Part shown: positions 1-35,677 of the stretch, in pieces
Position numbering within the stretch: the stretch's first letter is position 1
How the letters are laid out: the number at the start of each line of letters is the position of its first letter
DNA from: Ruminococcus sp.
GTDB lineage: Bacteria; Bacillota; Clostridia; Oscillospirales; Ruminococcaceae
DNA length: 35,677 nucleotides
Assembly (NCBI GenBank): GCA_014799675.1
Contig: JAAVHM010000032.1
Coordinates: 1 to 35,677, forward strand
Direction: 5' to 3'
Notes under the pieces: generated by a model
Seen by the model: only the letters and a program-made list of their open reading frames with translations
The model's database searches: none
Told to the model about the DNA's origin: nothing
Translations under genes and position numbers: made by a program

Positions 1-450
1 CTTGACGTGGGGGGGAGGTTCTTCCATAATTTTCAAAAGAGCATTGAAAGCCTCCTTTGAAAGCATATGAACCTCGTCAATGATGTAAACCTTGTACCTG
101 CACCGTTCGGCGGTGTAAACAGCCCCGTCCCGCAGGTCGCGGATATCGTCAACGCCGTTGTTTGAAGCGGCGTCTATCTCAATAATGTCGGAAAGAGCGT
201 TTTCCTCCGCGTCGCGGCAGATATCACATTCAAGACAAGGGTTGCCGTCGACAGGATTAAGGCAGTTCAGAGCCTTTGCAAGAATTCTCGCGCAGGTGGT
301 CTTTCCCGTACCCCTCGAACCCGTGAAAAGGTAAGCGTGGGCGGTCTTTCCGCCTACAAGCTGATTACGCAGAGTGGTGGTGATGTGGGGCTGTGAAACA
401 ACGTCGTCAAAGGTCATGGGACGGTATTTTCTGTACAGCGCCTTATACAT
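1..450 (-). CDS. dnaX: DNA polymerase III subunit gamma/tau, N-terminal part (runs off the window)
   Basis: Reverse translation reads MYKALYRKYRPMTFDDVVSQPHITTTLRNQL...HAYLFTGSRGTGKTTCARILAKALNC...YIIDEVHMLSKEAFNALLKIMEEPP; Walker A and DEVHML motifs; start ATG at 450. Confidence 0.97.
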   Translation of the reverse strand, partial: MYKALYRKYRPMTFDDVVSQPHITTTLRNQLVGGKTAHAYLFTGSRGTGKTTCARILAKALNCLNPVDGNPCLECDICRDAEENALSDIIEIDAASNNGVDDIRDLRDGAVYTAERCRYKVYIIDEVHMLSKEAFNALLKIMEEPPPHVK

Positions 451-477
451 TTCACTCACTCCTTGTATATCCAAAAA

Positions 478-1425
478 TTACCTTATAATTTCATCATCAT
501 CGTCCCTGCCAATACCCGAACGCCGCTTTATGTTGGGGTCTATCTCGTCGTAAAGTCCCACGGACTCCGCAATATTGCAGTAAAAGATCTTAAACCCGTT
601 TATGTCGTCCATGTTGCACATAAGAGCCTTTTTGTAATACTTGTTGCTCTCTTCAAGGTTTTTCATCTGTAAGTACGCAAGAGAACAGCCTCCCAGCGCA
701 AAGGAGTAGTTCTTTCCCTCGTCCACGGACTTTTTGAAATACTCCAGAGCGTTCTCGCTGTCTCCCTTTTTAAGGTAAGCAATTCCAATATCTGTATAAA
801 TAAAATCAAAATAACAATTTCTTTCCAGCAGGACTTTATAGCAGTCCACAGCCTCGTCAAACCTGCCGTTTTGCGTAAGACATCTTGCTTCCAGCAAATA
901 GGTGTCGTTCAGTTTAAGACCGTTGTCAATGGCTTCGCGGAAATATTTCGCGCCGTTGGCAGGATATCCCATAAGCTGGTAACATCTTCCCATATAAAAA
1001 TTCACCACGGAAAGCCTGCCCTCATCCTCTTCTTCCTCCTCAATTTCTTTCAGAGTGTCCAAAGCGTCGTTAAAGTTGTAAAGATGAAGCTCAATAACAG
1101 CTTCTTTGAGCTTTTTGGAATTTCTCCCGCCGCCGAACCTGCCGTACACCATCATTTTATCAAAATCGCCCAGCTCAATGTTCCTCTCGGGGTCGCGTCT
1201 TCCCAGAAAAAGCCATGAAATAAAAGCCACCGCCATAGAAACAAACGCCGCCGCCGCCAAAGGCTTGTAGTAAATTTCCGCCGCCTCGAAGCCCTGCTCA
1301 TCTGCAATAAAATACGCGCACAAAACAACGCCTATAACCACATGAACCGCAAGCCACGGCAAGAAGCCGCTTATCTCGGAAGCCAAACTGAAAGTACGCC
1401 TGCCGCCGTATCCGCGCATAGGCAT
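478..1425 (-). CDS. Membrane-anchored TPR-repeat protein
   Basis: 315 aa; two N-terminal hydrophobic segments followed by TPR-like helical repeats (YTDIGIAYLKKGDSENALEYFKKSVDEG). Confidence 0.85.
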   Translation of the reverse strand: MPMRGYGGRRTFSLASEISGFLPWLAVHVVIGVVLCAYFIADEQGFEAAEIYYKPLAAAAFVSMAVAFISWLFLGRRDPERNIELGDFDKMMVYGRFGGGRNSKKLKEAVIELHLYNFNDALDTLKEIEEEEEDEGRLSVVNFYMGRCYQLMGYPANGAKYFREAIDNGLKLNDTYLLEARCLTQNGRFDEAVDCYKVLLERNCYFDFIYTDIGIAYLKKGDSENALEYFKKSVDEGKNYSFALGGCSLAYLQMKNLEESNKYYKKALMCNMDDINGFKIFYCNIAESVGLYDEIDPNIKRRSGIGRDDDDEIIR

Positions 1426-1454
1426 AGATTACCACCCTCAAAATAAAAATAAAT

Positions 1455-1575
1455 CCGATACATAGGCGTGCAGGCTTGCTGCGGCACACGAAACGTTCCG
1501 CTTAATGCTGCTCGGTTCCCCGCCTGACATGGTTCACGGTGTTCCGTTGCACAGGGCCCGCACACCTATATATCG
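1455..1575 (-). ncRNA. ffs: Signal recognition particle RNA (small bacterial type)
   Basis: Minus strand contains CCATGTCAGGCGGGGAACCGAGCAGCATTAAGCGG (SRP domain IV GUCAGG...GGAA...AGCAGC); the ends pair (TCCGATATATAGGTGTGC with GCACGCCTATGTATCGGA). It lies near dnaX, as is common in Firmicutes. Ends are approximate. Confidence 0.9.
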
Positions 1576-1598
1576 GATAAATCCGTTAAGTAATTAAT

Positions 1599-1627
1599 AT
1601 TATACCACACCTTTTCCCTTTTTGCAA
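1599..1627 (-). promoter_or_regulatory. Sigma-A-type promoter for the SRP RNA
   Basis: Minus strand TTGCAA-17 nt-TATAAT. Confidence 0.7.
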
Positions 1628-1659
1628 GTATTTTTTCAAAAAAAATGCAGAAACGAAAC

Positions 1660-1687
1660 AAGTCCCCCGACAAATGTCAGGGGACTT
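1660..1687 (-). terminator. Rho-independent terminator-like hairpin downstream of the PLMP-like protein gene
   Basis: Minus strand AAGTCCCCTGACATTTGTCGGGGGACTT followed by GTTTCGTTT. Confidence 0.6.
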
Positions 1688-1723
1688 AGTTTTGCTAAAA
1701 ATTATTCATCACCGTGAGTATAA

Positions 1724-2893
1724 TCATTCAAATGTACCGACCAAACTGTCCAAACCTGTTTTCAAGCCGTTCATAGTCGCTTCGAGCGCACTCTTTTCGG
1801 GACTGCCGTCGGGAGCAGATTCGTAAAGCCACCTTGTATGCTCATAAGATTCCTTTAATTTCTCCCTTACCATCACGTAATCTCCGTTGAAATTCTTCCA
1901 TTTTTCATCGGCTTCAGCAGCAAGTTTGTCGTACTCTTCCGCTTTAGCGTCGGCTTCTGCCGCCAATCTGTCCCATTCAAATTCATCGTCATCATCGTCA
2001 TCGTCGTCATCATCGTCACCGAGTACAGCGCCGCTTAAATTAATGTAATTTCCCCTTTCGGCTAAATCCATTAACTTTTTGACCATGCTGCTGTTTTTTA
2101 TCACAGCCCCGCTTAAATTAAGAAAACAGCCTTCTTCGTTTCCTTGGAAACCGTTCATGTTTCCACCAAACCGTTGTTGAATTTCCTGCCACAACTGATC
2201 GTAGGTCTGATCTTCAAGCTCGGCATAGGCTTCAAGCTCTTTGGCGGGCATAATGGTTTCAACAAAATGAAGCGCATTGAATATGAACGTAACATTGCCG
2301 CTTTCGCCGCTGTTAAACGGTATCTCATAAACTCTGAGAAAACCGTCCTTGGATTTCTTGCTCAACGTTGGCTTGAAACGGCTTCTTTCAAGCGGATATT
2401 CCAGACTGTTGTCCCAATCCTTGCCCTGCATGATTATGAAGCGGGACTGCCCGTCCCCCGTGTTGTTTACGCCGCCCTGCACCGCAAAGCGGAACACATA
2501 GCCGGTATTGGGTTCAAGCTGTTTTTCGCACTTTATCTGCGACCACGTCCAGTTCCAGTCGCCGATCTCAAAGACCTGAACATTTTCTCCGCTGAAATCG
2601 GAAATAAACATTCTGCTGCCTGCATGGACAGCTGGATCGCCGTTCCATGACTGACAATTCTGATCGAATTTAAACTCTCCGGCGTTGAAATTTATAACAT
2701 TACTCATTTTAAAATCCTCCGTATCGTTATTCGCGGACGGAGCATGAGCGCCTTTGAGCAACCTTATCCGGTCGTCCGAGACGTACTCCGCCCGACCGTT
2801 TTTTATCAGTCCCCGCGCCCTTTTCGGGTGCGTCAGACCGATCTGGTTATCAAATTCGTCTGTAACAATAACGTTTTTTGCTATGGGTATCAT
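1724..2893 (-). CDS. Hypothetical protein: PLMP/RRXRR-like N-terminal domain, beta-rich CBM-like middle domain, poly-Asp tract, coiled-coil tail
   Basis: ATG at 2893 gives MIPIAKNVIVTDEFDNQIGLTHPKRARGLIKNGRAEYVSDDRIRLL..., resembling the N-terminal PLMP domain of IscB-like proteins. The ORF track extends to 2992. An internal in-frame ATG at 2707 (MSNVINF) has the stronger Shine-Dalgarno (GGAGG). Confidence 0.75.
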   Translation of the reverse strand: MIPIAKNVIVTDEFDNQIGLTHPKRARGLIKNGRAEYVSDDRIRLLKGAHAPSANNDTEDFKMSNVINFNAGEFKFDQNCQSWNGDPAVHAGSRMFISDFSGENVQVFEIGDWNWTWSQIKCEKQLEPNTGYVFRFAVQGGVNNTGDGQSRFIIMQGKDWDNSLEYPLERSRFKPTLSKKSKDGFLRVYEIPFNSGESGNVTFIFNALHFVETIMPAKELEAYAELEDQTYDQLWQEIQQRFGGNMNGFQGNEEGCFLNLSGAVIKNSSMVKKLMDLAERGNYINLSGAVLGDDDDDDDDDDDEFEWDRLAAEADAKAEEYDKLAAEADEKWKNFNGDYVMVREKLKESYEHTRWLYESAPDGSPEKSALEATMNGLKTGLDSLVGTFE

Positions 2894-3037
2894 CCCCCTT
2901 GTTACTTTTCTTATTCGGTTTTTGGTAAAAATGTCCTGCTGTTTTTTGTTATGGGTGCCGTCCCCGAATAGAAGCAAGAAATTAAGACGCAAGAGGCAAG
3001 AATTCTTTCCGTTTTTTGTTATGGGTGTCGTCCCCGA
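2873..3037 (-). repeat. Three direct copies of a ~27-nt sequence spaced 68 and 70 nt
   Basis: Plus-strand text: GTTTTTTGCTATGGGTATCATCCCC (2873-2897), GTTTTTTGTTATGGGTGCCGTCCCCGA (2941-2967), GTTTTTTGTTATGGGTGTCGTCCCCGA (3011-3037). Confidence 0.9.
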
Positions 3038-3065
3038 CTTGCCTGCTCTTTTTGCTTCTTTGTTT

Positions 3066-3094
3066 ATTATAGCATATTATTTTTCAATTGGCAA
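3066..3094 (-). promoter_or_regulatory. Sigma-A-type promoter upstream of the triple repeat
   Basis: Minus strand TTGCCA-17 nt-TATAAT. Confidence 0.7.
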
Positions 3095-3275
3095 GACTTT
3101 TTCGCACATTTGTGCAATGTCGTTTCGCACAATTTTTTAAAGAAATTTTGTGCAACCCGCAGAAAAATTTTGGCAAATGAAAAATTACGGGCTCTTGAAT
3201 TGTATTATATTTAGGAACGTGAGACCCGTCCCATACGAAATCCCAAAACACGGAAAATGAAAGGAAATGGTAAAA

Positions 3276-4655
3276 ATGAAAAAAATCTTATGTACCCTTT
3301 TTGCCGCCGCTGTTGTCGCCGCAATGTCTGCAGTAACGGCTTTTGCGGAGGATAATCTTATCTTTATCAAGACCGCGCCCACGCCGAAAGAAGTTACCGA
3401 ATATGCCGAAAAAGAATTTAAGGAACACCCAAACAGAGCATTTATTTTTAAAGGTATCCTTACCGAGGAACAGCAGAAAACGGCGCAGCTTGGCAGCCCG
3501 ATCATTGTAAAGGGAATTTACGATGATGACGATGAAAAAGATTTTATAAGCTGTGATTTTCCTATCATGTGCGGCGGAAAGTTTACCGCATTTATGTCGG
3601 TATCAACTTATGCAGGTATAGGTGGTTTTACTGTGGGTAAGATGGAATTTGAAGACAAGCTGAACAAGCTTGTTACTTCTCCCGCTACGCCTGCGGAAAT
3701 TTACGCCGAGGGCGACAAATTCGGCACAACGTTCGCCGCAGTGGGCGATGAAGTTATCGTACTCCGCAATATGTTCAACGAGGATAAATCCGAACAGATA
3801 GAAGCCCTTAAAAAGCTCCGCTACGAGGATAACCTTGACGAAGAATACGTTATAAACGTTTACGGCTACTCAAAAACTGGCTGGATAACCGTTGACGGCA
3901 GCAAATATTTTATCAGGAAAAACGGAACTCTTGCCACGGGAAACCTCACCATTGGCAGCAAGCGTTACAGATTTGACGAAAACGGCAAATACCTCGGCAC
4001 GTTCACAGGCTTTGTGCGTTCCAGCGGGAAACGCTGCTACTACAAGGACGGAGTAAAGCAGACAGGTGATTTTACAGTAAACGGAAAGCCTTACCGCGCT
4101 GACAAAAACGGAAATATTCTCACGGACGAAAAGCCTGTTTATGTAAAAACCTCACCCGTTCCCGAGGAAGCAGCCGCTTATGCCAAGGATATTTTTGAGA
4201 ACCTCGGCACATACGACCTTACCTCAATCGGTCTTACAAAGGCGGAAGCGAAGTCCGCAAAGCTTGGCAGTCCCTTTGTTATAACAAGCTTATCCTCCGA
4301 CGGCAAGTCCGTTGAAAAGCCGGAAATTTACTACTGCCCTATCCTGTGCGGCGGCGAGACAAGAGCATTTTTAATAGTAAGCAGGCAAGACAGCGGAAAA
4401 TTCGGCTGGCAGTTGGGAATTAATGGTATTGAGGAAAAATTTAACGCTCTCAGCACCTCCTACGGCGACCCTGCGGAGATTTTCTTTGTGGACGGCATTT
4501 GCATAGCCGCAACAAACGCTGGAATGACCGTGCTTTCAAACGTTTCCAATTACGACGCTTCACCGCAGACCGCCGCGCTTGAAAAGTTCCGCAGCAAAAA
4601 TAATTCGGGGGACTTTGTTATCAACGTGTACGGTAATTCAAAGGTGTCTGTATGA
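3276..4655 (+). CDS. Secreted protein with duplicated domain flanking choline/cell-wall-binding-type repeats
   Basis: Signal peptide MKKILCTLFAAAVVAAMSAVTAFAED; repeats GWITVDGSKYFIRKNGTLATGNLTIGSKRYRFDENGK / CYYKDGVKQTGDFTVNGKPYRADKNGNIL; two homologous segments (TAPTPKEVTEYAEKEF... and TSPVPEEAAAYAKDIF...). The ORF track starts at 3267. Confidence 0.85.
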   Translation: MKKILCTLFAAAVVAAMSAVTAFAEDNLIFIKTAPTPKEVTEYAEKEFKEHPNRAFIFKGILTEEQQKTAQLGSPIIVKGIYDDDDEKDFISCDFPIMCGGKFTAFMSVSTYAGIGGFTVGKMEFEDKLNKLVTSPATPAEIYAEGDKFGTTFAAVGDEVIVLRNMFNEDKSEQIEALKKLRYEDNLDEEYVINVYGYSKTGWITVDGSKYFIRKNGTLATGNLTIGSKRYRFDENGKYLGTFTGFVRSSGKRCYYKDGVKQTGDFTVNGKPYRADKNGNILTDEKPVYVKTSPVPEEAAAYAKDIFENLGTYDLTSIGLTKAEAKSAKLGSPFVITSLSSDGKSVEKPEIYYCPILCGGETRAFLIVSRQDSGKFGWQLGINGIEEKFNALSTSYGDPAEIFFVDGICIAATNAGMTVLSNVSNYDASPQTAALEKFRSKNNSGDFVINVYGNSKVSV

Positions 4656-4656
4656 T

Positions 4657-4700
4657 ATTTGTTTCATATTTCTGTACTATTTATTAACGATTTATTATTT
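4657..4700 (+). repeat. 11-nt tandem repeat array, locus 1 (4 units)
   Basis: ATTTGTTTCAT|ATTTCTGTACT|ATTTATTAACG|ATTTATTATTT, directly after the TGA of the upstream CDS. Confidence 0.75.
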
Positions 4701-4706
4701 CCATTT

Positions 4707-4740
4707 TTCCCGCAGAAATATTTGCGGGAAATTTTTTTTG
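4707..4740 (+). terminator. Rho-independent terminator
   Basis: TTCCCGCA-gaaatatt-TGCGGGAA followed by ATTTTTTTT. Confidence 0.88.
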
Positions 4741-4749
4741 CAAAAATAA

Positions 4750-4778
4750 TTGAAATACGGAAAAAAATATGTTATAAT
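4750..4778 (+). promoter_or_regulatory. Sigma-A-type promoter (extended -10) for the 4829-7663 operon
   Basis: TTGAAA-17 nt-TATAAT, with TG one base upstream of the -10. Confidence 0.7.
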
Positions 4779-4828
4779 AGATTGTATATTGAAATTTCCG
4801 AAAAATTTTTATCCGGAGGGCTTTTTGA

Positions 4829-6502
4829 ATGGAAAATATAGTCAGATTTGCCGTGAACGACAACAATAACTTTTATAAGATAGAGCTTTCAAAAACCCTG
4901 CTTCATTTTATAGAGTTTGATTTTACATATTTCTGGGAGCAGTGTATCGAGGCGGGACGCACCGCAAGAAAGACGGGACGTCTCCCCCAGAACATCATTG
5001 CCAACTCCAAAGCCATAATCAGCAAGGCTCACCCTTTTATCGAAGCCTGCATAAGCACTGATTACTCCGAGATTGCAACGGATTGTATAATCGAGTACAT
5101 CTGCCACAGCGAGCGCATCGGTCTGGAGGAGCTTTGGGCAAGGTGTATTTCCCCGAAAAATCTTTACGAAACGGCAATTTTCCGCCGCATTTCCGAGTAC
5201 AAGACCAACCGCGCCGCAAACCGCTGGACAAGCATTGTCCGCTTGCAGGAGTACGCGCGGAACAAGGTGGATTTCATTTTCAGCCCCGACGAAAATCAAA
5301 GCGTTATCACAAACGAGACTTTCCGCGTCCGCAAGGAGTATTTTGACCTTGCGGTGTCGGTTGCGGCAAACGAATTGGGCTGTCCCAACGATTCCCTGCC
5401 GACGGTAAAGGTTTTCAGCCCCGCAAATCTTCCCAATGCCGCGTTTGCTATCGGCAAGGTTGCAAAGGGCATTTACAGGCGTTTTTCCGAAGTTCTTGCA
5501 CAGGCGCAGGATATGTCCAAGCTGAAAAACACCGAACATCTCGGCGACCAGCTTGCTATGGAGGCTTACAGTTACATCAAAAATATGCCCCGCCCCGGTG
5601 AGCTTGACATGAAATTCGCTCTTGAAACAATTCGGAACAATCCTCCCCTGCTCTATATGCCCGACAGCCTTAAAGCTGCCATAGATCTGGAATTTGAGCT
5701 TATGTACCAGTGCGACGTGGTTTTCCGCAAATGCGAAAACTGCGGAAGATATTTTACCGCAAAAGACAACAACACCCGCTGCGACAGGGTGAACAGCTCG
5801 GGCAAGACCTGCCGCCGCCAGTACGAGGAGCTTTGCGAGGCAATTGCTCTGGAAACTGCAAAAGCCAACGAGGAGGAACTGAAAAAACAGCGGGCGGAAC
5901 AAGAGCAGCAGGCTCTGTCAGCGGCTTCTGCGGCGACCGCCGCCGAGACACAGACAACGCTTATTCCCGAGCCGCCTAAGCCTGTCCCCGTGGAAATTCC
6001 CAAGGAGACGGAAAAGCGGGGTCAGAAGCTTTACAACGCCCTTTACAAGCGTGTTGGCAGGGGCATTGACGAAAATGAGTTCAAGGAATGGTCGCAGTAC
6101 CTTTCAAATATGAAGCGAAATCTGAAGATAGGCGAGGCGACCCTTTCCCAGTTTGAGGAATTTCTGGATTATTCCGACAAGCTGTATGAAGCGGTAAAAA
6201 TCGCGAGCAAGAACAAGACAACCTATGCGCCTACCGAAAAGCCTTACGGCAAAAACGGAAAGAAAAAGGCGTCCAAGGAAGAGAAAAACGACGAACCCGT
6301 TTCCCTTATTTCCTCGGAGAATGTAGACGTTAAGCCGTTTACGCCCCAGACCTTTGACTCGCTTTCGGACGCTGTTGCCGCATTCGGAGACGGCGAAGAA
6401 AGCGCACCGAAAAAGAAGCCCGTTGAAGTAAAAGCGCCCACATGGGAACGTCTTTCCCGCGAGGACGCATACGGCAAAAACAACGATAAAGGAGAGAACT
6501 GA
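4829..6502 (+). CDS. DUF6076-like protein with Zn-ribbon-like cysteine cluster
   Basis: 557 aa; VVFRKCENCGRYFTAKDNNTRCDRVNSSGKTCRRQYEE; good RBS (CCGGAGG). Confidence 0.7.
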   Translation: MENIVRFAVNDNNNFYKIELSKTLLHFIEFDFTYFWEQCIEAGRTARKTGRLPQNIIANSKAIISKAHPFIEACISTDYSEIATDCIIEYICHSERIGLEELWARCISPKNLYETAIFRRISEYKTNRAANRWTSIVRLQEYARNKVDFIFSPDENQSVITNETFRVRKEYFDLAVSVAANELGCPNDSLPTVKVFSPANLPNAAFAIGKVAKGIYRRFSEVLAQAQDMSKLKNTEHLGDQLAMEAYSYIKNMPRPGELDMKFALETIRNNPPLLYMPDSLKAAIDLEFELMYQCDVVFRKCENCGRYFTAKDNNTRCDRVNSSGKTCRRQYEELCEAIALETAKANEEELKKQRAEQEQQALSAASAATAAETQTTLIPEPPKPVPVEIPKETEKRGQKLYNALYKRVGRGIDENEFKEWSQYLSNMKRNLKIGEATLSQFEEFLDYSDKLYEAVKIASKNKTTYAPTEKPYGKNGKKKASKEEKNDEPVSLISSENVDVKPFTPQTFDSLSDAVAAFGDGEESAPKKKPVEVKAPTWERLSREDAYGKNNDKGEN

Positions 6503-7146
6503 TGGATTTTATTAACGAAACCAACGCTATCACGGGGCTTGCCGATACTATTATAAAGGGCGGCGTGAGCCTTTACAATGCTATAAAATACATCTATTCC
6601 CTGTCGGAAAGCGATTTTTACAACGTCAACATAAAGGACGCTTTCAAGGTGGTGCTGAACAACATCACCGATTCCGACAGCTTGCAGGCGCTTGGCTTGC
6701 GGATAAACGACGTGACCTGCGGCGAAATGCAGAACGACGAATACAACCGCGTTCTGCCCCTTATTGTGTACTCCTTTGCGGTACGTATCCCCACCCTCAA
6801 AACGGTTCGCGTAAACGACGACTGTATGTCGGACGACCAGCTGTACAAGCTTTACAACACCGTTATGGAAAAGGGCGCGGAGAATTACAACGACCTTATT
6901 GCGGAAACTTTCCTTGAAACAAAATACCTTGTCCGAAAGGGCAAAAAGCTTCCGCCGTTTACTGCGGACTGGTACAAGACTTACATCTACACCTGCGTGC
7001 CGTCTCTGGCGGAAATTACCAATAAAAATATGTTTTTGCTGGGATTTTCGGACGTGCTTTTTGCAATGTTTTACTCCTGCCTTGAGGAGGAGCTGAAAAA
7101 CAAAATGCTTGAATACACCGCCGACCTCCCCGAGGAAACAAAATAA
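6502..7146 (+). CDS. Hypothetical protein, translationally coupled to the upstream gene
   Basis: 214 aa ORF; start ATG overlaps the upstream TGA stop (TGATGG). Confidence 0.8.
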   Translation: MDFINETNAITGLADTIIKGGVSLYNAIKYIYSLSESDFYNVNIKDAFKVVLNNITDSDSLQALGLRINDVTCGEMQNDEYNRVLPLIVYSFAVRIPTLKTVRVNDDCMSDDQLYKLYNTVMEKGAENYNDLIAETFLETKYLVRKGKKLPPFTADWYKTYIYTCVPSLAEITNKNMFLLGFSDVLFAMFYSCLEEELKNKMLEYTADLPEETK

Positions 7147-7165
7147 AGCAAGAAAAGAAAGAAGC

Positions 7166-7663
7166 ATGATCATGAAAACAATTTATCTTTGCGGATTTAT
7201 GGGCTGCGGAAAAACCACTGTGGGAATGCTCTTAGCGCAAAAGCTGGGCTGTGAATTTTACGATATGGACGAGTATATCGTCCAGAGGGAAAAAATGAAA
7301 ATTCCCGAAATATTTGCGGAAAAGGGAGAAAAATATTTTCGTGAAACGGAAACGGCGGCAATAAAAGAGCTTGCCGAAAAGCATGGAGTTATAGCCTGCG
7401 GAGGCGGCGCAATGCTCAAAAAGGAAAACTCGGAAATAGCTTCGGAAAAGGGAATTGTGGTCTATATAGACGTTCCCTTTGAGGACTGTTATTCCCGAAT
7501 TTCCGGAGACAAAAACCGTCCCATAGTTATGAGCAACACCAAGGAGGAGCTTGAATTTATCTATGACAGCCGCGTGCCGCTTTACAAGGAAAACTCGGGA
7601 CTGACGGTCTCGGGGGACGGTTCGATAATTGAGATTACAGACAGGATAATCAAACAATTATGA
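7166..7663 (+). CDS. aroK: Shikimate kinase
   Basis: MIMKTIYLCGFMGCGKTTVGMLLAQKLGCEFYDMDEYI...ACGGGAMLKKEN...RISGDKNRPI; Walker A, DxD and GGG motifs. Confidence 0.95.
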   Translation: MIMKTIYLCGFMGCGKTTVGMLLAQKLGCEFYDMDEYIVQREKMKIPEIFAEKGEKYFRETETAAIKELAEKHGVIACGGGAMLKKENSEIASEKGIVVYIDVPFEDCYSRISGDKNRPIVMSNTKEELEFIYDSRVPLYKENSGLTVSGDGSIIEITDRIIKQL

Positions 7664-7699
7664 AATATTTACTAACTATTTATAGAATAATTATTAAAG
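7656..7699 (+). repeat. 11-nt tandem repeat array, locus 2 (4 units)
   Basis: AATTATGAAAT|ATTTACTAACT|ATTTATAGAAT|AATTATTAAAG, starting over the aroK stop codon. Confidence 0.75.
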
Positions 7700-7730
7700 G
7701 ATAGGAATGATATATTCCTATCCTTTTTTG
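7696..7730 (+). terminator. Rho-independent terminator of aroK, possibly bidirectional
   Basis: AAAGGATAGGAAT-gatat-ATTCCTATCCTTTTTTG. Confidence 0.9.
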
Positions 7731-7743
7731 TTTTCCTATTGTG

Positions 7744-10143
7744 TTATACTCCGTAAACCTTTCTTGCAACGTCAACCGTGTCCTTTGCGTCCTTTGCGTA
7801 GAAATCCGCGCCGATTTTTTCCGCATATTCGGGTGTGAGAACGGCTCCCCCTACCACAATTTTACAGGGGACGTTGTTGTCATGGAGAAGCTTTACAGTT
7901 TCTTCCATTGAAGCAAGGGTGGTTGTCATCAGCGCGGAAAGTCCCACAAGCTTTACCTCGTGCTTGACGGCGGCTTCAAGGACGTTTTCGGGGGGAACGT
8001 CCCTGCCGAGGTCGATAACGTCGAAGCCGTAATTTTCCAAAAGAACCTTGACAATGTTCTTGCCGATGTCGTGAATGTCGCCTTTTACCGTGGCAAGCAC
8101 CACCTTGCCCTTGCTGACGGACTCGCCGCCGCTTTGCGCCATGTGAGTTTTTATCACGTCAAACGCCGCCTGTGCAACGCTTGCCGCCATGATAAGCTGT
8201 GGCAGGAAAATTTTCCCGCTTTCAAATTCCGCCCCCGCTTTGTCAAGGGCGGGAATAAGCAGATTGTCAACAATTTCCATACTGTCCATAGTTTTAAGCA
8301 ATTCCTCGGTAATTCGTGCGCCCTCGTCCTTTAAACCGTTTGCGATTGCCGACGGCAGGTCGTTCCCCTCGGATTTTGGGGCGGAAGCCGCGCCTGTACT
8401 GCTTACGGAGGTTGTAAAATTGCTTCCCGAATATGCGGCAATGAATTCTGTGGAATTTTTGTCAATATTTGTTAGAAGCTTATACGCCCGCACCGCGCCT
8501 GTCATAAGGGCGGCGTTGGGGTTGATTATGGGCAGGTCGAGACCGTTTGTCAGCGCCATTTGCAGGAAATTGCAGTTCACAAGCTCACGGTTGGGAAGTC
8601 CAAAGGAAATATTTGACACACCGAGGACGGTTTTGAGCCCCAGTTCCGTTTTAACACGGTGAAGCGCATTGACCGTCTCCATGACCGCCGCCTGCTCCGC
8701 GGAAGCCGTCAGCGTGAGGCAGTCAATGAAAACGTCCCGCTTGGGAATGCCCGTTTTTTCGGCGTTTGCAAGGATTTTTTCCGCAATTTCAAAACGTCCC
8801 TCTGCGGTTTTGGGAATTCCTCCCTCGTCAAGGGCAAGTCCCACAACAGCCGCGCCGTACTTTTTCACAAGGGGCAAAATTGCCTCCATGGAAGCCTTTT
8901 CGCCGTTTACCGAGTTGACGATAGGCTTGCCGTTGTAAACCCGCAAAGCCGCTTCCAGAACGTCGGGACGGGTCGAGTCCAGCTGCAAGGGCAAGTCCGT
9001 TACGCCCTGCAAAGCCTTGACAACTTTTACCATCATTTCCTTTTCATCAATGTCGGGCAAGCCAACGTTTACGTCAAGAATGTCCGCGCCCGCGTTTATC
9101 TGCTCGATTGCTTGACCAAGAATGTAGCCGATGTCCTCCGACTTCAAAGCCTCCTTGAAACGCTTTTTGCCCGTTGGATTGATACGCTCGCCGATAATTC
9201 TCGGCTGGTCGATAACCACGGTCTTTGCGGGACTGCACACCGCCGCTTCAAGCTTCGGGGTCTGCCGGACGTACTTCATATCTTTGAGACGGCTCACAAC
9301 CGAGCGTATGAAATCGGGAGTTGTTCCGCAGCAGCCGCCTGCTATTTTTACGCCGTATTTGACAAGATTTGCCATGCTTTCCGCAAAATCTTCGGGGGTA
9401 ACGTCGTACTTGTTGGTGATTGGGTCGGGAAGTCCCGCGTTGGGCTTGACCGCAAGGGGCAGGGTGGTCCATTTGGAAAATTCAGCCACAACAGGTTCAA
9501 GCTCCTTCGGTCCGAGAGAACAGTTCACGCCGATAGCGTCAACGCCCAGACCCTCCATGGTAAGAGCCATTGCGGACACCGAACAGCCTGTGAACGTCCG
9601 CATATTCTGCTCAAAGGTCATAGTGGTTATTATTGGCAGATCGCTGTTTTCCTTTGCCGCAAGGACAGCCGCTTTCAGTTCGTAAAGGTCGGTCATGGTC
9701 TCACAGGCGATAAAGTCAGCGCCCGCGTTTACGGCGGCAACGACTTGCTCCTTGAAAATTTCGTATGCTTCCTCAAAGGTCAGTCCCCCCGTGGGTTCAA
9801 GAAGCTGACCTATGGGACCCATGTCAAGGGCGACCAAAGCCTTGTCCCCGCAGGCTTTTTTAGCAATTCCCACAGCCGCCGAGATTATTTCCGCAACACT
9901 TTTTCCTGTCTTTGCCATTTTGTAACGGTTACAGCCGAAAGTGTTTGCACAAACGATTTGCGAACCCGCGTCCACATAGGCGGAATGTATTTCCTCTATC
10001 CAATCGGGCTTGTCAAAGTTGAGCATTTCGGGAATTCCGCCCATTTCCATGCCTTTTGCCTGAAGCATTGTACCCATTGCGCCGTCCCAGAAAACGAACT
10101 CGTTATCCGCCAGAAGCTTGTAAAACTTTTCCTTTTTATTCAT
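7744..10143 (-). CDS. metH: Cobalamin-dependent methionine synthase without the reactivation domain
   Basis: 799 aa: homocysteine S-methyltransferase (WDGAMGTMLQAKGM, GGCCGT), pterin-binding (IGERINPTG) and B12-binding (GDIHDIGKNIVKVLL) signatures. Confidence 0.96.
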   Translation of the reverse strand: MNKKEKFYKLLADNEFVFWDGAMGTMLQAKGMEMGGIPEMLNFDKPDWIEEIHSAYVDAGSQIVCANTFGCNRYKMAKTGKSVAEIISAAVGIAKKACGDKALVALDMGPIGQLLEPTGGLTFEEAYEIFKEQVVAAVNAGADFIACETMTDLYELKAAVLAAKENSDLPIITTMTFEQNMRTFTGCSVSAMALTMEGLGVDAIGVNCSLGPKELEPVVAEFSKWTTLPLAVKPNAGLPDPITNKYDVTPEDFAESMANLVKYGVKIAGGCCGTTPDFIRSVVSRLKDMKYVRQTPKLEAAVCSPAKTVVIDQPRIIGERINPTGKKRFKEALKSEDIGYILGQAIEQINAGADILDVNVGLPDIDEKEMMVKVVKALQGVTDLPLQLDSTRPDVLEAALRVYNGKPIVNSVNGEKASMEAILPLVKKYGAAVVGLALDEGGIPKTAEGRFEIAEKILANAEKTGIPKRDVFIDCLTLTASAEQAAVMETVNALHRVKTELGLKTVLGVSNISFGLPNRELVNCNFLQMALTNGLDLPIINPNAALMTGAVRAYKLLTNIDKNSTEFIAAYSGSNFTTSVSSTGAASAPKSEGNDLPSAIANGLKDEGARITEELLKTMDSMEIVDNLLIPALDKAGAEFESGKIFLPQLIMAASVAQAAFDVIKTHMAQSGGESVSKGKVVLATVKGDIHDIGKNIVKVLLENYGFDVIDLGRDVPPENVLEAAVKHEVKLVGLSALMTTTLASMEETVKLLHDNNVPCKIVVGGAVLTPEYAEKIGADFYAKDAKDTVDVARKVYGV

Positions 10144-10168
10144 TTTTGTTCTCTCCTATCAAAAAGTT

Positions 10169-10237
10169 TGTAGGGGCGAATCCTGTATTCGCCCGAAAAT
10201 CTATCCATCTCGGGCGGATATGGAATCCGCCCCTACA
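10169..10237. repeat. Palindromic REP/MITE-like element, copy 1
   Basis: TGTAGGGGCGAATCCTGTATTCGCCCG...CGGGCGGATATGGAATCCGCCCCTACA; terminal inverted repeats with two inner hairpins; related to 20692-20768. Confidence 0.85.
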
Positions 10238-10909
10238 TCAACAGCAATGTTCCCCGTTCTTTCTGAAATTGCATTTTTCACGAATTGCACAAGTCCCGCA
10301 GCCGCGGCGTTTTTGGGGGACGGGCTTTTCCGAAATTCCAATAACTGCCGTAACCGATTTTGTTGGGGTAAGCAAGCCGCCGTCCGTCACGCACACGCCA
10401 ACGGTTCGCATGGCATTCACCGCCGCAAGGAAGTCCCCCTGACATTCAAGGGGGAAATCGCCGTACCCGGGGGAGAACCGCCATGTGGTAAATTTTTCCG
10501 CAAACCGTTCCCCTATCTCCTTTTCGGCAATATCGCAGACCTGCTCCACCGCCGCGGAAGCCATAGCGTCGGCAGTGAGAGCCTTTGCCATATCCTCCGC
10601 CTGCACCGTTCGGAGAAGCTTGTCAACGCCGTCGCCGAGGGTCGCGCACAAAAGAACCGCCCCGAAACAGCCGTCCAAGTGGGCGGAAATGTCCCTGCCC
10701 CGCAGGACAAGCTTGTGTCCCGCAAGAGTAACAGTTTCCTCGGAAATGTCCGCAATATCGGCGTATATCCAATGGAATTTCGGATTTGCCGCACTCAAAA
10801 GGCGGCTTTCGCACTCGTCCGCCAGCACAGAAATATTTTCGGGAGGTTCTCCCCGCAGACCCATGTACCGAAAGGCTTCGGCACGGTTTATTTTCGTTAA
10901 TTCTATCAT
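10238..10909 (-). CDS. Stand-alone methionine synthase activation-domain protein
   Basis: 223 aa with RFSPGYGDFPLECQ, a hallmark of the MetH activation domain; adjacent to metH; C-terminal Cys cluster CGTCAIREKCNFRKNGEHCC. Confidence 0.88.
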   Translation of the reverse strand: MIELTKINRAEAFRYMGLRGEPPENISVLADECESRLLSAANPKFHWIYADIADISEETVTLAGHKLVLRGRDISAHLDGCFGAVLLCATLGDGVDKLLRTVQAEDMAKALTADAMASAAVEQVCDIAEKEIGERFAEKFTTWRFSPGYGDFPLECQGDFLAAVNAMRTVGVCVTDGGLLTPTKSVTAVIGISEKPVPQKRRGCGTCAIREKCNFRKNGEHCC

Positions 10910-10954
10910 AGTTAAATCCTTTTATTTGGTTTGGAAATTTATTCAATATGGTCT

Positions 10955-11401
10955 TTATACCTTAAATAATGGTGAGTTTATTTTATCTGTTATTGCTTTG
11001 CTGTAAAATTCCAAAAAATCTTTCTTTTCCCATCCTTTGCCGACCCAGAATTTTTTCCCTTGCTCATTTGTTTTCATTACATTTAGACAAACCCTTGTAA
11101 TGCCCTCTTTCTGCAATGCTTCAACAGCCGCTTCCACTAAAGCTGTTGCAATTCCCCTGCCTCTGTATTCGGGCAAAACAACGGTATGATAAATATATCC
11201 CCTCCTGCCGTCATGTCCGCACAAAATTGCTCCTATTAATTTCTCATCTTCATATGCAACAAAATTCGTGTCAGGATTTCGTTTCAGAAAGCAAGAAATT
11301 CCCTCTTTGGAATCGTCTAAACTGCGCAGACCCATATTAGGTGTATTTTTCCACATTGCAAAAAGATTTTCATAGTCGCTTATTGTCATTACTTTTATCA
11401 T
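10955..11401 (-). CDS. GNAT family N-acetyltransferase
   Basis: 148 aa; HTVVLPEYRGRGIATALVEAAVEAL...NVMKTNEQGKKFWVGKGW. Confidence 0.92.
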   Translation of the reverse strand: MIKVMTISDYENLFAMWKNTPNMGLRSLDDSKEGISCFLKRNPDTNFVAYEDEKLIGAILCGHDGRRGYIYHTVVLPEYRGRGIATALVEAAVEALQKEGITRVCLNVMKTNEQGKKFWVGKGWEKKDFLEFYSKAITDKINSPLFKV

Positions 11402-11423
11402 ATCAAAACCTCAAAATTTTTAT

Positions 11424-11870
11424 TTAAATAATGTCTTTTATCTTGCCGATAACATATTCTGCCCTGCTTTCCAGTTCGGGAAGAGCATTTAGTGGGAAAA
11501 ATTGCAGACAGCGGCTCTCGTCGTCATTTATCCGCAATTCTCCCGACACGCCCACCGCCTTGTACAGAACAATTACAGTATAGGTCTCGTCGCCGTTGGG
11601 GTAACGGAAAAACAGTTCCCCGCCCGACAATACGTCAAGCAGTTCAAAGCGTTCCGCTTTCAGTCCCGCTTCTTCCCATAATTCGCGGGCGGCGGTTTCC
11701 TCAAGACTTTCGCCAAGCTCCATGCCTCCGCCGATAATACCCCATGTATCGGTGTCACTCCGCAAATTCAGGAGTATTTCATTTTTATCATTCAGTACAA
11801 TAATTGTTGCGCCGATATTTATTATCGGCTGATGTCCGATATATTTCCGCAGTTCCGATATGTAGCTCAT
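11424..11870 (-). CDS. NUDIX hydrolase
   Basis: 148 aa; Nudix box GGGMELGESLEETAARELWEEAGL. Confidence 0.93.
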   Translation of the reverse strand: MSYISELRKYIGHQPIINIGATIIVLNDKNEILLNLRSDTDTWGIIGGGMELGESLEETAARELWEEAGLKAERFELLDVLSGGELFFRYPNGDETYTVIVLYKAVGVSGELRINDDESRCLQFFPLNALPELESRAEYVIGKIKDII

Positions 11871-11887
11871 AGTGTCCTCCTTATATG

Positions 11888-12409
11888 CTACAGCACTTTT
11901 TCAAGAAATAAATGTCCGTCATGCTCTATAACTCCGCCAACTTTCATGGAAGCTTCCGCAGCAATTTCAAAGCCTAATTTTTTATAGAGCGACACCGCGG
12001 GAACGTTCTGGCTTCCAGTATCAAGGCGCAGCACTTTGCATGAATTATTTTTCGCCAATTCAACAGCATATTTAACAAGAGCAGAAGCAATTCCTTTCCC
12101 CGCCATGCTCGGACGTACTAAAAGTAAATGAATAACGCATACTTCGTCGTCCGAAAAATCATGTCCCCAAGCAATTCCCGAATATTCTTTCGGCTGAATT
12201 TTATCAACAATTATGCTTCCCGCTATAGCGTTATTTTCTTCATACACATATAACGCGCCGTTTTGAACGGCTTTTACCGCGTCGTTTTTGGTGGGATATA
12301 CGCCTCTTTTGAATACTGTAAACGCCCCGTGTTCGGCTTCATATTTGAAATGCTCGTTGTATGTGTCCTCGACCTGTTCAATGTCGGCAAGGGTTGCTTT
12401 TCTTATCAT
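11888..12409 (-). CDS. GNAT family N-acetyltransferase
   Basis: 173 aa; LLVRPSMAGKGIASALVKYAVELAKN...NVPAVSLYKKLGFE. Confidence 0.92.
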   Translation of the reverse strand: MIRKATLADIEQVEDTYNEHFKYEAEHGAFTVFKRGVYPTKNDAVKAVQNGALYVYEENNAIAGSIIVDKIQPKEYSGIAWGHDFSDDEVCVIHLLLVRPSMAGKGIASALVKYAVELAKNNSCKVLRLDTGSQNVPAVSLYKKLGFEIAAEASMKVGGVIEHDGHLFLEKVL

Positions 12410-12431
12410 AACTATACCTTTTCAAATCACG

Positions 12432-13226
12432 TTATTTTCTGAATATGTCAAGCGAATGGCTTGTAATTCCCAACAAATCCTCCCGTTCGCAAGTTGCAAA
12501 ATGATACTTCAAAAACAATTCAAAGGTATCGTTATCCATATTATCTACTGCATCACGTATAAGCCGCGCGCAGCCGTCGGTCGCGACATAGTGCAGACGT
12601 GTTACGGGAAATGCCGACATAAGGTTGTCAATATCCTCCTTGCGGACAAGCTCGAACAAGTCCTTGGGTTCGGACGTTGCGGCAAATGTAACAGGGTCAA
12701 GCAGTCCGTTTTTAATGTAGTCGGCAACGCTGAACCCGCCCAGTCTGAAGCCCTCGTCAATAAGACTTCCGTCGGAAATAACATACGCGGCAAAAACGAT
12801 ACCGCCCGGCTTCGTCACGCGAATTGCCTCGCTCAAAGCCTGCCGCTTGTCCTCGTCATTGTAAAGATGATACAGCGGACCCAACAGCAGCGTGATGTCG
12901 TACTGATTATCGGGGAAAGCCGACAAGTCCAAAGCGTTGCCCTGGGTAACGGTTATTTTTTCATCGGGCAGGGTGTTTTTGCGGAAAACCTCAATGTTAT
13001 GCTCCACCAGCTCCACTGCGTCAACAGTATAGCCCTGCCGTGCCAGCGTGTGGGAATACCGTCCCGTTGCCGCGCCTATTTCAAGCACACGGTCGCCCTG
13101 ACGTATGTATTTTTCGATATACCGCATAGTTGTGAGAAACTCCACCGTTCCGTGCTTTAAGGTTGACAGACGGCTGTCCTCGTCGTAAGAACTGTAGAAA
13201 TCTATCAAATACTGATTTGTTTCCAT
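12432..13226 (-). CDS. Class I SAM-dependent methyltransferase, tandem paralog A
   Basis: 264 aa; VLEIGAATGRYSHTLARQGYTVDAVELVEHNIE; near-identical in long stretches to 13253-14044. Confidence 0.92.
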   Translation of the reverse strand: METNQYLIDFYSSYDEDSRLSTLKHGTVEFLTTMRYIEKYIRQGDRVLEIGAATGRYSHTLARQGYTVDAVELVEHNIEVFRKNTLPDEKITVTQGNALDLSAFPDNQYDITLLLGPLYHLYNDEDKRQALSEAIRVTKPGGIVFAAYVISDGSLIDEGFRLGGFSVADYIKNGLLDPVTFAATSEPKDLFELVRKEDIDNLMSAFPVTRLHYVATDGCARLIRDAVDNMDNDTFELFLKYHFATCEREDLLGITSHSLDIFRK

Positions 13227-13252
13227 AATGTGCCTCCTTAGTAAATTTCCAT

Positions 13253-14044
13253 TTATTTTCTGAATATGTCAAGCGAATGTGTTGTAATTCCCAACAAATC
13301 CTCCCGTTCGCAAGTTGCAAAATGATACCTCAAATACAAGTCAAATGTATCGTTGTCCATGTTATCTATTGCGTCATTCAAAATCGGAGCGCAGCCGTCG
13401 GTTGCAACATAGTGCAGTCGGGTCGTGGGAAACGCCGTCATAAGCTTGTCAATTTTCTCCTTGCGGACAAGCTCGAACAAGTCCTTGGGTTCTGACGTTG
13501 TCTCAAATGTGACAGGGTCAAGCGACCCGTTTTTAATGTAATCGGCAACGCTGTGTTTTCCCTGACGGAAATCATTGAAAAGACAGCCGTCAGATATAAC
13601 ATATGCGGCAAAAATAATACCGCCCTGCTTTGTCACACGAATTGCCTCGCTCAAAGCCTGCCGCTTGTCCTCGTCATTATAAAGATGATACAGCGGACCC
13701 AACAGCAGCGTGATGTCGTACTGATTATCGGGGAAAGCCGACAAATCCAAAGCGTTGCCCTGGATAACGGTTATTTTTTCGTCGGGCAGGGTGTTCTTGC
13801 GGAAAACCTCAATGTTATGCTCCACCAGCTCCACCGCGTCAACAGTGTAGCCCTGCCGTGCCAGCGTGTGGGAATACCGTCCCGTTGCCGCGCCTATTTC
13901 AAGCACACGGTCGCCCTGACGTATGTATTTTTCGATATACCGCATAGTTGTGAGGAACTCCACCGTTCCGTGCTTTGAATCCGCCAGACGGCTGTCCTCG
14001 TCGATAGAATTGTAGAAGTCTATCACGTACTGATTTGTTTCCAT
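13253..14044 (-). CDS. Class I SAM-dependent methyltransferase, tandem paralog B
   Basis: 263 aa; same motifs as the neighbouring paralog. Confidence 0.92.
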   Translation of the reverse strand: METNQYVIDFYNSIDEDSRLADSKHGTVEFLTTMRYIEKYIRQGDRVLEIGAATGRYSHTLARQGYTVDAVELVEHNIEVFRKNTLPDEKITVIQGNALDLSAFPDNQYDITLLLGPLYHLYNDEDKRQALSEAIRVTKQGGIIFAAYVISDGCLFNDFRQGKHSVADYIKNGSLDPVTFETTSEPKDLFELVRKEKIDKLMTAFPTTRLHYVATDGCAPILNDAIDNMDNDTFDLYLRYHFATCEREDLLGITTHSLDIFRK

Positions 14045-14070
14045 AATGTACCTCCTAAGAAATTATAATA

Positions 14071-14099
14071 ATTATATCATTATAATGTGTAATTTTCAA
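14071..14099 (-). promoter_or_regulatory. Sigma-A-type promoter upstream of methyltransferase paralog B
   Basis: Minus strand TTGAAA-17 nt-TATAAT. Confidence 0.65.
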
Positions 14100-14121
14100 C
14101 TGTTTTCCTATACTCTATGAA

Positions 14122-14676
14122 TTATTTAAAATCGTCTCTGATATAACCGTAAATATTATAAGTGCAGTATCTGCTTCCCATTTTTCCGTTCCTGATACAG
14201 CCCTCGTGTGTAAAACCGCATTTTTTCAGGACAGCGTTTGACGCGGCATTCTCTATGTCAGCCTCTGCGTTCAGCCTGTCTATTTGGGTTTCCGAAAAAA
14301 TGAACTTTGTGACGCGCTTTAAAGCTTCGGTGCAAATACCTTTGTTCCAGAAATCAGGGTCTAATCTGTAGCCCACATTGCCAAGCCTGTCATTTTCCAC
14401 GTCAAAAACTTCTATCATTCCAATTACCTTGCCGTTTTCCTTGTTTACGATACCCCATATAAAATCGTGAGAGGGCTTGCGCTTAACGTGCGGGCGCGGG
14501 TCGATAAACAAAAGCTCTGGATTTTTTTCTCCCTTGCCTGCGGGACGTCCCCAATATTTGTAAACAATATCCAGTCCAAACCATTTGCGCAGGTCGTCGG
14601 CGTCGTTCGCCGTCAGCTTCCTGAGAAAAAGCCTCTCAGTTTCAAGCGTTGGTATCCACAAACATTCTCTAATCAT
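14122..14676 (-). CDS. RimJ/RimL-type GNAT acetyltransferase
   Basis: 184 aa; LETERLFLRKLTANDADDLRKWFG...GNVGYRLDPDFWNKGICTEALKRVTKFIF. Confidence 0.92.
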   Translation of the reverse strand: MIRECLWIPTLETERLFLRKLTANDADDLRKWFGLDIVYKYWGRPAGKGEKNPELLFIDPRPHVKRKPSHDFIWGIVNKENGKVIGMIEVFDVENDRLGNVGYRLDPDFWNKGICTEALKRVTKFIFSETQIDRLNAEADIENAASNAVLKKCGFTHEGCIRNGKMGSRYCTYNIYGYIRDDFK

Positions 14677-14701
14677 AAAGCTTTCCTCCTAATTTTATCT
14701 C

Positions 14702-15196
14702 TCACCTAAGCTCTTTATAATACGGACAAATATCCTCATAATGCCCGTCCTTCATTCGGAAGCCCTTGGGGATAGTCCCCAACTGCGTAAACCCAAGACG
14801 CTCGTAAAGATTTCTTGCGTGGGTGTTGGTTGCCACAACCGCATTGAATTGAAGCACCCTGAACCCGCACCGTTTTCCCTGAACAAGACAGTCCTCCACA
14901 AGCTTTCTGCCGATATGATAGCCGCGGAAGCCCTTTTTCACCGCATAGCTTGCGTTGCAGATATGACCGCACCGTCCCACATTGTTTGGGTGGAGAATGT
15001 ACAGACCCAGAACCTCCTGCCTGTCAATATCGAAAGCAACTCCGCAGTAGCTCTGCTCCCTGAAAAAGTTTGCGCCCGTGACCTCGTTCAGAAGCTCCTC
15101 CTGCGGGAAAGCTATGCCCTCCTCTACGATCTCGTTCCAGATCTCTATCATTTCGGGCAGATATTTTCCTATGTAAGTTCTTATTTCGATTTGCAT
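14702..15196 (-). CDS. GNAT family N-acetyltransferase
   Basis: 164 aa; YAVKKGFRGYHIGRKLVEDCLVQGKRCGFRVLQFNAVVATNTHARNLYERLGF. Confidence 0.92.
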   Translation of the reverse strand: MQIEIRTYIGKYLPEMIEIWNEIVEEGIAFPQEELLNEVTGANFFREQSYCGVAFDIDRQEVLGLYILHPNNVGRCGHICNASYAVKKGFRGYHIGRKLVEDCLVQGKRCGFRVLQFNAVVATNTHARNLYERLGFTQLGTIPKGFRMKDGHYEDICPYYKELR

Positions 15197-15226
15197 AAAT
15201 GTTTCCTCCTGTTATTTCATTAATTT

Positions 15227-15838
15227 TCAATCTTTAAACTCAAATATTTTTGTAAATTTCAATCCTGTTATGTTGTTTTCTTCAATGAAATCTTTAAATT
15301 CATCATCACAATACCAATCTATAAACATACGACTTTTACCATTGTTATACATTAATCTGAAAAGATGATGTCCCTTAGTTTTTTCCAAAAAGACATAACG
15401 GCGAATTTTATATATTCCTTTACTTTTATCGTCGGAAAGATATTTGATTTCTGTATTTTCCATATCAAGATAGTCCGATAATTCAAGGTAAACAAGTGGT
15501 ATTATTATGTAATATTTTTCGTTTGGCAAATCCTCTAAAATTATAGAAAAGAAACGGAACAATTCACTATACTTGTTTTCAATCAAGCACTTGGATTTTT
15601 CGTTCACAAGCATTGTTACGTCACCTTTCATTATATCAGCAGGACGCAGTTTTCGGTATCCTCTTCTGCCCTTGTCTTTATTATAAAAAACAGTTTTTTC
15701 GGGCAATATTTCAGATAGTTTATCTTCATCTTCATTTGAGAACAGCGTTATAAAATCTAAGCTGTCGATTTTCTCAGTAGCCTTAAAAATGCACCACCAA
15801 TAATTGTTTACATCAGGATATGCATGCCATATGTTCAT
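15227..15838 (-). CDS. Hypothetical protein
   Basis: 203 aa ORF overlapping the upstream gene by 4 nt (ATGA). Confidence 0.75.
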   Translation of the reverse strand: MNIWHAYPDVNNYWWCIFKATEKIDSLDFITLFSNEDEDKLSEILPEKTVFYNKDKGRRGYRKLRPADIMKGDVTMLVNEKSKCLIENKYSELFRFFSIILEDLPNEKYYIIIPLVYLELSDYLDMENTEIKYLSDDKSKGIYKIRRYVFLEKTKGHHLFRLMYNNGKSRMFIDWYCDDEFKDFIEENNITGLKFTKIFEFKD

Positions 15839-16299
15839 AAAACGTCCTCCTTACAGCTTCGCTCGGAAAGATATTTTTTTATTTCCCCCGCAGTCAGTTT
15901 CCTGACCTCGGTGTTAGGATACTCTTTGTACTCCCCCACCTCAAACAGCGGGGTCATTTTTTCGCAGGACTTGTCCGTATTCTTTTTCAAAAAAGCGTTC
16001 AAATCGGAAATATCCGCAAAAATCTTGTAAGACTTCCTGCCGCCTTTGCCTGTTATTTCGTATATCCCGCAGGACTTTTTCATTGTAAAGTCCGCCGTCC
16101 GCAGATAAAGCATTGCAGTTTCAAGAGACTTGAACGGGAAATTCCACCTCTGCAAGCCTCGGACTTTATCCCTCTCAATGCAGATACACCTGCCGCAAGT
16201 CCCGCATATATACTGGGTGTGGTTTTTAAGGCAGTCCTCCGCTTTCAGTAAAGGGGTTATCCTGCTTTTTTCCGAATAACATTCGGGACACATTTTCAT
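15835..16299 (-). CDS. Zinc-ribbon-like hypothetical protein
   Basis: 154 aa; CPEC...CGTCGRCIC cysteine pattern; 4-nt ATGA overlap with the upstream methyltransferase gene. Confidence 0.75.
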   Translation of the reverse strand: MKMCPECYSEKSRITPLLKAEDCLKNHTQYICGTCGRCICIERDKVRGLQRWNFPFKSLETAMLYLRTADFTMKKSCGIYEITGKGGRKSYKIFADISDLNAFLKKNTDKSCEKMTPLFEVGEYKEYPNTEVRKLTAGEIKKYLSERSCKEDVL

Positions 16300-16907
16300 A
16301 CACCTCTTTGCTTTTTCCGCAATTTCTTTGACAATTTATTTACAGGCTTTTCCTTTTTCTGTAACCTTTCCCCGCGCTTTTCCGAAATAAAAACATAGTA
16401 CCCGTCAATTTCCCGTACCCTTACCCCGCCGAAAACGGAGGTAAGCTTGTTCCTGTACCAGTCAAGGCGTTTGGTAACCATAACCATTTTTCCGCCAACA
16501 GCCAATTTTTTGAAACCCACCTCAATAAAACGCTTCGGCACGGAAAAATCCGCATGATACGGCGGGTTTGACAGTATCAAGGTGAAGCCGTTGTCCTGTA
16601 TTTCGGAAAAACCGTCGCTTATTTTAATTTCTATGTTCGGCACGCCGTTCAGCTCCGCGTTGATTTTCGCCTGCTTCACGGCGGCTTCGGAAATATCGCA
16701 CATGGCAACATTTTCCTGACCTATCAGCTTTGCCGCAAGAATTCCCACAACGCCGTATCCGCAGCCCATGTCCAACACTTTATCGCTCGGTAAAAAATCC
16801 ACAGCGGACAGCATAGCCAACGTCCCAACGTCAATGTTATTGGGAGAAAAGTTGGACGGGTCTGTTTCAAACTTCAGGCTCACATTTTTTATTTCTGCTG
16901 AAATCAT
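16296..16907 (-). CDS. RsmC-like class I methyltransferase
   Basis: 203 aa; VLDMGCGYGVVGILAAKL and NPPYH motifs. Confidence 0.9.
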   Translation of the reverse strand: MISAEIKNVSLKFETDPSNFSPNNIDVGTLAMLSAVDFLPSDKVLDMGCGYGVVGILAAKLIGQENVAMCDISEAAVKQAKINAELNGVPNIEIKISDGFSEIQDNGFTLILSNPPYHADFSVPKRFIEVGFKKLAVGGKMVMVTKRLDWYRNKLTSVFGGVRVREIDGYYVFISEKRGERLQKKEKPVNKLSKKLRKKQRGV

Positions 16908-16938
16908 TTTATCCTTTTCCCTCCGAAAGCGTGTATTC

Positions 16939-17499
16939 CTACATAGGTCTTAAATTTTTATCGAGCCTGTCCACTATCCATGCGAGACGCTTTTCACGTC
17001 CCGCGTCTGTCTTTGCGTCAAAATATGCCCGCGTATAAGTTTTCTTCACCGATAAGGGCATGGCTTGAAAATTTGTGAAAGCAGGTTCGTACTTTTTCAA
17101 AAGCTCGGATAAACAGGCAATATGCTCCTCCGTAAGCAACATAAGGTCGGGAGCGTCCCATTGACCGTTCTTTTTGGCTTCCTCTATTTTCTTTCTGCCG
17201 TGGTCGGTCATAAGACCACGTTCTTCAAGGCTTTGAACCAGCTTCTTGTTTTTATCCGACCACTTGCTTTTCTCCCTGCGGGCGGAAAAATATTTCTTAT
17301 AGGTCTTATCGTCAAGACTTTGCATCTGTCCGTCTATCCAACCAAAGCAGAGAGCTTCTTCAAGGGCTTCCGCCGCTTTTATTGTTTTCGTGCCTCCCGC
17401 TTTGCCGAACAAAAGCCACACGCCCTCGCTTGTCAGGCAGTTATCGTTAAGCCATTTCCTGAATTCTTCTCTGTTTGCAAACTTTATTGTATCGCTCAT
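16939..17499 (-). CDS. YdeI/OmpD-associated family protein
   Basis: 186 aa; EFRKWLNDNCLTSEGVWLLFGK...EALEEALCFGWIDGQMQSLDDKTYKKYFSARREKSKWSDKN. Confidence 0.88.
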   Translation of the reverse strand: MSDTIKFANREEFRKWLNDNCLTSEGVWLLFGKAGGTKTIKAAEALEEALCFGWIDGQMQSLDDKTYKKYFSARREKSKWSDKNKKLVQSLEERGLMTDHGRKKIEEAKKNGQWDAPDLMLLTEEHIACLSELLKKYEPAFTNFQAMPLSVKKTYTRAYFDAKTDAGREKRLAWIVDRLDKNLRPM

Positions 17500-17538
17500 T
17501 ATGTGCTCTCCTTTAGTTGTATTAAAAAATATGGTTTT

Positions 17539-18060
17539 TTAATATCTATAACCATCAGGTATTCTGATATATGCCCGTATATGTTCATCTATCGGTCTAT
17601 GCAGAACTCTTGATATATTATCATTAAAAGTATTTCCCTCCGCTGTGACGATCTCGCCCTCTTTGACCTCCAAAACAATACCTATGTGATCATGCTCCTG
17701 ACCAATAAAAACCCGATCAAAAAGAACAATATCTCCTGCTTCCGGAAGAAAAGCCTCATCAGGCTTATGATACTCTATCCGACTGTCTCCAATCGCGTAT
17801 TCTTCCCAAGCGATACAACCTGCTAAGTGGCACGTAACACATTCATTCGGTCTATACGGAATTACAAATCCTGCCTCAACGCAGCAATAATAAACAAATG
17901 CTGCACACCATAATTTATCCGCATCTCTTAAGTTCCATTTGGGAAAATATTTGATGATCGGGGCAATGTTTGATTCCTTGCCCTCAATATATCCATGGAA
18001 AGGCTTTTGCGCTTTTTCCCTTGCAATCGCTGCCAACTTTTGTCTTGTTGCGTTTTCCAT
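17539..18060 (-). CDS. CHAP/NlpC-like cysteine peptidase or amidase domain protein
   Basis: WCAAFVYYCCVEAGF...AGDIVLFDR...DHIGIVLEVKEGEIVTAEGNT; start chosen at MENATRQK with GGAGG RBS (ORF track start 18120). Confidence 0.82.
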   Translation of the reverse strand: MENATRQKLAAIAREKAQKPFHGYIEGKESNIAPIIKYFPKWNLRDADKLWCAAFVYYCCVEAGFVIPYRPNECVTCHLAGCIAWEEYAIGDSRIEYHKPDEAFLPEAGDIVLFDRVFIGQEHDHIGIVLEVKEGEIVTAEGNTFNDNISRVLHRPIDEHIRAYIRIPDGYRY

Positions 18061-18157
18061 AACTTCCTCCATTAAGTTCCGATTTATTATTCTGCGCTCA
18101 TCAGCACATTTTTCACACAACGTCTTTAAGCCTCCTATAAATTTTGATATAGCCGAT

Positions 18158-18721
18158 CTATAACAGTTCCAATAATTTCTCCATATTCTCCCTGTGCGGA
18201 ATAATAATTTCTATATCCACTTCGGGGTGAACTTTCACGTAAGCCGTAAGCATATCCATTAAATTATCCTTAGACTTCATATAATCGTCAATGATAACCT
18301 CATCACTGAAACCGAGCCGTTTCAGAATGACAGCCGACACCACGCCTGTGCGGTCTTTTCCCGCCGTGCAGAAATACATTACGTTGGACTTCGCGTTCAT
18401 TATAGTATCAATAACTTTCTCCATTTGCCCGTCAAGCATCTGCCGATAAACCGTATACAGATGTTCACGGGATTTCGGAGTACCGCCCCCGCCCGTAACG
18501 GGAAGATGAAAATAGCTGAAACCGTCCCGCTGTTTAAGACCGCAGGGCTTTGCCGCGACCTCCTCGTCGGAACGCAGGTCAACTATCGTAGTTATATTAT
18601 TATCCAAAAGCCACCGTACTTCCGTATCTGTCAGGTTCTCGGGAAAGTCGCTTCTGAAATATCGGTTTGTACCTGTGGGCAGTACGCGTGTGTTTCTTGT
18701 GGATTGCAGTAAAGAACTCAT
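18158..18721 (-). CDS. Tyrosine-protein phosphatase (Y_phosphatase3-like)
   Basis: 187 aa; signature FCTAGKDRTGVVSAVIL. Confidence 0.92.
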   Translation of the reverse strand: MSSLLQSTRNTRVLPTGTNRYFRSDFPENLTDTEVRWLLDNNITTIVDLRSDEEVAAKPCGLKQRDGFSYFHLPVTGGGGTPKSREHLYTVYRQMLDGQMEKVIDTIMNAKSNVMYFCTAGKDRTGVVSAVILKRLGFSDEVIIDDYMKSKDNLMDMLTAYVKVHPEVDIEIIIPHRENMEKLLELL

Positions 18722-18775
18722 ACAAACGGTCTCCTTTCAAATTACTGTTTATATATTTGTTCACAGTTTGATTGA

Positions 18776-19252
18776 TCAACCCCTTGAAACAAAATGTTTC
18801 ATCGGCTCATTCAGATGATATATTTCTTCTTTCAGAAATTCGGGATATATAGTCACCTTTTGAATTTCTTCGACAGGCAGCCACCCAATAACAACATTGC
18901 TGTTATCTTTATGGGGCAAAAATTCATCTTTATCCGGAATAACAGCTCCTTCACACAAATTGATCAAATAATAAAAGCAAATATTATGCGCTCTCTTTCC
19001 GTTCCATTCCCAAAAACACTCTTCCGTCCATAATAAGCGTTCACATTTTACATCTGCGCCGGTTTCTTCTTTGTACTCACGAACAAGCGCTTCCTCTGTG
19101 GTTTCTCCTATTTTGACATGCCCGCCCGGTATCGCATATTCGCTTCCGTTTTTATCTCTTTGAACTGCAATTTTATTGTTTTTAATTAGTATTCCTGCGG
19201 CTCTCAAATCACAGATATATTCGTCACTTGTAAATAACCAGTCTTTGTTCAT
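18776..19252 (-). CDS. NUDIX hydrolase
   Basis: Nudix box GGHVKIGETTEEALVREYKEETGAD; start at MNKDW preferred (ORF track start 19267). Confidence 0.92.
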   Translation of the reverse strand: MNKDWLFTSDEYICDLRAAGILIKNNKIAVQRDKNGSEYAIPGGHVKIGETTEEALVREYKEETGADVKCERLLWTEECFWEWNGKRAHNICFYYLINLCEGAVIPDKDEFLPHKDNSNVVIGWLPVEEIQKVTIYPEFLKEEIYHLNEPMKHFVSRG

Positions 19253-19318
19253 AACATTCTCTCCCATAGCTTAAAATTTTCTCAAAGCGCGTCCTTAACT
19301 CTTTCATTTGTAAAATTC

Positions 19319-19702
19319 CTAATATGTTTCCATTTGCCCGCATAGCATATTATAAAACCCAAATCGCTCATAAAACGGCTTCAAGCCTTCTTCATAAACC
19401 ACTGAAATCATGTAGATACGCTTTTCCTTCAGATATTCAAGCATTTTATCCATAAGCTCTGTGCCGATCCCTTTGCCTTGGTAAGCCGGACAAACCATCA
19501 GATCCTGAATATAAGCGTCTGTTACCCCATTTGATACACTATCAATATATCCAATCAGTTTATCATCTTCATAAACTGCAATATGGTAATAAGATGTCAT
19601 CAAGGGGTTTGTATACTCTCTTTCCATTCTGTTCCAGCCAACCGACTCACGCAGATCCGCCAATGCTTCTACAGACACTTTTTCGTTGAATTTGTATATC
19701 AC
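19319..19702 (-). CDS. GNAT family N-acetyltransferase
   Basis: 127 aa; IQDLMVCPAYQGKGIGTELMDKMLEYL; GTG start with AGGAGG-type RBS. Confidence 0.92.
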   Translation of the reverse strand: MIYKFNEKVSVEALADLRESVGWNRMEREYTNPLMTSYYHIAVYEDDKLIGYIDSVSNGVTDAYIQDLMVCPAYQGKGIGTELMDKMLEYLKEKRIYMISVVYEEGLKPFYERFGFYNMLCGQMETY

Positions 19703-19724
19703 TATGTTTTTCCTCCTCGTTGTT

Positions 19725-19805
19725 CCCCTCCCCCTTGATAGGGGCTTGATAAACGATAGAATTTCCGTATCTTACCATATGGCAGAACACGCCCGCAGGG
19801 GCTTC
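19725..19805. repeat. Intergenic structured repeat, possibly related to 22310-22371
   Basis: CCTTGATAGGGGCT-N18-CCGTAT...ACC...GG.AGAACA; ungapped correspondence of anchors and spacing with the second copy. Confidence 0.45.
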
Positions 19806-19810
19806 CCCGC

Positions 19811-20671
19811 TTACAAAAGCGACTTAACGCTCTCGCTTATCTTCCTCGCAACATACGGATTATTCATAGTGTACAGATGTATGCCGTCCACACTGCTTGA
19901 AATAAGGTCAACGATCTGGTCAACGGCGTAGGCAATTCCCGCGTCGCGGAGAGCCTCGGGATTATTTTCATATTTCTGCATCATTTTGGAAAATTTCGCA
20001 GGCAGACTTGCCCCGCACATGGAAACCATACGCTCGATCTGCTTTTTGTTTGTAACAGGCATGATACCCGCCTCCACGGGGACGGTCACACCCGCAATGG
20101 CAAGCATTTCACGGTACTTGTGGAAAGCGGCGTTGTCAAAGAAAAGCTGGGACATAAGGTGCTCCGCCCCCGCTTCTATCTTGATTTTCAGATTGTTGAT
20201 GTCCTCGGAGAAGCTTTTCGCCTCCATATGACACTCGGGATAGCAAGCCCCCGACACGTGGAAATCGCCGTTTTCCTTGATAAATCGGGTCAGGTCGCTT
20301 GCGTACTCAAAATCATGGAGACGGGGTATTTCGGGGTTCACGTCCCCACGCAGGGCGAGAATATTTTCAATGCCGCGCTCCTTGAACTGACCGAGGATAG
20401 TCCGAACGCTTTCCTTTGTGCTGTAAACGCAGGTAAGGTGCGCCGCCGAGGGAATTCCCAGCTCGTTCTGAATATAAGCGGCAATGTCGCAGGTCTTGGT
20501 GTCCGAGGCGTTTCCCCCCGCGCCGTAAGTCACGCTGATAAAATCGGGGGAAAGGTCTTTCAACTCCGCAAGAGTGCTGTATATCGTTTCAATTGAACTT
20601 GTCTTTTTCGGCGGAAAAACCTCAAATGACAGGACAGTCCTGCCGCCTTTAAAAAGTGATGATAGTTTTAT
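19811..20671 (-). CDS. metF: Methylenetetrahydrofolate reductase with non-canonical start codon (ATA or ATT)
   Basis: LSFEVFPPKKTSSIETIYSTLAELKDLSPDFISVTYGAGG...AHLTC...ILALRGD. The frame is open to a TAG at 20686-20684 with no ATG/GTG/TTG near the N-terminus; AGGAGG lies 5 nt before ATT and 8 nt before ATA. The ORF track begins at an internal TTG (20563), inside the conserved domain. Confidence 0.85.
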   Translation of the reverse strand: MKLSSLFKGGRTVLSFEVFPPKKTSSIETIYSTLAELKDLSPDFISVTYGAGGNASDTKTCDIAAYIQNELGIPSAAHLTCVYSTKESVRTILGQFKERGIENILALRGDVNPEIPRLHDFEYASDLTRFIKENGDFHVSGACYPECHMEAKSFSEDINNLKIKIEAGAEHLMSQLFFDNAAFHKYREMLAIAGVTVPVEAGIMPVTNKKQIERMVSMCGASLPAKFSKMMQKYENNPEALRDAGIAYAVDQIVDLISSSVDGIHLYTMNNPYVARKISESVKSLL

Positions 20672-20691
20672 AATTTTATCCTCCTATTTTT

Positions 20692-20768
20692 TGTAGGGGC
20701 GGATTCCTTATTCGCTCGTTATTTTCCAATAATTTGTGCGGCGGGCGGATAAAGAATCCGCCCCTACA
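20692..20768. repeat. Palindromic REP/MITE-like element, copy 2
   Basis: TGTAGGGGCGGATTCCTTATTCGCTCG...GGCGGGCGGATAAAGAATCCGCCCCTACA; same termini as 10169-10237. Confidence 0.85.
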
Positions 20769-21066
20769 GGTTTTCAAGATTATGGCGTAAATCGTCAATT
20801 TCCCTTTGCAGTTTTAAAATTTCCGACATAACATTTTGTTCGGTCTTTATGCGTAATTCCTCGGCAAGCTTTTTTTCTGCCAAATAAAGGTATTTGTCCA
20901 TAACGGCAATGATCTCCGCATCGGTCATATCGGAGGTTATTTCGGCGTTGTCCAGTTTCATAAGAGCCGCCGCACGGTATTTCAACGACTCTATCTCGTC
21001 AATTATTTCCGCCGTTTCGGGCGGAATTTTTGTATGCACTTTTTTGGCTTTTTTCTTTCCGCCCAT
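20764..21066 (-). CDS. Small coiled-coil hypothetical protein
   Basis: 100 aa, Lys-rich N-terminus; stop codon TAG lies inside the palindromic element. Confidence 0.65.
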   Translation of the reverse strand: MGGKKKAKKVHTKIPPETAEIIDEIESLKYRAAALMKLDNAEITSDMTDAEIIAVMDKYLYLAEKKLAEELRIKTEQNVMSEILKLQREIDDLRHNLENL

Positions 21067-21091
21067 AGCGTTTTCCTCTGAATTTCCTTAT

Positions 21092-21571
21092 TTATCCTTT
21101 AATTTCCTTTATTCTTATTTCCGTCATTTTTTCAAGGAACAGCAAATCGTCCAAATCGGGATTGTCAACTCGGAAAGTACAGCAGCAGACATCATTAAAT
21201 TCTTTCCCGAATATTACCTTGCGCCGTCCGCCGCCGCAGGAGCCGCAGTTTCCGCAATGGTCAACGTGTTTCCACGCCGTTTCCTTTATTTCCTCCGCAT
21301 AAGATGATTTTTCAAGCCATTCCGAACCCATATCGTCAGACCAGACCGTCCAGCGGTTGTCCTCCTCGTCAGGGTCGTTTACTGCAATAAAGCATACGCA
21401 TTTGTCACCCAATTTTACCCAATAGTATATTTTGTCTTTCCAGCAATCGCAGTTATCCTTGTAAAAAGTCAACCGGTTATCTTCAAGATAGTTTACAAAC
21501 TTCAAGGCAATTTCCCTGTCAGCCGAGGATAATTCTCTGTTAATGTAGTCCTTGATATTTAACTCTGCCAT
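21092..21571 (-). CDS. Hypothetical protein with CGNCGSCGGG cysteine motif
   Basis: 159 aa ORF, RBS GGAGG. Confidence 0.8.
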   Translation of the reverse strand: MAELNIKDYINRELSSADREIALKFVNYLEDNRLTFYKDNCDCWKDKIYYWVKLGDKCVCFIAVNDPDEEDNRWTVWSDDMGSEWLEKSSYAEEIKETAWKHVDHCGNCGSCGGGRRKVIFGKEFNDVCCCTFRVDNPDLDDLLFLEKMTEIRIKEIKG

Positions 21572-21587
21572 GCTTTTCCTCCATATT

Positions 21588-22247
21588 TTACCGCTTCAGC
21601 AAAGGAAGCAAAAAGTCAATAATTTCCGCCATTGCGCCGCATTCCTCGGAAAAAAGCTTCTCAAACCAGTTTTCACAAGGTACTGTCCGCAATTCTCCCC
21701 TTTTGCGGTACGCCGTACCCGCAGGCGGCATTGGCTTGTTGTTGACAGCCCACACCGCTTCAAGGACTGTCCACGAATTTATATGGGCAAGGTATCTGCT
21801 TTTCAGTCCGTCAGCCGCTTCAAGCTTTATCTTTGCCGTCATAAGCCAATGGTACAAGCCGTCCCTGACCTTTTGCGGAGTGCGGTAATTCTCGTATTTT
21901 TGCTTTGCAAGAGCCATTATTTCGGATAACCGCCCGTCGCGGTCGAAGGCGATTTCCGCGTCAAGATAGTGATAAACGTCCATAGGTTCGGCGTTTAGCT
22001 TTTCCACAGCGTATTCGTAAGTCAAAAACGAGGTCTCCACAAGAATACCGTCGGTAAAATGGGTTTCAAAGCAATGCCTGCCGCACAGCACAATAATATC
22101 AACGTCAGAATTTTCAGAAGCGCAGCCGCAAGCAACAGAGCCGGTAAGCAGTACTCCGCTTACCGTTTTGTCGTTGGTAAGATTTTCAAGCTCACAAGCA
22201 AATATACTGCGCTGTTTTACATTTGGCTCTGCCATGTTTCCCTCCAA
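21588..22247 (-). CDS. Nucleotidyltransferase-domain protein
   Basis: 219 aa; GVLLTGSVACGCASENSDVDIIVL matches the pol-beta-superfamily GS...DxD signature. Confidence 0.88.
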   Translation of the reverse strand: MEGNMAEPNVKQRSIFACELENLTNDKTVSGVLLTGSVACGCASENSDVDIIVLCGRHCFETHFTDGILVETSFLTYEYAVEKLNAEPMDVYHYLDAEIAFDRDGRLSEIMALAKQKYENYRTPQKVRDGLYHWLMTAKIKLEAADGLKSRYLAHINSWTVLEAVWAVNNKPMPPAGTAYRKRGELRTVPCENWFEKLFSEECGAMAEIIDFLLPLLKR

Positions 22248-22257
22248 GCCTTAATTA

Positions 22258-22386
22258 ATAAGGGGACGGGTACGCCCGTCCCCCAAAAAATTATAGTAAT
22301 TATCCCGCCCCTTGATATGGGCTATACAGAGTAACGGTATGCCGTATTCAACCTTGGGGTAGAACAAGGGTCAAGGCTCAGCCTTG
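22258..22386. repeat. Compound intergenic inverted-repeat region
   Basis: GGGGACGGGTACGCCCGTCCCC hairpin (about 22262-22284), then CCCCTTGATATGGGC, ACGGTATGCCGT, and CAAGGC-tca-GCCTTG (22372-22386), whose centre is the stop codon of the esterase gene. Confidence 0.6.
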
Positions 22387-23907
22387 CTCATCATTACGGC
22401 TCGTCCTGAACGGCGCAAGAGGAATACCGTTCTTGCTGTAAACAGTTACCTCACCGTAATTCGTCCAGTTATAACGCAGATAAACAGGCTCGGCGACCTC
22501 GGCAGAACGGACAAAAATCTTGTCCTCCTTGAACCAAGCGTCGGCAGGGTGGTATTTCCTATCCTTGCCCGCAACCTCAAAGCCCGCAGCCTTTTCACCT
22601 TTAAGCTCGAAGCCGTCCTCCGCATGGTCGAAGCTAAGCATAATTCCGCCGTCGGTGTACTCGTGGGACTTGTAAATTGCGCCGTAAGCCTCGTCCGCAG
22701 AAATTTTTCCGTAAACATGGTACATCGCCTGCAAAGCAAGACGTTCGCCAACGGGCTCTTTATCGATAGGGTGAATGTTGTTGAACTCGCCCCTGTCAAG
22801 AATTACCGCAATGCCCGTGTTTGCCGTGGTTTGGTGTACTCTCATCTGCGCCTCGCGGATCTTGCACCAGTGCTTGAAGTCCTCGTCCCCCTCGTTCATG
22901 AACATGGGAAGCTGAACAAACAGGAACGGCAGACGGTCGTCCTCCCAATCGCCGCGCCACTGCTCGATAAGCGCTTTGAAAAGCTTGTAGTATGTGTCGG
23001 GCTTGTGGTCGTCGCTTTCGCCCTGATAGTAGATAAATCCCGCCAGCGTGTAGGGGCAGATACGTGTTACCATGGTCTCATAAAGCCCGCCCGGACGGAA
23101 CTGCGATCTCGGTCCCATTGGCTCGGGCCAGCGGCAGGGACCCGCATATTCCTGCGCGCCCTCCCATGTCGGGTCGGGAGTGTTTGCGTAATATTCGTCA
23201 ATTTTCGGCTGCCAAGCGTTGTGCCATTCCTCGTATTCAGCAAGCTCCTTTAAGTAACCCTCCATGGTTTTTTCTTCCATAGTCTTGTCGTACTCGTCAA
23301 CATAGCTTTTGGTGTCCGCGTCCTGCTCCAGAGCCTTTCTGCTCATCCATGAGGAAGCGGAAGTTCCGCCCCAGTTGCAGCCAATAACGCCGACAGTAAC
23401 TCCAAGCTCGGCGGCAAGCTTACGTGCAAAATAATATCCCACCGCGGAATAATTCGCCGCAGTATCGGGGGCGGCAACGCTCCAACAGCTGTTCCGTTCG
23501 GCAAAGTTGAAATAATCGTCTATGTAGGCGATTTTCTGCGTGTAGTAGAACCGCACGTTCACGTCCTTGATATTTTTCAGAACCTCTTTGCCGTTAAGTG
23601 CGTTCTGGAGTTCCAGCTCCATGTTGGACTGACCGCCCGCAAGCCACACTTCGCCTATCATAACATCGTGGAGGACGATTTCTCCGCCCCTGTTGTCAGT
23701 AACTTTCAGCTCGTAAGGACCTCCCGCTTCCATTGGCGGGAGAACGGCTTTCCATTTACCGCTTTCGGCACGGGCGGTAACGGATTTCCCGCAAAGCTCC
23801 ACGGTAACGTCGGTAGCGGTGTAAGCGCAGCCCCAGATGTTGATATTTTTGTTTCTCTGCAAAACCATGTGGTCAGTGAAAACAGCAGCAAGATTAAAGC
23901 AAGCCAT
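22378..23907 (-). CDS. Sialate O-acetylesterase / SGNH-type acetyl esterase
   Basis: 509 aa; FTDHMVLQRNKNINIWGCA...GEVWLAGGQSNMELEL...FIYYQGESD. Confidence 0.92.
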   Translation of the reverse strand: MACFNLAAVFTDHMVLQRNKNINIWGCAYTATDVTVELCGKSVTARAESGKWKAVLPPMEAGGPYELKVTDNRGGEIVLHDVMIGEVWLAGGQSNMELELQNALNGKEVLKNIKDVNVRFYYTQKIAYIDDYFNFAERNSCWSVAAPDTAANYSAVGYYFARKLAAELGVTVGVIGCNWGGTSASSWMSRKALEQDADTKSYVDEYDKTMEEKTMEGYLKELAEYEEWHNAWQPKIDEYYANTPDPTWEGAQEYAGPCRWPEPMGPRSQFRPGGLYETMVTRICPYTLAGFIYYQGESDDHKPDTYYKLFKALIEQWRGDWEDDRLPFLFVQLPMFMNEGDEDFKHWCKIREAQMRVHQTTANTGIAVILDRGEFNNIHPIDKEPVGERLALQAMYHVYGKISADEAYGAIYKSHEYTDGGIMLSFDHAEDGFELKGEKAAGFEVAGKDRKYHPADAWFKEDKIFVRSAEVAEPVYLRYNWTNYGEVTVYSKNGIPLAPFRTSRNDEQG

Positions 23908-23990
23908 AGTAAAAACCTCCGAAAAAATATAATAATATACCTATTATTTTACAGCAAAATCCCCATAAAATCAATAGGTTTTAAAAAATT

Positions 23991-24023
23991 AAAATAAAAA
24001 AATGTCCCATACGGAACATTTTA
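23991..24023 (-). terminator. Terminator of the acidic secreted protein gene
   Basis: Minus strand AATGTTCC-gtat-GGGACATTTTTTTATTTT. Confidence 0.65.
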
Positions 24024-24254
24024 AAACCTATATTATTAAATTGACAGCAATTAATTATTGCCGCACAAATTTTTATCACAACAACAACTGACCCATGCCG
24101 TTTTAAAATTTTACACAATAATGCACAAAACTATAAAAACATAGGTCTAAATAAAATTATAAGAAACACAGCATAATTTTGCCGCTTTTTAATACTAACT
24201 TATTTTGAGCATAGGAAAACAAAGCTCTTTTACGAACTCGCTAAAGGAAATCTT

Positions 24255-26246
24255 TTAAGCTGCAAACTCCTGAAAATTCTCGCTATTTTCTGTGTTTTCA
24301 GAACCTTCAACATTTCCTTCATTTTCAGTATTTTCAACGTTTTCAGTATTTTCGTTATTTTCTACATTTTCAGAATCTTCAACGTTTTCTGTATTTTCGT
24401 TATTTTCTACATTTTCAGAATCTTCAACGTTTTCCGTATTTTCGTTATTTTCAACACTCTCAGTATTTTCAACGTTCTCAACATTTTCAATATCTTCGGT
24501 GTTTTCCGCATTTTCAATATCTTCAACGTTTTCAGAATTTTCTGTATTTTCAAGATCTTCCGTTTCTTCAACTGCATCATCTGAATCTACAAACTTACCA
24601 ATAGGTTCAATATCAAAAGTAATTACCATGTTAAGCATAGCTTGACTTGAATACTGCACGCCCTCAGGAAGCACAGCCCGACCTACGATTTTAAAATATC
24701 CGGTAGTTTCGCCATTTGAACCGTCAGCAAGCGTAAGTATTTCCTTGGACACAGCTTCGCATGAAAATACAAGCTGATTATCACTATTATTATACGTATC
24801 GAAATATACGTTACTCTCATTTGTAGCTTCAATGTAAGCAAACGCAGTAAACTCCGTTTCATTGCCGGTCAAATCATAAGGAGAAATAACCATTCCTCCA
24901 TCAGCCGAAGCCGATGTCGTAGCAACGATCGAAACAGCACAATTACTGTAATTTTTTATAGAATATTCAGGACTTGATATAGAATAGTGAAAACCACTCT
25001 CATCAACGACCTTAAGATTATACGGATTAATTACAACAGAAATCGAAACAGGCAATACCACGCTAATTATAGGATTATCGTCTTCCTCCAAAGCCTCGCT
25101 GTCAGAGTCATCGGGATTTTCCTCATCTGCCGTATTGTCAGAATTTTCTTCATCAGAACTATCATTGTTTTCTTCATCTGCCGCATCGTCAGGGTCATTT
25201 TCATCTGTTATATCGTCTGAATTCTCGCTGTCGGAATCATCGGGATTTTCCTCATCTGTTATATTATCCGAATTCTCATTGTCAGAATTATCGGAATCAT
25301 CTTCGTCTCCTGCATTATCTGAATCCTCAATATCGGAATCATCATTGTTTTCATCATCTGTTGAACTGTCTTCATCTTCTTCGCCGGGATTATCGGAATC
25401 CTCTTCATCCGGTTCACTGTCGGAATCATCGGAAGTTTCAGAGTTTTCATCATCTTCTAAATCTTCATCATCAGATATGATTTCCTCTTCATCTGTAAAA
25501 TCATCACCATATATGATCTCTTCTTCATTTTCATCATCATTGTCTTCGTCGGTATCTCCAATCAAGTCATCGTCTGTAGAGCTATTATCACCTTCGGGCT
25601 GATAATTGTCTTCGGGATTTTCAGGAATTACTATATTATTATAATAGTCATCGGGGAAAATCGGCTTATTGGGATCCACAGGCATTATGTTCTCATTATC
25701 ATTAGAATTTGTAAATTCGTCTGTGTGGTCAACAATAATTTCATCATCGGGATCGCTAAGATTTTCCTCTTCCTTTGAAGTATCATCGGTTTCATTATCA
25801 ACGTTATCAGGCAGATCAGTACCCGCAAGCTCGTCACCGAAGTCATATTCGGAATTGTCGGGAACATTAATATTAATAATAGTACACATATCACAGCAAG
25901 TACCATTACAATTTTCGTCGCAAGCCGCACAGCATATACCATAACAATTATCACTTGGAATAAAAGGGTTTTCCGGTTCTGTATTTTCTGTATAATCAAC
26001 AGAATCTTCATCTTCCGTCACAGCCGGCAGCTCAGTATTGAAACCAAGCGTACTATCAGTACTATCAATATTATCACTATTTTCATCAATGCCGTTTTCA
26101 ACCTCAACATTGACTGCTGTATCATTATCAATTATATCTGTATCATCAGCAAATGCAGTGGCAGGCATTACAAACATTACAGCCAAAGCAAACAGTACTG
26201 CCAATGTAGAATTTCTCAATTTTTTTCTTAAATTAAAGAATTTCAT
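24255..26246 (-). CDS. Secreted, extremely acidic Asp/Glu/Asn/Ser-rich repeat protein with a cysteine-rich motif
   Basis: 663 aa; signal peptide STLAVLFALAVMFVMPATAFA; CYGICCAACDENCNGTCCDMC; long D/E/N/S tracts; C-terminal ENTENVEDSENVENN repeats. No LPxTG seen. Confidence 0.88.
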   Translation of the reverse strand: MKFFNLRKKLRNSTLAVLFALAVMFVMPATAFADDTDIIDNDTAVNVEVENGIDENSDNIDSTDSTLGFNTELPAVTEDEDSVDYTENTEPENPFIPSDNCYGICCAACDENCNGTCCDMCTIININVPDNSEYDFGDELAGTDLPDNVDNETDDTSKEEENLSDPDDEIIVDHTDEFTNSNDNENIMPVDPNKPIFPDDYYNNIVIPENPEDNYQPEGDNSSTDDDLIGDTDEDNDDENEEEIIYGDDFTDEEEIISDDEDLEDDENSETSDDSDSEPDEEDSDNPGEEDEDSSTDDENNDDSDIEDSDNAGDEDDSDNSDNENSDNITDEENPDDSDSENSDDITDENDPDDAADEENNDSSDEENSDNTADEENPDDSDSEALEEDDNPIISVVLPVSISVVINPYNLKVVDESGFHYSISSPEYSIKNYSNCAVSIVATTSASADGGMVISPYDLTGNETEFTAFAYIEATNESNVYFDTYNNSDNQLVFSCEAVSKEILTLADGSNGETTGYFKIVGRAVLPEGVQYSSQAMLNMVITFDIEPIGKFVDSDDAVEETEDLENTENSENVEDIENAENTEDIENVENVENTESVENNENTENVEDSENVENNENTENVEDSENVENNENTENVENTENEGNVEGSENTENSENFQEFAA

Positions 26247-26301
26247 AATACCTCACCTTTCATATAAATTTGCATAAAAATACCTACATTTATTTAGTAT
26301 C

Positions 26302-26330
26302 AGTATATCACCTTTCAATGCATTTGTCAA
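26302..26330 (-). promoter_or_regulatory. Sigma-A-type promoter of the acidic secreted protein
   Basis: Minus strand TTGACA-17 nt-TATACT. Confidence 0.75.
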
Positions 26331-26404
26331 TACCTAAAATCAATATTTTTTATTATTTTTCAGTTCCAATTTCAATGCTGAATAGGCAACCTTTATTATC
26401 ATAA

Positions 26405-26481
26405 TTTTAGCAAATAGTATGTAAATTATATATAATTACTTAGTAATTAGTTAGTAAATATTCTGTAATTTCTTAATAAAT
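26405..26481 (-). repeat. 11-nt tandem repeat array, locus 3 (7 units)
   Basis: Minus strand ATTTATTAAGA|AATTACAGAAT|ATTTACTAACT|AATTACTAAGT|AATTATATATA|ATTTACATACT|ATTTGCTAAAA. Confidence 0.8.
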
Positions 26482-26533
26482 ACAGAATTAAAGTAAATAA
26501 TCGGTAAATTGTTTCAGAATTTACCGATCATAT

Positions 26534-27619
26534 TTATATATTTGCTTTTTCCTCACAGAATATTTTTTCTCGGCAAACTGCGTACAGAACCGACATCACG
26601 GGAACTCCCAAAAGTATTCCCGCTGCGCCGCCTATGCCTGCCCCCAAAAGAATGGCAAGAAGTACCAAAATAGGAGGTATTCCCAAGCTTTTTCCAACCA
26701 CTCGGGGGTAGATGAGATTATTTTCCAACTGCTGCAATACTATTATAAATACCACGAACCACACGGCTTTTATAGGTTTTATCAGAAGTAAAAGAAACGC
26801 CGCGGGAACTGTCCCGATAATCGCTCCAACTACGGGAATAAGCGCGGTTACACCGATTATTGTGCTTATCAGGAGAGCGTACTCGAAACGGAAAAGCTTC
26901 ATGCCGATAAAGCAGAGGACGCCGAGAATGACCGCCTCGGTTATCTGACCGCTGACGAAGCGGCTGAACGTGCTGAAAACCAGTCTGTAGCCGCTGCGTA
27001 GCTTTTCGTAACGCTCCCCCGCAAGTCGTTTTGCGGTGACGGAGACCGCTTTTCTGATATTTTCCTTGTCAATAAGGATATATATGGAAATTACAAAGCC
27101 AATAAGCAGGTCTACCACGCTTCCGATCATGTCGGAGGTCTTGGCATAGGTTGTCCCCAAAATGGCAGGAAGACGTTCCCCCAGACCCGTTACTGCGCTC
27201 TTTAGGGAGGAAAAAATCCCCAGCGTGTCGCGCTTTTCCAATGCGTCGCAGTAGCCTATAAAATTGCTGTAGTAGTAATCGGCGTTGCTGATAAAAAGCT
27301 TCACGCTGGCGGCAAGCTGGGGGACGATTATCCAGACAATTCCAACAGCCAAAGCGGCAAGAAGCAGGTAGGACACCGCCACGGACAGTATAGTCACGCA
27401 CCGACTGCAATTTCTGAACTTTCCCGAAAAAAGCTTCTGGAAGCGGCAAACGGGCATATTCATGACGAACGCAATGGCAAGCCCCAAAAACACGGGCATG
27501 AGGACGTCCAACAGCCTTGAAATAATTCCCATAAAAAATTCGGGCTTTATCACGGCGGCGACTGCTCCCGCTGCCAAAAATACTGCAATTATTATAGTTC
27601 TTACCGTTTTTTTATCCAT
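26534..27619 (-). CDS. AI-2E transporter family (PerM-like) membrane protein
   Basis: 361 aa with multiple TM segments; ALIPVVGAIIGTVPAAFLLLL and QQLENNLIYPRVVGKSLGIPPILVLLAILLGAGIGGAAGILLGVPV. Confidence 0.92.
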   Translation of the reverse strand: MDKKTVRTIIIAVFLAAGAVAAVIKPEFFMGIISRLLDVLMPVFLGLAIAFVMNMPVCRFQKLFSGKFRNCSRCVTILSVAVSYLLLAALAVGIVWIIVPQLAASVKLFISNADYYYSNFIGYCDALEKRDTLGIFSSLKSAVTGLGERLPAILGTTYAKTSDMIGSVVDLLIGFVISIYILIDKENIRKAVSVTAKRLAGERYEKLRSGYRLVFSTFSRFVSGQITEAVILGVLCFIGMKLFRFEYALLISTIIGVTALIPVVGAIIGTVPAAFLLLLIKPIKAVWFVVFIIVLQQLENNLIYPRVVGKSLGIPPILVLLAILLGAGIGGAAGILLGVPVMSVLYAVCREKIFCEEKANI

Positions 27620-27665
27620 AAAAACACCCGCCTTGCTACTATTTTATGTAACAAACGGCGGGGGT
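27620..27665 (-). terminator. Terminator-like hairpin between the lipoprotein operon and the PerM-like gene
   Basis: Minus strand ACCCCCGCC...TTGTTACataaaatAGTAGCAA..GGCGGGTGTTTTT, immediately before the PerM ATG. Confidence 0.6.
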
Positions 27666-27667
27666 TA

Positions 27668-27856
27668 TTACAGGGAAATTTTTGATAATTTTTTGTCACG
27701 ATTTTTGAAACAAGTTTTACAATTTTTAATATTCAATCTTCCATATGCCCTTGCTTCGTCCTCGCTTTTAAACTCCTTTTTTTCGTAAGGATTACTTTTA
27801 GAACACATATTCTCAATATGCAAAGTACCTGTTTTGGTATTTAATATGTATTTCAT
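27668..27856 (-). CDS. Small hypothetical protein with paired cysteines
   Basis: MKYILNTKTGTLHIENMCSKSNPYEKKEFKSEDEARAYGRLNIKNCKTCFKN; RBS GGAGATGATAAAATG. Confidence 0.75.
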   Translation of the reverse strand: MKYILNTKTGTLHIENMCSKSNPYEKKEFKSEDEARAYGRLNIKNCKTCFKNRDKKLSKISL

Positions 27857-27873
27857 TTTATCATCTCCTTTTG

Positions 27874-28521
27874 TCAGCAAATTCCCAAATCTTCAAGAGT
27901 TATTCCAAGACCGCTATCTTTTAAGCTTTTTTCAAAACTTAAATATGAGGTTTGAAATGTAGCATCAAAAACTTTAACTGCTAATTTATTTAACTCATTT
28001 ACTTTCTCGGTTAAATCATATTTCGTTTCCTTAGTAAAATCTAAGTCATTATTAATATTCCAGTTCAATGATTCAATAATTTTGTATCCGCTTAAATCTA
28101 CAGTTGTCGTTCCAGAAAAATTGTCTTTTATTTCAGCATTCACATTTACCTCTTTGGGATTTTCTTTATTAATTGTATAACTTAATTCAATATTTCCAAC
28201 GTCGTTCTCTATAAGAAAAAGTACATTTAACCCCTCACCATTACTTTCTGTACTCACTTCAAAAATTGAAAATGGTTTTGTTCTCATATCTTTATACTTG
28301 TTCTTGTAATAATTTAACACAATTTCCCAATTACAATTATAAATAAGATCTGCACTATCTTTATAATCTTTTAATTCAGTAAGAATTGCTTTTGCTTCCT
28401 CATAATTTCCGCTTTCCATTAACTTTACTGCTTTTTTATAATTAGAACTGTCACACGCTGTAAACATACTTAAAATAATTATCAACGTTACAAAAAAAGG
28501 AAATAATCTTTTAAATTTCAT
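27874..28521 (-). CDS. Predicted lipoprotein with TPR-like N-terminal segment
   Basis: 215 aa; lipobox-like LSMFTACDSS; YKKAVKLMESGNYEEAKAILTELKDYKDSADLIYNC. Confidence 0.85.
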   Translation of the reverse strand: MKFKRLFPFFVTLIIILSMFTACDSSNYKKAVKLMESGNYEEAKAILTELKDYKDSADLIYNCNWEIVLNYYKNKYKDMRTKPFSIFEVSTESNGEGLNVLFLIENDVGNIELSYTINKENPKEVNVNAEIKDNFSGTTTVDLSGYKIIESLNWNINNDLDFTKETKYDLTEKVNELNKLAVKVFDATFQTSYLSFEKSLKDSGLGITLEDLGIC

Positions 28522-28550
28522 TTAGAAAACGCTCCCTTAAATAATTGTAT

Positions 28551-28624
28551 ATACATCTAAACGATAGTACAAACTTATTATAACGTACAAACGAACAATT
28601 GTCAATACATCTATTTGATTGTAT
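28551..28624. promoter_or_regulatory. Two operator-like repeats, presumably for the XRE protein
   Basis: ATACATCTAAACGATAGTAC (28551-28570) and ATACATCTATTTGATTGTAT (28605-28624), 15/20 identical, each with partial dyad symmetry. Confidence 0.65.
28577..28605 (-). promoter_or_regulatory. Consensus sigma-A promoter for the lipoprotein operon
   Basis: Minus strand TTGACA-17 nt-TATAAT, perfect consensus. Confidence 0.88.
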
Positions 28625-28627
28625 GAT
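28599..28627 (+). promoter_or_regulatory. Promoter for the XRE regulator, overlapping the divergent promoter
   Basis: TTGTCA-17 nt-TATGAT. Confidence 0.7.
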
Positions 28628-28665
28628 AAAATTCAAATAAACAACAATTATTAGGAGTGGTTTTT

Positions 28666-29019
28666 GTGTATTGTTACCAAAGAATAAGAGACCTGCGGGA
28701 GGACGCGGATTTACTTCAAAAGCAGGTATGCGGTATAGTTGACTGCAATCAGCAGCAATATCATCTCTACGAAAGCGGCAAACGGGAAATCCCATTTCAC
28801 TGCGCCGTAAAGCTTGCGGATTTTTACGGCGTTTCGCTGGACTACATCGCGGGGCGCACCCACAACAAAAAGGGGCTGAATCGCTCCGAGCTGCCCGAAA
28901 AGGAAACCGAGCTTATAAACAAATTTCGCTCGTTGTCGGACGAGCGAAAAGGCAGATTATTAGAGCGTTTGGACGTACTTTTTGAAGAGCAGGCGCAGGA
29001 TACTAAATCAAACCGTTGA
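28666..29019 (+). CDS. XRE-family HTH transcriptional regulator
   Basis: YQRIRDLREDADLLQKQVCGIVDCNQQQYHLYESGKREIPFHCAVKLADFYGVSLDYIAGRT; GTG start chosen at 28666 with RBS TAGGAG (ORF track start 28657). Confidence 0.92.
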   Translation: MYCYQRIRDLREDADLLQKQVCGIVDCNQQQYHLYESGKREIPFHCAVKLADFYGVSLDYIAGRTHNKKGLNRSELPEKETELINKFRSLSDERKGRLLERLDVLFEEQAQDTKSNR

Positions 29020-29545
29020 TTATTTCCTTTGCCCTGTCGTTGTCGGCACAAATTGTAAGAATTACCCAATTGTCTTTCTCGATAAGGTTTGCGCCGTCAA
29101 GCTTGTACACCTCGTCGGGTGTGTAATCGGTATAAAGGGCGATCTGGCTGTCAAGACGCTTCTGAACGGCTTCCTTGCCTGCCGCCGCGCCGCCGTCCTT
29201 GAATTTGAACACAGCCAGCTCATCGGGATACGCGCCGCTGCCGCAGATAAGCACGGACATTTCCTCAACGGTGGACGTGTCTATATCGTAAAATGCGCCG
29301 ATATTTTCCACGGTTTTCTCTACCGCGGAGGGTATCTCGATCTCCGCTGTGACTGCCGCTGTTATGTCCGCGGCGGAAACGTTCTGCTGCGCCTCTGCGG
29401 AGGCGGGGACGTTTTCCACGGTATCGACCGTACCGTCCGTCGGAATGGTAGCGTCCACCTGAACGGAAGCGTCATTCCCATTGCAGGCGGTGAAAAGCGA
29501 TACGGCAAGAATTGCAGATAAAATTACAGATATTGACTTTTTCAT
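29003..29545 (-). CDS. DUF4358-like lipoprotein
   Basis: MKKSISVILSAILAVSLFTACNGND...VEKTVENIGAFYDIDTSTVEEMSVLICGSGAYPDELAVFKFKD; start at 29545 (ORF track 29578). 3' end overlaps the convergent XRE gene by 17 nt. Confidence 0.85.
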   Translation of the reverse strand: MKKSISVILSAILAVSLFTACNGNDASVQVDATIPTDGTVDTVENVPASAEAQQNVSAADITAAVTAEIEIPSAVEKTVENIGAFYDIDTSTVEEMSVLICGSGAYPDELAVFKFKDGGAAAGKEAVQKRLDSQIALYTDYTPDEVYKLDGANLIEKDNWVILTICADNDRAKEIINGLI

Positions 29546-29558
29546 ACTATTTTTCCTT

Positions 29559-30611
29559 TCATTGGATAATTTCCTCATTTTCGTTTATAACAGCGGTCTG
29601 AACCACCGTTTCTTCCTGCTGTTGAATTGTCTCGGGTACAGCGGCGGGTGTTTCTGCGGGAACGGTTGGGACGGTCTCCGAAACTGCTGCGGCGGAAGTC
29701 TCCGTCGGTGCGGTAACGGGCGCGGACGTGGGAACGTATCCCTCGCTTTCCACCGCCGCTTGAATTGCACTCAATAAAACAGGATATGCTGCGCCTTTCA
29801 AATGCAGACCATCATGTTCCGCATAATCTGCCGCAAGGTAGCCGTCGCTGTCCTGCAAAAGCATAAATATATTGACAAAGGTTACGGATTTTTCCTCCGC
29901 AAGCTTTGCTATATGCTCGTTATATTTGGTAATATTTTCAATTTTCTCGGGCTTTTCGCTTTCGTGAGCAGCCGTTACGGGCGGGATAGACACAAGGAAA
30001 ATTTTGGCGTTTGGACAAGTCTGCCTTAGACCGTCTATGAACTCGCCCATTTTTTCCGCCATATAATCCTCGGAAAGATAGGAAAGACCGTTAGTTCCAA
30101 GCATTATACATATATAATCGGGATCAAGCCCCGCAGCTTTAGTGTAAACGGTTGTCCCGTCGATATCCGCGGTCAGGACGGAAGCGGGGGTAAGACCTAT
30201 CTGCGCGAACACGTTCTCGGGCTTTAAATAACCGTAATTTACCAATCCAACGGAAATAGAGTCGCCGATAATAAGTCCCCTGCCGAAAAATTCGGGGTTG
30301 TATTCCTTTGAAGCGGCTATTGTCTCGGCTTTTTCGGTCTCGGAGGTCTCCTCTGTGGTCGCTTCGGTCTCTGTGGTCGTCACGCTTACCGTGGTGGCTT
30401 CCGTGACTGTTGTCTCGGGGGGAATTACTGATGTTTCCGTGCCGATAACGTTAATTCCCGTTGTTTCATTAACTGCGGAGGAAACGTCCGCAAAGCTGTG
30501 ATTGCGCCAAAAATACACCCCCACCAAGGCTGCAAGGACTATCGCCAGAAAAACGATCGCCCAGACAGCGGCAGCGTCCGCGGGGGAAGCTTTTTCGTTA
30601 TAACTTGCCAT
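29559..30611 (-). CDS. Membrane-anchored SGNH/GDSL hydrolase
   Basis: GRGLIIGDSISVGLVNYGYL...CIMLGTNGLSYLS...AEHDGLHLKGAAYPVLLSAI; N-terminal TM and low-complexity Thr/Glu linker. Confidence 0.88.
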   Translation of the reverse strand: MASYNEKASPADAAAVWAIVFLAIVLAALVGVYFWRNHSFADVSSAVNETTGINVIGTETSVIPPETTVTEATTVSVTTTETEATTEETSETEKAETIAASKEYNPEFFGRGLIIGDSISVGLVNYGYLKPENVFAQIGLTPASVLTADIDGTTVYTKAAGLDPDYICIMLGTNGLSYLSEDYMAEKMGEFIDGLRQTCPNAKIFLVSIPPVTAAHESEKPEKIENITKYNEHIAKLAEEKSVTFVNIFMLLQDSDGYLAADYAEHDGLHLKGAAYPVLLSAIQAAVESEGYVPTSAPVTAPTETSAAAVSETVPTVPAETPAAVPETIQQQEETVVQTAVINENEEIIQ

Positions 30612-30781
30612 AAAAAACCTTCTTAAAGAAAATTTCAAAACACTATATTATTATACAACATACTTCGCTGTTTTTCAAGCATTATTTTAATTTTCGCCTA
30701 TAAATTTTTTACAATTACAGCGGCTGTTTTTAGGCAATTTTTTATAGTTTTTCGGCAACAATTTTTCTGCCAAAAAATAGA

Positions 30782-30814
30782 AACAGCGGCTCATCTTTCA
30801 ACGCTCCGCTGTTA
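30782..30814. other. Inverted repeat (8-bp stem) in divergent intergenic region
   Basis: AACAGCGG...CCGCTGTT; CAGCGGCTGTT also appears at about 30718. Confidence 0.5.
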
Positions 30815-30930
30815 TCATAAGCTATATATCACCTTTCTGTCGGTTCCAAATTCCTCAATAAACCTTTTATGCAAAGATACCTGACGCTGCAATTTTCATC
30901 ATATTATCACAAGAAAATTTTAAGAAAGTA

Positions 30931-30959
30931 TTCACTTTTTACCGAAAATATGTTATAAT
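30931..30959 (+). promoter_or_regulatory. Promoter of ABC transporter operon
   Basis: TTCACT-17 nt-TATAAT with extended -10 TG. Confidence 0.6.
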
Positions 30960-31016
30960 TGTTGTAACTATTTTTAATACTGATCTGCAAGATCAGGATA
31001 AGGAGATATTTCCGAA

Positions 31017-31718
31017 ATGAGCTATGTTGAATTTAAAGATGTTTACAAACGCTACAAAATGGGGGAAGTTACCATTTCTGCCTCGGACGGGGTGAATTTT
31101 GAGATACAAAAGGGCGAATTTGCCGTTATCGTGGGGGCTTCGGGCGCGGGAAAGACCACCGTTCTGAATATGCTTGGCGGCATGGACACCTGCGACGAGG
31201 GCGAAATTATTGTGGACGGCAAAAATATTGCGGCGTTTTCAAAAAAGGAAATGACAAGATACAGGCGGCAGGATATTGGGTTTGTTTTCCAGTTTTACAA
31301 CCTGGTGCAGAACCTTACCGCAAAGGAAAACGTGGAGCTTGCCACGGAGATTTGCTCCGACGCAATGGACGCGGAGGAAGTGCTGAAGCAGGTGGGGCTT
31401 GGGGAGCGTATAAACAATTTCCCCGCCCAGCTTTCGGGGGGCGAGCAGCAGCGTGTTTCCATTGCAAGGGCGTTGGCAAAGTCTCCCAAGCTGTTGCTGT
31501 GCGACGAGCCAACAGGCGCGCTTGATTACGCCACGGGTAAAAATATTCTGAAGCTTTTGCAGGACACCTGCCGCGAAAAGGGCATGACGGTGGTCGTAAT
31601 TACCCACAATCAGGCTATCGCGCCAATGGCTGACCGTGTTATAAAAATCAAGAACAGCAAGGTTTCCCGCGTCACGCTGAACGAAAATCCTGTTGCTGTT
31701 GAGACCATAGAGTGGTAA
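31017..31718 (+). CDS. ABC transporter ATP-binding protein (MacB/LolD-like)
   Basis: [18 protein letters not shown] (Walker A), [33 protein letters not shown]. Confidence 0.96.
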
Positions 31719-31742
31719 AATTTTACATATAAAGGTGAAATA

Positions 31743-34700
31743 ATGAAGAAAAAATTAATTCTGAACACTTTAAGAAGCGTTAAAAACACGAAGAGCCGAT
31801 TTTTTGCAATTATGGCAATTATTGCTATCGGCTGCGGTTTTTTTGCGGGAGTAAAGTCGGCGGGTCCCGACATGAAGCTAAGCGCGGCGGATTATTTTGA
31901 AAAGCAGGGCTTGGCGGACATACATATGATGTCAGCTCTCGGCTTCGACGACGAGGACGTGACGGCGGTCTCCGACACGGGAATTGCCGATGAGATCTAT
32001 GCGGGATATTCCGCAGACCTTATTATAGAGGGCGGCGACAACAACGGAAAAATTGTCAAGACCTATTCCTATAACAAGGACAGCGGCATTAATTTGCCAT
32101 ATCTTACCGAGGGGCGGCTTCCCGAAAAAGCTGACGAAATCGTGGTGGACGAAAAATTTTACTCGGCTGTCACGCCGAATATCGGCGACAAGATAACCCT
32201 TACTGCCGACGGTGACAACGATATTTCCGATTATCTTTCCCGCGCCGAATTCACCGTTGTGGGAAAAGCCCGTCTGCCTGTTTATGTGGCTTACGACAGG
32301 GGCAGCGCAGGCTTCGGAAACGGCGTTATAAACGGCTGGCTGCTTATTCCCGAGGAAAATTTTTCCTATGATATCTACACGGATATTTATGTACGGCTTT
32401 CGGAAACAGCGGACGTTGACCCATTTACCAATAAATATGAGGAAATTATTGACAGCAGCATTGACCGTCTCGAAGAGCTTGGGGAGGTTCAGATAGAACA
32501 CCGCAAAAACGTAGTTCTTGAGGAAGCTTACGAGGAGATAGACGATGCAAAGGCGGAGGTTGCTGACGGTGAAGCTGAAATTGCTGAAAACGAGCAGAAG
32601 CTTGCTGATGCGGAAAAGGAAATTGCCGACGGCGAGGCGGAAATTTCCGAAAATTTGCAGAAAATTGCCGACGCCGAAAAAGAAATTGCCGACGGTCAGG
32701 AAGAGCTTACAGACAGAGAAATTGAGTACCATGACGGCGAAAGATTTATAAACATAATGAACGGCACTGTAAATTGGATAAACGGAATTATCGATGATTA
32801 CGCTGTCAACGCTGCGGCAAATGAAACGGAGATTTCCGAAAAAATAGAAAGTTACCCCTCCAATGACTTTTTTGCCGTGGACGAAACTTTGCAGCAGCTT
32901 ATAACAGGGTATATGTCCATACCCGCGGCGTATGACGACGGCACGAAATCCGCCTGCGGACAGGGTTTGCGGCAATATTCGGCGGAGCTTTCCGCACAGG
33001 CGCAGGAGTTGGAAACGACCCTTGCAGAGTCAAGAATACAGCTTGACAATGCCAAAGCGGAACTTGACAACGCCCGCGCGGAGGTTGCCGAGGGAAAAGA
33101 AGAAATTGAAAAGGCAAGAACGGAAATTGCTGACGGAAAACAGGAAATCGCGGACGGCAAAAAAGAAATTGCCGACGCAAAAAAGGAAATAGAGGAAGCA
33201 AAAGAGGAAATTGCCGACGCGGAGAGAGAGGCCCACGAGGCTGTTGATGATGCGGAATGGTACGTTTTCGACCGCGACTTCAACCCGTACTACTCCCACT
33301 ATGCGGAGGACTGCGAGCGCGTGGACGCTATCGCGGCGGTGTTCCCTATCTTCTTTATTCTGGTGGCGGCGTTGGTTTGCTGCACCACAATGACCCGAAT
33401 GGTTGAGGAACAGCGTACCCAGATCGGAACGCTGAAAGCCCTCGGTTACAGCAGATTTACCATTATTTCGCAGTACATTCTATACGCTTTGGCGGCAAGC
33501 ATACCCGGCGGGTTTGTGGGGCTTCTGATAGGCTTCAACACGCTTCCCCGAGTAATTTTCGTGTGCTATCAAAGTATGTACACTCAACCTTATCTTATTG
33601 CGAATTTCAAGTGGGATTACGCTATCGGCTGCATTACGGCGGCTTGTCTTTGCACGGGGCTTTCCGCGCTTTACGCAAGCAGGCAGGAACTGGTTTCCTG
33701 TCCCGCCCAGCTTATGCGACCCAAGCCACCAAAGGACGGCAAGCGTATACTATTAGAAAGAATAACCTTTATATGGAAGCGGTTAAAGTTTACCACAAAG
33801 GTAACTTTCCGAAATCTTTTCAGATACAAGGCGCGGCTTCTTATGACAGTTATTGGAATTGCAGGCTGTACGGCTCTTTTGCTGACAGGATTTGGATTAA
33901 AGGAGTCAATTTCGGCGATAGTTGACAGGCAGTACGGCGATATTTTCAGATATGACGCACTTGCGGCTCTGGACGAGGATTCCGGGGCGGAATTTTCCGA
34001 AATAATTTCCGACTGCGAAAGCTCGGGTATCGTTACCGAAAAAATGCTTGTTATGCAGGGTACGGAGGACGTTTGGAGCGATTTATCAAACGGTGAAAAA
34101 TTTGAAGCATATATAATGGTACCCAGCGAAGCGGAGAATTTCAGAAGCTTTATCGACCTGCACACGCGGCAGGGCAAGTCTCCAATTGAGCTTGGAGACG
34201 GGGTTGTGCTTGGTGAAAAGCTTGCAAGATTTCTCGGTGTCAAGGTTGGGGACGAGGTTTATTTTGCGGAAAATAAGCCTATCCGCGTGGACGGAATTTG
34301 CGAAAACTACACCTTTAACTATGCGTACATGAAGCCAGAGACTTACGCAAAGACGGGGCTTGGGGAGTTGAAAAACAATATCCTGCTGATGAATATGACG
34401 GACGAAAACGCAAGCGACCAGCTTTCGGAAGTGCTTTTGGAGCATGAGGCGGTGCTTGGCATAAGCTACTCCAGCGGCGGCGGAGACAAGTTCCGCGACC
34501 TTGTGGACAGCCTTGCGCTGATAGTTGTTGCGATAATCGCTTCGGCGGGGGCGCTGGCGTTTGTGGTACTGTTCAATCTTTCCAACATCAACGTGAACGA
34601 GCGTATCAGGGAGCTTGCCACCATAAAGGTTCTTGGCTTTTTCGACGGCGAGGTTGCGGCGTACATATATCGTGAGAACATTCTCTCCACTATAATGGGT

Positions 34701-34913
34701 ACGGGCGCGGGACTTATACTGGGAATTTTCCTTGAAAAATTTGTAGTGCAGACCGCCGAGGTCGACGCGGTAATGTTTGCCCCGGGAATTGCGGCGTACT
34801 GCTTCTTTGCGGCGGCGGCAATAAGCGTATTCTTCTCGGTTTTGGTGAATATTACGCTGTATTTCAGGCTTAAAAAGATAGATATGGCGACGTCCTTAAA
34901 GGCTATAGAGTAA
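31743..34913 (+). CDS. FtsX-family ABC permease with large extracytoplasmic coiled-coil insert
   Basis: 1056 aa; TM segments at N-terminus, middle and C-terminus; heptad-like EIADGEAEIxEN and AEVAEGKEEIEKARTEIADGKQEI repeats. Confidence 0.95.
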   Translation: MKKKLILNTLRSVKNTKSRFFAIMAIIAIGCGFFAGVKSAGPDMKLSAADYFEKQGLADIHMMSALGFDDEDVTAVSDTGIADEIYAGYSADLIIEGGDNNGKIVKTYSYNKDSGINLPYLTEGRLPEKADEIVVDEKFYSAVTPNIGDKITLTADGDNDISDYLSRAEFTVVGKARLPVYVAYDRGSAGFGNGVINGWLLIPEENFSYDIYTDIYVRLSETADVDPFTNKYEEIIDSSIDRLEELGEVQIEHRKNVVLEEAYEEIDDAKAEVADGEAEIAENEQKLADAEKEIADGEAEISENLQKIADAEKEIADGQEELTDREIEYHDGERFINIMNGTVNWINGIIDDYAVNAAANETEISEKIESYPSNDFFAVDETLQQLITGYMSIPAAYDDGTKSACGQGLRQYSAELSAQAQELETTLAESRIQLDNAKAELDNARAEVAEGKEEIEKARTEIADGKQEIADGKKEIADAKKEIEEAKEEIADAEREAHEAVDDAEWYVFDRDFNPYYSHYAEDCERVDAIAAVFPIFFILVAALVCCTTMTRMVEEQRTQIGTLKALGYSRFTIISQYILYALAASIPGGFVGLLIGFNTLPRVIFVCYQSMYTQPYLIANFKWDYAIGCITAACLCTGLSALYASRQELVSCPAQLMRPKPPKDGKRILLERITFIWKRLKFTTKVTFRNLFRYKARLLMTVIGIAGCTALLLTGFGLKESISAIVDRQYGDIFRYDALAALDEDSGAEFSEIISDCESSGIVTEKMLVMQGTEDVWSDLSNGEKFEAYIMVPSEAENFRSFIDLHTRQGKSPIELGDGVVLGEKLARFLGVKVGDEVYFAENKPIRVDGICENYTFNYAYMKPETYAKTGLGELKNNILLMNMTDENASDQLSEVLLEHEAVLGISYSSGGGDKFRDLVDSLALIVVAIIASAGALAFVVLFNLSNINVNERIRELATIKVLGFFDGEVAAYIYRENILSTIMGTGAGLILGIFLEKFVVQTAEVDAVMFAPGIAAYCFFAAAAISVFFSVLVNITLYFRLKKIDMATSLKAIE

Positions 34914-34917
34914 GTTT

Positions 34918-34983
34918 ATTTGCAGATTATTTACAGAATATTTATAGACCATTTGCTGAATATTTATGTATTATTTGCTAACA
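34918..34983 (+). repeat. 11-nt tandem repeat array, locus 4 (6 units)
   Basis: ATTTGCAGATT|ATTTACAGAAT|ATTTATAGACC|ATTTGCTGAAT|ATTTATGTATT|ATTTGCTAACA. Confidence 0.85.
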
Positions 34984-35006
34984 AAGTAAACGATTGGGGG
35001 AATTTT

Positions 35007-35677
35007 ATGAATTACAGACGGGAAAAAATCATCAGAATAATTGTAATTATCGTTTCCTTTGCGATTATTATTGGGATTACACTGTACATTTTCTTTAAAC
35101 CCGCAAAGCTGCCTGATTATGAAATCGGCGTTATGCCGAATATAGTGGGTTACAGCTATATGGAAGTTCGTAATTACTACTCACAACAGTTTGACCTTGA
35201 AGTGACGGGAGAAGATTACTCCGAAGAATTTCCCGACGGAGCAATTTTGTCACAAATTCCTGCTGAAGGGTTAGAGTATCTCGTTGGAAACACAACAGTA
35301 AAAGTCACCGTCAGCAAGGGCGCAAAGCCTGTTGAGCCAACGGTTACAGAGGTAACTGTTACAGAGGAAATTCCAACCAAGACGGAAACAGAGGTTACCG
35401 AGGAAATTCAGCGGGTAGACGGTCCGATAGAAAACCCCGAAGCGGCGTTTGAACACAATTATCCCGAAATGGAACTGGAGCTTACTGCCGTGGGAATGGA
35501 AATCCCCGACAGCGCAAAGGAGCTTGCGGACGAGTTGTACGCTGTTCTGCGGCGGCACGGCGCGGACGCGGGGTTTCTTTACTACAACCCTCACACGGGG
35601 GGAAGTCTCGAATACAATGCGGACGAAAAGTTTTCCTCGGGAAGTATCATAAAGGCGATCTATGCGCGGAGTATTCT
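35007..35677 (+). CDS. Membrane-anchored PASTA-domain protein with class A beta-lactamase-like serine hydrolase domain (3' truncated by window)
   Basis: MNYRREKIIRIIVIIVSFAIIIGITLYIFF; PNIVGYSYMEVRNYYSQQFDLEVTGEDYSEEFPDGAILSQIPAEG (PASTA-like); ...YNADEKFSSGSIIKAIYARSI, resembling the SxxK region. Confidence 0.82.
   Translation, partial: MNYRREKIIRIIVIIVSFAIIIGITLYIFFKPAKLPDYEIGVMPNIVGYSYMEVRNYYSQQFDLEVTGEDYSEEFPDGAILSQIPAEGLEYLVGNTTVKVTVSKGAKPVEPTVTEVTVTEEIPTKTETEVTEEIQRVDGPIENPEAAFEHNYPEMELELTAVGMEIPDSAKELADELYAVLRRHGADAGFLYYNPHTGGSLEYNADEKFSSGSIIKAIYARSI

Follow-up and report, generated by a model that had tools for sequence, protein, structure and literature searches.

The metF gene in this Ruminococcus sp. 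DNA raises the question of where translation begins in a gene without a conventional codon at its start, and of whether the codon found there is a conserved feature, a recent change or an error. The window analysed, 35,677 nt of contig JAAVHM010000032.1, carries metF on its minus strand (19811–20671; 286 codons counted from an ATA). The product scored 328.6 bits against the methylenetetrahydrofolate reductase (MTHFR) model TIGR00676, above the curated cut-off of 293.7, and also matched Pfam MTHFR and solved relatives. Its FEVFPPK segment aligned to FEFFPPK of the Thermus MTHFR, with the FE(F/V)FPP motif present, the Glu of which is catalytically essential (PMC9900621, PMC3156243). With the protein read from ATA, homologs aligned from its first residue, which ruled out a chance open frame and bore out the N-terminal MetF layout proposed in a preliminary description of the sequence.

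Candidate start codons of metF

The minus strand at 20690–20560 reads TAG GAG GAT AAA ATT ATA AAA CTA TCA TCA, as previously described. The in-frame TAG (20686–20684) closes the frame upstream and overlaps the Shine-Dalgarno sequence AGGAGG (20680–20685), which is followed by ATAAA and then by an ATT codon (20672–20674) at a spacing of 5 nt and the ATA codon (20669–20671) at 8 nt; from the TAG, the frame runs without a stop down to the stop at 19811. The claimed absence of a conventional start was confirmed, with no ATG, GTG or TTG in the metF frame before the TTG at 20563–20561. Initiation at this TTG would, as also claimed, remove FEVFPPK, which lies upstream of that codon, and with it the catalytic Glu, which is retained solely with a start at ATA, ATT or a CTG at 20632–20630. 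Scanning for terminators and promoters near the start yielded nothing useful on the metF strand, and comparison of the start region with viral contigs gave no match.

Between ATA and ATT, both of which had been proposed as the start, the evidence pointed to ATA. ATT is the less likely start because the ATA codon stands where relatives have their ATG, at equal spacing, and ATT one codon before it. In addition, translation of rsbW start variants in Listeria monocytogenes followed the order ATG > ATA > ATT (PMC13068326). Both ATT and CTG are near-cognate and in frame, and the CTG, which would retain FEVFPPK, has an AGGA 5 nt upstream; however, it lies within a predicted hairpin and its use would drop conserved N-terminal residues. 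With the relatives' ATG at the ATA codon, translation of metF from CTG or ATT instead of ATA is extremely improbable.

Start codon in relatives and history of the change

Among the 21 genomes searched in the genus, 18 (this one included) had metF. The nearest relative, Ruminococcus sp. isolate Mgla_MAG_ref_172 (JAAVHL010000036.1; G001:C113, with L002 and L020 denoting the same locus), hereafter the sister, has a MetF of 98% protein identity and reads AGGAGGATAAAATT ATG AAACTATCA, vs. AGGAGGATAAAATT ATA AAACTATCA in the window, the Shine-Dalgarno sequence and spacer (AGGAGGATAAAATT) being identical. The start place was also ATG in the other genus homologs found (fetched loci, one of which ends at a contig end), and more distant homologs had ATG, GTG or TTG there or immediately beside it. 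Four distant loci showed ATA, TTA or ATT at the projected start place, which we attribute to alignment offset, since a methionine codon follows directly. The metF ATA was found in one assembly only. Because the sister has ATG behind an identical Shine-Dalgarno sequence and spacer, and other genus members have ATG, the ATA is not a conserved feature, as an infC-like non-AUG start would be, and is best described as one G-to-A change in one lineage or one assembly. The simplest history would be a single transition from ATG to ATA on the window's branch. Restoration of the frame by a nearby indel was rejected, as the alignment to the nearest relative is gapless across Shine-Dalgarno sequence, spacer and start, and metF contains no indel. 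The earlier suggestion of a deliberately weak or fidelity-sensitive start has no conservation behind it, the comparison of orthologs having shown that ATA is not kept even in the sister; a recent mutation or an assembly error, the other options then named, are those left.

It is possible but not probable that the A arose by an error of sequencing or assembly, or that a minority strain set the consensus, in a population that carries ATG. The ATA differs from the sister by a single base and occurs in one fragmented draft (78.67% complete, 175 contigs), and AUA was not among the switches listed for 61,358 ancestral AUG starts in a study that probably relies on annotated starts (PMC5622118). The window, however, contains no ambiguous bases, metF is otherwise free of indels and stops, and the sampled genome shows no excess of broken starts. 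In a comparison of approximately 740 kb of this genome with approximately 1.03 Mb from the sister, ATG mapped to ATG at 95 starts and metF was the only clean ATG-to-ATA pair; other odd pairs either were without a conserved Shine-Dalgarno sequence or had a usable start nearby, and look like misplaced starts. Neither a general error pattern nor an overall shift in start use is therefore visible, and genome-wide relaxed start use was rejected for the sampled parts. A stricter DNA comparison of starts between the two genomes comprised 26–30 pairs only, and in the internal-stop search for disrupted genes antisense frames yield false stops. Many scattered single N letters, which may originate from assembly or masking, occurred in most fetched stretches of this genome and none in the window.

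The region upstream of metF gave information on the order of events. A palindromic repeat element (20692–20768; 27-nt arms, 89% complementary), predicted as a strong hairpin (z = −5.5), lies between metF and an upstream 100-aa ORF (20764–21066, minus strand) with no family match. In the three relatives L003, L004 and L005 the element is absent and the TGA of the upstream ORF overlaps the metF ATG (ATGA), a type of overlap associated with translational coupling (PMC6728339). In the window and the sister, the element stands in the same place and supplies the upstream ORF with its TAG stop, leaving a gap of 92 nt to metF. Since both the element and ATG are present in the sister, the element is older than the ATA; the comparison gives this order and does not show a causal link from element to ATA. 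Half-site matches to the element numbered 112 in this genome, 85 in G008 and, in the sister, 6 (0 with a control pattern); they were only 1–7 in three close relatives other than G008. This has the look of a small repeat element that has expanded. Members of this family (TGTAGGGGCGGATTC...) occur in the window at 20692–20768 and at about 10169–10237. The 100-aa ORF adjoins metF in the close relatives G001, G008, G009 and G012, and in three its stop overlaps the metF ATG. Upstream of the metF neighbour, L004 (G012:C98) contains a stretch that matches the region in reverse orientation, apparently an assembly artefact of the inverted-end type.

Probable AUA initiation in the genus and published cases

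In E. coli, the non-AUG start of infC, encoding IF3, is autoregulatory. The comparison with infC made in the preliminary description proved apt, as the genus itself has ATA at this gene: the start position read ATA in 21 of 22 copies and ATT in one (tblastn; loci L220–L241), with ATA in both copies of this genome. We infer that this site is the infC start because it is homologous to the AUU/AUA start known for infC. In GGGGGTGCTTACC ATA AGC and similar copies, a G-rich Shine-Dalgarno sequence stands 8 nt from the ATA, the spacing seen in metF, where AGGAGG likewise provides a strong Shine-Dalgarno sequence at normal distance. Predicted anti-Shine-Dalgarno pairing was approximately −10 kcal/mol for metF vs. 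−12 to −13 kcal/mol for infC. The two genes differ in that ATA or ATT is kept across the genus in infC, whereas the metF ATA occurs in one genome. Because 21 of 22 infC copies carry ATA, this organism should be capable of initiating at AUA, and by analogy metF is probably still translated from AUA, at a weak level that is sensitive to IF3. Most genus infC copies also contain an in-frame GTG within the Shine-Dalgarno sequence, which would mislead annotation. The two infC copies of this genome (L233 and L239; G000:C9 and G000:C23) have different upstream sequences, which may reflect true duplication or mixed strains.

The earlier statement that AUA and AUU starts are very rare holds as to rarity, but switches from ATG to ATA are on record (PMC13068326, PMC12864459, PMC13009471). 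As in metF, a one-base ATG-to-ATA change left the rest of Listeria rsbW intact, and it is present in two natural strains too; rsbW, however, is a stress regulator overlapping rsbV and its variants came from acid challenge, whereas metF is metabolic and without known selection (PMC13068326). In Staphylococcus aureus, the AUA starts of citZ, ccpN and cvfC1 gave approximately 10%, and up to 30%, of AUG (PMC13009471). The citZ AUA, restricted to the NCTC 8325 lineage, resembles the metF case in affecting a central metabolic gene of one lineage in the Bacillota, although its level of approximately 10% of AUG was obtained with reporters and metF is known from sequence alone (PMC13009471). The spontaneous ATG-to-ATA change in rpoS of E. 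coli O104:H4 left the protein present at up to 5-fold lower levels; unlike metF, it arose during laboratory cultivation, in another phylum and another gene (PMC12864459). The same paper quotes ATA as reaching up to 1% of ATG (PMC12864459).

Taken with these cases, it is fairly probable that the change is real and that a normal, retained metF is weakly translated from AUA, with MetF under-produced and not absent. The ATG would have been lost in this lineage through a single G-to-A transition, with the coding sequence intact and constrained. AGGAGG would position ribosomes, and initiation by fMet-tRNA at AUA would continue at a reduced rate, which by the published cases could be of the order of 1–30% of AUG. 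This initiation would be IF3-sensitive, as for infC.

The codon and spacing that metF shares with the genus infC, and the response of the ccpN AUA to medium in S. aureus (PMC13009471), would also fit a selected regulatory AUA, by which MetF levels are held down and made dependent on IF3 or growth state, in the manner of infC or ccpN. A conserved regulatory AUA was rejected, given the ATG of the sister and of the other genus members found; a selected one is very unlikely, given that even the sister species does not share the ATA and that selection has no evidence behind it. Equally doubtful is a more elaborate scheme in which, after the repeat element parted metF from the overlapping upstream gene, AUA became fixed and placed the flow of one-carbon units into methionine under the influence of IF3 and growth state, making metF a second IF3-sensitive gene beside infC.

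Retention of metF and consequences of the change

Weak use of AUA in a retained gene agrees with the conservation of the coding sequence. Between window and sister, metF had an NG86 dN/dS of 0.064 without indel or stop, and values among near relatives were 0.04–0.07. With two outgroups, 9 metF substitutions were placed on the window branch, 3 of which, in 2 codons, were non-synonymous (L149M, G260S). As the majority may be older than the change at the start, they show retention of metF along most of the branch and not that it is kept now. No second intact metF was found in this draft genome, the copy in the window being the only one found.

An ATA that abolishes useful expression would place metF at the onset of pseudogene decay, with methionine or methyl-folate taken from the surroundings. 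The weakened start codon and the earlier loss of the overlap with the upstream ORF to the repeat element fit such a course, and metF could already be non-functional if the ATA arose too recently for decay to show. We nevertheless regard it as unlikely, given the intact and constrained coding sequence, the retained strong Shine-Dalgarno sequence, the probable use of AUA by the genus infC and the presence in the same window of an intact metH-like gene for B12-dependent methionine synthase (7744–10143, minus strand). The window also encodes a metH activation-domain-like protein (10238–10909) scoring under the Pfam gathering score. Its gene and metF are close in several relatives and approximately 9 kb apart here (10238–20671), with acetyltransferase, NUDIX, phosphatase and methyltransferase genes in between.

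Overall, metF is an ordinary gene in which a single base of the start codon differs, in one lineage or assembly, with the relatives' ATG behind an equal Shine-Dalgarno sequence and the gene otherwise intact, and it belongs to the sporadic kind of ATG-to-ATA switch that is already known. It changes nothing in what is known on initiation. Gene finders limited to ATG, GTG and TTG would truncate metF at the TTG at 20563, losing the catalytic Glu, and mis-annotation of the same sort is to be expected for infC in the genus, where the starts read ATA. If real, the change would be a further natural case of an ATG-to-ATA switch in a metabolic gene that has been retained.

Follow-up and report, generated by a model that had tools for sequence, protein, structure and literature searches.

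Four tandem arrays with an 11-nt period are located next to protein-coding genes in the window, the whole stretch of 35,677 nucleotides that was analysed (positions 1 to 35,677 of contig JAAVHM010000032.1, Ruminococcus sp.). The arrays and two of the genes upstream of them are as follows.

4657..4700, plus strand: array A, four units; stop codon of a choline-binding-repeat protein directly 5', intrinsic-terminator-like hairpin 3'
7109..7663, plus strand: shikimate kinase gene (PF01202, 4.7e-49), upstream of array B
7656..7699, plus strand: array B, four units; overlaps the shikimate kinase stop codon, terminator-like hairpin 3'
26405..26481, minus strand: array C, seven units; AI-2E-type transporter gene (26534-27619, minus strand) upstream, 663-aa ORF downstream
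31743..34913, plus strand: FtsX/MacB-like permease gene (PF02687, PF12704), upstream of array D
34918..34983, plus strand: array D, six 11-nt units; stop codon of the FtsX-like permease (34911-34913) upstream, RBS/start (35008) of a PASTA/beta-lactamase2-family gene downstream

Array D consisted of six contiguous 11-mers starting 5 nt past the TAA that ends at 34913, as described in the initial annotation, and the three other arrays listed there, of four, four and seven units, were likewise all present, with 21/21 units fitting A.TT.Y. Position 1 was A, positions 3 and 4 were TT and position 6 was C or T in all 21 units, and position 9 was A in 19/21. The description of array D as an exact 11-nt repeat holds for its period and fails for its units, which are non-identical. 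Among lags 2 to 33, the highest self-match was at 11 in both array A and array B; in arrays C and D lag 11 was tied with or second to lags 22/33. The window contained 14 matches to the three-unit pattern, whereas 200 local dinucleotide shuffles gave 0.1 on average and never more than 2. The first 8 nt of array B lie within the shikimate kinase coding sequence with the stop codon inside the array, and array C starts 52 nt past the AI-2E transporter stop with a hairpin-like inverted repeat in between. Other features of the window included a long in-frame repeat of 27/45/72 nt (24280-24569) within the 663-aa ORF (24255-26246, minus strand, no Pfam match) and a bacterial small SRP RNA gene at 1465-1563 on the minus strand (Rfam RF00169, 68.9 bits).

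Consensus and distribution of the array family

The three-unit pattern was matched 46 times on both strands of the window's genome (G000; an assembly of 2.24 Mb in 175 contigs, 79% complete) against 4 for the reversed pattern, and its strict version, with one mismatch allowed, gave 13 matches against 0 for the reversed control. The view that the arrays form a family is supported. Among 20 congeners, arrays were identified by the strict pattern in G015 (Ruminococcus sp. NALB_7823_30, one contig of which is JAMPDU010000029.1, 27,316 bp), G020 and G016, with G011 added by a 44-nt sequence model and G018 by direct inspection. About fifteen array places were present in G015, eight to nine in G000 and a few in G020, G016, G011 and G018.

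Outside this clade the sequence model gave isolated single matches at most among the genomes searched in the family (299) and in the order (396), where weak arrays could be missed because searches on this scale score only a small number of candidates in each genome; past the model and pattern matches, the census is a sample of genomes. Matches to the strict pattern in 85,488 species genomes were mostly homogeneous or composition-driven, the high-scoring heterogeneous matches with this consensus being G015 contigs, and viral contigs gave homogeneous 11-nt arrays only. The array family is restricted to one clade of the genus Ruminococcus. No Rfam family matched the arrays and no paper on a matching element was found, in agreement with the earlier remark that no named element has this form. 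Heterogeneous arrays of a near-palindromic 11-nt unit (AWTTRYAAATN), which likewise begin at a stop codon, were seen in Pseudanabaena (L251:6458-6523) and in Clostridia MAGs (L253:810-864 and L298:4421-4464), and may reflect something related in distant bacteria, or else be chance matches in a pre-selected set.

Twenty-seven tabulated arrays with 156 units gave the consensus A(T/A)TT-RY-NN-A-N-T. Positions 5 and 6 were strongly coupled (GC in 63 units, AT in 58, AC in 13 and GT in 7), and positions 7 and 8 were mainly TA, AG, TG, GA or GT with AA nearly absent. Exactly six units were present in 15/27 arrays. Several arrays showed a 22-nt super-period, with GC and AT units in alternation, which was not significant (P = 0.13). 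A fixed order of units, as in a single 66-mer element, was not supported overall in non-orthologous arrays (order similarity 0.413 vs 0.391 +/- 0.018). Similarity from array to array ended at the array edges, the flanks were not shared and a search for MITE-like ends gave none. The arrays are like REP/REPIN and MITE elements in being short repeats dispersed between genes, at sites that are empty in relatives, and unlike them in being without a hairpin, terminal or inverted repeats, shared flanks or a fixed unit order.

Array places, orientation and the RNA level

Most arrays adjoin a stop codon or overlap it, without disrupting the RBS or terminator that follows. Places common to G000 and G015 were those following the FtsX permease, shikimate kinase, the choline-binding-type gene (a six-unit array at L095:3334-3399 in G015, corresponding to array A), rsmA (rRNA dimethyltransferase) and the gene before T2SSF, and an array between ybaB and recR was common to G015 and G020. 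The shikimate kinase place had four units in G000, six in G015 and none in the 16 further congeners that carry this gene, and the FtsX place, orthologous to array D, had six units in G020 and five in G015; unit number differs between orthologs at shikimate kinase (4 vs 6), FtsX (6 vs 5) and recR (8 vs 7). At the FtsX place the spacer of most congeners is just 20-30 nt, and at the T2SSF place that of other congeners is about 13-60 nt, mostly 15-30 nt. Since clade spacers at these two places are some 55-66 bp longer, the arrays represent gains. Arrays of G016, G018 and G011 were found near the same genes (shikimate kinase, purA and a DUF4130 gene) at different exact places.

The initial annotation had placed every array 3' of a coding sequence and on its sense strand, which is correct within the window and does not hold for the wider set. 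Antisense arrays were located at L090:14597 and at L091:2234 in G015, the latter conserved in G000 (L101:1018), divergent gene pairs flank arrays on G000 contig C29 and G011 contig C43, and the G016 and G018 arrays adjoin the start codon of a DUF1015 gene. In G016 (C14, L351 ~16830-16930) a heptamer array (GAGAGTT/AAGAGTT) directly adjoins the 11-nt array that precedes this gene. Independent loci of the wider set, sorted by hand, were divided into about 12-13 sense and 2-3 antisense, a bias towards sense (p ~0.01-0.02).

This bias, with sense arrays at 12-13 of 14-16 independent loci and most of them at stop codons, would fit sites acting in RNA, where Rho or another RNA-binding ring or oligomer docks past the stop on the ribosome-free sense (or antisense) transcript with one contact per 11 nt. 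In Rho sites, cytosines recur at intervals of 11-13 nt along about 78 nt (PMC6407284), and six contacts at about 11 nt recall Rho. The arrays resemble rut sites in their length of ~66-78 nt, their 11-nt regularity and their position at an unstructured, ribosome-free spot past stops, and RNA folding of the arrays showed no excess over dinucleotide, column or unit shuffles. The base composition of the sense strand is opposed to this, as C was less frequent than G (158 vs 256), C exceeded G in 4/23 windows and six regular cytosines occurred in 0/23, so that arrays differ from rut sites in being C-poor with regular cytosines mostly absent. The antisense strand is closer to a Rho site in that C exceeded G in 19/23 windows, with six regular cytosines in 1/23. 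The antisense arrays of G015 and G000 and those at divergent promoters do not suit a role in sense 3' UTRs and favour the DNA over the RNA level. We consider action in RNA unlikely.

At the DNA level, the initial annotation had raised phased curvature. On this reading, ATTT tracts spaced by about one helical turn would bend the DNA or phase nucleoid proteins as a local form of the genomic A-tract periodicity. A periodicity of ~11 bp is characteristic of bacterial genomes (PMC4132750), and the arrays, like phased A-tract clusters, carry A/T tracts about 11 bp apart, without TpA inside the tracts. The predicted bend did not exceed that of dinucleotide shuffles (mean z 0.17) in a wedge model that gave a bend of 119 degrees for the A5N5 positive control. 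Curvature would need neither the G5-C6 versus A5-T6 coupling nor A9, and the arrays are unlike phased A-tracts in having a sequence-specific consensus beyond the tracts and in being confined to one clade. An origin of the arrays in intrinsic curvature is thus very unlikely.

Evolution of the units

Slippage is the usual explanation for tandem repeats. Eleven-nt tandem repeats are present in many genomes and the unit numbers of orthologous arrays change, as slippage minisatellites would do. However, 11-nt arrays elsewhere were mostly homogeneous (76/113 with a unit identity of at least 0.8), whereas identity between units here was 0.578 within an array and 0.579 between unrelated arrays, with 0.580 +/- 0.007 for random dealing. 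This equality argues against slippage, which would leave similarity within arrays. Chance in AT-rich spacers is excluded by the shuffles and reversed-pattern controls, and the two explanations taken together appear highly improbable.

In four pairs of orthologous arrays, agreement was 63/69 (91%) at core positions 3, 4 and 9 and 131/184 (71%) at the remaining unit positions, relative to 221/368 (60%) at four-fold sites in genes nearby (core vs four-fold, P = 9e-8), in a small sample of 23 aligned unit pairs whose registers were set by hand and whose arrays were mostly found with the motif itself. The earlier view that recent slippage does not account for the units is supported by these values together with the equal identities within and between arrays. 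Two G015 arrays at unrelated loci (L091:2234-2288 and L093:13893-13947) were 87-89% identical, above the similarity of orthologs (P = 0.02), which suggests that recent copying or gene conversion may occur between some arrays. Orthologous arrays of G020 appeared partly decayed. The family is real, without a name, restricted to a clade and unusual in its evolution.

The main rival to the DNA-level platform set out below is an origin as old mobile or parasitic short tandem repeats, comparable to the STRR heptamers of cyanobacteria, that were copied to many intergenic places in the ancestor of the clade, were harmless just past stops and are now drifting with gain and loss of 11-nt units. The arrays share with STRR heptamers and other bacterial short tandem repeats a short period, an intergenic, dispersed and lineage-specific distribution and a variable unit number, and the empty sites in relatives with gains of 55-66 bp, the changes in unit number between orthologs, the closely similar G015 pair and the decayed look of the G020 copies would all be accommodated, as would the further dispersed short-period repeats of period 7 in the genus. 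They are unlike STRR in having a period of 11 in place of 7, in being no more alike within arrays than between them and in the conservation of core letters and places across species. Drift from a single ancestral unit would not be expected to give the bimodal GC/AT coupling, nor would inserted copies be expected to lack an overall memory of unit order, to share neither ends nor flanks and to hold their core letters above the level of four-fold sites. Old inserted repeats are accordingly a possible origin, though we lean against it.

An AT-rich repeat of period 7 (AATTAAT/AATTAAC, core AATTGTTAATTATTAATTAA) was dispersed at many intergenic sites in G000 and G015, including L101:2150-2300 (G000 C54), L321:2683, L329:4766, L338:12074 and L303:4287, and in one case flanks an 11-nt array. 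It is probably an independent STRR-like family.

Regional clustering and a putative multi-site protein platform

Array places were clustered within the genomes. The ~15 places of G015 fell on 6 of about 210 contigs where 14.5 contigs were expected, and 0/200,000 simulations were as clustered; the nine places of G000 fell on 5/175 contigs (P = 2e-5) with four of them on the contig of the window. Forty other stretches of G000 and G015 were scanned exhaustively and contained essentially no arrays, and the dnaA contig of G015 (42.7 kb) had none in its first 40 kb. The region rich in arrays is not this contig, which also bears parS sites. No convincing dif-like site was detected on the array contigs, which is a weak test for the terminus, and gene order was scrambled across the genus.

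ParB sites were considered as a candidate and rejected, as the perfect G015 matches to the 16-bp parS palindrome (TGTTTCACGTGAAACA) were all located off the array contigs; one array contig of G015 (C133) had a single parS site with 1 mismatch. Ten perfect parS sites were present within 7 kb on the dnaA contig of G015 (C11, L309:229-7036). At one mismatch there were none in G016, G018, G011, G012 and G004, and parS content varies strongly within the genus.

The explanation that we favour, tentatively and at somewhat below even probability, is that the arrays are DNA-level platforms of degenerate sites to which a putative protein binds once per helical turn. Each 11-bp unit (A[T/A]TT-[GC or AT]-[TA, AG, TG, GA or GT]-A-N-T) would be one degenerate site, and the 11-bp pitch would place about six copies of a sequence-specific protein nearly on one face of the helix, from where they could bind cooperatively as a filament or ring. 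The ancestor of a small clade within Ruminococcus would have acquired the arrays in its intergenic DNA, with units since gained or lost in steps of 11 and the arrays retained by selection on the core letters. Units that are no more alike within an array than between unrelated arrays fit independent draws from a binding motif, and the coupling at positions 5-6 and 7-8 points to step-specific recognition. A platform would also accommodate the constant register, the conservation of the core letters, the frequent count of six units, the lack of shared flanks, the antisense and divergent copies and the clustering of places. The protein, its cooperativity and any role in chromosome organisation, anchoring or insulation are inferred. 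Several observations count against the platform, including the sense bias, which a purely DNA-level site does not predict, the similar G015 pair and the decayed-looking G020 arrays, and as the units are AT-rich and degenerate some of the conservation could reflect composition. The values for core conservation come, moreover, from the 23 unit pairs of mostly motif-selected arrays.

The nearest working analogue is plasmid R1, where ParR binds 11-bp repeats (PMC9426499). The parC iterons are like the arrays in being direct repeats at an 11-bp pitch with five to six contiguous units per cluster and a geometry suited to cooperative binding, and differ from them in that the arrays are chromosomal, dispersed in many copies between unrelated genes and far more degenerate. 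No parM/parR-like genes were found by Pfam among the genes adjacent to arrays, and parC is for this reason an analogue only. It is conceivable, if rather doubtful, that the arrays form a clade-specific chromosomal iteron system in which the arrays, dispersed but grouped by region and with about six degenerate 11-bp sites apiece, would each nucleate a protein filament or ring and jointly label part of the chromosome. Such a system would differ from parS/ParB, from SMC loading sites and from the known sites of nucleoid proteins.

The units are without trace of local copying, yet their register and core letters are kept where four-fold sites are only ~60% identical. If a protein is responsible, this would represent a new system of multi-site DNA binding whose geometry recalls a centromere and which extends across a chromosome region of gut bacteria. 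If there is no such protein, the arrays would be well suited to studying the origin of heterogeneous tandem repeats at stop codons, another process that is poorly understood.
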